Below are positions 1 through 36,455 of a stretch of DNA of 36,455 nucleotides, piece by piece. This stretch comes from Prochloron sp. SulCav_FS08_3_32_3330 (lineage in GTDB: Bacteria > Cyanobacteriota > Cyanobacteriia > Cyanobacteriales > DYNF01). Where the stretch lies: assembly GCA_020721205.1 (NCBI GenBank), contig DYNF01000024.1:10810-47264 (forward strand). The letters are read 5' to 3'. Each line of letters begins with the position of its first letter. The first letter of the stretch is position 1. Under the pieces are notes generated by a model. That model was not told the origin of the DNA. It saw nothing but the letters and a program-made list of their open reading frames with translations, and searched no databases. The translations under genes and the position numbers were made by a program.

Positions 1-135
1 GTCATTAGTCATTTGTCACTGGTCATTAGTCATTTGTCACTGGTCATTAGTCATTTGTCACTGGTCATTAGTCATTAGTTTTTAACAAACGACAAACGAC
101 AAATGACAAACGACAAATGACAACTGACGAATGAT
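1..135. repeat. Heptad-based tandem repeat with inverted right half
   Basis: Three perfect copies of a 21-base unit made of three heptads (GTCATTA, GTCATTT, GTCACTG) occupy 1-63 and a partial copy follows. From about 87 the reverse-complement heptads appear (GACAAAC, GACAAATG), so the two halves could pair into a long hairpin. Related heptads recur near 15095-15127 and 24494-24525. This is the short tandem repeat type common between cyanobacterial genes. The open frame on the minus strand here only translates the repeat and is not taken as a gene. The left edge may lie outside the window. Confidence 0.85.
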
Positions 136-277
136 AAGAAATTCCTATCGAAAAAAAGACAAAAATGGGTTTTAAATGATTTTGAATGATAGAGATTTCT
201 GATTTAATCAAAAACCTTTGATTATCAAAAAAAGTTAAAAGAGACCCTGAAAAAAGCAATTTCTTACAGGGGATCAA

Positions 278-618
278 GCCTTATGAGAAAAGCAATTAGA
301 CTAAAATGTTAAAACAATTCCTGATTAAGAAACAAGGCAAGAGTATATCTTTCTACAAGAGGGGAATCAAACAAAAAATATCTAGTTATCTTGAGGTGTA
401 ATCTTTATAGATCAAGGGTTTTAACCCCTTATATTTGAGTAAACTTGTCAAAAATGAAAATCCAAGGTAATCTAACTTAACAGAGAAACATAAAAAAATT
501 CATTTAACTGTTTTCATCGTAGTTGTCTTTGATGTAATTTTAAAAAAAACAATCCTAATCTTTAGGTTTTTCCCTTGAATCTTTGATGTAATTTAATCAA
601 AAAAGACAAAAGGGAACT
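278..618 (+). promoter_or_regulatory. Long leader of the LysM/M23 peptidase gene, with duplicated 15-mer
   Basis: About 340 bases without a convincing gene precede the peptidase. A 15-base word, TCTTTGATGTAATTT, occurs identically at 526-540 and 580-594, 54 bases apart (about five helical turns), and could be a paired protein-binding site. A small hairpin, AAGGG/CCCTT, lies at about 414-430. I looked for a c-di-AMP (ydaO) riboswitch, which can precede cell-wall genes in bacteria, but its conserved ACCCGTCAGC-type core is absent. The regulatory role is inferred. Confidence 0.35.
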
Positions 619-2994
619 ATGATAAAACAGTTAAACGCTCATCACACTTTAAGGAGGTTGTTTTTGAAAGACCCACAACTTAAGAAGGCTCAACTTACTC
701 CTTCGTGTCCTATTGAATCTTGCGAAGTCATTTTCAAAGGAAAAATTAAGACTTCTAATGAAATAGTGGCTTCTAACGAAGGATATCGCAAAGTTCGTCA
801 TTCTGCCGCCATGATCGGACTAGCATTGTCAATGGGAGCAACAGGAATTTTGCTTCCGAAGGGAGATCAAGCTGTCCTTGCGAATGAACCTAATGCTGAC
901 GAGTTATCTTTAACTCATGTTCAGGCACAGGAATATCAGATCAAGGAAGTTACGGAAGAAAAATTTAGTCCCGTTGTGGAGACTAATCTTTCTTCTCCTG
1001 AATATTCCACTCCTGAAAAAGTTAGTCCAACTTCCGCTAAGGCGATCGTGGATCAAACTAATCCCGTCGACTCCGAAGGGATTGAAGGACGATTACTTGC
1101 TCCTACACTGAATCATGAGGTGAAAGAGGGCGAAACTTTATGGCAGTTATCTCAAGACTATCAAGTGACTCCTGAAGCGATCGCTATGTCTAATGAGATT
1201 AATCCTGAAGATACAATTATTGCAGGGGAAACTTTAGATATTCCTGCTGAAAATGGACAATATTTTGAACCTGAACTTGAACCTGAACTTCAAAGTACGG
1301 GAACACAAACCGATTCCACTCTTTCGAGTGCCTACGGTGTAGAAACCCAGAATATTAAACCTACTCAAACGGTAAACCTCAATCAACCTTTACCCCAAGG
1401 GGAAACGGTAACGATTACTGAGGATGTGGATGCTTTGTTGAAACAACAACAAGAGTCTGCTTTACAAAAGCTTGAGCAAGAAAAAAATGAGTTGCAAAAT
1501 CAACTGATGGCTTCTGAGATTGCCATTATTACTCCTGAATCCATTGACATCAATGTTTTAGAACAAAACCAAGGGTTTAATCCTTCTAACAATTCTAATT
1601 CTGCGTTAGAAATTGAAGGAATAAAAGCGACGGGCGAAGGGTATAGTAATGAAACTGCTTTAAATATTCCTAGTGTTGATTCACCAGAATCTGCAACGAT
1701 TCAAAATCCATCTACGATTATTCCTGAAACAGCTTTATTACCCGGTAACGCTAATGTGGTAGATTTCCACAATTTTACCGAACCGATTGCCATTCCTGTG
1801 CCTTTACCCGGAGTACAGGAGCAAAATTTATCTTCATCTACTAATCAAAATACTGAACATAATTCGGGTAATATAACGACCGAATTAAACCAAATTCCTA
1901 TTCCAGTTTCACAGCCGATCGCTTTCGTGACCGCATCGCCACAACTTTATACTGTGCGTCAGGGAGATACTTTAGATAGTATCGCTAGTGATCATGGGAT
2001 CTCTACCTCTGAACTGATGGAGGAAAATAATTTAAGTAATCCCCATTTAATCAAAGTTAATCAACAGTTAAGATTCCCCCAAGAACAAGGTTTAAATTCT
2101 ACTAGAACTCAAGAAACTGTTGGTTCAATTCAGGAAAATGCTTTAAGCTCTAATGCTTCTTTACCCACTCCTACTACTTTTGTAGATAGGGATAATTCTT
2201 CTGAGAATGGGGTAGAAAAAATGACGGCGGATCTTAATCGTTTAAGAGACTCCGCTCAAATTCCTACTTCTAACGAAAGTAGTAATGTTATTGCACTAAA
2301 TCCTTCTAGTTCTTTCAATCAACCGATTTACATACCTGTAGAACCTTACCGTTCGGTTAATCCCGATGGACCAGAAAATTCCAGTATTACCCCTTCTACT
2401 CCTACTGTTCAACCTACTACAGAACCAGTACAACCAGTACAAGCAAGGGTAAATACACCGATCCAACAGCAACCTGAACAATTAATTGCGGCGGCACCTA
2501 TTGCTACCAGTAATTATAATCCGATGTTCCAGTTACCGATCGGGCAAACAGTTTCTCCTGAACTTCCGGGCTTGGCAGGGGCTGATCAGTATTTACCTAA
2601 TGCCTCTGCTCGTTTTGAAGGGTATATTTGGCCCTCTAAAGGAGTTTTAACTTCTGGTTATGGTTGGCGTTGGGGCAGAATGCACAAGGGCATTGATATT
2701 GCCGCTCCGATTGGGACTCCGATTGTAGCCGCCGCACCAGGGGAAGTAATTTTCTCAGGTTGGAACTCTGGTGGTTATGGCAATTTAGTCAAAATCAAAC
2801 ATGATGATGGCAGTCTTACTTTATACGCTCATAACAACCGTCTTTTAGTGCGTAGTGGTCAATATGTTGATCAAGGACAACAAATTGCGGAAATGGGTAG
2901 CACTGGACGTAGTACCGGTCCTCACCTTCATTTTGAGATTCATCCTTCAGGGAATGGTGCGGTTAATCCCGTCTCAATGTTACCTAGACGTTAA
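619..2994 (+). CDS. LysM-domain M23 family metallopeptidase (cell-wall hydrolase)
   Basis: A 791-residue envelope protein likely to cut or regulate peptidoglycan. After a polar N-terminus a hydrophobic segment (about 62-80) acts as membrane anchor or late signal sequence. Two LysM peptidoglycan-binding domains follow (about 166-209, starting HEVKEGETLWQLS, and about 441-488, starting YTVRQGDTLDSIA), separated by long low-complexity Ser/Pro/Gln/Asn linkers. The C-terminal M23 (lysostaphin-like, NlpD/EnvC type) domain spans about 667-791. Zinc ligands are intact: His689 and Asp693 in HKGID, and His769 and His771 in HLHFE, so it should be active. The ATG at 619 has only a weak upstream GGGA. An ideal AAGGAGG lies inside the frame at 651-657, six bases before an in-frame TTG at 664, which may be the true start and would give 776 residues. 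A strong terminator follows at 3029. Confidence 0.93.
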   Translation: MIKQLNAHHTLRRLFLKDPQLKKAQLTPSCPIESCEVIFKGKIKTSNEIVASNEGYRKVRHSAAMIGLALSMGATGILLPKGDQAVLANEPNADELSLTHVQAQEYQIKEVTEEKFSPVVETNLSSPEYSTPEKVSPTSAKAIVDQTNPVDSEGIEGRLLAPTLNHEVKEGETLWQLSQDYQVTPEAIAMSNEINPEDTIIAGETLDIPAENGQYFEPELEPELQSTGTQTDSTLSSAYGVETQNIKPTQTVNLNQPLPQGETVTITEDVDALLKQQQESALQKLEQEKNELQNQLMASEIAIITPESIDINVLEQNQGFNPSNNSNSALEIEGIKATGEGYSNETALNIPSVDSPESATIQNPSTIIPETALLPGNANVVDFHNFTEPIAIPVPLPGVQEQNLSSSTNQNTEHNSGNITTELNQIPIPVSQPIAFVTASPQLYTVRQGDTLDSIASDHGISTSELMEENNLSNPHLIKVNQQLRFPQEQGLNSTRTQETVGSIQENALSSNASLPTPTTFVDRDNSSENGVEKMTADLNRLRDSAQIPTSNESSNVIALNPSSSFNQPIYIPVEPYRSVNPDGPENSSITPSTPTVQPTTEPVQPVQARVNTPIQQQPEQLIAAAPIATSNYNPMFQLPIGQTVSPELPGLAGADQYLPNASARFEGYIWPSKGVLTSGYGWRWGRMHKGIDIAAPIGTPIVAAAPGEVIFSGWNSGGYGNLVKIKHDDGSLTLYAHNNRLLVRSGQYVDQGQQIAEMGSTGRSTGPHLHFEIHPSGNGAVNPVSMLPRR

Positions 2995-3028
2995 TCTATC
3001 TTTTTTCATTTAAGATTAATTGATTTTC

Positions 3029-3058
3029 AAAGGAAGCAAGAAGCTTCCTTTTTTTTTA
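3029..3058 (+). terminator. Rho-independent terminator of the M23 peptidase gene
   Basis: Stem AAGGAAGC (3030-3037), loop AAGAA, stem GCTTCCTT (3043-3050), then an unbroken run of T to 3057. It starts 35 bases after the stop codon. Confidence 0.9.
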
Positions 3059-3082
3059 TTTTTTGCAAAAATTAAAAAAAAG

Positions 3083-3112
3083 TTGCCAAAATTAGACAAA
3101 GTATGTTATGAT
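3083..3112 (+). promoter_or_regulatory. Candidate sigma-70-type promoter of the tRNA gene
   Basis: TTGCCA at 3083-3088 and TATGAT at 3107-3112 are spaced by 18 bases. Transcription would start near 3119, about 12 bases upstream of the tRNA. Confidence 0.6.
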
Positions 3113-3130
3113 TACGAAGGTAAAAAAAAC

Positions 3131-3204
3131 GGCTCGGTAGCTCAGTTGGTTAGAGCAGGGGACTCATAAGCCCAAGGTCGGCAGTTCAAATCTGCCTCGA
3201 GCCA
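3131..3204 (+). tRNA. tRNA with anticodon CAT (elongator Met; Ile2 not excluded)
   Basis: A full 74-base cloverleaf can be drawn: acceptor GGCTCGG with TCGAGCC (one G-T pair), D stem GCTC/GAGC, anticodon loop CTCATAA, variable AGGTC, T stem GGCAG/CTGCC with loop TTCAAAT, discriminator A. CCA is not encoded. The anticodon stem pairs cleanly only in its three central G-C pairs; the outer 27-43 (G-A) and inner 31-39 (A-G) positions are mismatched. It lacks initiator features. A CAT anticodon can also belong to tRNA-Ile2 (modified by TilS), and the GACTCATAA loop context would fit either. Confidence 0.93.
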
Positions 3205-3267
3205 TTTAAAATAAATCTTCATATTGCGTTAAAACCCTTTAATCATAATTTCAGACTTTTTAAGTAA

Positions 3268-3342
3268 TTAATATCCTAAAAGATGAAGACTATCATTATC
3301 GTTAAATAATGCTACGAGAAAACCTGTATCAATGATGATCAT
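3268..3342 (-). pseudogene. VapC (PIN-domain) toxin remnant, 24 codons
   Basis: Starting inside the last codons of the VapB-like gene (ATG at 3342, overlapping by 14 bases), a minus-strand frame reads MIIIDTGFLVALFNDNDS and stops at 3268-3270. This is the start of a PIN domain, with the first catalytic Asp in IIIDTGFLVAL, and the overlap is the standard vapBC layout. A working VapC has about 130 residues, so more than 100 are missing, and I see no continuation in other frames before the tRNA at 3204. It therefore looks like a deletion product. The call rests on about 20 residues plus context. Confidence 0.7.
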
Positions 3343-3601
3343 ATTTATGGTTTAATTCCTCTCTTAATACTGTTTTATAATTAGTGGAAAGGTCATTTTC
3401 GGCACTAATACAACCGATTAAACCAGATTCTTTTAAGATTTTTAAAGTATTAACTTGGTTAAATTTTGTTTCTGATAAAAGTTCTGGTTTTTTCTCTAAA
3501 GAATAACGCTTCTTTAAAACTTCTACAAGGTCAAATATAACCTGTTGGGTATCAGGAGGTAAAGAAGCAATATCTTGTTGAATACTATCTAAATTGTTCA
3601 T
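3329..3601 (-). CDS. VapB/DUF2281-like antitoxin, now without a complete toxin
   Basis: A 90-residue protein. The N-terminal part (SLPPDTQQVIFDLVEVLKKR, residues about 14-33) resembles the DUF2281 helix found in many cyanobacterial antitoxins, and the C-terminal part (ESGLIGCISAENDLSTNYK, then EELNHKYDHH) resembles the toxin-binding tail of VapB proteins encoded just ahead of PIN toxins. Its 3' end overlaps the start of a truncated VapC. If expressed it would be an orphan antitoxin that could still neutralise a related toxin elsewhere or bind an operator. The frame is intact and the start at 3601 is the only ATG giving the conserved N-terminal helix. Confidence 0.75.
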   Translation of the reverse strand: MNNLDSIQQDIASLPPDTQQVIFDLVEVLKKRYSLEKKPELLSETKFNQVNTLKILKESGLIGCISAENDLSTNYKTVLREELNHKYDHH

Positions 3602-4046
3602 AATTTTTTCTCTTAATAAAGAAGTACAATGGAAGTCGGTATTGAAAACCTAATCATCTTGATAGTCATTTTATTACCATTACCTATATAAATAATTAAA
3701 TTATATTAACATTTTGAATTACCTAACCCGCATTTCTCACAAAAAGAGCGATCGGGAATAATAAAAAGCTTACCAGAATAGGATTTAAGCCATCAATAAT
3801 TATGTTCAAAATTCCTACAGTGTGTTGTTAAAACCTCAATAGAAATCATCATCAACAAAATCGGGTCAAAATCTAAAATTAATGATTATTTTTTTTGATA
3901 AAATATTAGAAAAAAGTGAAAATAAATTGACTATATAATCAAAAGTAAGTTAGAATAAAGCCTTTATTTAATGAAGTTGGGTGCAAAAATTACGGTAAGT
4001 ACGAGAAGAATAAAAATTCTGATTTTTCTTTTCAAATAAAACCAGA
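3602..4046. other. Gene-free stretch with a faint coding relic
   Basis: On the minus strand 3706-3795 is open and ends FCEKCGLGNSKC-stop, with a CxxC pair. Just upstream the same frame continues past one TGA at 3793-3795 (where a Trp codon would need only one base change) back to a TAA near 3830. This looks like the worn end of a small Cys-containing protein that I cannot name. The rest (3602-3705, 3850-4046) is AT-rich with nothing recognisable. Confidence 0.3.
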
Positions 4047-4658
4047 TTATTTAATTATTTCTAATAAACCTTGATAGAATATTTGAAAACTGGGAGATTG
4101 ATTAACTAAAGGATTCATATAAGGGGAAATTTCTCTAGCTAATTTGAACTTTTCTAAGCCACCTTGATAATAACCTGCCTGTTGTAACACTCTTTCTAAT
4201 GCTTCCCAAGTACCACCTTTAATTGTATCAGGATTACGATATTGTTTTTGCTGATTTAAGTTAGCAGAAACTTTAGGATATGCTTGACAAATTGCCGTAA
4301 TATCTCCAAAAAACCATGCTTCTAATTCTTCAATTATAATGCGATTTAAGACTTGAAAATTTTGGTCATTTTCTCGCGCTGTTTTAGTGATAAAACCTGC
4401 TGATTTTGCCATCGTTTCTAATTGTTGTTTCAGTTGGTGACAATCTTGCCGATCTTCATCTATTAATACCACAATTTTATAATCTTGAGGAAGCCATGCT
4501 TTATATCCTTTTAAACGTGAAGGTAAATTTTTTAAAAGGTTTTCTTTCCCCCGAAAATTATGAATTTTAAAAGTAATTTCTGGGGGTAACATTTTTGGTA
4601 AAAGATGTTCTAATGTTTCCCCTAATGAAGCTTCTTCTGCTAAGATTTCTAAATGCAA
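4047..4658 (-). CDS. DUF4276 family protein (TOPRIM-like), partner of the upstream ATPase
   Basis: A 203-residue protein matching the DUF4276 pattern: an acidic start (EILAEEASL, Glu8/Glu9), a strand ending in an acidic cluster (VVLIDEDRQD, Asp67-Glu68-Asp69) and an IIEELEAWFFGD segment (about 108-119). The early Glu plus DxD arrangement is that of TOPRIM-type metal sites, so a metal-dependent nuclease or phosphotransfer activity is plausible but inferred. The gene lies 90 bases downstream of an ABC-type ATPase on the same strand. ATPase plus TOPRIM pairs are known from OLD-like and PARIS-type (AriA/AriB) defence systems; DUF4276 is not the same family as AriB (DUF4435), so the analogy is of organisation only. 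Confidence 0.8.
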   Translation of the reverse strand: MHLEILAEEASLGETLEHLLPKMLPPEITFKIHNFRGKENLLKNLPSRLKGYKAWLPQDYKIVVLIDEDRQDCHQLKQQLETMAKSAGFITKTARENDQNFQVLNRIIIEELEAWFFGDITAICQAYPKVSANLNQQKQYRNPDTIKGGTWEALERVLQQAGYYQGGLEKFKLAREISPYMNPLVNQSPSFQIFYQGLLEIIK

Positions 4659-4748
4659 TGTTTTTACTCCTAATAATACTTAATTATTGATTCTAATTTG
4701 AGTAATTTAATTTACTAATAAATAACAATTTATGCTCTTTATCTCATT

Positions 4749-5915
4749 TTAAAAATAGTTTTCCATCCATAAAGAACCTAATAATGCACCATGTTCCATA
4801 AACTCTTTTATGCCTTGAATATGTGCCGTATTTGTAGCTTGAGTAAAGCCTTTTTTATCCCTTTCTAATATCCATAATTCTTGAGGTTTTAAAGCATCAA
4901 CAAAGAAGGGAGAATGAGTCGTCACCATTAATTGACTATTACTAGAAGCGGCTCGACATTCTTCTCCTAATTCTGGTAATAAACGAGGATGTAAATAATT
5001 TTCTGGTTCTTCTATACCGATTAATTGAGGCGGATTTGGGTCATATAATACTGTTAAATAAGCTAACATTTTTAATGTACCATCAGATGCAAATTTTGCT
5101 AAAATTGGTTGACTAAAAGGGGCATCTTTAATCTGTAATAAAAGTCTTCCATCTTGCATAATTTCCGTAGAGACTTTTTCTAAGTGCGGAATACGTCTGG
5201 AAAGCGTTGTTAAAATCTGTTCTAAACGCTCAGGATGTTCCTCTTTTAAATATTGAATAATATTGGGTAAATTATCTCCCGTTGGAGATAATCTTTCTTG
5301 TACTCCAGCCGGGGGAATTGTGCGGGTATGATCTGCACTTAAATAGGATAAATACCAGCCTGTAATAAAGCGTCTTAAGGCACTAACTCTAGGATGTTTT
5401 GCAAATTGTCCTAAAGTATTTACTGCTAGAAATTCAGGGGATTCTAATTGTTCAAAAATACGCTCATCATTCTCATCAGGATTTTCTCCACTTATTACCA
5501 TTCCTTGCCCTTTTTTGAAGTCTAAAAAACGTAAAATTTTACCTGTTTTTTCTTCTTGTAAATTTAACCATTCTTCAGCAATAAAAGGATGATTATTTTC
5601 TTCATCAATGGTTAAATGATAAGTAATTAAAGGTGACTTTTCCGTTTCACGATATTTAATGTAAATAACGATACCACCATCACTTCCTCTAGTGCGTAAT
5701 TCTTTAAATCTGCCCCTTCTCTCCCAAGCTTTTCTAAGACTTTCGGTAAAACATTCAGCTAAAAAAGCAAAGACATCAAAAATCGTAGATTTTCCGCTAC
5801 CATTTGCTCCTAAAAAGACAGTTAAGGGGGTAATATTTTTTAATTCAAGGTTATGTAATGCTCGATAATTTTGGACTTTTAAATATTCAATTCTGGGAAT
5901 AGATTGTTTAGTCAT
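4749..5915 (-). CDS. AAA_21/AAA_15-type (ABC-like) ATPase
   Basis: A 388-residue ATPase of the RecF/OLD/SMC-like class. The N-terminus [12 protein letters not shown] opens the ABC half; Walker A is GANGSGKST (36-44); an LSPTGDNLP segment in the middle corresponds to the ABC signature region; Walker B is LIGIEEPE (about 298-305) with the catalytic Glu pair, followed by a D-loop-like YLHPRLLPE; the switch His lies in VTTHSPF (about 334). All elements for ATP binding and hydrolysis are present. It is the first gene of a two-gene unit with DUF4276. Such ATPases typically act as sensors or regulators of a nuclease partner in anti-phage systems; that role is inference here. Confidence 0.88.
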
Positions 5916-6048
5916 TGGTTTAAAGTTTAGTTAAAAATTTTGAGAGAACTCTTGACAATGCTACCACAAAACTCAATCTTTGTTTGATCAGACTGCTGTT
6001 GAAAAGATTAGCGATCGCTTAAATAATAGATACCAAATGGGTTCTATA
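5916..6048. other. Intergenic stretch upstream of the ATPase gene
   Basis: It must hold the promoter of the ATPase/DUF4276 unit on the minus strand, but I cannot assign boxes with confidence. One HIP1 octamer (GCGATCGC, 6011-6018) is present. The rest of the 5916-6730 gap is described in the following entries. Confidence 0.4.
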
Positions 6049-6102
6049 TTGACACTCCCACCGTTAACCCTACGGGTGTAACGGGGGATTTTCGCAATCC
6101 CC
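6049..6102. mobile_element. IS200/IS605-like end: double hairpin remnant
   Basis: The segment beginning TTGACACTCCCACCG forms two adjacent hairpins: CCGTTA-ACCC with GGGT-G-TAACGG (6061-6084) and GGGGATT with AATCCCC (6084-6102). From memory, a GACACTCCC...GGGGATT hairpin is characteristic of the end of IS200/IS605 (TnpB-type) elements in cyanobacteria. No tnpA or tnpB is present nearby, so this would be a solo end or a decayed non-autonomous copy. The second hairpin continues into CGACTTTT and is very like the terminator at 34520-34552, so a terminator role is an alternative. Confidence 0.45.
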
Positions 6103-6174
6103 GACTTTTAAGTTAACTTTTTAACCTAAAAATGAATCCCTACAGCCTAAAATTTTTTCTCCTTAAATCTTATG

Positions 6175-6223
6175 TTATTTATTCTCTTTATTATATAATG
6201 GGTATAATAAAGAGAATAAATAA
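6175..6223. repeat. Perfect 21-bp inverted repeat with 7-base loop
   Basis: The 21 bases at 6175-6195 are the exact reverse complement of 6203-6223, separated by TAATGGG. The arms are AT-rich around a TTCTCTTTATTATA core. It abuts the start of the restriction-protein fragment. The RNA hairpin lacks a GC-rich stem and a T-tract, so it is not a typical terminator; it may be an insertion scar, cruciform or operator. Confidence 0.8.
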
Positions 6224-6233
6224 ACATTATTAA

Positions 6234-6494
6234 AATTTAGAAGATTTTAATGGACAATTAAAAAAATATTTTGTTACTAATATTAATGTAAAAATTGGCA
6301 TTATTACCAATGGAATTATTTATCGTTTTTTTACCGATAGTAAAAATCAAAATATTATGGATGATCAGCCTTTTTTTGTTTTTGATTTTAAGAATTTTAA
6401 TCAAGAAGATGTGGATTTTTTAGAATTATTTAGTCGCAATTATTTTGATATTAATATAATTAAAGAAAAAATAAAAAGTAATCATCATAATTGA
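6234..6494 (+). pseudogene. Fragment of an HSDR_N-type restriction/endonuclease-like protein
   Basis: An 87-codon open stretch without its own start, closed by TGA at 6492-6494. It reads QLKKYFVTNINVKIGIITNG, then IYRFFTD, MDDQPFFVFDF and DVDFLELFSRNYFD. This is the pattern of the type I restriction enzyme R protein N-terminal domain (HSDR_N/HSDR_N_2): a strand with VKIGIITNG.YRFYTD followed by a PF..FD strand and a DV..L..F...FD helix. The 5' half, with the remaining catalytic region, is missing and the open frame begins right after a TAA at 6231, immediately beyond the large inverted repeat. A decayed gene end is the likely explanation. Confidence 0.65.
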
Positions 6495-6514
6495 TCATCA
6501 TAACTGATCACTGC

Positions 6515-6649
6515 TCACTGCTCTGTACCCGTGCCACCACAAAAAGAGCAAGTTTCTTCCCTCTGCACATCACCTGAGCAGTCTCTTAACTCAATATAAC
6601 CCTTACCATCACAGTGAGGACAAGGTTTTTGCACTTTAATTTCACTCAT
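6515..6649 (-). CDS. Small DnaJ/BSD2-type zinc-finger protein (44 aa)
   Basis: An ATG at 6649 opens a 44-residue protein with two CxxCxGxG-type motifs: CPHCDGKGYI (residues 10-19) and CSFCGGTGTEQ (34-44), separated by a short acidic linker. These four-Cys repeats match half of the DnaJ central zinc finger. Stand-alone proteins of this sort occur in cyanobacteria, and the plant protein BSD2, a Rubisco assembly factor, uses the same fold. Binding of one or two zinc ions and a chaperone-like role are inferred. It is divergent from the phosphoglucomutase gene, with about 80 bases between the two starts. The frame ends at TGA 6515. Confidence 0.8.
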   Translation of the reverse strand: MSEIKVQKPCPHCDGKGYIELRDCSGDVQREETCSFCGGTGTEQ

Positions 6650-6730
6650 GATTTTAAAATCTGTACAAAATATAACTAACAAGCCTAATGCTTTTATGAT
6701 AAATATATCTTAAATATAATTTTAGAACTT

Positions 6731-8164
6731 ATGACCTTAGCTAGTAATCCAGCAAAAATCCAATTTGGTACGGACGGGTGGCGTGGTATTATCGCCGATG
6801 ATTTTACTTTCACTAATGTGTGTAAAGTTACCCGGGCGATCGCCGCTTATCTTGAAACTGCTTATTCTAAAGATCGCCCCGTGTTAGTTGCTTATGATAC
6901 TCGCTTTTTGGCGGATCAATTTGCTCAAACTTCTGCCGAAGTGTTAGCGGATCTCGGTTGGACTGTTAAAATTGTAGATCGAGACTGTCCTACTCCCGTT
7001 ATTGCCTATAACGCAAGATTTTTAAACTCTGCCGGGGCTTTAATGTTTACCGCTTCCCACAATCCCGCTCCCTATTGTGGGATTAAATATATACCCGATT
7101 ATGCGGGTCCTGCTACTCCTCAAATTACTGATACCATTGTTAGTAATTTAGATGAGGCTTCTGATGAGCTTCCTACGGGTAAAAATAAGGATAAAATTTC
7201 GAGTTTTGACCCTAAACCTGAATATTTAAAATTTATTTATACTCTTTTAGATGTAGAAAAAATTAAAAGAGCGGGGTTAAAAGTTAAATATGACGCTCTT
7301 TATTCTACTTCCAGAGGCTATTTAGATGAGGTTTTAAATCATTGTGGCTGTGAAACGGAAAGCTTTAACACTCACCGAGATGTGTTATTTGGGGGCGGAA
7401 TGCCTGAGCCTAAAGGGGATCAGTTAATTGGTTTGATCGAGGCTGTGAAAAAGGATCAAGCTGATATTGGTTTAGCTACAGATGGCGATAGCGATCGCTT
7501 TGGGATTGTAGACGAGCAGGGTAATATGTTAACTCCCAATACGGTTTTATTACTCTTAGCACGGCATTTAATCAAAAATAAGGGCAAAAAAGGCGCGATC
7601 GTGCGCACTGTTGCTACTACTCACCTTTTAGATAATTTTGCGGCTAAATATGGCTTAGAATTATATGAAACGGCGGTAGGTTTTAAATATATTGGCGAAA
7701 AAATGCGCGAAACTACCGTTTTAATCGGTGGTGAGGAATCCGGCGGTTTAAGTGTGATCGGTCACATCCCTGAAAAAGATGGTATTTTAGCTGATATGCT
7801 GGTAGCTGAAGCGATCGCTTATGAAGGTAAACCTTTATCTCAGTTAGTGGAAGAAGCGATCGCTGAAGCTGATGGACCTCTTTATAATGACCGTTTAGAT
7901 TTACACTTAACAGAGGCTCACAAACAGGCGGTATTATCCCAATGTATTAGTCAACCTCCCACAGAGGTAGCGGGTATTAAAGTTAAGGAAGTAGGACGCA
8001 AAGACGGCATAAAACTCTATTTAGAGGAAGGAAGTTGGGTCTTATTACGTCCCTCTGGTACTGAGCCTCTGATTCGGGTATATATGGAGACCAACTCCTC
8101 AGAAAAGCTGAAAGATATTGCTCAAGTAATGGAAACGATGATCCAAAAAATGGATCCTAGTTAA
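6731..8164 (+). CDS. Phosphoglucomutase/phosphomannomutase family protein
   Basis: A 477-residue alpha-D-phosphohexomutase that interconverts hexose 1- and 6-phosphates in the cytosol, feeding glycogen, cell-wall and nucleotide-sugar synthesis. All four family signatures are intact: the phosphoserine loop TASHNP (Ser109), the Mg2+ loop DGDSDR (251-256), the sugar-binding GEESGG (334-339) and the phosphate-binding RPSGTEP (440-446). The length fits the bacterial PGM/PMM group; glucose versus mannose preference cannot be told from the sequence. No strong Shine-Dalgarno precedes the ATG, but the conserved FGTDGWRG begins at residue 12, supporting this start. It is transcribed alone and ends at a terminator. 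Confidence 0.95.
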   Translation: MTLASNPAKIQFGTDGWRGIIADDFTFTNVCKVTRAIAAYLETAYSKDRPVLVAYDTRFLADQFAQTSAEVLADLGWTVKIVDRDCPTPVIAYNARFLNSAGALMFTASHNPAPYCGIKYIPDYAGPATPQITDTIVSNLDEASDELPTGKNKDKISSFDPKPEYLKFIYTLLDVEKIKRAGLKVKYDALYSTSRGYLDEVLNHCGCETESFNTHRDVLFGGGMPEPKGDQLIGLIEAVKKDQADIGLATDGDSDRFGIVDEQGNMLTPNTVLLLLARHLIKNKGKKGAIVRTVATTHLLDNFAAKYGLELYETAVGFKYIGEKMRETTVLIGGEESGGLSVIGHIPEKDGILADMLVAEAIAYEGKPLSQLVEEAIAEADGPLYNDRLDLHLTEAHKQAVLSQCISQPPTEVAGIKVKEVGRKDGIKLYLEEGSWVLLRPSGTEPLIRVYMETNSSEKLKDIAQVMETMIQKMDPS

Positions 8165-8188
8165 TTATTTAGGTTGTAAAACTTCTTG

Positions 8189-8224
8189 AAAACTTCCGAG
8201 ATTTCTTGAGTTTCGGAAGTTTTT
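8189..8224. terminator. Bidirectional terminator after the phosphohexomutase gene
   Basis: AAAACTTCCGA (8189-8199) pairs with TCGGAAGTTTT (8213-8223) over a 13-base loop, flanked by A and T runs on both sides. It sits between two convergent genes. Confidence 0.8.
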
Positions 8225-8242
8225 AAGTTGTTTTAAACGGGA

Positions 8243-8291
8243 TCGCTTCACAATTTTACTTTGAAAAAAAATCGTAAAAATTATGAAGCGA
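8243..8291. repeat. Imperfect 17-18 bp inverted repeat
   Basis: TCGCTTCACAATTTTAC (8243-8259) pairs with GTAAAAATTATGAAGCGA (8274-8291) with one mismatch and one bulge around a 14-base A-rich loop. It lies in the convergent gap and may be a second terminator for the kinase-Hsp70 gene or a dispersed palindrome. Confidence 0.6.
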
Positions 8292-8357
8292 CGACAGACA
8301 AGGACAAAAAATTATGTTACTTGCGAGAAAAGTTAGGGATATTTCTGAAAAGAATTA

Positions 8358-11105
8358 TTAACGATTAATTGTTACAAAAAGCTCTTTTCCTGTACCTTTC
8401 TCTTTAGCATAAACATTTAAAATATCATTAGCATCAATATCAAATGTCACCTCAATTTCAAGATTCTCTGTTGATTTTGGATCAATTACATCTATTCTAA
8501 ACCTACTTAAACTAATATTATCTTGAGCAAATTCTTCTTCACCTTGTAAAATATTAATTTCTATATAATTTTGTCCATTAATAGCAGATAAAACTGACAT
8601 TTCTGCATTCTTATCTTGATAAAATGGGGTTATAAAACTTTCTAATTTTTTAGTGGGAATTGTTGTATTTCTAGGAATAATTTTAGTCATTACTCCGCCT
8701 AAAGTTTCTACTCCTAAAGAAAAATTAGTGACATCTAATAATAAAACATCTTTAATATTTCCTTGTAAAACTCCTGCTTGAATTGTTAAGCCGTTTGCTA
8801 TTCTATCATATTGATTAAAAACTTTAATAGATTGTTTGGAAAACATAGATTGTAAAGTGTTTTGAATCATCTGAATACGAGTACAACCACCTAATAAAAC
8901 TATAGTATCAATGTCTTTTTTATCAATTATCGCATCTTTTATTGCATTTTCTAATAAAATTTTAATAATAGATATTAAATCAGAGCAAAGATTTTCAAAT
9001 TGATTTCTAGTCAAGGTTAACTCTAAATTAATATTATTAAATATAAAAGGGATATTTATTTCAGTTTGGGTTCTAGTTGATAATTCAATTTTAGCTTTTT
9101 CGGAGGCTTCTAATAATCTTTGTTTAGCCGCAGGAAAATTTTTAAGATCAATTCCTGTATTATTTTTAAATTCTTGAATCATCCAATTTACAATTTTTTG
9201 ATCAAAGTCATTTCCTCCTAAATTTGGATCACCAGTATGGGATAATACTTCAAAAACACCATCACCTATTTCTTGTAAAGAAATATCACAATTACCCCCA
9301 CCTAAATTAAAGAATAAAACTGTTTCATTTTCTGGTTTATTATATCCATAAGCTAAAGATCCTGCTGTTGGTTGATTGATAATTCTCAATACTTCTAAAT
9401 CTGCTTTTTGAACTAGATCTCTAATAATTTTACGTTGTAAATAATCCCAATAAACAGGTACAGTAATTACAATTTTAGTAACTTTTTCTCCTAAATATGC
9501 ACTAGCATCATCAGCTAATTTACATAAGAAATAAATCAAAATATCTTCAGGATAAAGTTTCTCGTTAATAGCTGGACAATCAAAAACAATATCATTATCT
9601 TGATCCGCTAAAACTCTATAAGTAACTTGCTTAATTTTTTCTGTAACTTTATCATATTTACAACCAATAAACCGCATAAATGAACTAAATGTATTTTCTG
9701 GATTAGCTAAGGCTTGTTTTTGTGCATTTTTGCCAATTAAACATTCACCTTTCTTATTAAAAGCTACGATAGTTGGGGTAATATTCTCACCTTCAGAATT
9801 AGGAATTATGGTAAATTTATCATCTTCCCACAATGACATAACGGTATTAGTTGTACCTAGATCAATTGCAACAATTTTTCCCGAAGTATAAGCAAATTGT
9901 TTAACTCTTTTTGCTTCTGGTTTTGTAATTTTAATAGGTGTTTTTAAGTTTTTAATACGTTCTAATAATTCTTGATTTTCGTTTATATTTCCCTCTTGTA
10001 AATAAAGGAATGAAGCTTTATGAAAATCATTAATAGCATTAGTTTTCTGATCTAATCTTACAGAAGAAATTCCTCTATATTTATAATATTTAGCTTCATT
10101 AGGATTTAATTTAATTGCTTCTGTAAAATTATTGATTGCTTCCTGATAATTAGCTTGTTGAGCATTTTTCATTCCCTGTTGATAAAATAGTTCTACATTG
10201 TCTTGATTGGGAACATTTTTATTATTAGTAATATCTAAATCCTGCAGTATTTCCTCTACAGATTGATAACGATTTTTTAAAGCCTTTTGTAGCATTTTAT
10301 CAATAATTTTGACTAAATTATCACTGATGGAAGTTGTTAAATTTTCTCGCCAAATCCAGCAATCTTCAGTAATATCATATAATTCAAAAGGACTTTTATT
10401 AGTTAATAAATGAATACAAGTAACACCTAAACTATAAATATCACTAGAAAATAAAGCTTTTCCTACGGTTTGTTCGGGTGCAATATAACGTGGATCTCCG
10501 ATTCTTGTACCTGTTTTATTTAAAGTGGTAAAAGTGGCTAACTTTGAAGCTCCAAAATCAACTAAAATTAATTCTTGATCAGCATTACGTCTAATAATAT
10601 TTTCAGGTTTTATATCTCTATGAATAACTTGATTTTGATGAACAAATTGTAAAACAGTTAATAAGCTTTTTAGTAAATGTATAATTTTAGTTTCATCAAA
10701 AGCTCCTTGATTTTCTAATTCCTCTGCTAAATTTTGTCCCTCGATAAATTCTTGAATCAGATATAATTGCTCATTTTGTTCAAAGTAAGCAAAAAGTTGA
10801 GGAATTTGCTTACTATTTTTACCTAAATTATCAAGTCTTACTGCTTCTTGTCGAAATAAATCTACTGCTTTTTCTACAGTTTTAGTTCCCTGATCTTGAG
10901 GAAAAAATTGTTTAATAACACAGTAAGGTTTTGAGGGAATATCTTGATCAACGGCTAAAAAAGTTTTACCAAAACCTCCTTGACCAATCTTTCTAATTGG
11001 AAGATAATGTTCTCTAAGTAATAATTTATTGCCACAATTTTGACAAAATTGATTATGATCTGGATTTTCTGCTTTTTGGCAATGGGGGTTTAAACAGTAA
11101 GACAT
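8358..11105 (-). CDS. Zinc-ribbon/Ser-Thr kinase/TPR/Hsp70 fusion with a degenerate Hsp70 active site
   Basis: A 915-residue multidomain protein. Residues 4-24 form a zinc ribbon (Cys4, 9, 21, 24). A complete Hanks kinase spans about 37-290: GQGGFG loop, Lys65, HRDIKPEN (162-169), DFG (183-185), APE (209-211), so it should phosphorylate Ser/Thr. TPR-like helices cover about 305-385. From 410 an Hsp70 runs to the end: ATPase domain with the phosphate-1 loop AIDLGTTN intact, interdomain linker DVLLLD (786-791) and the beta-sandwich substrate domain. Compared with E. coli DnaK, the hydrolysis residues Lys70, Glu171, Asp194 and Thr199 read Met477, Gln578, Asn600 and Asn605, and the helical lid is absent. 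It could therefore bind ATP and perhaps peptide but probably not turn over, acting as a sensor or scaffold for the kinase. Transcribed alone; the start at 11105 places the zinc ribbon at the N-terminus. Confidence 0.93.
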   Translation of the reverse strand: MSYCLNPHCQKAENPDHNQFCQNCGNKLLLREHYLPIRKIGQGGFGKTFLAVDQDIPSKPYCVIKQFFPQDQGTKTVEKAVDLFRQEAVRLDNLGKNSKQIPQLFAYFEQNEQLYLIQEFIEGQNLAEELENQGAFDETKIIHLLKSLLTVLQFVHQNQVIHRDIKPENIIRRNADQELILVDFGASKLATFTTLNKTGTRIGDPRYIAPEQTVGKALFSSDIYSLGVTCIHLLTNKSPFELYDITEDCWIWRENLTTSISDNLVKIIDKMLQKALKNRYQSVEEILQDLDITNNKNVPNQDNVELFYQQGMKNAQQANYQEAINNFTEAIKLNPNEAKYYKYRGISSVRLDQKTNAINDFHKASFLYLQEGNINENQELLERIKNLKTPIKITKPEAKRVKQFAYTSGKIVAIDLGTTNTVMSLWEDDKFTIIPNSEGENITPTIVAFNKKGECLIGKNAQKQALANPENTFSSFMRFIGCKYDKVTEKIKQVTYRVLADQDNDIVFDCPAINEKLYPEDILIYFLCKLADDASAYLGEKVTKIVITVPVYWDYLQRKIIRDLVQKADLEVLRIINQPTAGSLAYGYNKPENETVLFFNLGGGNCDISLQEIGDGVFEVLSHTGDPNLGGNDFDQKIVNWMIQEFKNNTGIDLKNFPAAKQRLLEASEKAKIELSTRTQTEINIPFIFNNINLELTLTRNQFENLCSDLISIIKILLENAIKDAIIDKKDIDTIVLLGGCTRIQMIQNTLQSMFSKQSIKVFNQYDRIANGLTIQAGVLQGNIKDVLLLDVTNFSLGVETLGGVMTKIIPRNTTIPTKKLESFITPFYQDKNAEMSVLSAINGQNYIEINILQGEEEFAQDNISLSRFRIDVIDPKSTENLEIEVTFDIDANDILNVYAKEKGTGKELFVTINR

Positions 11106-11425
11106 AGATCTGACTTTTTGATAAATTGCGGTTTAATATTTTGGGCGTTGCTGAATGGAGGTATGGTTTAAAAATATTTCTTTGCGTCTTTGCGCCTTTG
11201 CGAGATTTTATCATACCTTAAGGTGATTTTCCTTAAAAAAAGTACCGGATATTAGTTGGCTATCACCTAAATCCTAAATGTTTCATTTTATTACATTTAA
11301 CCAGACTGATGATTATATTGCTATATAGTGATTAAATTATATATAATTTTTCTTGTTCGGTGTCGGTGGAGAGTTTTAATCCCTAATCCGAAACCTTAAT
11401 CATTAATCATTCAGGAGATATAATT
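11106..11425. promoter_or_regulatory. Divergent intergenic region: heptad repeat and candidate promoter of the BchE-like gene
   Basis: Three copies of the octamer-like word TTTGCG(T/C)C/AG lie at about 11179-11204, a short tandem repeat common in cyanobacteria. TTGCTA (11318-11323) and TATAAT (11342-11347) with an 18-base spacer form a good sigma-70 promoter candidate for the gene at 11426, giving a leader of about 70 bases. AGGAGA at 11412-11417 is its ribosome-binding site. No promoter is assigned for the divergent kinase-Hsp70 gene. Confidence 0.55.
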
Positions 11426-13435
11426 ATGAAAATCATGATGATCCAGCCTAATTATCATTCAGGGGGTGCAGAAATTGCTGGAAATTGGCCCCCTAGTTGG
11501 GTTGCTTATGTGGGGGGTGCTTTAAAACAGGCGGGTTTTAATGATATCCGTTTTATAGATGCGATGACGAATTATATCTCCGATGACGTTTTAGGGGATA
11601 TGATTGCCAAACATCAGCCCGATGTGGTTTTAGCAACGGCGATCACACCGATGATCTATCAATCTCAAAAAACTTTAGAAATTGTCAGGGAAGTTTGTCC
11701 TAATGCTAAAACCATTATGGGGGGCGTTCATCCTACTTATATGTATCAAGAGGTACTGACTGAAGCCCCTTGGGTAGATTATATTATTCGAGGAGAAGGA
11801 GAAGAAATTACCGTTAATTTATTACGCGCGATCGCTGATGGTACGGATCTTCGAGATCGTCGTCAAATTTTAGGTTTAGCTTTTCTCGAAAATGGTGAAG
11901 TAGTAGCAACAGAGGCACATCCACCGATTAAAAATCTTGACACTTTAAAACCTGATTGGAGTTTATATGACTGGAAACAATACATTTATACGCCGTTAAA
12001 TGTGCGGGTAGCTGTACCTAATTTTGCCAGAGGTTGTCCTTTCCGGTGTCGTTTTTGTTCTCAATGGAAATTCTGGCGTAAATATCGCTGTCGTTCACCT
12101 AAATTATTTGTAGACGAAATTGAGCAATTAGTCAAAGAACATAAAATCGGATTTTTCATTTTAGCTGATGAAGAACCTACAATTACTAAGCCTCGTTTTT
12201 TAGCATTATGTAATGAATTAATTGAGAGAAATTTAGGAGTACCTTGGGGTATAAATACCCGGGTTACTGATATTTTAAGAGATGAAAATGAATTACCATT
12301 ATATCGCAAAGCTGGGTTAGTTCATGTGTCTTTAGGTACGGAAGCCGCCGCTCAATTAAACTTAAATGTATTTCGCAAAGAAACCACGATTGAAGATAAT
12401 AAAAAAGCGGTACGCTTATTAAGAGAAAATGGAATTGTGGCGGAAGTTCAATACATTATGGGTTTAGAAAATGAGACTTTAGAAACCATTGATGAAACCT
12501 ATCGGATGGCACGAGATTGGGAAGCGGATATGGTTAACTGGAATATGTTTACTCCTTGGCCCTTTTCTGAATTATTTGAAGATGTGGGAGATAAAGTGGA
12601 AGTAAGAGATTATTCTCACTATAATTTTGTGACTCCGATTATGAAACCTTTGAATATTACAAGGGAAGAATTATTAAAAGGAGTATTAAATAATTATGCT
12701 CGTTTCTATCTGAAAAAAAGTTGGGAATATTGGTTTGAAAAAGACCCCTTTAAACGTCGTTATTTATTAGGTTGTTTGTGGGCATTTGTTAAAACTACTC
12801 TGAATAAACGCTTTTATAATTTAAGTCGAGTTAAACAAAAAGGGATTGATTTTGGTTTTGATTCTAAGCGTATTTTAACCTCAGAACAAATTGCTGATTT
12901 AAAAGAAAATAAAGCCGCCGATGTTAATTTTGTCGGGACAATTTCTGCTTGTGGTGCGCCTAGTAATGTAACAGAGTCTTTTCCTGTGGGTAATGCGATT
13001 CTGATGACGGAAGACCATTGTGATATTCAAGTATTTTTAATCGAAGATGATGAAGATACTCGTATTTCTTTACGTCAATCTTTGCGAGATCAAGAAGGCA
13101 TTGATATTTATAGTGAAGCCACTAATGCTGAAACTGGATTAGTTTTATTAACATCTATTGCGGGGGCTGATGTGGCTTTAATTGATATGAGTTTGCCCGA
13201 TCGAGATACGCTCGAATTAATCCAAGAATTTCAAAAAATTCAAGGAGAATCGGATAATCCGAATCTAAAAATTTGTCTATTAGTTGAGCCTAATACGGAG
13301 GAACAAATATTAGCAAATCTAACTAAATTAAATCTTCCTTATTGTTTCAAAAATGCACCGATCGAACAATTAACGGAAGCAATAAAAACCGCTCATGTAG
13401 GATGTACGAATCAAGATAAATTATTACTTATTTAG
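11426..13435 (+). CDS. BchE-like B12-binding radical SAM protein fused to a C-terminal receiver domain
   Basis: 669 residues. The N-terminal part (about 1-140) is the B12-binding-type Rossmann domain with the hallmark start IQPNYHSGGAEIAGNWPPSW shared with anaerobic Mg-protoporphyrin IX monomethyl ester cyclase (BchE). The radical SAM core follows with the 4Fe-4S motif CPFRCRFC (Cys204, 208, 211). BchE converts Mg-protoporphyrin monomethyl ester to protochlorophyllide without O2; cyanobacterial relatives are not all proven to do so. From about 532 a receiver-like domain is fused: EDDED acidic pocket (540-544), phosphoacceptor Asp587 in ALIDMSLPD, Lys642 in CFKNAP; the usual Ser/Thr after beta-4 is not evident (LLVEPN). 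This is about 130 residues longer than the usual enzyme. Good AGGAGA ribosome-binding site. It ends at a convergent terminator. Confidence 0.9.
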   Translation: MKIMMIQPNYHSGGAEIAGNWPPSWVAYVGGALKQAGFNDIRFIDAMTNYISDDVLGDMIAKHQPDVVLATAITPMIYQSQKTLEIVREVCPNAKTIMGGVHPTYMYQEVLTEAPWVDYIIRGEGEEITVNLLRAIADGTDLRDRRQILGLAFLENGEVVATEAHPPIKNLDTLKPDWSLYDWKQYIYTPLNVRVAVPNFARGCPFRCRFCSQWKFWRKYRCRSPKLFVDEIEQLVKEHKIGFFILADEEPTITKPRFLALCNELIERNLGVPWGINTRVTDILRDENELPLYRKAGLVHVSLGTEAAAQLNLNVFRKETTIEDNKKAVRLLRENGIVAEVQYIMGLENETLETIDETYRMARDWEADMVNWNMFTPWPFSELFEDVGDKVEVRDYSHYNFVTPIMKPLNITREELLKGVLNNYARFYLKKSWEYWFEKDPFKRRYLLGCLWAFVKTTLNKRFYNLSRVKQKGIDFGFDSKRILTSEQIADLKENKAADVNFVGTISACGAPSNVTESFPVGNAILMTEDHCDIQVFLIEDDEDTRISLRQSLRDQEGIDIYSEATNAETGLVLLTSIAGADVALIDMSLPDRDTLELIQEFQKIQGESDNPNLKICLLVEPNTEEQILANLTKLNLPYCFKNAPIEQLTEAIKTAHVGCTNQDKLLLI

Positions 13436-13454
13436 AATTTCTTGATCTAAAAAA

Positions 13455-13487
13455 AATTAAAGCTAGATGTTTAATCTAGCTTTAATT
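13455..13487. terminator. Bidirectional terminator between the BchE-like gene and khpA
   Basis: A perfect 14-bp stem, AATTAAAGCTAGAT (13455-13468) with ATCTAGCTTTAATT (13474-13487), encloses loop GTTTA, with A-rich and T-rich edges. It serves convergent genes. Confidence 0.8.
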
Positions 13488-13582
13488 AAAAATATCACGT
13501 TGTGAAATTTAACGGCTGTCCTCTTTTGACTTTGCAAGATAGGACAAGATTCATTGAGAAAACGAAATTTAGATTAAATTAA

Positions 13583-13999
13583 TTATCTCAGATGAGTTCT
13601 TAAAGAAGGTCTTGAGGGTAAAGGACGACGAGTACGGTGTCTTCTTCTTCCTCTCTTAAAACTATCATCTTCTGTGGAAATATAAGAATGAGGATCATCA
13701 TGATCATCATCGCCACCATAGACTTCTAAATGGAGAGTTTGTCCAGCTAGTCTCGCCGCCGTAGCCATGACAGAGCGGATTGCTTGAATATTTCTGCCAC
13801 CTCTGCCAAAAACTCGTCCTTTATCCGAAGATTCAAAAGCGGCTCTGATCCAGATCCTCTGATCATTATTTAACTGTTCACAGTCTAAACTTAGAGATTC
13901 TGGACAATCCAAAAAAGGTTTTAAGAGAAAATCAGCTAGTCCGATATAGTCCGGTCTAGCTTTATCTTGATAACTTGACAAAGGAGTTGTTCTAGGCAT
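13583..13999 (-). CDS. khpA: KH-domain RNA-binding protein KhpA
   Basis: A 138-residue protein built around a single KH domain, about residues 8-95. The core reads [13 protein letters not shown] at the start and the RNA-binding GXXG loop lies in [13 protein letters not shown] (about 64-76). KhpA proteins are small RNA chaperones encoded beside rpsP in many bacteria, as here: it overlaps the end of rpsP by 8 bases, so translation is probably coupled. The bacterial core is about 75-80 residues; this one carries an acidic/His-rich stretch ([10 protein letters not shown]) and then an Arg-rich tail ([10 protein letters not shown]) of about 40 residues, which may bind RNA non-specifically. Confidence 0.92.
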
Positions 14000-14240
14000 T
14001 TACTTGTTCAAACACTTTAGCTTTTTCTAATATACTACGCACGGTATCCGTAGGTTGAGCGCCATCTTTCAGACGTTTTACCAATCCCGGAACATTTAAT
14101 CTAGTTTCATCGGTTCTAGGGTTATAGAAACCAAGTTCTTCTAGGGGACGACCGTCCCGTCTTGCATCACTCTTAATTGCTACAATTCTGTAGCTAACTT
14201 CTCTTTTTTTGCCGAATCGTTTTAATCGTAGTTTAACCAT
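13992..14240 (-). CDS. rpsP: 30S ribosomal protein bS16
   Basis: 82 residues beginning [20 protein letters not shown], with the family core [17 protein letters not shown]. Length and sequence are those of bS16, a small-subunit assembly protein. It is the first gene of rpsP-khpA; no ffh, rimM or trmD is next to it. The start is fixed by the conserved N-terminus. Confidence 0.98.
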
Positions 14241-14292
14241 TTTATCTTAAAAAATCTCCTTTTTAATTTTAACTTCTTATTCATAATAACAT

Positions 14293-14310
14293 AATTAGTA
14301 ATTACTAATT
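14293..14310. repeat. 18-base perfect palindrome upstream of rpsP
   Basis: AATTAGTAATTACTAATT reads the same on both strands. It lies about 50-70 bases ahead of the rpsP start and 27 bases beyond the cbiC stop, so it could be an operator for rpsP or part of a weak cbiC terminator. Both roles are inference. Confidence 0.5.
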
Positions 14311-14336
14311 AAGAATTAAGAATTATTAATTGTTTA

Positions 14337-14966
14337 TTAGCTAATGATATTATCCTCTCGACCGTACGCTTGCCAAGCCAGATCTACCAAGCCATTAACA
14401 ATAGCTACAGCCACTACAGAACTACCTTTTTGACCATTAATACATATATGGGGAATTAAAGAATCTTTGAGACGAGCTTTTGCCACATCAGCACCCACAA
14501 ATCCCGCAGGTGTACCGATTACAAGGGCAGGACGCACTTCTTCCGCTTCGATTAATTCTACTAATGCCGTTAAAGCAGTTTGAGATTGACCAATGACAAA
14601 AATCGCTTCGGGATAACGCTTTGCCAAAGTTTGAAGTCCCCAAGCCGTTTGGGTTTTTTCCTTTTGAGGGCGGGTAATCGTTTCCAGTCCACAATAAACA
14701 GGATTAGCAAAAGTGGCTTGAGTATGGGCGACAATCCCCACTTGTACCATTGGTACATCTACCACAATCGTAGTCCTAGAGGCAAGAGCCGCCGCCCCAG
14801 ATTGAAGCGATCGCTCGGAAAAAGCGATTAAAGATTTATATTCAAAATCTGCCGTGTCATAAATAACTCGGCGCACGATCTCATATTCGGCGGGAGAGAA
14901 AACATGATCGCCGATTTCTTGATCAATGATTGCAAGGCTTTGAGCGTCTGTAATGTGCCATTCCAT
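14337..14966 (-). CDS. Precorrin-8X methylmutase (CbiC/CobH)
   Basis: A 209-residue enzyme of cobalamin (in cyanobacteria, pseudocobalamin) synthesis that moves the C-11 methyl to C-12 to give hydrogenobyrinate or cobyrinate. The length and the segments SGAAALASRTTIVVDVPMV, ALVIGTPAGFVGADVAKARL and NGQKGSSVVAVAIVNGL fit the family closely. In the crystallised CobH, His43 in MVHACG is the catalytic base; the aligned position here is Tyr36 (RVIYDTADFEY), and a second His in the substrate pocket region reads Gln (VPMVQVGI). I believe cyanobacterial members often look like this, but cannot verify it. It stands apart from other cob genes. A MITE-like element lies just upstream. Confidence 0.92.
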   Translation of the reverse strand: MEWHITDAQSLAIIDQEIGDHVFSPAEYEIVRRVIYDTADFEYKSLIAFSERSLQSGAAALASRTTIVVDVPMVQVGIVAHTQATFANPVYCGLETITRPQKEKTQTAWGLQTLAKRYPEAIFVIGQSQTALTALVELIEAEEVRPALVIGTPAGFVGADVAKARLKDSLIPHICINGQKGSSVVAVAIVNGLVDLAWQAYGREDNIIS

Positions 14967-15049
14967 TCTAATTAACCTTTGTTTTTAACACCCCTTTGTA
15001 CTGAAATTTAGTATAACCTTATCTGGTACTTTAAATTTAAAATTCAAAA

Positions 15050-15183
15050 TATAGCAATTCTAAATTAGTCGTGGACAAAATAATTGATCGCTTTTGTCGT
15101 TTGTCATTTGTCATTTGTCATTTGTAACAATAATTTAACTATTTTTTTAGATTAATTGATGCCCTAACCTATTTAGGATTAGG
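15050..15183. mobile_element. MITE-like element, copy A
   Basis: About 134 bases starting TATAGCAATTCTAAATTAG and ending CCTATTTAGGATTA, i.e. imperfect terminal inverted repeats. Inside are GTCGTGGACAAAATAATTGATC, shared with copy B at 24449 apart from two bases, then a run of GTCATTT heptads (about 15095-15127), and AGATTAATTGAT near the right end. It has no coding capacity. The right end is worn relative to copy B. Confidence 0.65.
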
Positions 15184-15191
15184 ATAAGGAT

Positions 15192-16256
15192 TTAAAAGAA
15201 ATCAAATTCATCCTCCATATCATCACCAAACATTTCTGCTATCATTTCCTCTAATCTTTCTCGTCTCATGGTATGAAAAATATCAGGACCTTCTAAAAAG
15301 CGATTAACTGTGATTTTTTTATCCTTAAAATTTTTCACAAAATTGCGAATTTCTTTAACTAGATTAACTTGTTTTTCTAATTGTTTTAACATTTCGGAAA
15401 TTAGATCAATTTTTTCTCGTTTAGCACGACGATAATCTGCAACTAATTCTCCTTCAGAAGTATTTTTAACTAATCTTAATTCCTGTTTCAAATCTTCATA
15501 TTGATTTCTCAATAAAATATTACGTTTTTCTAAACGGTTACATTGACGAGTTAAATCATCTTCATTATTATCGTCAATTTCTTCCCCAATTTCATATTTT
15601 TGTTCAATTTCTAAAAGTCTAGCTAAATCTCCCTCTTGATAAGCCTTATTAATTTCCTGCATAAGTTTAGTATGAAAGCTTTGACTAGATTCATCTGTGA
15701 CTTTATCCGGGTGAAAAATAGAAGCTAATCTTAAAAAAGTTTGACGAATTTCTCTTGCTTCTGGCTCATCTCTTTTCTTATTATTTTCATCTATTTGTTT
15801 CCCTTGATTTTCTTCAAATTCTGATCTAAAATTCCCAAAATTTTCAGATTCTTCTGACTCGTTAATATCTCTAAATAAATCATCTAAATCATCTTCCTCC
15901 TCTTGGGAAGTTTGAGGACTAATAACACCTATTTCCTGAAAAGAGTGATACATATCTCTAATTTTTTTGATCACTTTTTTACTAAAATTACGATTAGGAT
16001 GATTAAAAATTTCGTTAAAAAGTTGATGAATTTCTTGATCTAAACTCATCATTCTTTTCATTGGCTCGGCAGTTTTATGGAATAATTCCAGCGCCACACT
16101 ACGCATTTGTTCAACGAAATTTCTTAATTCAGTCTGCTTTTTTTTAATTTGTTTTAATAGCCATTGATGTTGTTTTTCTAATTCTTCTATTCTAAAATGT
16201 AAATCAGACAGGGCTAAGGTAGCAGTTTGATCGGTTTTTTTATTTGTTTTAGACAT
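15192..16256 (-). CDS. J-domain-like protein with coiled coils
   Basis: 354 residues if started at the ATG at 16256. A longer frame (to 16340) translates a GATGAAC heptad repeat, so its extra 28 residues are not credible. The N-terminal part (about 17-110) is charged and helical, predicted coiled coil; an acidic linker (EEEDDLDDLF and following) leads to a J-domain-like segment, about 170-215, with FLRLASIFHPDKV carrying the HPD motif (182-184) that stimulates Hsp70 ATPases. More coiled coil follows (about 235-320), and the C-terminus is acidic (MFGDDMEDEFDFF). It lacks the Gly/Phe and zinc-finger regions of DnaJ, so it is a class III-type J protein. It follows pyrD by 80 bases and may be co-transcribed. 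Partner and client are unknown. Confidence 0.82.
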   Translation of the reverse strand: MSKTNKKTDQTATLALSDLHFRIEELEKQHQWLLKQIKKKQTELRNFVEQMRSVALELFHKTAEPMKRMMSLDQEIHQLFNEIFNHPNRNFSKKVIKKIRDMYHSFQEIGVISPQTSQEEEDDLDDLFRDINESEESENFGNFRSEFEENQGKQIDENNKKRDEPEAREIRQTFLRLASIFHPDKVTDESSQSFHTKLMQEINKAYQEGDLARLLEIEQKYEIGEEIDDNNEDDLTRQCNRLEKRNILLRNQYEDLKQELRLVKNTSEGELVADYRRAKREKIDLISEMLKQLEKQVNLVKEIRNFVKNFKDKKITVNRFLEGPDIFHTMRRERLEEMIAEMFGDDMEDEFDFF

Positions 16257-16270
16257 AATAAACGATAAGG

Positions 16271-16298
16271 GATGAACGATGAACGATGAACGATGAAC
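16271..16298. repeat. Four perfect GATGAAC heptads
   Basis: Four head-to-tail copies of GATGAAC between the pyrD stop and the J-like gene start; another cyanobacterial heptad repeat. It accounts for the spurious N-terminal extension of the J-like frame. Confidence 0.85.
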
Positions 16299-16336
16299 GG
16301 TTATTATTATTAATAAACAATAATAACTGTTAATTG

Positions 16337-17491
16337 TCAATAGTCAATTTTTGCTGAAATTCCTACGGCTTCAGAAATATGATTTAAGCCATTTTCTGTT
16401 AACTTTTGTAATAAGCCTTCTTGAATATTTTTAACAACCCAAGGTCCTTCATAAATCATACTGGTATAAAGTTGTAATAAAGTAGCCCCGGCTGTAATTT
16501 TTTCCCAAGCATCTTGGGCATTAAATATTCCCCCAACTCCAATAATTGGAATTTTACCGTTTGTTTCTTGATAAATAAAACGGATAATTTTTGTTGAAAT
16601 ATCCTTCAAAGGTAAACCACTAATACCTCCCGCTTCTTCAGTGATCATTTTACCAGTTTCGGGTAATATTTTCGTTTTTAAACCTTCTCTTTTAATCGTG
16701 GTATTAGTAGCAACAATTCCTGATAATTGATAGGTTTTTGTTAAGTCTAATATAGTCTTAATTTCTGAAAATTCTAAGTCAGGAGCAATTTTGATTAAAA
16801 GAGGTTTTTCTCCTTGATTTTTCTGTTGTAAACTATCTAAAATTAACTCTAATTCTTCCCCACCTTGTAAACTTCTTAAGCCCGGAGTATTAGGAGAACT
16901 AACATTAATGACAAAATAATCTGCTACATTTTTTAATAGTTGAAAACTCCCTAAATAGTCTTGATGAGCCTCATTTAAAGGAGTAATTTTTGATTTACAT
17001 AAATTAATTCCGATGGGAATATGACGAGGCTCTCTTTTCCATGTTTGTGCCAAAGTTTGAGCGATCGCTGATGCCCCCAAATTATTTGCCCCCATGCGGT
17101 TTAAAGCCCCTAAATCCAAGGGTAAACGGAATAAACGGGGGCGGGGATTGCCCGTTTGAGGATGAAGGGTGACTGCCCCTAACTCAGCAAAACTAAAGCC
17201 AAAACTTGACCACATTCCCGCCGCTACGCCATTTTTATCAAATCCGGGGGCTAATCCTAAAGGGGTATTAAAATTAAATCCCCATTGTTGTTGAGTTAAT
17301 TTTTCAGTTAATTTTTGATCAGAAAAACAAAAGGTTTTTTCTAACTGTTGACGCAGGAAAATAGCCCAAGGAGTTTGTCTTGATTGTTCAAGATTAGCTA
17401 AAATATCAATTAGTTGTAAATGTGCCTGTTCTGGATTACTTTTTACCGTCGCTAAATATAAAGGGTAAAAAGGTTTAGCAAAATTAAACAT
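16337..17491 (-). CDS. pyrD: Dihydroorotate dehydrogenase (quinone), class 2
   Basis: A 384-residue flavoenzyme that oxidises dihydroorotate to orotate in pyrimidine synthesis and passes electrons to membrane quinones. The class 2 N-terminal amphipathic extension is present (about 1-70), followed by the FMN barrel with [13 protein letters not shown] (78-90), [10 protein letters not shown] (128-137) and the catalytic segment [15 protein letters not shown] (196-210), where the base is Ser as in class 2 enzymes rather than Cys. NTTIKREGL and [19 protein letters not shown] form the phosphate-binding end. The gene is first in a likely unit with the J-like gene. Confidence 0.97.
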
Positions 17492-17665
17492 ATAAATAAA
17501 TTAAAGGAATTTGATCTTAATTATTCTAACAGTTAAATGAGAATTATTACAAGTTAAACTTAAATTTTTTATTAAGATTTTCAGACCTTAATCAATTCAG
17601 AACTAAAATTTTAAATTAAGGTATAATTTAATCAGTTCAATCTATTAATTAAGGAAGCTAATTAA

Positions 17666-18586
17666 GTGATTATAGATAATCGTTCTCAAGTACGCAAAGT
17701 TTTAATTTTAACTCTATTATTAAACTTATTTGTGATGAGTTTAAAGGCATTTGTAGGTTTTGCCACTGGCTCTTTAAGTCTTCAAGCTGATGCTTTACAT
17801 AGTGTTACAGATAGTGCTAATAATGTCTTAGGATTATTCACAAGTCGTTTTTCTTCTCCTATTCCCGATCGGGATCATCCTTACGGACATCAAAAGTTTG
17901 AGGCAGTAGGAGCGTTAGGAATAGCGGCTTTTTTAGGAATAGCTTGTTTTGAAATTTTTACAGGGGCAATAGAGCGTATTTTCGGGGAATCAAAAACTAT
18001 TGAAATTTCTTTACCCGAACTAAGTTTATTATTGATTGTCTTAGCTGTTAATATTTTTGTGGCAGTTTATGAGCGTAAAGAGGGCAAAAGAGTTCAAAGT
18101 CCTATTTTAATCGCTGATGCCTACCATACAATGAGTGATGTATGGGTAACAATCGTGGTATTAGTGGGATTAATTGGCATTTATTTATCTAATACTTTCA
18201 ATATTCCTCAGTTACAATGGTTAGATTTAATTTTAGTTTTTCCCGTTGCTTTATTAGTTTTTCGGAGTGGTTGGGAGGTTATAAAAGACAATTTACCTTG
18301 GTTAGTGGATGAAGTGGCGATCGCACCGGAAATGATCCATCAAATTGTAATGGAAGTCCCCGGTGTAATCAACTGTCATGATATAGCTTCAAGGGGCTTA
18401 TTAGGAAGACAAGTATTTATTGAAATGCACTTGATTGTAGAGGCTGAGGACGTAGGTAATGCTCATCAAATTACAGAGGAAATAGAGGAAGCGTTACAAG
18501 AAAAATTTAAACCTGTGAGGGTAATGATCCATATTGAGCCTCCCGAATATAAATCAAAAAATATTAGTTTAGGGGAAGAAAATTAA
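17666..18586 (+). CDS. Cation diffusion facilitator (CDF) family metal transporter
   Basis: 306 residues with a six-helix membrane domain (about 10-215) and a cytoplasmic C-terminal metal-sensing domain (about 220-300). The two transport-site motifs are present: ADALHSVTD on helix 2 and DAYHTMSD on helix 5, the HxxxD/DxxHxxxD pattern of Zn/Fe/Mn-type CDF exporters. A cytoplasmic loop after helix 2 reads PDRDHPYGHQKFE, typical of the family. Metal specificity cannot be fixed from sequence. The start is GTG, supported by AAGGAAG eight bases upstream (17651-17657). Divergent from pyrD. Confidence 0.94.
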   Translation: MIIDNRSQVRKVLILTLLLNLFVMSLKAFVGFATGSLSLQADALHSVTDSANNVLGLFTSRFSSPIPDRDHPYGHQKFEAVGALGIAAFLGIACFEIFTGAIERIFGESKTIEISLPELSLLLIVLAVNIFVAVYERKEGKRVQSPILIADAYHTMSDVWVTIVVLVGLIGIYLSNTFNIPQLQWLDLILVFPVALLVFRSGWEVIKDNLPWLVDEVAIAPEMIHQIVMEVPGVINCHDIASRGLLGRQVFIEMHLIVEAEDVGNAHQITEEIEEALQEKFKPVRVMIHIEPPEYKSKNISLGEEN

Positions 18587-18628
18587 AAATTCAAAATTAA
18601 AAATTCAAAATAATTTATTAAATTAAGT

Positions 18629-18692
18629 GTAGGGTGGGCAATATTACCGAAAAAAGTTGATCAACTAAAAATATTAATAATATGCCCACCTT
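18629..18692. terminator. Long inverted repeat between convergent genes
   Basis: GGTGGGCA followed by ATATTA (18633-18646) pairs with TAATATGCCCACC (18678-18690) with one bulge. A second perfect palindrome, AGTTGATCAACT (18655-18666), sits in the middle. GTAGGGTGGGCA-type palindromes are widely dispersed in cyanobacteria. It probably terminates both the CDF gene and the small gene on the minus strand, although no strong T-tract is seen. Confidence 0.55.
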
Positions 18693-18709
18693 ATGTTTGA
18701 GATTAATAT

Positions 18710-18880
18710 TTAACGGGTAACAATCGCTTCCACTTGAGCTTTTTGTTTTTCTTGATCAATATTTGTCACAGCCCAACGTAAAGGCTCTCCTTGTTTTTGT
18801 AACTGTTTTTCAATTTCCTGTTTAAGTTTAATCGGAGTTGATTGCAGATCAACCTCTGCCGTAATAAAATGAGTTGTCAT
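18710..18880 (-). CDS. Conserved small cyanobacterial protein (56 aa)
   Basis: A 56-residue frame starting ATG at 18880: MTTHFITAEVDLQSTPIKLK, then a charged helix and GEPLRWAVTNIDQEKQKAQVEAIVTR. A beta-alpha-beta-beta layout is likely. I recall close relatives of this protein as hypothetical proteins in other cyanobacteria, with the GEPLRWAVT core conserved, but know no function. It lies 46 bases downstream of the dual-OB gene on the same strand. The codon pattern and conserved motif support it as a real gene in spite of its size. Confidence 0.75.
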   Translation of the reverse strand: MTTHFITAEVDLQSTPIKLKQEIEKQLQKQGEPLRWAVTNIDQEKQKAQVEAIVTR

Positions 18881-18926
18881 AGTTTTAAATCCTAATTTTT
18901 ACAATAATTTTATTATCTCATATTTT

Positions 18927-19679
18927 TTAACGATTTTTATTTTGACTTGTTAAAAAAGTTTTTATATATTGACTATTAATGACGGACGCTACTAATTTAT
19001 AACAAAAAAAATGCTGATCATTTTTAGCAGAAAAAGGCTCACTTAAACTAATAGTTAATAAAAATTTATTAGGGTCAAAATTTACTAAATTTAGTTTTTC
19101 AATTAAAGTATAAGAAGTATAAATTCCATCGGGAAGTAATTCCAGTAAATAAATCCAATTTGGGTCGGTAATACCTAAATTATAATGAACATTTTTTAAT
19201 TCAAATCTAGCCCGATATTTTCTAGTTTTATAAGTTTCTATTTGCCAATATAAATTATGAGGTCTGATTAAACATAAAGATTTTTGAGTAGGATTTTCTT
19301 GTAAAAAATTCCAATTTATTCTATCATCTTTATTACCTAATAATGTAGAAGAATTACTTGCTTGATTAACTTCAGTTTTTAATAAATGATTAAGTTGATC
19401 TACCGTAGGTAAACCCATAAATTGCCATTTTTGATTAGTAATTAACCAATTTTCCGGGTGATGAGGCTCAGGAATAGATTTAATATAATTAATTCTAATA
19501 ATATCAAAAAGTCGAGGTATTTGTTGATTATTTAAGGTACAATGTTCTGTAAAAAGTGTCCCTTCTGGTTTATTAGAAACAGGACGAATCCAACCGGATC
19601 CATCTGTTTTAAAACCTGCTAGACAACGCCCACCATGTTTAAAGGAATTTGCTAAACAAATAATATCAAAAGTAGTCAT
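18927..19679 (-). CDS. Dual OB-fold (DuOB-like) domain protein
   Basis: About 250 residues from the ATG at 19679, which has GAGAG seven bases upstream. A longer frame to 19775 runs through a 22-base palindrome and heptads and is not accepted. It starts MTTFDIICLANSFKHGGRCLAG and continues with GSGWIRPVSNKPEGTL, LFDIIRINY and ENWLIT, an all-beta pattern that I recognise as the dual OB-containing domain annotated beside DUF488 proteins. Two DUF488 genes do lie immediately upstream on the same strand. Nucleic-acid binding is the likely biochemical property; the cellular role is unknown. The family name is from memory and should be confirmed by profile search. Confidence 0.72.
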   Translation of the reverse strand: MTTFDIICLANSFKHGGRCLAGFKTDGSGWIRPVSNKPEGTLFTEHCTLNNQQIPRLFDIIRINYIKSIPEPHHPENWLITNQKWQFMGLPTVDQLNHLLKTEVNQASNSSTLLGNKDDRINWNFLQENPTQKSLCLIRPHNLYWQIETYKTRKYRARFELKNVHYNLGITDPNWIYLLELLPDGIYTSYTLIEKLNLVNFDPNKFLLTISLSEPFSAKNDQHFFCYKLVASVINSQYIKTFLTSQNKNR

Positions 19680-19719
19680 TTTTAAACTCTCAATATAGTA
19701 TTTTTTTAATAAATAATTC

Positions 19720-19768
19720 GCATCGAAATTAATTTCGATGCTAACAAATAGGGTTATCTGAAGATAAC
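19720..19768. repeat. Two palindromes in the leader of the dual-OB gene
   Basis: A perfect 22-base palindrome centred on TTTAATTAAA-like sequence, with arms GCATCGAAATT and AATTTCGATGC (19720-19741), and a short hairpin GTTATCT-GA-AGATAAC (19753-19768). On the minus strand they precede the ribosome-binding site of the dual-OB gene, so they may form an operator or an RNA structure. Confidence 0.7.
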
Positions 19769-19770
19769 TA

Positions 19771-19805
19771 AACAATTAACAATTAACAATTAACAATTAA
19801 CAATT
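19771..19805. repeat. Five tandem AACAATT heptads
   Basis: Five perfect head-to-tail copies of AACAATT, a typical cyanobacterial short tandem repeat, in the gap between the DUF488 and dual-OB genes. Confidence 0.9.
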
Positions 19806-19897
19806 AATTAATAATTTTTAAATTTAGTTCAAATTAGTTCACGATATTTATAAGCTTTGAAATGAATTTAAAAGCGGTTTATTGGCTCAATTTTAAC

Positions 19898-20347
19898 TTA
19901 TAAATGATGAATTTTAATTGTATCTGTTAATTTTTGTTGCAAATATTCCGCCACTAAACGACGATGACAATGATGGGGTTTTGCTTCACTACAAAGTAAA
20001 CAAGAATTATCTAAAATATTAAGATCAATTTTCTTTTCAATTTGTCTTTTAGATATTAATTGATTAAATTTTTCTTCGTAGGTATCCCAATCAATTTTTT
20101 TCTTTTTATAATCATCTAAAATATCCTTAGTGGGAGCTAAATCTAAAAGATGAATATAGTCAATATTAGCAATGGTTTTCAAGAAATATTTTAAATCTTT
20201 TTGTTTTGCAAAACCAGCGAGTTGAGATACATTATTAACTCTTGTATCAATCACTGTTTTAACGCCAGATTTTATTAATAATTCAAAAAAATCTTGAGCG
20301 GTTTTTTGCGTAAAACCAATCGTAAATAATTCCCTAGATTGAGTCAT
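19898..20347 (-). CDS. DUF488 family protein, second copy
   Basis: A 149-residue DUF488 protein. Family marks: LFTIGFTQKTAQDFFELL at the start (residues 7-24), the VIDTRVN strand (about 32-38) and the Cys-rich end CLLCSEAKPHHCHRRLVAEYL (about 115-135). The CxxE...CHR pattern forms the presumed active or binding pocket and is shared with the neighbouring paralogue. DUF488 proteins have no settled biochemical function; the fold and Cys motif suggest an enzyme. The gene begins one base after the first DUF488 stop, so the two are translationally coupled. Confidence 0.88.
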   Translation of the reverse strand: MTQSRELFTIGFTQKTAQDFFELLIKSGVKTVIDTRVNNVSQLAGFAKQKDLKYFLKTIANIDYIHLLDLAPTKDILDDYKKKKIDWDTYEEKFNQLISKRQIEKKIDLNILDNSCLLCSEAKPHHCHRRLVAEYLQQKLTDTIKIHHL

Positions 20348-20348
20348 T

Positions 20349-21023
20349 TTATTCTTCCTCTTGTTTGTTGTCTAAATTTTTATCTACATAGGCAATTTTA
20401 TCACCTTGAAGCTGATATGCTTGATCAATCATTTCTATTTCTGATAGATCATTATTTTCTGAATTGTTTAATAAATTAATACTATCAAAAAGACTTAATT
20501 GAATTAAACCTTGATTTTGTTTAGGTTTTTGATCTTTAAAATGATGTAATTCTAATAATCTTTGTTCAAGATCACTATGATTTTCTAATTCTCCATTTTT
20601 AAGTATATGTTGAATTTCTAAACCTTTATGTTGTAAATGACGACAAACTAAGATGGCACGATGACAAGTGATCGGATCTTGTTCGGCGCACATTAAAGCA
20701 ATTTTATATTGTTTTGAGCCTTGATAAATTCGCTCTAAACCTTGTTTAAATTGGGCTGTATTCGCTATTAATTCATAAACAGCTTTCCCATTAATATAAC
20801 AGCTTAAATTATTAGTTCTTGCTCCCAAATCTTCCCCTAAAAATACATAACTAATTTTATTTTTTTTGAGGGATTCTTTTAAAGAATCTTGATTAAAATG
20901 GGGTAAATAACGACTATAAGGATGGGATCTCACATCCCCTAAAGCGGTTATTTGATGTTGATTTAATAAATCTAAGAATTGCTCTAAAGAATGATTAGAA
21001 TGTCCAATTGTAAATATTTTCAT
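20349..21023 (-). CDS. DUF488 family protein, first copy
   Basis: A 224-residue DUF488 protein: MKIFTIGHSNHSLEQFLDLL, then GDVRSHPYSRYLPHFN (29-44), FLGEDLGAR (61-69) and LMCAEQDPITCHRAILVCRHL (112-132). All hallmarks of the longer DUF488 type are intact. After about 160 the protein extends by a Gln/Asn-rich and acidic tail not present in the shorter paralogue. It is the first gene of a unit with the second DUF488 gene, probably the dual-OB gene and the 56-residue protein. A HIP1 octamer (21042-21049) lies just upstream. Confidence 0.9.
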   Translation of the reverse strand: MKIFTIGHSNHSLEQFLDLLNQHQITALGDVRSHPYSRYLPHFNQDSLKESLKKNKISYVFLGEDLGARTNNLSCYINGKAVYELIANTAQFKQGLERIYQGSKQYKIALMCAEQDPITCHRAILVCRHLQHKGLEIQHILKNGELENHSDLEQRLLELHHFKDQKPKQNQGLIQLSLFDSINLLNNSENNDLSEIEMIDQAYQLQGDKIAYVDKNLDNKQEEE

Positions 21024-21188
21024 ATTATCATCATAATGATCAGCGATCGCCGATTAAAATAAAACCAGAGCGACTTACTTAATTAAAATACAATGAAGTT
21101 GTAAGGTCAACAATGGCTATAATAATCATTTAATCAAACAAAATGCTTATTTTTCATTTAATTAGCAAAATTTAGAGGAAAGAAAAAA

Positions 21189-21863
21189 ATGAAATATGAA
21201 ATTCGTTATAAACCCGCATTTGCTAGTATTTTTGTCACCTTAGCACCCGGTGAAACCATTACCGCCGAAGCCGGGGCTATGACTAGCATGGATAGTCAAC
21301 TTTCCATGGAAACCCAATTTTCAGGGGGTTTTATTCCGGGCTTATTAAAAGCTTTTTTGGGTGGAGAATCTATGTTTGTCAATGTTTACACCAATAAAAC
21401 TAATCAGCCCTTAACTTTAGCTTTAACTCAGTCTGCGATCGGCGATATTGATCGCATTGATCTGGCACAACTTCCTCGTCATGAAATCTGTTTTCAACCC
21501 GGCGCTTATATTGCCCATACGACCGGAGTAAAAATGGGGATCGCTTGGGCAGGTCTCAAAAGTTGGTTTGCTGGAGAGGGCTTATTTAAGCTTAAATGTT
21601 CGGGTAATGGAAGGGTCTTTTTTGGCTGTTATGGCGGTTTAACCCAAAAAACGATCTCCGGGGAGTTTGTGGTAGATACGAGTCATTTAGTGGCTTATGA
21701 ACCCGGTATAAAGATGAATATTGGACTTGCGGGAAGCTTAGTGGGATCCGTTACCTCCGGCGAAGGTTTTGTTAACCGTTTATCAGGAAATGGTTTAATT
21801 TATCTTCAATCTCGTAGTATTTCCGGTTTAGTTAAATATTTACGTCCGAAAATTCGGTTTTAA
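21189..21863 (+). CDS. AIM24/TIGR00266 family protein, copy 1
   Basis: 224 residues forming the AIM24-type beta-helix/beta-roll fold. Typical pieces are PAFASIFVTLAPGETITAEAGAM, FLGGESMFVNVYTN, GAYIAHTTGVKMG and FVVDTSHLVAYEPGIKMNIG. Bacterial TIGR00266 proteins have no defined function; the mitochondrial relative AIM24 affects membrane organisation. AGAGGA 8-13 bases upstream supports the start. First of three tandem paralogues on this strand, all of nearly equal length, indicating local duplication and divergence. Confidence 0.9.
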   Translation: MKYEIRYKPAFASIFVTLAPGETITAEAGAMTSMDSQLSMETQFSGGFIPGLLKAFLGGESMFVNVYTNKTNQPLTLALTQSAIGDIDRIDLAQLPRHEICFQPGAYIAHTTGVKMGIAWAGLKSWFAGEGLFKLKCSGNGRVFFGCYGGLTQKTISGEFVVDTSHLVAYEPGIKMNIGLAGSLVGSVTSGEGFVNRLSGNGLIYLQSRSISGLVKYLRPKIRF

Positions 21864-21917
21864 TTCAACTTATTTAACTAAATAAATAAGAATTTAAAAC
21901 TTTTTAAACTGTTGTTT

Positions 21918-21936
21918 AACAGGCAAAATGCCTGTT
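21918..21936. repeat. AACAGGCA hairpin, dispersed type
   Basis: AACAGGCA-AAA-TGCCTGTT followed by TTAC. A close but imperfect relative (AACAGGCAAGATGCTTGTATTAC) lies at 34378-34400, so this is a dispersed element. It could also terminate transcription after copy 1. Confidence 0.7.
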
Positions 21937-21998
21937 TTACGAATAATCTCACAAAATGCAACTCATAACTTAATAAAAAACAACTAATAACCAATAAA

Positions 21999-22676
21999 AT
22001 GGACATCAAACTTTTACATCAACCCGATAATGCGATCGCATTAGTAACGATGGACGCTGGAGAAGAAATCATCGCCGAAGCTGGTGCGATGATCGCCATG
22101 AATAGCCAGATTAACGCCAGTACCACCCTGCGTCAAGGCAAAGGAGGCGGAATCATGGGAGGCTTAAAACGGATGTTAACCGGAGAATCCCTCTTTTTAA
22201 GCGTATTTCGTGCGCCTGTGAATGGCTGTGAAATTTTCCTCGCTCCTAAATTAATGGGAGATATTTTAATTTATGAAATGAAAAATAATGAGTTAGTCGT
22301 ACAAGCAACCTCTTATCTTGCCTGTACATCCGGGGTAGATCTGGATTTAGGATGGCAAGGTTTTAAATCATTATTTTCAGGAGAATCTATCTTTTGGTTA
22401 AGTGTGACAGGAGTGGGAACACTCTTATTAAACTCTTTTGGTGGTATTTATGAAATAGAGGTAGACGATGAATATATCGTTGATACAGGTCATATTGTTG
22501 CCTTTGAAAAAACCCTCAGTTTTACCATCGGAAAAGCGAATAAAAGTTGGTGGGGGGCAATTTTTGGCGGAGAAGGTTTAGTTTGTCATTTTAAAGGCAA
22601 AGGCAAAATTTACTGTCAAACTCATAATTCTACTGCTTTTGGTCGTTTAGTTGGGTCTCAACTTCCCCCTAGATAA
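21999..22676 (+). CDS. AIM24/TIGR00266 family protein, copy 2
   Basis: 225 residues with the same fold and landmarks as its neighbours: AIALVTMDAGEEIIAEAGAM, MLTGESLFLSVFRAP, TSYLACTSGVDLDLGWQGFKSLFSGE and EYIVDTGHIVAFEKTLSFTIG. It is closer to copy 3 than to copy 1 in the GFK(S/G)(L/F)FSGES segment. No clear Shine-Dalgarno precedes the ATG. The 135-base gap to copy 1 contains a hairpin, while copy 3 follows after 67 bases, so copies 2 and 3 may share a transcript. Confidence 0.9.
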   Translation: MDIKLLHQPDNAIALVTMDAGEEIIAEAGAMIAMNSQINASTTLRQGKGGGIMGGLKRMLTGESLFLSVFRAPVNGCEIFLAPKLMGDILIYEMKNNELVVQATSYLACTSGVDLDLGWQGFKSLFSGESIFWLSVTGVGTLLLNSFGGIYEIEVDDEYIVDTGHIVAFEKTLSFTIGKANKSWWGAIFGGEGLVCHFKGKGKIYCQTHNSTAFGRLVGSQLPPR

Positions 22677-22743
22677 TAATAATTAATCCCTAATTAATTC
22701 CTTTACAAATTATCAAATTTTACCCAATTTAGGAGAACAATAA

Positions 22744-23439
22744 ATGTCAGAAATTGCTTATAAAATTGAACATCGTCCTGCTTATGCTTCCCTTGTTTTA
22801 CAACTTCAATCTAATCAAACTGTTATGGTAGAAGCGGGGGCAATGGCGGCAATGGATCCTTGCTTAAAAATGAAATCAAAAGTGCAAGGTGGTTTGATGA
22901 AAGGGGTAGGCAGAATGTTAGGAGGAGAATCATTTTTTGTTAGTGAATTTACCTCCGAAGGTAGCGCGGGAGAATTATTTTTATCTCCCGGAGTCCCCGG
23001 TGATATTCAACATTATCGCCTCAATAATACTTGTAATTTAATGGTACAATCTTCGGGTTTTATTGCTTGTAGTACCACTGTGGAAATTGACACAAAATTT
23101 CAAGGTTTTAAAGGTTTTTTTAGTGGGGAATCTTTATTTTTATTAAAAGCATCAGGAGAAGGAGATTTTTGGTTTAGTTCTTATGGTGCAATTATTGAAA
23201 TTCCCGTAGAAGGAGATTATATTGTAGATACGGGTTATATTGTCGCTTTTGAAGACACTTTAAGCTATAACGTAGAAATGATTGGCGGTCTATCTTGGCG
23301 AAAATTAAAAACAGGAATCTTAGGGGGTGAAGGCTTAGTTTGTCGCTTTCGTGGCAAAGGAAAATTATGGATTCAATCTCGTAATCTTTATCCTTTAATT
23401 AATTTTCTTAATCCTTTCCGTCCTGTTAGAAGTAATTAA
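22744..23439 (+). CDS. AIM24/TIGR00266 family protein, copy 3
   Basis: 231 residues: YKIEHRPAYASLVLQLQSNQ, MVEAGAMAAMD, RMLGGESFFVSEF, SGFIACSTTVEIDTKFQGFK, FFSGESLFLLKASGEG and DYIVDTGYIVAFEDTLSYNV. AGGAG at 22731-22735 supports the start. It ends just before a large palindromic repeat cluster, which may act as the terminator of the group. Function unknown, as for the other two. Confidence 0.9.
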   Translation: MSEIAYKIEHRPAYASLVLQLQSNQTVMVEAGAMAAMDPCLKMKSKVQGGLMKGVGRMLGGESFFVSEFTSEGSAGELFLSPGVPGDIQHYRLNNTCNLMVQSSGFIACSTTVEIDTKFQGFKGFFSGESLFLLKASGEGDFWFSSYGAIIEIPVEGDYIVDTGYIVAFEDTLSYNVEMIGGLSWRKLKTGILGGEGLVCRFRGKGKLWIQSRNLYPLINFLNPFRPVRSN

Positions 23440-23440
23440 A

Positions 23441-23595
23441 GTTTGTTGTTGTGCTTTAGCACCACATTCTTTCGTGCTGAAGTGCAACAATTCTTTAGTG
23501 CTGAAGCACAACAACGAACCTAGTGCTGAAGCACAACAACGAACCTAGTGCTGAAGCACAACAACGAACCTAGTGCTGAAGCACAACAACGAACC
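23441..23595. repeat. Palindromic repeat cluster 1, with four perfect 25-bp tandem copies
   Basis: Four identical 25-base units (TAGTGCTGAAGCACAACAAC plus GAACC) run 23496-23595; each contains the hairpin GTGCT-GA-AGCAC. Upstream, 23441-23489 holds the family in opposite orientation (GTTTGTTGTTGTGCTTTAGC, ACCAC), so the cluster as a whole can fold back on itself. The same family occurs at 27530-27732 and 29158-29183. Confidence 0.92.
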
Positions 23596-23635
23596 AATTT
23601 ATTTAGATATTATCTATTCTTAAATTAAAATTTTT

Positions 23636-24442
23636 ATGTCTAAAAAATCTCCACAATTTAGCGATCGCAATCCTGAAATTAGTAATCGTCAATTATTAAT
23701 TTTAGGAGGAACTTTTTTAACAGTTGTTATTACAATTATTTGGATAATTTGGTTTTTCTTAAATAGTTTAATTAATCTAATTCCCCCAGAATTTGAACAA
23801 ACTTTAGGCACATTCATTGTACCAGTTTATGAAGAACAATCTGAAGCTTCTCCTCCTCAAGAAACCCTTAATCAACTATTAGATAGACTAGAAACTAATT
23901 TAGATCAAAATCAAAATCAAAATCGTAATTATCAAGTTCTCTATATTCCTGAAGCGACAGTTAATGCGATCGCTATCCCCGGAGATCGCATTATTATTTA
24001 TCAAGGATTATTAAAAGAAATGGACTCCGAGAATGAATTAATGATGGTTTTAGGACATGAATTAGGACATTTTGCCCATCGAGATCATCTTCATAGTTTA
24101 GGAAGAATAGTATTAGTAAAAGCCGTATTAAGTTACTTTTTTGGTGATTTAACTGCCCTATCTTCTCTTGTTGAAAATATTAGTAATGCTCAATTTTCTC
24201 AAACTCAAGAAAGTAAAGCCGATGAATTTGGTTTAAACTTACTTAATCATACTTATGGTCAAGTAGCAGGGGCAACAGATTTTTTTGCTAAATTAAGTGA
24301 AAAACAAGCAGTGGATTGGTCTTTTTTGGCAACTCATCCCGCCCCGGAAAAACGAGTTAAACAACTACAAGAATTAATCAAGAAACAAGGTTATAAAATT
24401 GGCGAAAAAACACCCCTTCCTAACTCTTTAAAAGTAGATTAA
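23636..24442 (+). CDS. M48 family metalloprotease, membrane-anchored
   Basis: 268 residues. A single N-terminal membrane segment (about 20-49) anchors a protease domain of the M48C (Oma1/BepA-like) type. Zinc-binding HELGH is at 141-145 (LGHELGHFAHRDH) and the third ligand, Glu192, is in ESKADEFGLNLL. AIAIPGDRIIIYQGLL (111-126) is the conserved strand before the active site, and THPAPEKRVKQL closes the domain. It should act in envelope or thylakoid protein quality control; substrates are unknown. It is separated from the AIM24 genes by the repeat cluster. Confidence 0.93.
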   Translation: MSKKSPQFSDRNPEISNRQLLILGGTFLTVVITIIWIIWFFLNSLINLIPPEFEQTLGTFIVPVYEEQSEASPPQETLNQLLDRLETNLDQNQNQNRNYQVLYIPEATVNAIAIPGDRIIIYQGLLKEMDSENELMMVLGHELGHFAHRDHLHSLGRIVLVKAVLSYFFGDLTALSSLVENISNAQFSQTQESKADEFGLNLLNHTYGQVAGATDFFAKLSEKQAVDWSFLATHPAPEKRVKQLQELIKKQGYKIGEKTPLPNSLKVD

Positions 24443-24447
24443 ATAGA

Positions 24448-24587
24448 TAGAGCAATTCTAAATTAGTCGGGGACAAAATAATTGATCCCTTTTGTCATTA
24501 GTCATTAGTCATTGGTCTTTTGTGACAGGACTTTAAACCTCTTTTTAAGATTAATTGATTTGTCATAACCTATTTAGGATTGCTATA
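24448..24587. mobile_element. MITE-like element, copy B
   Basis: About 140 bases, from TAGAGCAATTCTAAATTAG to CCTATTTAGGATTGCTATAG. The ends are near-perfect inverted repeats (AGCAAT(T/C)CTAAAT(T)AG). Next to the left end, GTCGGGGACAAAATAATTGATC is shared with copy A at 15050 except two bases; then come GTCATTA heptads and AGATTAATTGAT. No coding capacity. Two copies within 10 kb suggest many in the genome. Confidence 0.7.
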
Positions 24588-24683
24588 GGGATATTTTAAT
24601 TAAAAATTCCCAATCTAAAATTTTAAATGATATAATATTTAATTAGAACCCCTACTTTAATTAATCTTAAAAAGCCTAAAGTC

Positions 24684-26459
24684 ATGAGTGAAAAAGACTT
24701 ATCAACTAATCTGGATTGGACAATGTGTTTAAAAATGCAACAGCAGGATTTTATTGACCGTTTAATGATCAAATCTAATCCTAAAAATCCGAATAATTTA
24801 GATCATATTTTATGCTGTCAAAAGCAAAATTTCCATAGTGAATTAGCAAAAATTCAAGGGGATCAACTAAAACAAATTAGGGATTATTGTTGGGGGATTG
24901 CCGAGCGTTTTGTGCCAAATAATCCTCAACAAAATTTAAAGGACACTTTTGAGAAAAATTTTAAAGGAAAGTTAGCTGAAGCAGTGGTTTATGAAAGAAT
25001 AGAAAATTTAGTGGAAGCAGTAGATTATGAAATTAAAACTCAAGGAGGAGATGGAAAAATTGATTTAAAATTAAAAAATGCTCCTCATATTGGCATTCAA
25101 ATAAAATCGAATAATAATCCTCATTTAAAAAAGGTAAAATGGACAGTTTCTCGAGCAGAAATTGCCAAAAATAAAATTTTAGTATTTGTGTGGATTAAAG
25201 AAGAAGTTAATGTATCTCAAGCTGAATATAATCTCTATTTTGCGGGTTTTTATCCCACAGATTTAATTAAAAATAATGAAGAAAAAGTAGATTTTACGAT
25301 TAAAGATTTACTTTATAATGGCGGTTTACGCAGTTATATTAATTATATTTTACAAGGAGAAAATCAAACAATTCAAAGTTATTTTAAGCAAGGAAATCAA
25401 GCTTTAAAAAATAAAAATTATGCTAAAGCATTAGACTTATATAATTTAATTATAAACCTTAATCCTCACCATCAATTAACTTATCAAAAAAGAGCAAGAG
25501 TTTTCTTTGAAATGGGAAATTATGACCAAGCTATTCAAGATTATACTCAGGCAATTATTTTTAATTCTAAATCGGTTTATAATCATCATTTTCGAGGTAT
25601 TTCTTATTACTATTTAGGGGAGTATGAAAAATCAATTAAAGATTCAACTAAAGCGATAGAATTAAAACCGGATTTAAGGGAAGCTTATTTTAATCGAGGT
25701 CAATCTTTTTTAAGTCTTGGGGAAACAGAAAAGGCGATTAATGATTATCATAAAACTATCGAAATGAATCCAAAAAATCCTCAAGTTTATACTGCTAGAG
25801 GTTACGCTTATTTAAAGTTAGGGGTAACGGATCAAGCTTTAAAAGATTATGATCAAGCGATTAAATTAAATCCTAAATTTGCCCTTGCTTATTATCAGCG
25901 CGGTTTAGTTTATAAAGAATTGGGAAATGAGGAGGAAGCGATTAAAAATTATACTCAAGCAATTGATTTAAAAATTAATCAGGCTGAAGTCTATTTTCAT
26001 CGAGGTAAATTGTTAGATAAAATGGGTAAAAGTTTAACCGCTATTGATGATTATGATATGAGTATTAAACTTAATCCTCATTATGCCCCCGCTTATTGTA
26101 GTCGAGGTTTAGCTAAAAATAAAATTGGTAATCCCATTGGCGCTTTAAAGGATTATACTGAAGCAATTAATCTCCAACCTGATTACACACAAGCTTATTA
26201 TAGAAGGGGTGCAATGCGTAATTTTCAAGGTGATCAAATAGGGGCGATCGAAGATTATTCTAAAACGATTGAACTTGATTATAATTTCGCTTTAGCTTAT
26301 TATAATCGTGGGGAAATTTATCAAAGTTTAGGGGAAAATTTACAGGCTATATCAGATTTTCAACAAGCTTCAATTTTATTTCAAGAAAGAAATAATGATG
26401 TGTATTCTCAAATGGCTTTAAATAAAATTAAAGAAATTAATACTTTAAATAATAACTAA
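24684..26459 (+). CDS. PD-(D/E)XK nuclease-like domain fused to about ten TPR repeats
   Basis: 591 residues. The N-terminal third (about 85-220) looks like a restriction-endonuclease-like fold: a helix with Glu (KLAEAVVYERI, 97-106), then GGDGKIDLKL with Asp127, then GIQIKSNNN with Gln139 and Lys141. This is the E...D...(E/Q)xK layout of PD-(D/E)XK enzymes, so it may be an active nuclease. From about 232 to the C-terminus, TPR units of 34 residues follow one another (AIQDYTQAI, SIKDSTKAIELKPD, AINDYHKTIEMNPKNP and so on), a protein-interaction solenoid. It reads directly into queA, whose start is 7 bases downstream. The substrate is unknown. The nuclease call is by motif only. Confidence 0.8.
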   Translation: MSEKDLSTNLDWTMCLKMQQQDFIDRLMIKSNPKNPNNLDHILCCQKQNFHSELAKIQGDQLKQIRDYCWGIAERFVPNNPQQNLKDTFEKNFKGKLAEAVVYERIENLVEAVDYEIKTQGGDGKIDLKLKNAPHIGIQIKSNNNPHLKKVKWTVSRAEIAKNKILVFVWIKEEVNVSQAEYNLYFAGFYPTDLIKNNEEKVDFTIKDLLYNGGLRSYINYILQGENQTIQSYFKQGNQALKNKNYAKALDLYNLIINLNPHHQLTYQKRARVFFEMGNYDQAIQDYTQAIIFNSKSVYNHHFRGISYYYLGEYEKSIKDSTKAIELKPDLREAYFNRGQSFLSLGETEKAINDYHKTIEMNPKNPQVYTARGYAYLKLGVTDQALKDYDQAIKLNPKFALAYYQRGLVYKELGNEEEAIKNYTQAIDLKINQAEVYFHRGKLLDKMGKSLTAIDDYDMSIKLNPHYAPAYCSRGLAKNKIGNPIGALKDYTEAINLQPDYTQAYYRRGAMRNFQGDQIGAIEDYSKTIELDYNFALAYYNRGEIYQSLGENLQAISDFQQASILFQERNNDVYSQMALNKIKEINTLNNN

Positions 26460-26466
26460 ATAACCA

Positions 26467-27522
26467 ATGAATAAAGACAAATTATTATCAAGTTACGATT
26501 ACAATTTACCCGCAGAATTAATCGCCCAAAATCCCGTAATTCCGAGGGATAATTCCCGTTTATTAGTAATAGATTCCCCTCCCACTTTTAAACATCAAAT
26601 ATTTAAAGATTTACCCCAATTTTTAAAGTCTGGAGATCTATTAGTATTAAATAATACTCAAGTAATTCCTGCCCGACTTTATGGTAAAACTTCTACCAAC
26701 ACATCTATCGAAATCTTATTATTAGAAGAAACAGAAAAAAACACTTGGTTAGCATTAGTTAAACCGGGGAAAAGATTTAAACTAGGGAGAGAAATTTATT
26801 TTGGCGAAATTGATAATTTACAGATTAAAGCCACTGTTATTAATAAAGATGAAATTACCGGAGGTAGAATCTTAAAATTTGACCTGCCTCCAGAGGTGTC
26901 TTTTTGGCACATTTTAGACCAATTAGGTCAAATACCTCTCCCCCCCTATATTAATAATTCTCAGTCCACTCCTGCTCAATATCAGACGGTTTACGCTCAA
27001 AATCCGGGGGCAGTTGCCGCACCAACGGCGGGATTACATTTTACGAAGGAATTATTAGAAACATTAAAAAATCAAAATATTCAACAAACTCAGATCACTT
27101 TGCACGTTGGGGTTGGGACATTTAGACCAGTAGAAAAAGAAGATATTACTAATCATGAAATGCACCATGAATATATTGAGATTTCATCAGAAACAGTAGC
27201 AAAAATTGAAGAAACAAAAGCAAAAGGTGGGCGGATTATTGCGGTAGGAACTACAGTAGTTAGGGCATTAGAAGGGGCTTGTCAAAATGGAAAATTAAAG
27301 GCTTTTTCGGGGAAAACAAATATTTTTATTTACCCCGGATATCAATGGCAAATTATTGATGGAATGATTACTAATTTTCATTTACCTAAATCTAGTTTAT
27401 TAATGTTAGTTAGTGCTTTAATAGGTAGAGAAAGATTATTAAGTTTATATCAAGAAGCAATTAAAGAAAAATATCGTTTTTATTCTTTTGGAGATGGAAT
27501 GTTAATCTTACCCAAAGCATAA
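26467..27522 (+). CDS. queA: S-adenosylmethionine:tRNA ribosyltransferase-isomerase QueA
   Basis: 351 residues; makes epoxyqueuosine in the wobble position of tRNAs with GUN anticodons by transferring the ribosyl part of SAM to preQ1-tRNA. Clear family segments: YDYNLPAELIAQNPVIPRDNSRLLV at the start, LPQFLKSGDLLVLNNTQVIPARL, GAVAAPTAGLHFT, HVGVGTFRPV and NFHLPKSSLLMLVSALIGRE. Length is standard. It is probably co-transcribed with the nuclease-like/TPR gene. A repeat cluster begins a few bases after the stop. Confidence 0.97.
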   Translation: MNKDKLLSSYDYNLPAELIAQNPVIPRDNSRLLVIDSPPTFKHQIFKDLPQFLKSGDLLVLNNTQVIPARLYGKTSTNTSIEILLLEETEKNTWLALVKPGKRFKLGREIYFGEIDNLQIKATVINKDEITGGRILKFDLPPEVSFWHILDQLGQIPLPPYINNSQSTPAQYQTVYAQNPGAVAAPTAGLHFTKELLETLKNQNIQQTQITLHVGVGTFRPVEKEDITNHEMHHEYIEISSETVAKIEETKAKGGRIIAVGTTVVRALEGACQNGKLKAFSGKTNIFIYPGYQWQIIDGMITNFHLPKSSLLMLVSALIGRERLLSLYQEAIKEKYRFYSFGDGMLILPKA

Positions 27523-27529
27523 ATAAATA

Positions 27530-27732
27530 GGTTCGTTGTTGCGCTTTAGCGCCACAAAAAACAAATAAAAAATAGGTTCGTTGTTGCGCTTTAGCGCCAC
27601 ATTTTTTTAGTGCTAAAAGCCCCACAACAAACAAATAAAAAATAGGTTCGTTGTTGCGCTTTAGCGCCACATTTTTTTAGTGCTAAAAGCCCCACAACAA
27701 ACCAGATTAGTGCTAAAGCACAACAACGAACC
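27530..27732. repeat. Palindromic repeat cluster 2, including a 70-bp direct duplication
   Basis: Three copies of a unit beginning GGTTCGTTGTTGCGCTTTAG and ending CGCCACA start at 27530, 27575 and 27645, each with the hairpin GGCGCTAAAGCGC-like core. The copies at 27575 and 27645 extend into a 70-base direct repeat. The cluster closes with TAGTGCTAAAGCACAACAAC, GAACC (27708-27732), which is the unit of cluster 1 in the same orientation and the inverse of the start. The minus-strand frame across it is repeat-derived, not a gene. Confidence 0.9.
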
Positions 27733-27892
27733 AAATTTTTAAGGTTGATCTTATTAGGAATAATTATTAATTATTAACAAAGGCAACTAAAACAAATATT
27801 TTAAGTCTAAAATATTAATTATATTTAATAAATTTAGTTTAATAATTATCATAATTTCCTTGTCTATTTTTAGTGCCAAAATCCTCAAAAAA

Positions 27893-29140
27893 ATGAATAT
27901 CTTTAAATTTAATAAAAAAAATGTAGATGATATAGAAATAAACTTAAAAGAAACGGCTTTTAATGCTTTTATTAGTGAAATTTTAACTAATAGTGGACAT
28001 TTTTTGCTATTAAATTCTATTGCGGAAATAGTTTGGATGGGTTGGCATAATTATATTATAAATCCCAGTCATTATTTAATGTTAATCGGAATGTTAATCC
28101 AAGGATGGTATTTATCTCGTCCTTCTAGTCATCGTTTTTGGGGTAATTTAATTGGTTTTTCTATTTATAGTTTAACGGATTTACCTTTAGATGGTTTTCT
28201 TGAATTTTTTGAAGAATTTAATCATTGGATTTTATTTATATTTTCTTTCTTAATTGCTATTTTACAAGGTTTAAGAACTCATTGGCTACCTTCAATAAAA
28301 AATATAGTAATTCCCCTTGAAAGTATTACTAGAATGATGATGTTGTTAACCCTTTATTTAAGTTTTCAATTAAAGGTAAATATCGCAGATCAAGAATTAT
28401 CTCATTTAGATTTATTATTCCCAAATTCTCATCAAAATTGGTTTATTGTCGCCAGTTTATTATTAGTAGGATTATTTTTAGGTTTACAAACATTACAGGT
28501 AACAAAACAACGGGAAAAGTTACAAAAAACGGCTACAATTTTAAAAGATTTAGCACAGTGGGGCATGGGAACTCATGCTGTAAAAATGGCAATTACTAAT
28601 CCTCAACAATTATCTTTTGAACGCAGAAAAAGAGCTATTTTATTTATGGATATTAGGGGTTTTACGCACTGGTGTGAAGAAAATTCCCCCGATCAAGTGG
28701 CACATCTTCTTAATGCTTATTATCAATCTGTTGAACCTGCTTTAGCAACTTTTCACCCGTTAAAAGTAAGCCTCACTGCTGATGAAGTTATGGCAATTTA
28801 TCCTACTTCTGAAATGGCTGTAAAAGCGGCTCAAAATATGCAAGAAAAAGCCAGTTTATTGTTAGAAAAATATAATTTAGGTGCTGGTTGTGCGGTACAT
28901 TATGGTAATGTAGTAGAGGGTTTTTTTGGTAGTGATGAAGTGCGCACTTATACGGTTTTAGGGGATGTAGTTAATACAGCTAAACGCTTAGAAAGTTCCA
29001 CTCCTGCGGGAGAAATTACGATTTCTGATTCTGTTTATCAAGCAATAGTAAATAAATTAGATCAATTAATATTTATTCCTCGAAAAAGTATTAAAGCAAA
29101 AGGTAAAAGTGAACCTTTAAAAGCTTGGAAAATTAATTAA
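27893..29140 (+). CDS. Membrane-bound class III adenylate/guanylate cyclase
   Basis: About 415 residues from the ATG at 27893; an upstream in-frame TTG at 27860 is possible, neither has a good ribosome-binding site. The N-terminal half carries four to six hydrophobic segments, so the protein is a polytopic membrane sensor. The cyclase domain (about 240-415) has the first metal Asp in LFMDIRGFT (Asp253), the second in LTADEVMAIYP (Asp297) and the transition-state Asn361 and Arg365 in GDVVNTAKRLES. The purine-selecting Lys usually three residues ahead of the second metal Asp-Gly pair reads Ser, and the Gly before the Asp reads Ala, so product and activity are uncertain. It faces the hybrid kinase gene tail to tail. 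Confidence 0.88.
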   Translation: MNIFKFNKKNVDDIEINLKETAFNAFISEILTNSGHFLLLNSIAEIVWMGWHNYIINPSHYLMLIGMLIQGWYLSRPSSHRFWGNLIGFSIYSLTDLPLDGFLEFFEEFNHWILFIFSFLIAILQGLRTHWLPSIKNIVIPLESITRMMMLLTLYLSFQLKVNIADQELSHLDLLFPNSHQNWFIVASLLLVGLFLGLQTLQVTKQREKLQKTATILKDLAQWGMGTHAVKMAITNPQQLSFERRKRAILFMDIRGFTHWCEENSPDQVAHLLNAYYQSVEPALATFHPLKVSLTADEVMAIYPTSEMAVKAAQNMQEKASLLLEKYNLGAGCAVHYGNVVEGFFGSDEVRTYTVLGDVVNTAKRLESSTPAGEITISDSVYQAIVNKLDQLIFIPRKSIKAKGKSEPLKAWKIN

Positions 29141-29157
29141 GATTCGCTTAAAAAATA

Positions 29158-29183
29158 GGTTCGTTGTTGCGCTTTAGCGCTAT
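29158..29183. repeat. Palindromic repeat family, single copy
   Basis: GGTTCGTTGTTGCGCTTTAG followed by CGCTAT, a lone half unit of the family in clusters 1 and 2, in the 60-base gap between the convergent cyclase and kinase genes. Its AGCGCTAAAGCGC-type hairpin could help terminate both. Confidence 0.85.
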
Positions 29184-29200
29184 AATTTTTGAGAAACCTG

Positions 29201-32200
29201 TTAAGAATTATATTTATTTAAAACTTTCATAAGTTCAGCGATCGCCAGGGGTTTTCTAATATAATCATTCATGCCTATATCTAAACAGATTTGACGATCT
29301 TTCTCTAACACATTAGCAGTTAAAGCAATAATATAAGGTTGCTTTTCTTCAGATTGACGTATTATTTTTGTAGCAGTTAAACCATCCATTTCAGGCATTT
29401 GTAAATCCATTAATATTACATCATAATCTTGTTTTTTAATCATCTCTAATACTTCTAAACCATTGTTAGCAAGATCCGCACTATAACCAATTTTTTTCAG
29501 GGTTAAAAGAGCAACTTTTTGATTAACTAGATTATCTTCAGCAAGAAGAATCTTTAATAAAGATGGAGAGGATTTTACTTTTAATTGATTTTGATCTGGA
29601 GTTATTTCCGGTTTAATTTCTGTTGTTAAAACGGCTGTTACTGGTAAGTTAAAATAAAAAGTTGTACCTTGATTTTTTTTAGTAATATGTTCATTTTCTT
29701 TTAACCAATTTTGAGGAGGATTACCGCCTATATTACCAAAACTTTCGATCCAAATTTTACCTCCCATTAAAGTTACTAAATTTTTACTAATTGCTAATCC
29801 TAAACCTGTACCGCAATATTTACGACTAATAGAAGCATCGGCTTGAGTAAACGGTTGAAATAGTTGATTTAATTGCTCTTTATTAATACCAATTCCTGTA
29901 TCTTTAATAATAAATATTAATTCATATTGATCCCCTGCAAAATAAGCATCTTGCTTGTTTTCTAAAATAGTCTGCTTGTTACTAATAACATTAATAGAAA
30001 CGCCACCTTTTTGTGTAAATTTAATCGCATTTCCCACTAAATTTAAAATAATTTGACGTAATCGAGAACTATCTCCTAAAATTGTATGAGGAGCATGATT
30101 ATCAATGCTATAATTAAGATTAATTCCTTTATCTTCTACTTGTTTAGTCAATAGATTACACACAGATTTAAGCACATCTTTTAAAACATAAGGATTGCTT
30201 TCTAATTCTAACTTTCCTGATTCAATTTTAGAAAAATCAAGAATATCATTAATAATCGTTAAAAGTGCATTTCCACTATCTCGAATTGTCATAACTAAGT
30301 CTTTTTGTTCCTCTGAAAGATTACTCATCGAGAGCAATTGAGCCATCCCAATTACCCCATTCATAGGAGTACGAATCTCATGACTCATATTAGCTAAAAA
30401 TTCACTTTTGGCTTTAGTAGCATCTTCTAATTTTGAATTAGAAATAGAAAGATTTATATTCGTTTCTTTTAGTTTTTGTTCAACAATTTTTCTTTCCATT
30501 AACTCTTTTTGTATTTGAGAAAATAAATATCCTTGTTGAATAGCGATCGCCACTTGAGTAGCTAATTGATTGAGTAATTCCACCTCAAAAAGTTGCCATT
30601 CCCTCGTAGAATTACACTGATGAGCAATCAGTAGCCCCCAAGTATAAGAATCCTGCAAAATAGGCACAACTAACTTCGCTTTAACTCGTAATCTTTCTAA
30701 TAATTTAATATGACAATCACTAAAACCTACCTTGTAAATATCAGAAATATTATTAATCTTACCATTATGATAATTTCCTCCTTTAGTTTCCACAAAATAA
30801 GCATCAGTAATTTCCATACCCAGAATTGACAGAGATTCCTCTGATACTGACTCAGTAATAACCACCCCACTCCAGTCAGGATTAAGACGATAAATAATGA
30901 CCCGATCTGTTTCCAGAAAATTGCGTACTTCATCCACCGTTGTTTGTAAAATCTGATCTAAATCAAGGGATTGACGAATATTTTGAGTAATAAGATTGAG
31001 CAGTTTTTCTCGTTGTACCTGTTGACGGATCATAATTTCAGCCTGTTTACGCTCTGAAATATCAAGCACAATTCCGAGTGCAAATTGTAATTCCCCTCGA
31101 AAATTATAAATAGGAGAAGCAGTCAAATTAACCCACTGAATTTGTCCATCTTTGCGGAGATAACGCTTCTCCATTGAATAGGAAATGCCCTTTTGCCAAA
31201 ATTGAATATTATATTTACGATTCAATTCCCGATCATCAGGATGGGTTATATCTACATAATTAATCTGTTTAAGTTCTGCCTCAGAATATCCTAATAACTC
31301 ACAAAACCGTTCATTTACCTTAAGGAATTTTCCCGATGAATCCACCAGTCCAGCCCCTACCGTTGCTTGTTCAAAAATGCCTCTAAATAGAGCCTCATTT
31401 TCCTGTAAATCAATTTCTAACTGTCTTCTTTCTGTAATATCGGTAAAGGAAGTAACTACCGCATAAGGCTTTGAATACTCAGGATTAAACAGAGGCTGAG
31501 AATTAATCGAAATCCAAGTTAATTGATTATCCGGTTTATGAACCACCATAATCACATTAGTTTGAGGTTTTCCTGTGCTTAATGTGACCATCGCTGGATG
31601 ATCCTCCCCCGCAAAAGGTGAGCCATCTTCATGAAGCGATCGCCAACGAGGATCAAAGGAAGTGAGTCCTTTCATTTGATCCTCTGTTAATCCGAGTATT
31701 TTTTCCGCATTTTTATTACAAGCAATAATCAGACCATCTCCTTGTTGAAGCACAATACCCTCTGTCATTGCCTCAATTACTGAGTGATAACGCTCCTCAC
31801 TGTCTCTTAAAACTTTCTCAATTTGTTTCCGCTCAGTAATATCCGTATGAGTGCCAATCATGCGTAAAGGCTTACCATCCTCACTTTTACTGAAAACTTG
31901 TCCCCGATCTAAAATCCATTTATAACTACCATCTTTACATTTTATTCGATGTTCCGAAATATAATAATCAGTTTCTCCTCGAAGATGTTTATTAAGATTA
32001 AGATAAACTTTCTCTTTATCCTCACAATGTATTCTAGTTTTCCACTCACTTAAATTATTATTAATTTCATCATCTCTAAAACCTAACATTTCTTTCCAGC
32101 GAGGAGAAAAAAAGACCTCATTAGTTTCAATATTCCAGTCCCAAAGACCATCAGTATTACCTTCTAAAGCATATTGCCATCGTCTTTCACTAGCTTGAAG

Positions 32201-32812
32201 TTCTGTTTTTAATTTCTGTTTATGTTCTTTATAAATAGATTCTTTTTTGATTTTATATTTTTGTAAATTTTGCAAAACAATTCCTAATTGAGATGCAATA
32301 TTTTGTAATAATTTAACTTCTAAAGAATGCCATTGACGAGGCGCATCACATTGATGTGCAATTAATAAACCCCAAAGTTTTACTTCTGTTTGTTTTCCGA
32401 TTAAAATAGGTACAACTACATTAGCTTTTATTTGAAAAGCTTGTAATAATTCTACATGACAAGATTCAAGTCCACTGCTATAAATATTTTCAATGATGCT
32501 AAATCTTCCCCGACAATAAGACTCGATTAAATTCTCACTAAAACAAGGATCATAGACCAGTTTACCCAGTATAGATACCCATTTTTTTTCCACAGACTCA
32601 GCTATGATTACTCCATCTTTTTGAGGAAGTAATTGATAAATGATCGTGCGATCGCAATTTAAAATATTGCGAGTCTTTTCCACCGTTATATTTAAAATAT
32701 CCAACTCATCCGTTAATTGATGAATTTCCATAGTTAAAGAAGTAATTTTGTCGAAAAAATTACTAACTATTTCTAAGTTGGAGTCAGGAGAGGAAATATG
32801 TAGGAAAGACAT
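29201..32812 (-). CDS. Hybrid histidine kinase with two cyanobacteriochrome-type GAF domains, three PAS and a receiver
   Basis: 1203 residues. Order: GAF1 (about 35-185), PAS1 (about 210-330), PAS2 (340-465), PAS3 (470-590), GAF2 (about 605-760), HisKA with His811 in MSHEIRTPMNG, HATPase with N-box LNLVGNAIKF, DTGIGI and GTGLGLAI, and a receiver (about 1085-1200) with Asp1136 and Lys1187. GAF1 has the bilin-binding Cys118-His119 (ESCHVELL) and, 28 residues before it, DPCF (Cys90), the DXCF second Cys of blue/green two-Cys cyanobacteriochromes such as PixJ. GAF2 keeps Cys700-His701 but reads DAYF instead of DXCF. LWGLLIAHQC is present in GAF1 and TWGLLIAHQC in GAF2. It lacks membrane segments, so it is likely a soluble light-sensing kinase passing phosphate to its own receiver. 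No partner regulator is adjacent; a cyclase gene faces it. Confidence 0.92.
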   Translation of the reverse strand: MSFLHISSPDSNLEIVSNFFDKITSLTMEIHQLTDELDILNITVEKTRNILNCDRTIIYQLLPQKDGVIIAESVEKKWVSILGKLVYDPCFSENLIESYCRGRFSIIENIYSSGLESCHVELLQAFQIKANVVVPILIGKQTEVKLWGLLIAHQCDAPRQWHSLEVKLLQNIASQLGIVLQNLQKYKIKKESIYKEHKQKLKTELQASERRWQYALEGNTDGLWDWNIETNEVFFSPRWKEMLGFRDDEINNNLSEWKTRIHCEDKEKVYLNLNKHLRGETDYYISEHRIKCKDGSYKWILDRGQVFSKSEDGKPLRMIGTHTDITERKQIEKVLRDSEERYHSVIEAMTEGIVLQQGDGLIIACNKNAEKILGLTEDQMKGLTSFDPRWRSLHEDGSPFAGEDHPAMVTLSTGKPQTNVIMVVHKPDNQLTWISINSQPLFNPEYSKPYAVVTSFTDITERRQLEIDLQENEALFRGIFEQATVGAGLVDSSGKFLKVNERFCELLGYSEAELKQINYVDITHPDDRELNRKYNIQFWQKGISYSMEKRYLRKDGQIQWVNLTASPIYNFRGELQFALGIVLDISERKQAEIMIRQQVQREKLLNLITQNIRQSLDLDQILQTTVDEVRNFLETDRVIIYRLNPDWSGVVITESVSEESLSILGMEITDAYFVETKGGNYHNGKINNISDIYKVGFSDCHIKLLERLRVKAKLVVPILQDSYTWGLLIAHQCNSTREWQLFEVELLNQLATQVAIAIQQGYLFSQIQKELMERKIVEQKLKETNINLSISNSKLEDATKAKSEFLANMSHEIRTPMNGVIGMAQLLSMSNLSEEQKDLVMTIRDSGNALLTIINDILDFSKIESGKLELESNPYVLKDVLKSVCNLLTKQVEDKGINLNYSIDNHAPHTILGDSSRLRQIILNLVGNAIKFTQKGGVSINVISNKQTILENKQDAYFAGDQYELIFIIKDTGIGINKEQLNQLFQPFTQADASISRKYCGTGLGLAISKNLVTLMGGKIWIESFGNIGGNPPQNWLKENEHITKKNQGTTFYFNLPVTAVLTTEIKPEITPDQNQLKVKSSPSLLKILLAEDNLVNQKVALLTLKKIGYSADLANNGLEVLEMIKKQDYDVILMDLQMPEMDGLTATKIIRQSEEKQPYIIALTANVLEKDRQICLDIGMNDYIRKPLAIAELMKVLNKYNS

Positions 32813-33162
32813 AACATATTGATTATTTAGTTAACGAAAGGAAAACACTGAATAGACTTCTTGCAGAAGTCGAGTAATAAGTAATGAGTAATGAGTAGAA
32901 GAATTGACGAAAACACTATTATAATTAATTATTAGTTCGACTTTCGTGCATTGGTCTAATAAAAAAAGTATTTTGCCAAAAGGAATAAAATTTTATTATA
33001 TAGTTTATAATACTTTATCTTTATTAAAATTCCTATTGATTAAATTGTCTGTGATCTTAATCATTCCCTAACTGCTTTATTCTCGATTCTCGATTGATCT
33101 ACTTTAGAAAATTGTGCAATAATAATTTTGAATTTTGAATTTTGAATTTTAAATTGTAACTT
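32813..33162. other. Intergenic region with two heptad repeat tracts
   Basis: About 350 bases. GTAATAA/GTAATGA heptads lie at about 32875-32899, and four AATTTTG-type heptads at about 33124-33154 just past the aminotransferase stop. The part next to 32812 should carry the kinase promoter, but I cannot assign boxes. No coding sequence seen. Confidence 0.6.
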
Positions 33163-34347
33163 TTAGAGAATACCTTTATCTTTAAAAAACTGAGCAATTT
33201 TTTGAGTTGCAATTTCCAATATTTCAGGCTCTAAAACTAAAGCAAATCTGACATAACCCTCTCCAGACTTACCAAAACCAGAACCCGGAGTTAAAGCAAC
33301 TCCCGTTTCTTCTACTAATTGAATACAAAAATCAACAGAATTTAACTTACATTTTTCTGGTAATTTTGCCCATAAATAAAGAGTAGCAGAAGGAGCAGGA
33401 ATATCCCAACCGATCGCCTTTAAAGATTTAACTAAATAATGACTTCTTTCTTCAAAAACTTTCACCGTTTTTTTAACAGTTTCCTCTGGACTTTTTAAAG
33501 CAGTAATAGCCCCATTTAAAATTCCTCGATATTGGTTAAAATCTATGACAGATTTTACCTGTTTTAAAGCTTTAATTAATTGAGCATTTCCCACCGCAAA
33601 ACCAATCCGAAAACCTCCCATATTATAAGCTTTAGAAAAAGTAAATAATTCCACAGAAACTTCCTTATTTACATCAGCTTGTAACACCGAAGGAGGTTGA
33701 GGTGTGCCAGTAAAATAAATATCAGCGTAGGGAAAATCATGAATTAAAACAATCTCATTTTGTTGACAAAATTTAACAGTTTTACGGAAAAATTCAATCG
33801 TAGCCGTAGCAGAAGTGGGATTATGAGGATAATTTAAAATCATTAATTTCGTCTGTTTTAAAATATCTTTAGGGATATCTTCATACACAGGTAAAAATTG
33901 ATTTTCTGCGAGTAAAGGCATCGCATAAATTTGTCCATTTGCTAAACGGATTCCCCCCTCATGGGAAGGATAACCCGGATCCGTTAATAAAGCATAATCT
34001 CCCGGATCTAAAATAGCTAAAGGTAAATGAGCCGTGCCTTCTTGACAACCAATTAAAGGTAAAATTTCTGTATCAGGATTAATCGAAATACCGTATCTTT
34101 TCGTATACCAAAAAGCCGCCGCTTTTCTAAATTCTAAAGTCCCATTATGTAACACATAAGCATGACTTGAATGATCATCTAAAGACTCTTTAATTGTGTT
34201 AATAATAGGCTCAGGAGTAGGTAGATCCGATGACCCTAAAGAAAGATCAATAATGTTAATACCTTGGGCAGAGGCTTTAGTTTTTGCGGTATCCATATCA
34301 GCAAAAACATTATGAGAAAGATGTTGTAATTTTTGAGCAAATTTCAT
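33163..34347 (-). CDS. Class I/II PLP-dependent aminotransferase (LL-diaminopimelate/aspartate aminotransferase-like)
   Basis: 394 residues of fold-type I aminotransferase. The PLP Lys is Lys239 in TFSKAYNMGGFRIG; NYPHNPTSA (172-180) holds the Asn that contacts the PLP O3; DFPYADIYF (204-212) supplies Asp and Tyr; the C-terminal substrate Arg is likely in EGYVRFALV. The SK.YNM.G.R.G form and the start NVFADMDTAK are those of the DapL/DapC-like and MalY-like group, which includes cyanobacterial enzymes annotated as LL-diaminopimelate or aspartate aminotransferase. Exact substrate cannot be settled from sequence. It stands alone; the gap to the thioredoxin gene contains two hairpins. Confidence 0.9.
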   Translation of the reverse strand: MKFAQKLQHLSHNVFADMDTAKTKASAQGINIIDLSLGSSDLPTPEPIINTIKESLDDHSSHAYVLHNGTLEFRKAAAFWYTKRYGISINPDTEILPLIGCQEGTAHLPLAILDPGDYALLTDPGYPSHEGGIRLANGQIYAMPLLAENQFLPVYEDIPKDILKQTKLMILNYPHNPTSATATIEFFRKTVKFCQQNEIVLIHDFPYADIYFTGTPQPPSVLQADVNKEVSVELFTFSKAYNMGGFRIGFAVGNAQLIKALKQVKSVIDFNQYRGILNGAITALKSPEETVKKTVKVFEERSHYLVKSLKAIGWDIPAPSATLYLWAKLPEKCKLNSVDFCIQLVEETGVALTPGSGFGKSGEGYVRFALVLEPEILEIATQKIAQFFKDKGIL

Positions 34348-34519
34348 AGTTAGTTAATAAATATAATGTTAATGTGGAACAGGCAAGATGCTTGTATTAC
34401 ATAAGTAGTTTAAAATGCAAATTAGCTTAGTCTGTACTAATAAATTTAACATAGTTGTGGAAGCTAGAGGTTGAATTTGTAGAACTGCTAACATATAACA
34501 CTACCAACTAATTAGGACA

Positions 34520-34552
34520 AAAAGTCGGGGATTTGTTAAATCCCCGACTTTT
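34520..34552 (-). terminator. Terminator of the thioredoxin gene (15-bp perfect stem)
   Basis: AAAAGTCGGGGATTT (34520-34534) and AAATCCCCGACTTTT (34538-34552) form a perfect 15-bp stem with a 3-base loop, 11 bases beyond the stop codon at 34564. On the minus strand it ends in a T run. The AATCCCCGACTTTT half also occurs at 6096-6109, so it belongs to a dispersed palindrome family. Confidence 0.88.
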
Positions 34553-34563
34553 GAACCCCAAGA

Positions 34564-34899
34564 TTAAGGTATTAACAATAATTGTTCATCTAATAAAGTT
34601 TTTAATTTATCCTTGATCAGCGCACCTTCAAAAGAAAATACAAGTTCTTTATTTTTAAATAATCTTAAAGCAGGAACACCTTGCACTTCATAAGTTTTAA
34701 CTGTGATAGGATTGGGATCCACCTCTAGTTTCACCACTTTCAGGCGATCGCTGTAAGTTTGTGCTACCCAGTCAATCGAAGAAGACATCAAACGACAAGG
34801 ACCACACCAAGAAGCCCAAAAATAAGCCAATACAGTTTGATCAGCCTCTAAAACTGTCTTTTCAAACTCCGCATCGGTGATCACAATAGCTTTACTCAA
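34564..34899 (-). CDS. Thioredoxin family protein
   Basis: 111 residues with the redox motif WCGPC (Cys32, Cys35) in YFWASWCGPCRLMS, KLEVDPNP in the central strand and the cis-Pro in GVPALRLFK. A normal cytosolic thioredoxin fold, able to reduce protein disulfides. Typical TrxA has KIDVDEN and PTLLLFK; here EVDPNPITVKTYEVQGVPAL is slightly different and matches a cyanobacterial side group rather than the m-type. AGGAG (minus strand, 34909-34913) precedes the ATG. Monocistronic with its own terminator. Confidence 0.95.
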   Translation of the reverse strand: MSKAIVITDAEFEKTVLEADQTVLAYFWASWCGPCRLMSSSIDWVAQTYSDRLKVVKLEVDPNPITVKTYEVQGVPALRLFKNKELVFSFEGALIKDKLKTLLDEQLLLIP

Positions 34900-35011
34900 A
34901 ATGAAACTCTCCTGTCATAATTATTGATAATATTTATTATTAAAACATAAATAGAGAAGTCAAGTTTCCAGTGTTAAACCAAAAAATTGTGATTTAAACA
35001 AAAAGAAACCT

Positions 35012-35207
35012 AACTTCTGAAGCAGGGTGTTTTCATTCTCCAAAAAGCAACGGGTTGAAACCCGTTGCTACATAAGCAAAACCAGCTACCCGCAGGTTTA
35101 AATTTTTAAAAGATTAATCTTAAAACCCGTAAAGACGGGTTTTGTTTGGGTAGCAACGGGTTTCAACCCGTTGAAAAAAAAGAATGAAAATGCCCAACTT
35201 CTGAAGC
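35012..35207. repeat. Nested inverted-repeat element bounded by a 12-bp direct repeat
   Basis: AACTTCTGAAGC occurs in the same orientation at 35012-35023 and 35196-35207. Between them, GGGTGTTTTCATTCT (35025-35039) pairs with AGAATGAAAATGCCC (35181-35195) with two mismatches; a 24-base arm around AACGGGTTGAAACCCGTT (35048-35071) is exactly inverted at 35150-35173; and AAAACCCGT/ACGGGTTTT (35123-35144) forms a central hairpin. The layout is that of a MITE or palindromic element with a target duplication. It fills the 320-base gap between pspA and the thioredoxin gene. Confidence 0.75.
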
Positions 35208-35219
35208 CCTAAAACTGCT

Positions 35220-35990
35220 TTACATTTTATCCAGTTGCTGTCTTAACTGCTCTAACTCAGTATCCACAGGAGAAGCAGACTTTTCGGGTTGAGCCGTAGA
35301 ACTAGAAGGTAAAGCCCCTTGATTAACAGAACCTCCCGTCAGTTGAGCTTTCATCATTTCTAACTCATAATCCACATCACTTCCAGCTTCCAACTGAGCA
35401 AACTGAGATTCTAAACCAGTTCCTGCCAACTCATAAGCAGACTGAGATTCAGCTTCCAAAGATAAAACCTTATCTTCCATGCGCTCAAAAGCACCCATCG
35501 CACTACTTGTTCCCATACTGCTCACAGCACTTTGTAACTGCTTATTAGCTTGAGCCGCTTTAGCTCTGGCTTTGAGCATTTCTTTCTTCGTTTTTGCCTC
35601 GCCAATTTTACTTTCTAAAGCAATTAAATTTTTCTTCATTTGCTCACTTTGGGAAAATTGCTGATCTAACTGTTGTTTAAGCATTCCCGCCGTATCCGAT
35701 GCGGCTTTTTTCCGTTGCAACGCTTGACGTGCTAGATCTTCATCCCCTTTACTTAAAGCTAGTTGCGCTCTTTGTTGCCAACTATTCGCCTCAGCCTGAT
35801 TTTTATTATATTGTTGTTCAGTGCGTTTTTGAGAAGCGATAACTTGAGCCACCGCTTGACGAAGTTGTACCAAATCCTCCTGCATATCAATAATCGCCTG
35901 TTCCAGAATTTTTTCCGGATCTTCAGCTTTACTGACTAAATCATTAAGATTTGCCCGAACAACACGACCTAAACGATCAAATAATCCCAT
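35220..35990 (-). CDS. PspA/IM30 (Vipp1-type) membrane-remodelling protein
   Basis: 256 residues of almost continuous coiled coil. It starts MGLFDRLGRVVRANLNDLVS, the amphipathic membrane-binding helix, with the ESCRT-III-like helices up to about 215: AEDPEKILEQAIIDMQEDL (22-40), the long hairpin of helices 2-3 (about 25-150) and AFERMEDKVLSLEAESQ (167-183). A Ser/Pro/Gln linker and a final helix (VDTELEQLRQQL, 242-253) form the C-terminal extension that separates Vipp1 from PspA. Vipp1 maintains thylakoid and plasma membranes by forming rings and rods. Many cyanobacteria have both PspA and Vipp1, so which one this is rests on the tail. A related tail-only gene lies just upstream. Confidence 0.93.
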   Translation of the reverse strand: MGLFDRLGRVVRANLNDLVSKAEDPEKILEQAIIDMQEDLVQLRQAVAQVIASQKRTEQQYNKNQAEANSWQQRAQLALSKGDEDLARQALQRKKAASDTAGMLKQQLDQQFSQSEQMKKNLIALESKIGEAKTKKEMLKARAKAAQANKQLQSAVSSMGTSSAMGAFERMEDKVLSLEAESQSAYELAGTGLESQFAQLEAGSDVDYELEMMKAQLTGGSVNQGALPSSSTAQPEKSASPVDTELEQLRQQLDKM

Positions 35991-36142
35991 AATTTTTATT
36001 TATCCTATTGTAATTTACAAAATAATCAAAAAAATGATTAGAGTGAGAGTTTATCTTTATTCTAGTTTGACACATTTTTCCCCGAAATAATTGCAAAAAT
36101 GAACAAATGAAAACAAGGCTTTTTTCATTCTTAGTACCTACT

Positions 36143-36427
36143 CTATTCCAGTTTTTCTAATTCTGAGCGTATTTGTCTTAATTGTGCCTCAATATCAACT
36201 GTTATTTCGGAAAAATCAGAAGAAAACATTAAATTTTGCTCAGAATTATTTAACAAATTTTCTTGATTTTCCATTTCCATTGCCCTAAATGTCAATTCTA
36301 AATGATCTAAAGGTTTTTCTGGTAAGAGATTATTTTCTGTTTCTAAGCGCCATACTTTTTCCTCTATTTTAGCCAAAGCATCCCCCGGATTACCCTCTTT
36401 TAATAGGAAAGTAGGAGTAGCAGTCAC
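36143..36427 (-). CDS. Stand-alone PspA/Vipp1 C-terminal-like protein (94 aa)
   Basis: 94 residues from a GTG at 36427 preceded by GGAGAGG eight bases upstream, a good ribosome-binding site; all three frames upstream are closed by stops. Residues 17-52 (ALAKIEEKVWRLETEN and on) line up with PspA residues 167-202 in the neighbouring gene (AFERMEDKVLSLEAES), and the end VDIEAQLRQIRSELEKLE matches PspA VDTELEQLRQQLDKM. It lacks the N-terminal amphipathic helix and helices 1-3. It is 152 bases upstream of pspA on the same strand. It may be a regulator able to insert into PspA/Vipp1 assemblies, or the remnant of a tandem duplicate. The homology is by eye. Confidence 0.65.
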   Translation of the reverse strand: MTATPTFLLKEGNPGDALAKIEEKVWRLETENNLLPEKPLDHLELTFRAMEMENQENLLNNSEQNLMFSSDFSEITVDIEAQLRQIRSELEKLE

Positions 36428-36455
36428 CTGCTAAACCTCTCCACTAAACCGGACA

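Follow-up and report, generated by a model that had tools for sequence, protein, structure and literature searches.

The window analysed here, a stretch of 36,455 nucleotides from Prochloron sp. SulCav_FS08_3_32_3330, carries an ATG-started open reading frame of 915 amino acids (8358..11105, minus strand) in which an intact Ser/Thr kinase is fused to a lidless Hsp70 that has lost its hydrolysis residues and kept its linker and peptide pocket. On sequence grounds, we tentatively read the product, at a probability somewhat short of even, as a nucleotide-uncoupled, client-binding adapter attached to a redox-capable 4-Cys-prefix kinase. The coordinates, strand and length agree with those of a preliminary description of this DNA, which had proposed a kinase controlled by an inactive Hsp70. 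An assembly or frame artefact can be ruled out, as a single ATG-to-stop frame with continuous domains lies within a 47-kb contig.

All features of the gene are given on the minus strand. The protein begins with a zinc-ribbon-like 4-Cys prefix (C4, C9, C21 and C24; residues 3-28, 11022..11099), which matches NCBIfam NF045510 (4Cys_prefix_kin) with 38.3 bits against a cut-off of 24 and bears out the zinc ribbon noticed earlier ahead of the kinase. The Hanks-type Ser/Thr kinase domain follows at residues 37-288 (10242..10997; Pfam PF00069 Pkinase, E = 8.6e-41), and it is intact, as had been described: GQGGFG at 41, K65, HRDIKPEN at 162, DFG at 183 and APE at 209 are all present. With a Cys prefix above the curated cut-off and complete kinase motifs, the protein belongs to the 4-Cys-prefix cyanobacterial Hanks kinases, and with an N-terminal kinase and a C-terminal HSP70 in one reading frame it has the layout of a kinase-Hsp70 fusion. 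The TPR placed between the two parts by the preliminary description stands as a TPR-like helical connector (residues 301-385, 9951..10205), with helices over 301-385 in the full-length AlphaFold model and a unit at 305-336, but the Pfam TPR_2 match to that unit falls slightly below the curated cut-off. The Hsp70 part comprises the nucleotide-binding domain (NBD; residues 409-785, 8751..9881), the interdomain linker DVLLLD (residues 786-791, 8733..8750) and SBD-beta (residues 792-915, 8361..8732), which forms the C-terminal end of the protein. The Pfam HSP70 match, too strong for chance to come into question (E = 2.4e-154), spans residues 411-914 and profile positions 1-497 of 599; since it stops there, the helical lid (SBD-alpha) is missing, so that the earlier picture of an almost full Hsp70 without its lid holds. 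The kinase part is also matched strongly by PADLOC PD-T4-6, but these are broad kinase models which match a Streptomyces protein (described below) as well, and we do not claim a role in anti-phage defence.

The Hsp70 part was aligned with 56 canonical DnaKs (DnaK1, DnaK2, DnaK3 and Firmicutes DnaK). In DnaK, K70, E171, D194 and T199 have roles in hydrolysis and Mg2+ handling, and none of the four columns varies in the reference set (56/56). In the fusion they are replaced by Met477 (9675..9677), Gln578 (9372..9374), Asn600 (9306..9308) and Asn605 (9291..9293), respectively, which verifies the substitutions K70M, E171Q, D194N and T199N read previously. The motifs are unambiguous in the 56 sequences and in PDB alignments, and misalignment is thereby ruled out. 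In the further Hsp70-like proteins that we read from this genome, K, E, D and T are all present. The phosphate-1 loop (D8, T11, T12 and N13), D201 and the glycines of the phosphate-2 loop are retained in the fusion, and so is the adenosine (adenine/ribose) pocket with E267, K270 and S274; R151, R167, N170 and T173 are unchanged. The linker is conserved over L390-D393, so that both the phosphate-1 loop and DVLLLD survive as first reported, and in the peptide pocket of SBD-beta F426, I438 and I472 are kept, while I401V and V436I are conservative.

Several further changes distinguish the fusion from the DnaKs. F146-N147-D148, on the allosteric surface of subdomain IA, reads W553-D554-Y555 (9441..9449), and these residues together with the next helix are heavily altered. 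The SBD-beta loop that bears DnaK A429 carries a 14-residue insertion, FYQDKNAEMSVLSA (residues 828-841, 8583..8624), which is absent from all DnaK sequences shown in the alignment, and P396N, R467T and G468E were also found. F146W, D148Y, R467T and the insertion had all been missed in the preliminary description. In DnaK the lid is latched by R467, and replacement of this arginine thus goes together with the absence of the lid. Measured against a functional DnaK, then, the module lacks the four catalytic residues and the lid, and it has the phosphate-1 loop, adenosine pocket and D201 as well as the linker and SBD-beta pocket. That it still functions as a chaperone by means of a changed catalytic chemistry, to which the persistence of D8, T11 and D201 could be credited, is very improbable, as all four catalytic residues and the lid are gone and the subdomain IA surface is altered.

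The preliminary description had assumed a pseudo-Hsp70 locked in an ATP-like state, and this we do not uphold. In DnaK, only the side chains of T11 and K70 touch the gamma-phosphate, and replacement of either by residues incapable of polar contacts incapacitates allostery; in contrast, T199A keeps allostery, and in E171Q the 100-fold ATP-stimulated release of peptide persists, although E171 and D194 help transmit force (PMC12406271). As K70 is the gamma-phosphate sensor and apolar replacements disable allostery, the combination of K70M and D194N predicts uncoupling more than ATP-locking. The AlphaFold model obtained for the Hsp70 part is of moderate confidence (pLDDT 75.7), with the 14-residue insertion disordered, and does not settle which state the domain adopts. 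Among solved structures, the best matches to the Hsp70 part are DnaK and mortalin. Foldseek searches with this moderate-confidence model gave the best E-values for peptide-fused and open DnaK structures (TM about 0.70, rmsd 8 to 10), whereas the lowest rmsd (about 6) was obtained with Hsc70(1-554) E213A/D214A structures.

Some caution comes from the eukaryotic Ssz1, which binds but does not hydrolyse ATP, has no lid, is held in the ATP form and acts through NBD contacts with another Hsp70 (PMC8476630); by analogy, a non-hydrolysing lidless Hsp70 can occupy the ATP form. Ssz1/HSPA14, of the ribosome-associated complex, resembles the Hsp70 part of the fusion in being lidless, having lost hydrolysis and being tethered to a partner, but no kinase is attached to it and, as it is eukaryotic, the analogy is functional only. 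It could be proposed that the fusion works in the same manner, its NBD, with stably bound ATP or nucleotide-free, holding chaperones (DnaK1/3 or J-proteins) or another fixed partner by the kinase rather than clients. The mode of action of Ssz1 and the adenosine pocket retained in the fusion would favour such a scaffold. However, subdomain IA of the fusion is heavily altered at residues 146-148 and in the helix next to them, and the DVLLLD linker and SBD-beta with the peptide pocket are intact, while in Ssz1 SBD-beta is rudimentary and a conserved linker is missing (PMC10191838). By its linker and SBD-beta the fusion is therefore not of the Ssz1 type, and we regard a scaffold of this kind as distinctly unlikely.

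Judged from identities and trees, the Hsp70 part descends from cyanobacterial DnaK2 and has evolved fast. It shares 54-56% identity with DnaK2 and about 45-49% with DnaK3 and DnaK1, and DnaK2 was its best match in most genomes compared. In trees it falls inside the DnaK2 region, with a branch length of 2.0 to 5.4 where the median is 0.07 to 0.17. Its place in the Hsp70 superfamily by descent from the DnaK2 lineage therefore carries a long-branch caveat. DnaK2 is the canonical essential DnaK of Synechocystis (PMC7281324); it has the SBD pocket and linker in common with the fusion, but it is a stand-alone protein in which the lid and every catalytic residue are present. Although nearly every genome compared has a DnaK2, we did not find one in the assembly of the fusion-bearing genome, where a draft gap is possible and which shares this lack with a few other genomes. 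The Hsp70s found in this genome are DnaK1 (contig C141, adjoining grpE), DnaK3 (contig C27), the fusion and distant homologues. The same genome encodes, on contig C101 (L081:1462-4620, plus strand), a 1053-aa protein with an N-terminal NYN (PIN-like RNase) domain, whose score is slightly below the Pfam cut-off, and an Hsp70-like part with K, E, D and T retained.

The kinases nearest to that of the fusion share 61-67% identity with it over about 290 residues (residues 1-292). The C-terminal modules seen in related 4-Cys kinases are WG repeats, WD40 propellers, FGE-sulfatase or a short tail, and none is an Hsp70; SpkB-type and other 4-Cys-prefix kinases thus have the same Cys prefix and kinase and modular C-termini, but lack the Hsp70 module. 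Since these relatives end in other modules, the Hsp70 was probably captured as one more exchangeable C-terminal module.

A long branch raises the question whether the Hsp70 part is simply decaying. Under such an explanation, a duplicated DnaK2 recently landed behind the kinase and drifts as a dispensable passenger, the kinase alone being of importance; besides the branch length, 65 of the 191 DnaK-invariant columns are altered in the fusion, the fusion was found in one genome, and a sister gene in another cyanobacterium (see below) is broken by a repeat. However, the 507 Hsp70 codons contain no stop and no frameshift at about 45% divergence. When these codons were mutated at random to the observed divergence in a neutral simulation (200 runs), the mean number of stop codons was 17.8 and the minimum 6, in comparison to the observed 0. 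Moreover, among NBD columns invariant in DnaK2 the retention is not random: the fusion keeps 70% of the universal columns and 46% of the DnaK2-specific ones (Fisher p = 9e-5). The lack of stops and the preferential retention of universal columns indicate that the NBD fold, and not catalysis, is under selection. The intact frame and the retained columns thus argue against simple decay, and we consider the drifting passenger even less probable than the scaffold.

The same comparisons set limits on what the substitutions may mean. Losses at the catalytic site are not significantly enriched over those at other invariant NBD sites (4/7 vs 43/138, P = 0.14), and the four catalytic losses are no more than general loosening of the NBD predicts. 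Nor is there support for a stronger relaxation of the NBD than of the SBD: conservation in the fusion is 66% for the SBD and 51% for the NBD, and this difference (-0.15) lies within the range of ordinary DnaK1/other comparisons (-0.17 to +0.04). As the gap is within the DnaK1 range, it adds nothing to the case for retained client binding.

Searches of 196 order genomes together with 30 relatives and 390 genomes of the class (about 520 cyanobacterial genomes) gave no orthologous fusion, with few candidates scored per genome and no further genome of the fusion's own GTDB family in the sets. A GTDB-wide scan with six 8-residue patterns, which need close similarity, did not reveal one either. Among the 390 class genomes, the codon pattern for NLGGGNCD is unique to the fusion. 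The closest kin is an Hsp70 gene in one other cyanobacterium of another family, G006 (L079:1394-3463, minus strand). Its product, like the Hsp70 part of the fusion, is lidless and DnaK2-derived, has K70 and E171 replaced (K70V and E171H) and shares D148Y, but unlike the fusion it keeps D194 and T199, and its N-terminal region is different and gives no Pfam or NCBIfam match above cut-off. The two are sisters in the tree with support of 99/97, but both are long-branched and attraction is possible. They have 13 residues in common that were seen in 0/56 DnaKs, and the codon pattern of D148Y occurs in these two only, among 391 genomes of the order. The G006 gene is interrupted by a short repeat and contains an in-frame stop; the repeat has about 40 copies in that genome which are 99-100% identical, so the break is recent. 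No lid remnant was found after the repeat in this gene.

Kinase-Hsp70 architecture as such is already known. A Ser/Thr kinase of Pirellula sp. (gi|32474490) with a C-terminal HSP70-homologous domain was described by Krupa and Srinivasan in 2005 (PMC1262709); by that published description, with which alone it was compared here, it shares the layout of the fusion in a different phylum. Our survey consisted of cyanobacterial genomes and the GTDB pattern scan. The one other fusion in which the four substitutions were checked, a plasmid-encoded protein of Streptomyces anulatus (Actinobacteria; WP_228183974.1, L074), has an N-terminal Hanks kinase and an Hsp70 that ends after SBD-beta. The absence of the lid is thus repeated there, but the catalytic residues are all kept (VKLKLG, INEPAA and FDLGGGTLD), and the protein is without the 4-Cys prefix or a TPR match. 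As this fusion is lidless yet catalytically intact in sequence, catalytic loss is no rule of kinase-Hsp70 fusions.

With these relatives in view, the adapter reading can be set out as follows. A 4-Cys-prefix Hanks kinase would have acquired a DnaK2-derived Hsp70 as an exchangeable C-terminal module which, its hydrolysis residues lost, presumably no longer hydrolyses ATP. Without hydrolysis and without a lid the chaperone cycle could not run, and as the peptide pocket, linker and adenosine pocket are retained, the module would most likely act as a constitutive, low-affinity, fast-exchange binder of clients. In this way it may bring proteins with exposed hydrophobic segments, or partners from the DnaK network, beside the kinase, which would phosphorylate them or become active as they cluster. 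A redox input may also enter through the Cys prefix, which we propose because SpkB has a Cys-rich N-terminus that serves as a thioredoxin-dependent redox target (PMC10651672). We favour the adapter since the hydrolysis residues are lost, the adenosine pocket, linker and SBD-beta pocket are kept and R467 has gone with the lid; since the module is under structural selection and related 4-Cys kinases carry other, exchangeable C-terminal modules; and since K70 is the gamma-phosphate sensor and Ssz1 offers a precedent for a non-hydrolysing lidless Hsp70 whose function is independent of ATP binding (PMC10191838). On the other side, the 14-residue insertion could block the groove.

A sensor of protein damage is the closest competitor of the adapter, and the two are indistinguishable by sequence alone. 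In a sensor, an unfolded peptide bound to the pseudo-Hsp70 would reshape the fusion and so toggle the kinase on or off, which would suit the retained SBD-beta pocket and linker and the intact kinase. However, with K70, the coupling residue, gone and with F146 and D148 altered, the known route from the peptide site to the NBD is weakened, and in the full-length AlphaFold model (pTM 0.49) Hsp70 and kinase are not placed relative to each other with confidence. We therefore hold the sensor to be unlikely, though less so than the scaffold or the passenger, and prefer the adapter to all three.

Other genes of the window were noted as well. Divergent to the kinase-Hsp70 gene lies a gene (11426-13435, plus strand) for a B12-binding radical SAM (BchE-like) protein that carries a response-regulator receiver domain at its C-terminus. 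A protein with an adenylate/guanylate cyclase domain (27860-29140, plus strand) adjoins a large PAS-GAF hybrid histidine kinase with a C-terminal receiver (29201-32812, minus strand). At 4047-5915 (minus strand), an AAA_21 (AbiEii/OLD-like) ATPase adjoins a DUF4276 protein, and the two genes may form a defence-like pair; a 382-aa ORF without a Pfam match (15192-16340, minus strand) overlaps the end of a dihydroorotate dehydrogenase gene.

Within the searched scope, the joining of a 4-Cys kinase to a hydrolysis-dead, lidless DnaK2 derivative appears to be new, and so does the two-genome lineage of degenerate lidless DnaK2 formed by the fusion and the G006 protein. The broader proposal, that a pseudo-chaperone regulates or targets a bacterial kinase, with a hydrolysis-dead lidless Hsp70 from a small DnaK2-derived cyanobacterial lineage with varied N-terminal regions serving as a pure reader of unfolded peptides, is one we put forward as somewhat doubtful. 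The fusion also bears on whether bacteria possess pseudo-enzymes among their Hsp70s that can be compared with Ssz1, the atypical Hsp70 of eukaryotes. If clients are still bound, the fusion would be a natural case of separation of function, an Hsp70 peptide reader that is released from the ATPase cycle and permanently joined to a kinase; protein damage would then be linked directly to phosphorylation in cyanobacteria, and the fusion would show a route from a chaperone module to a sensor or adapter.
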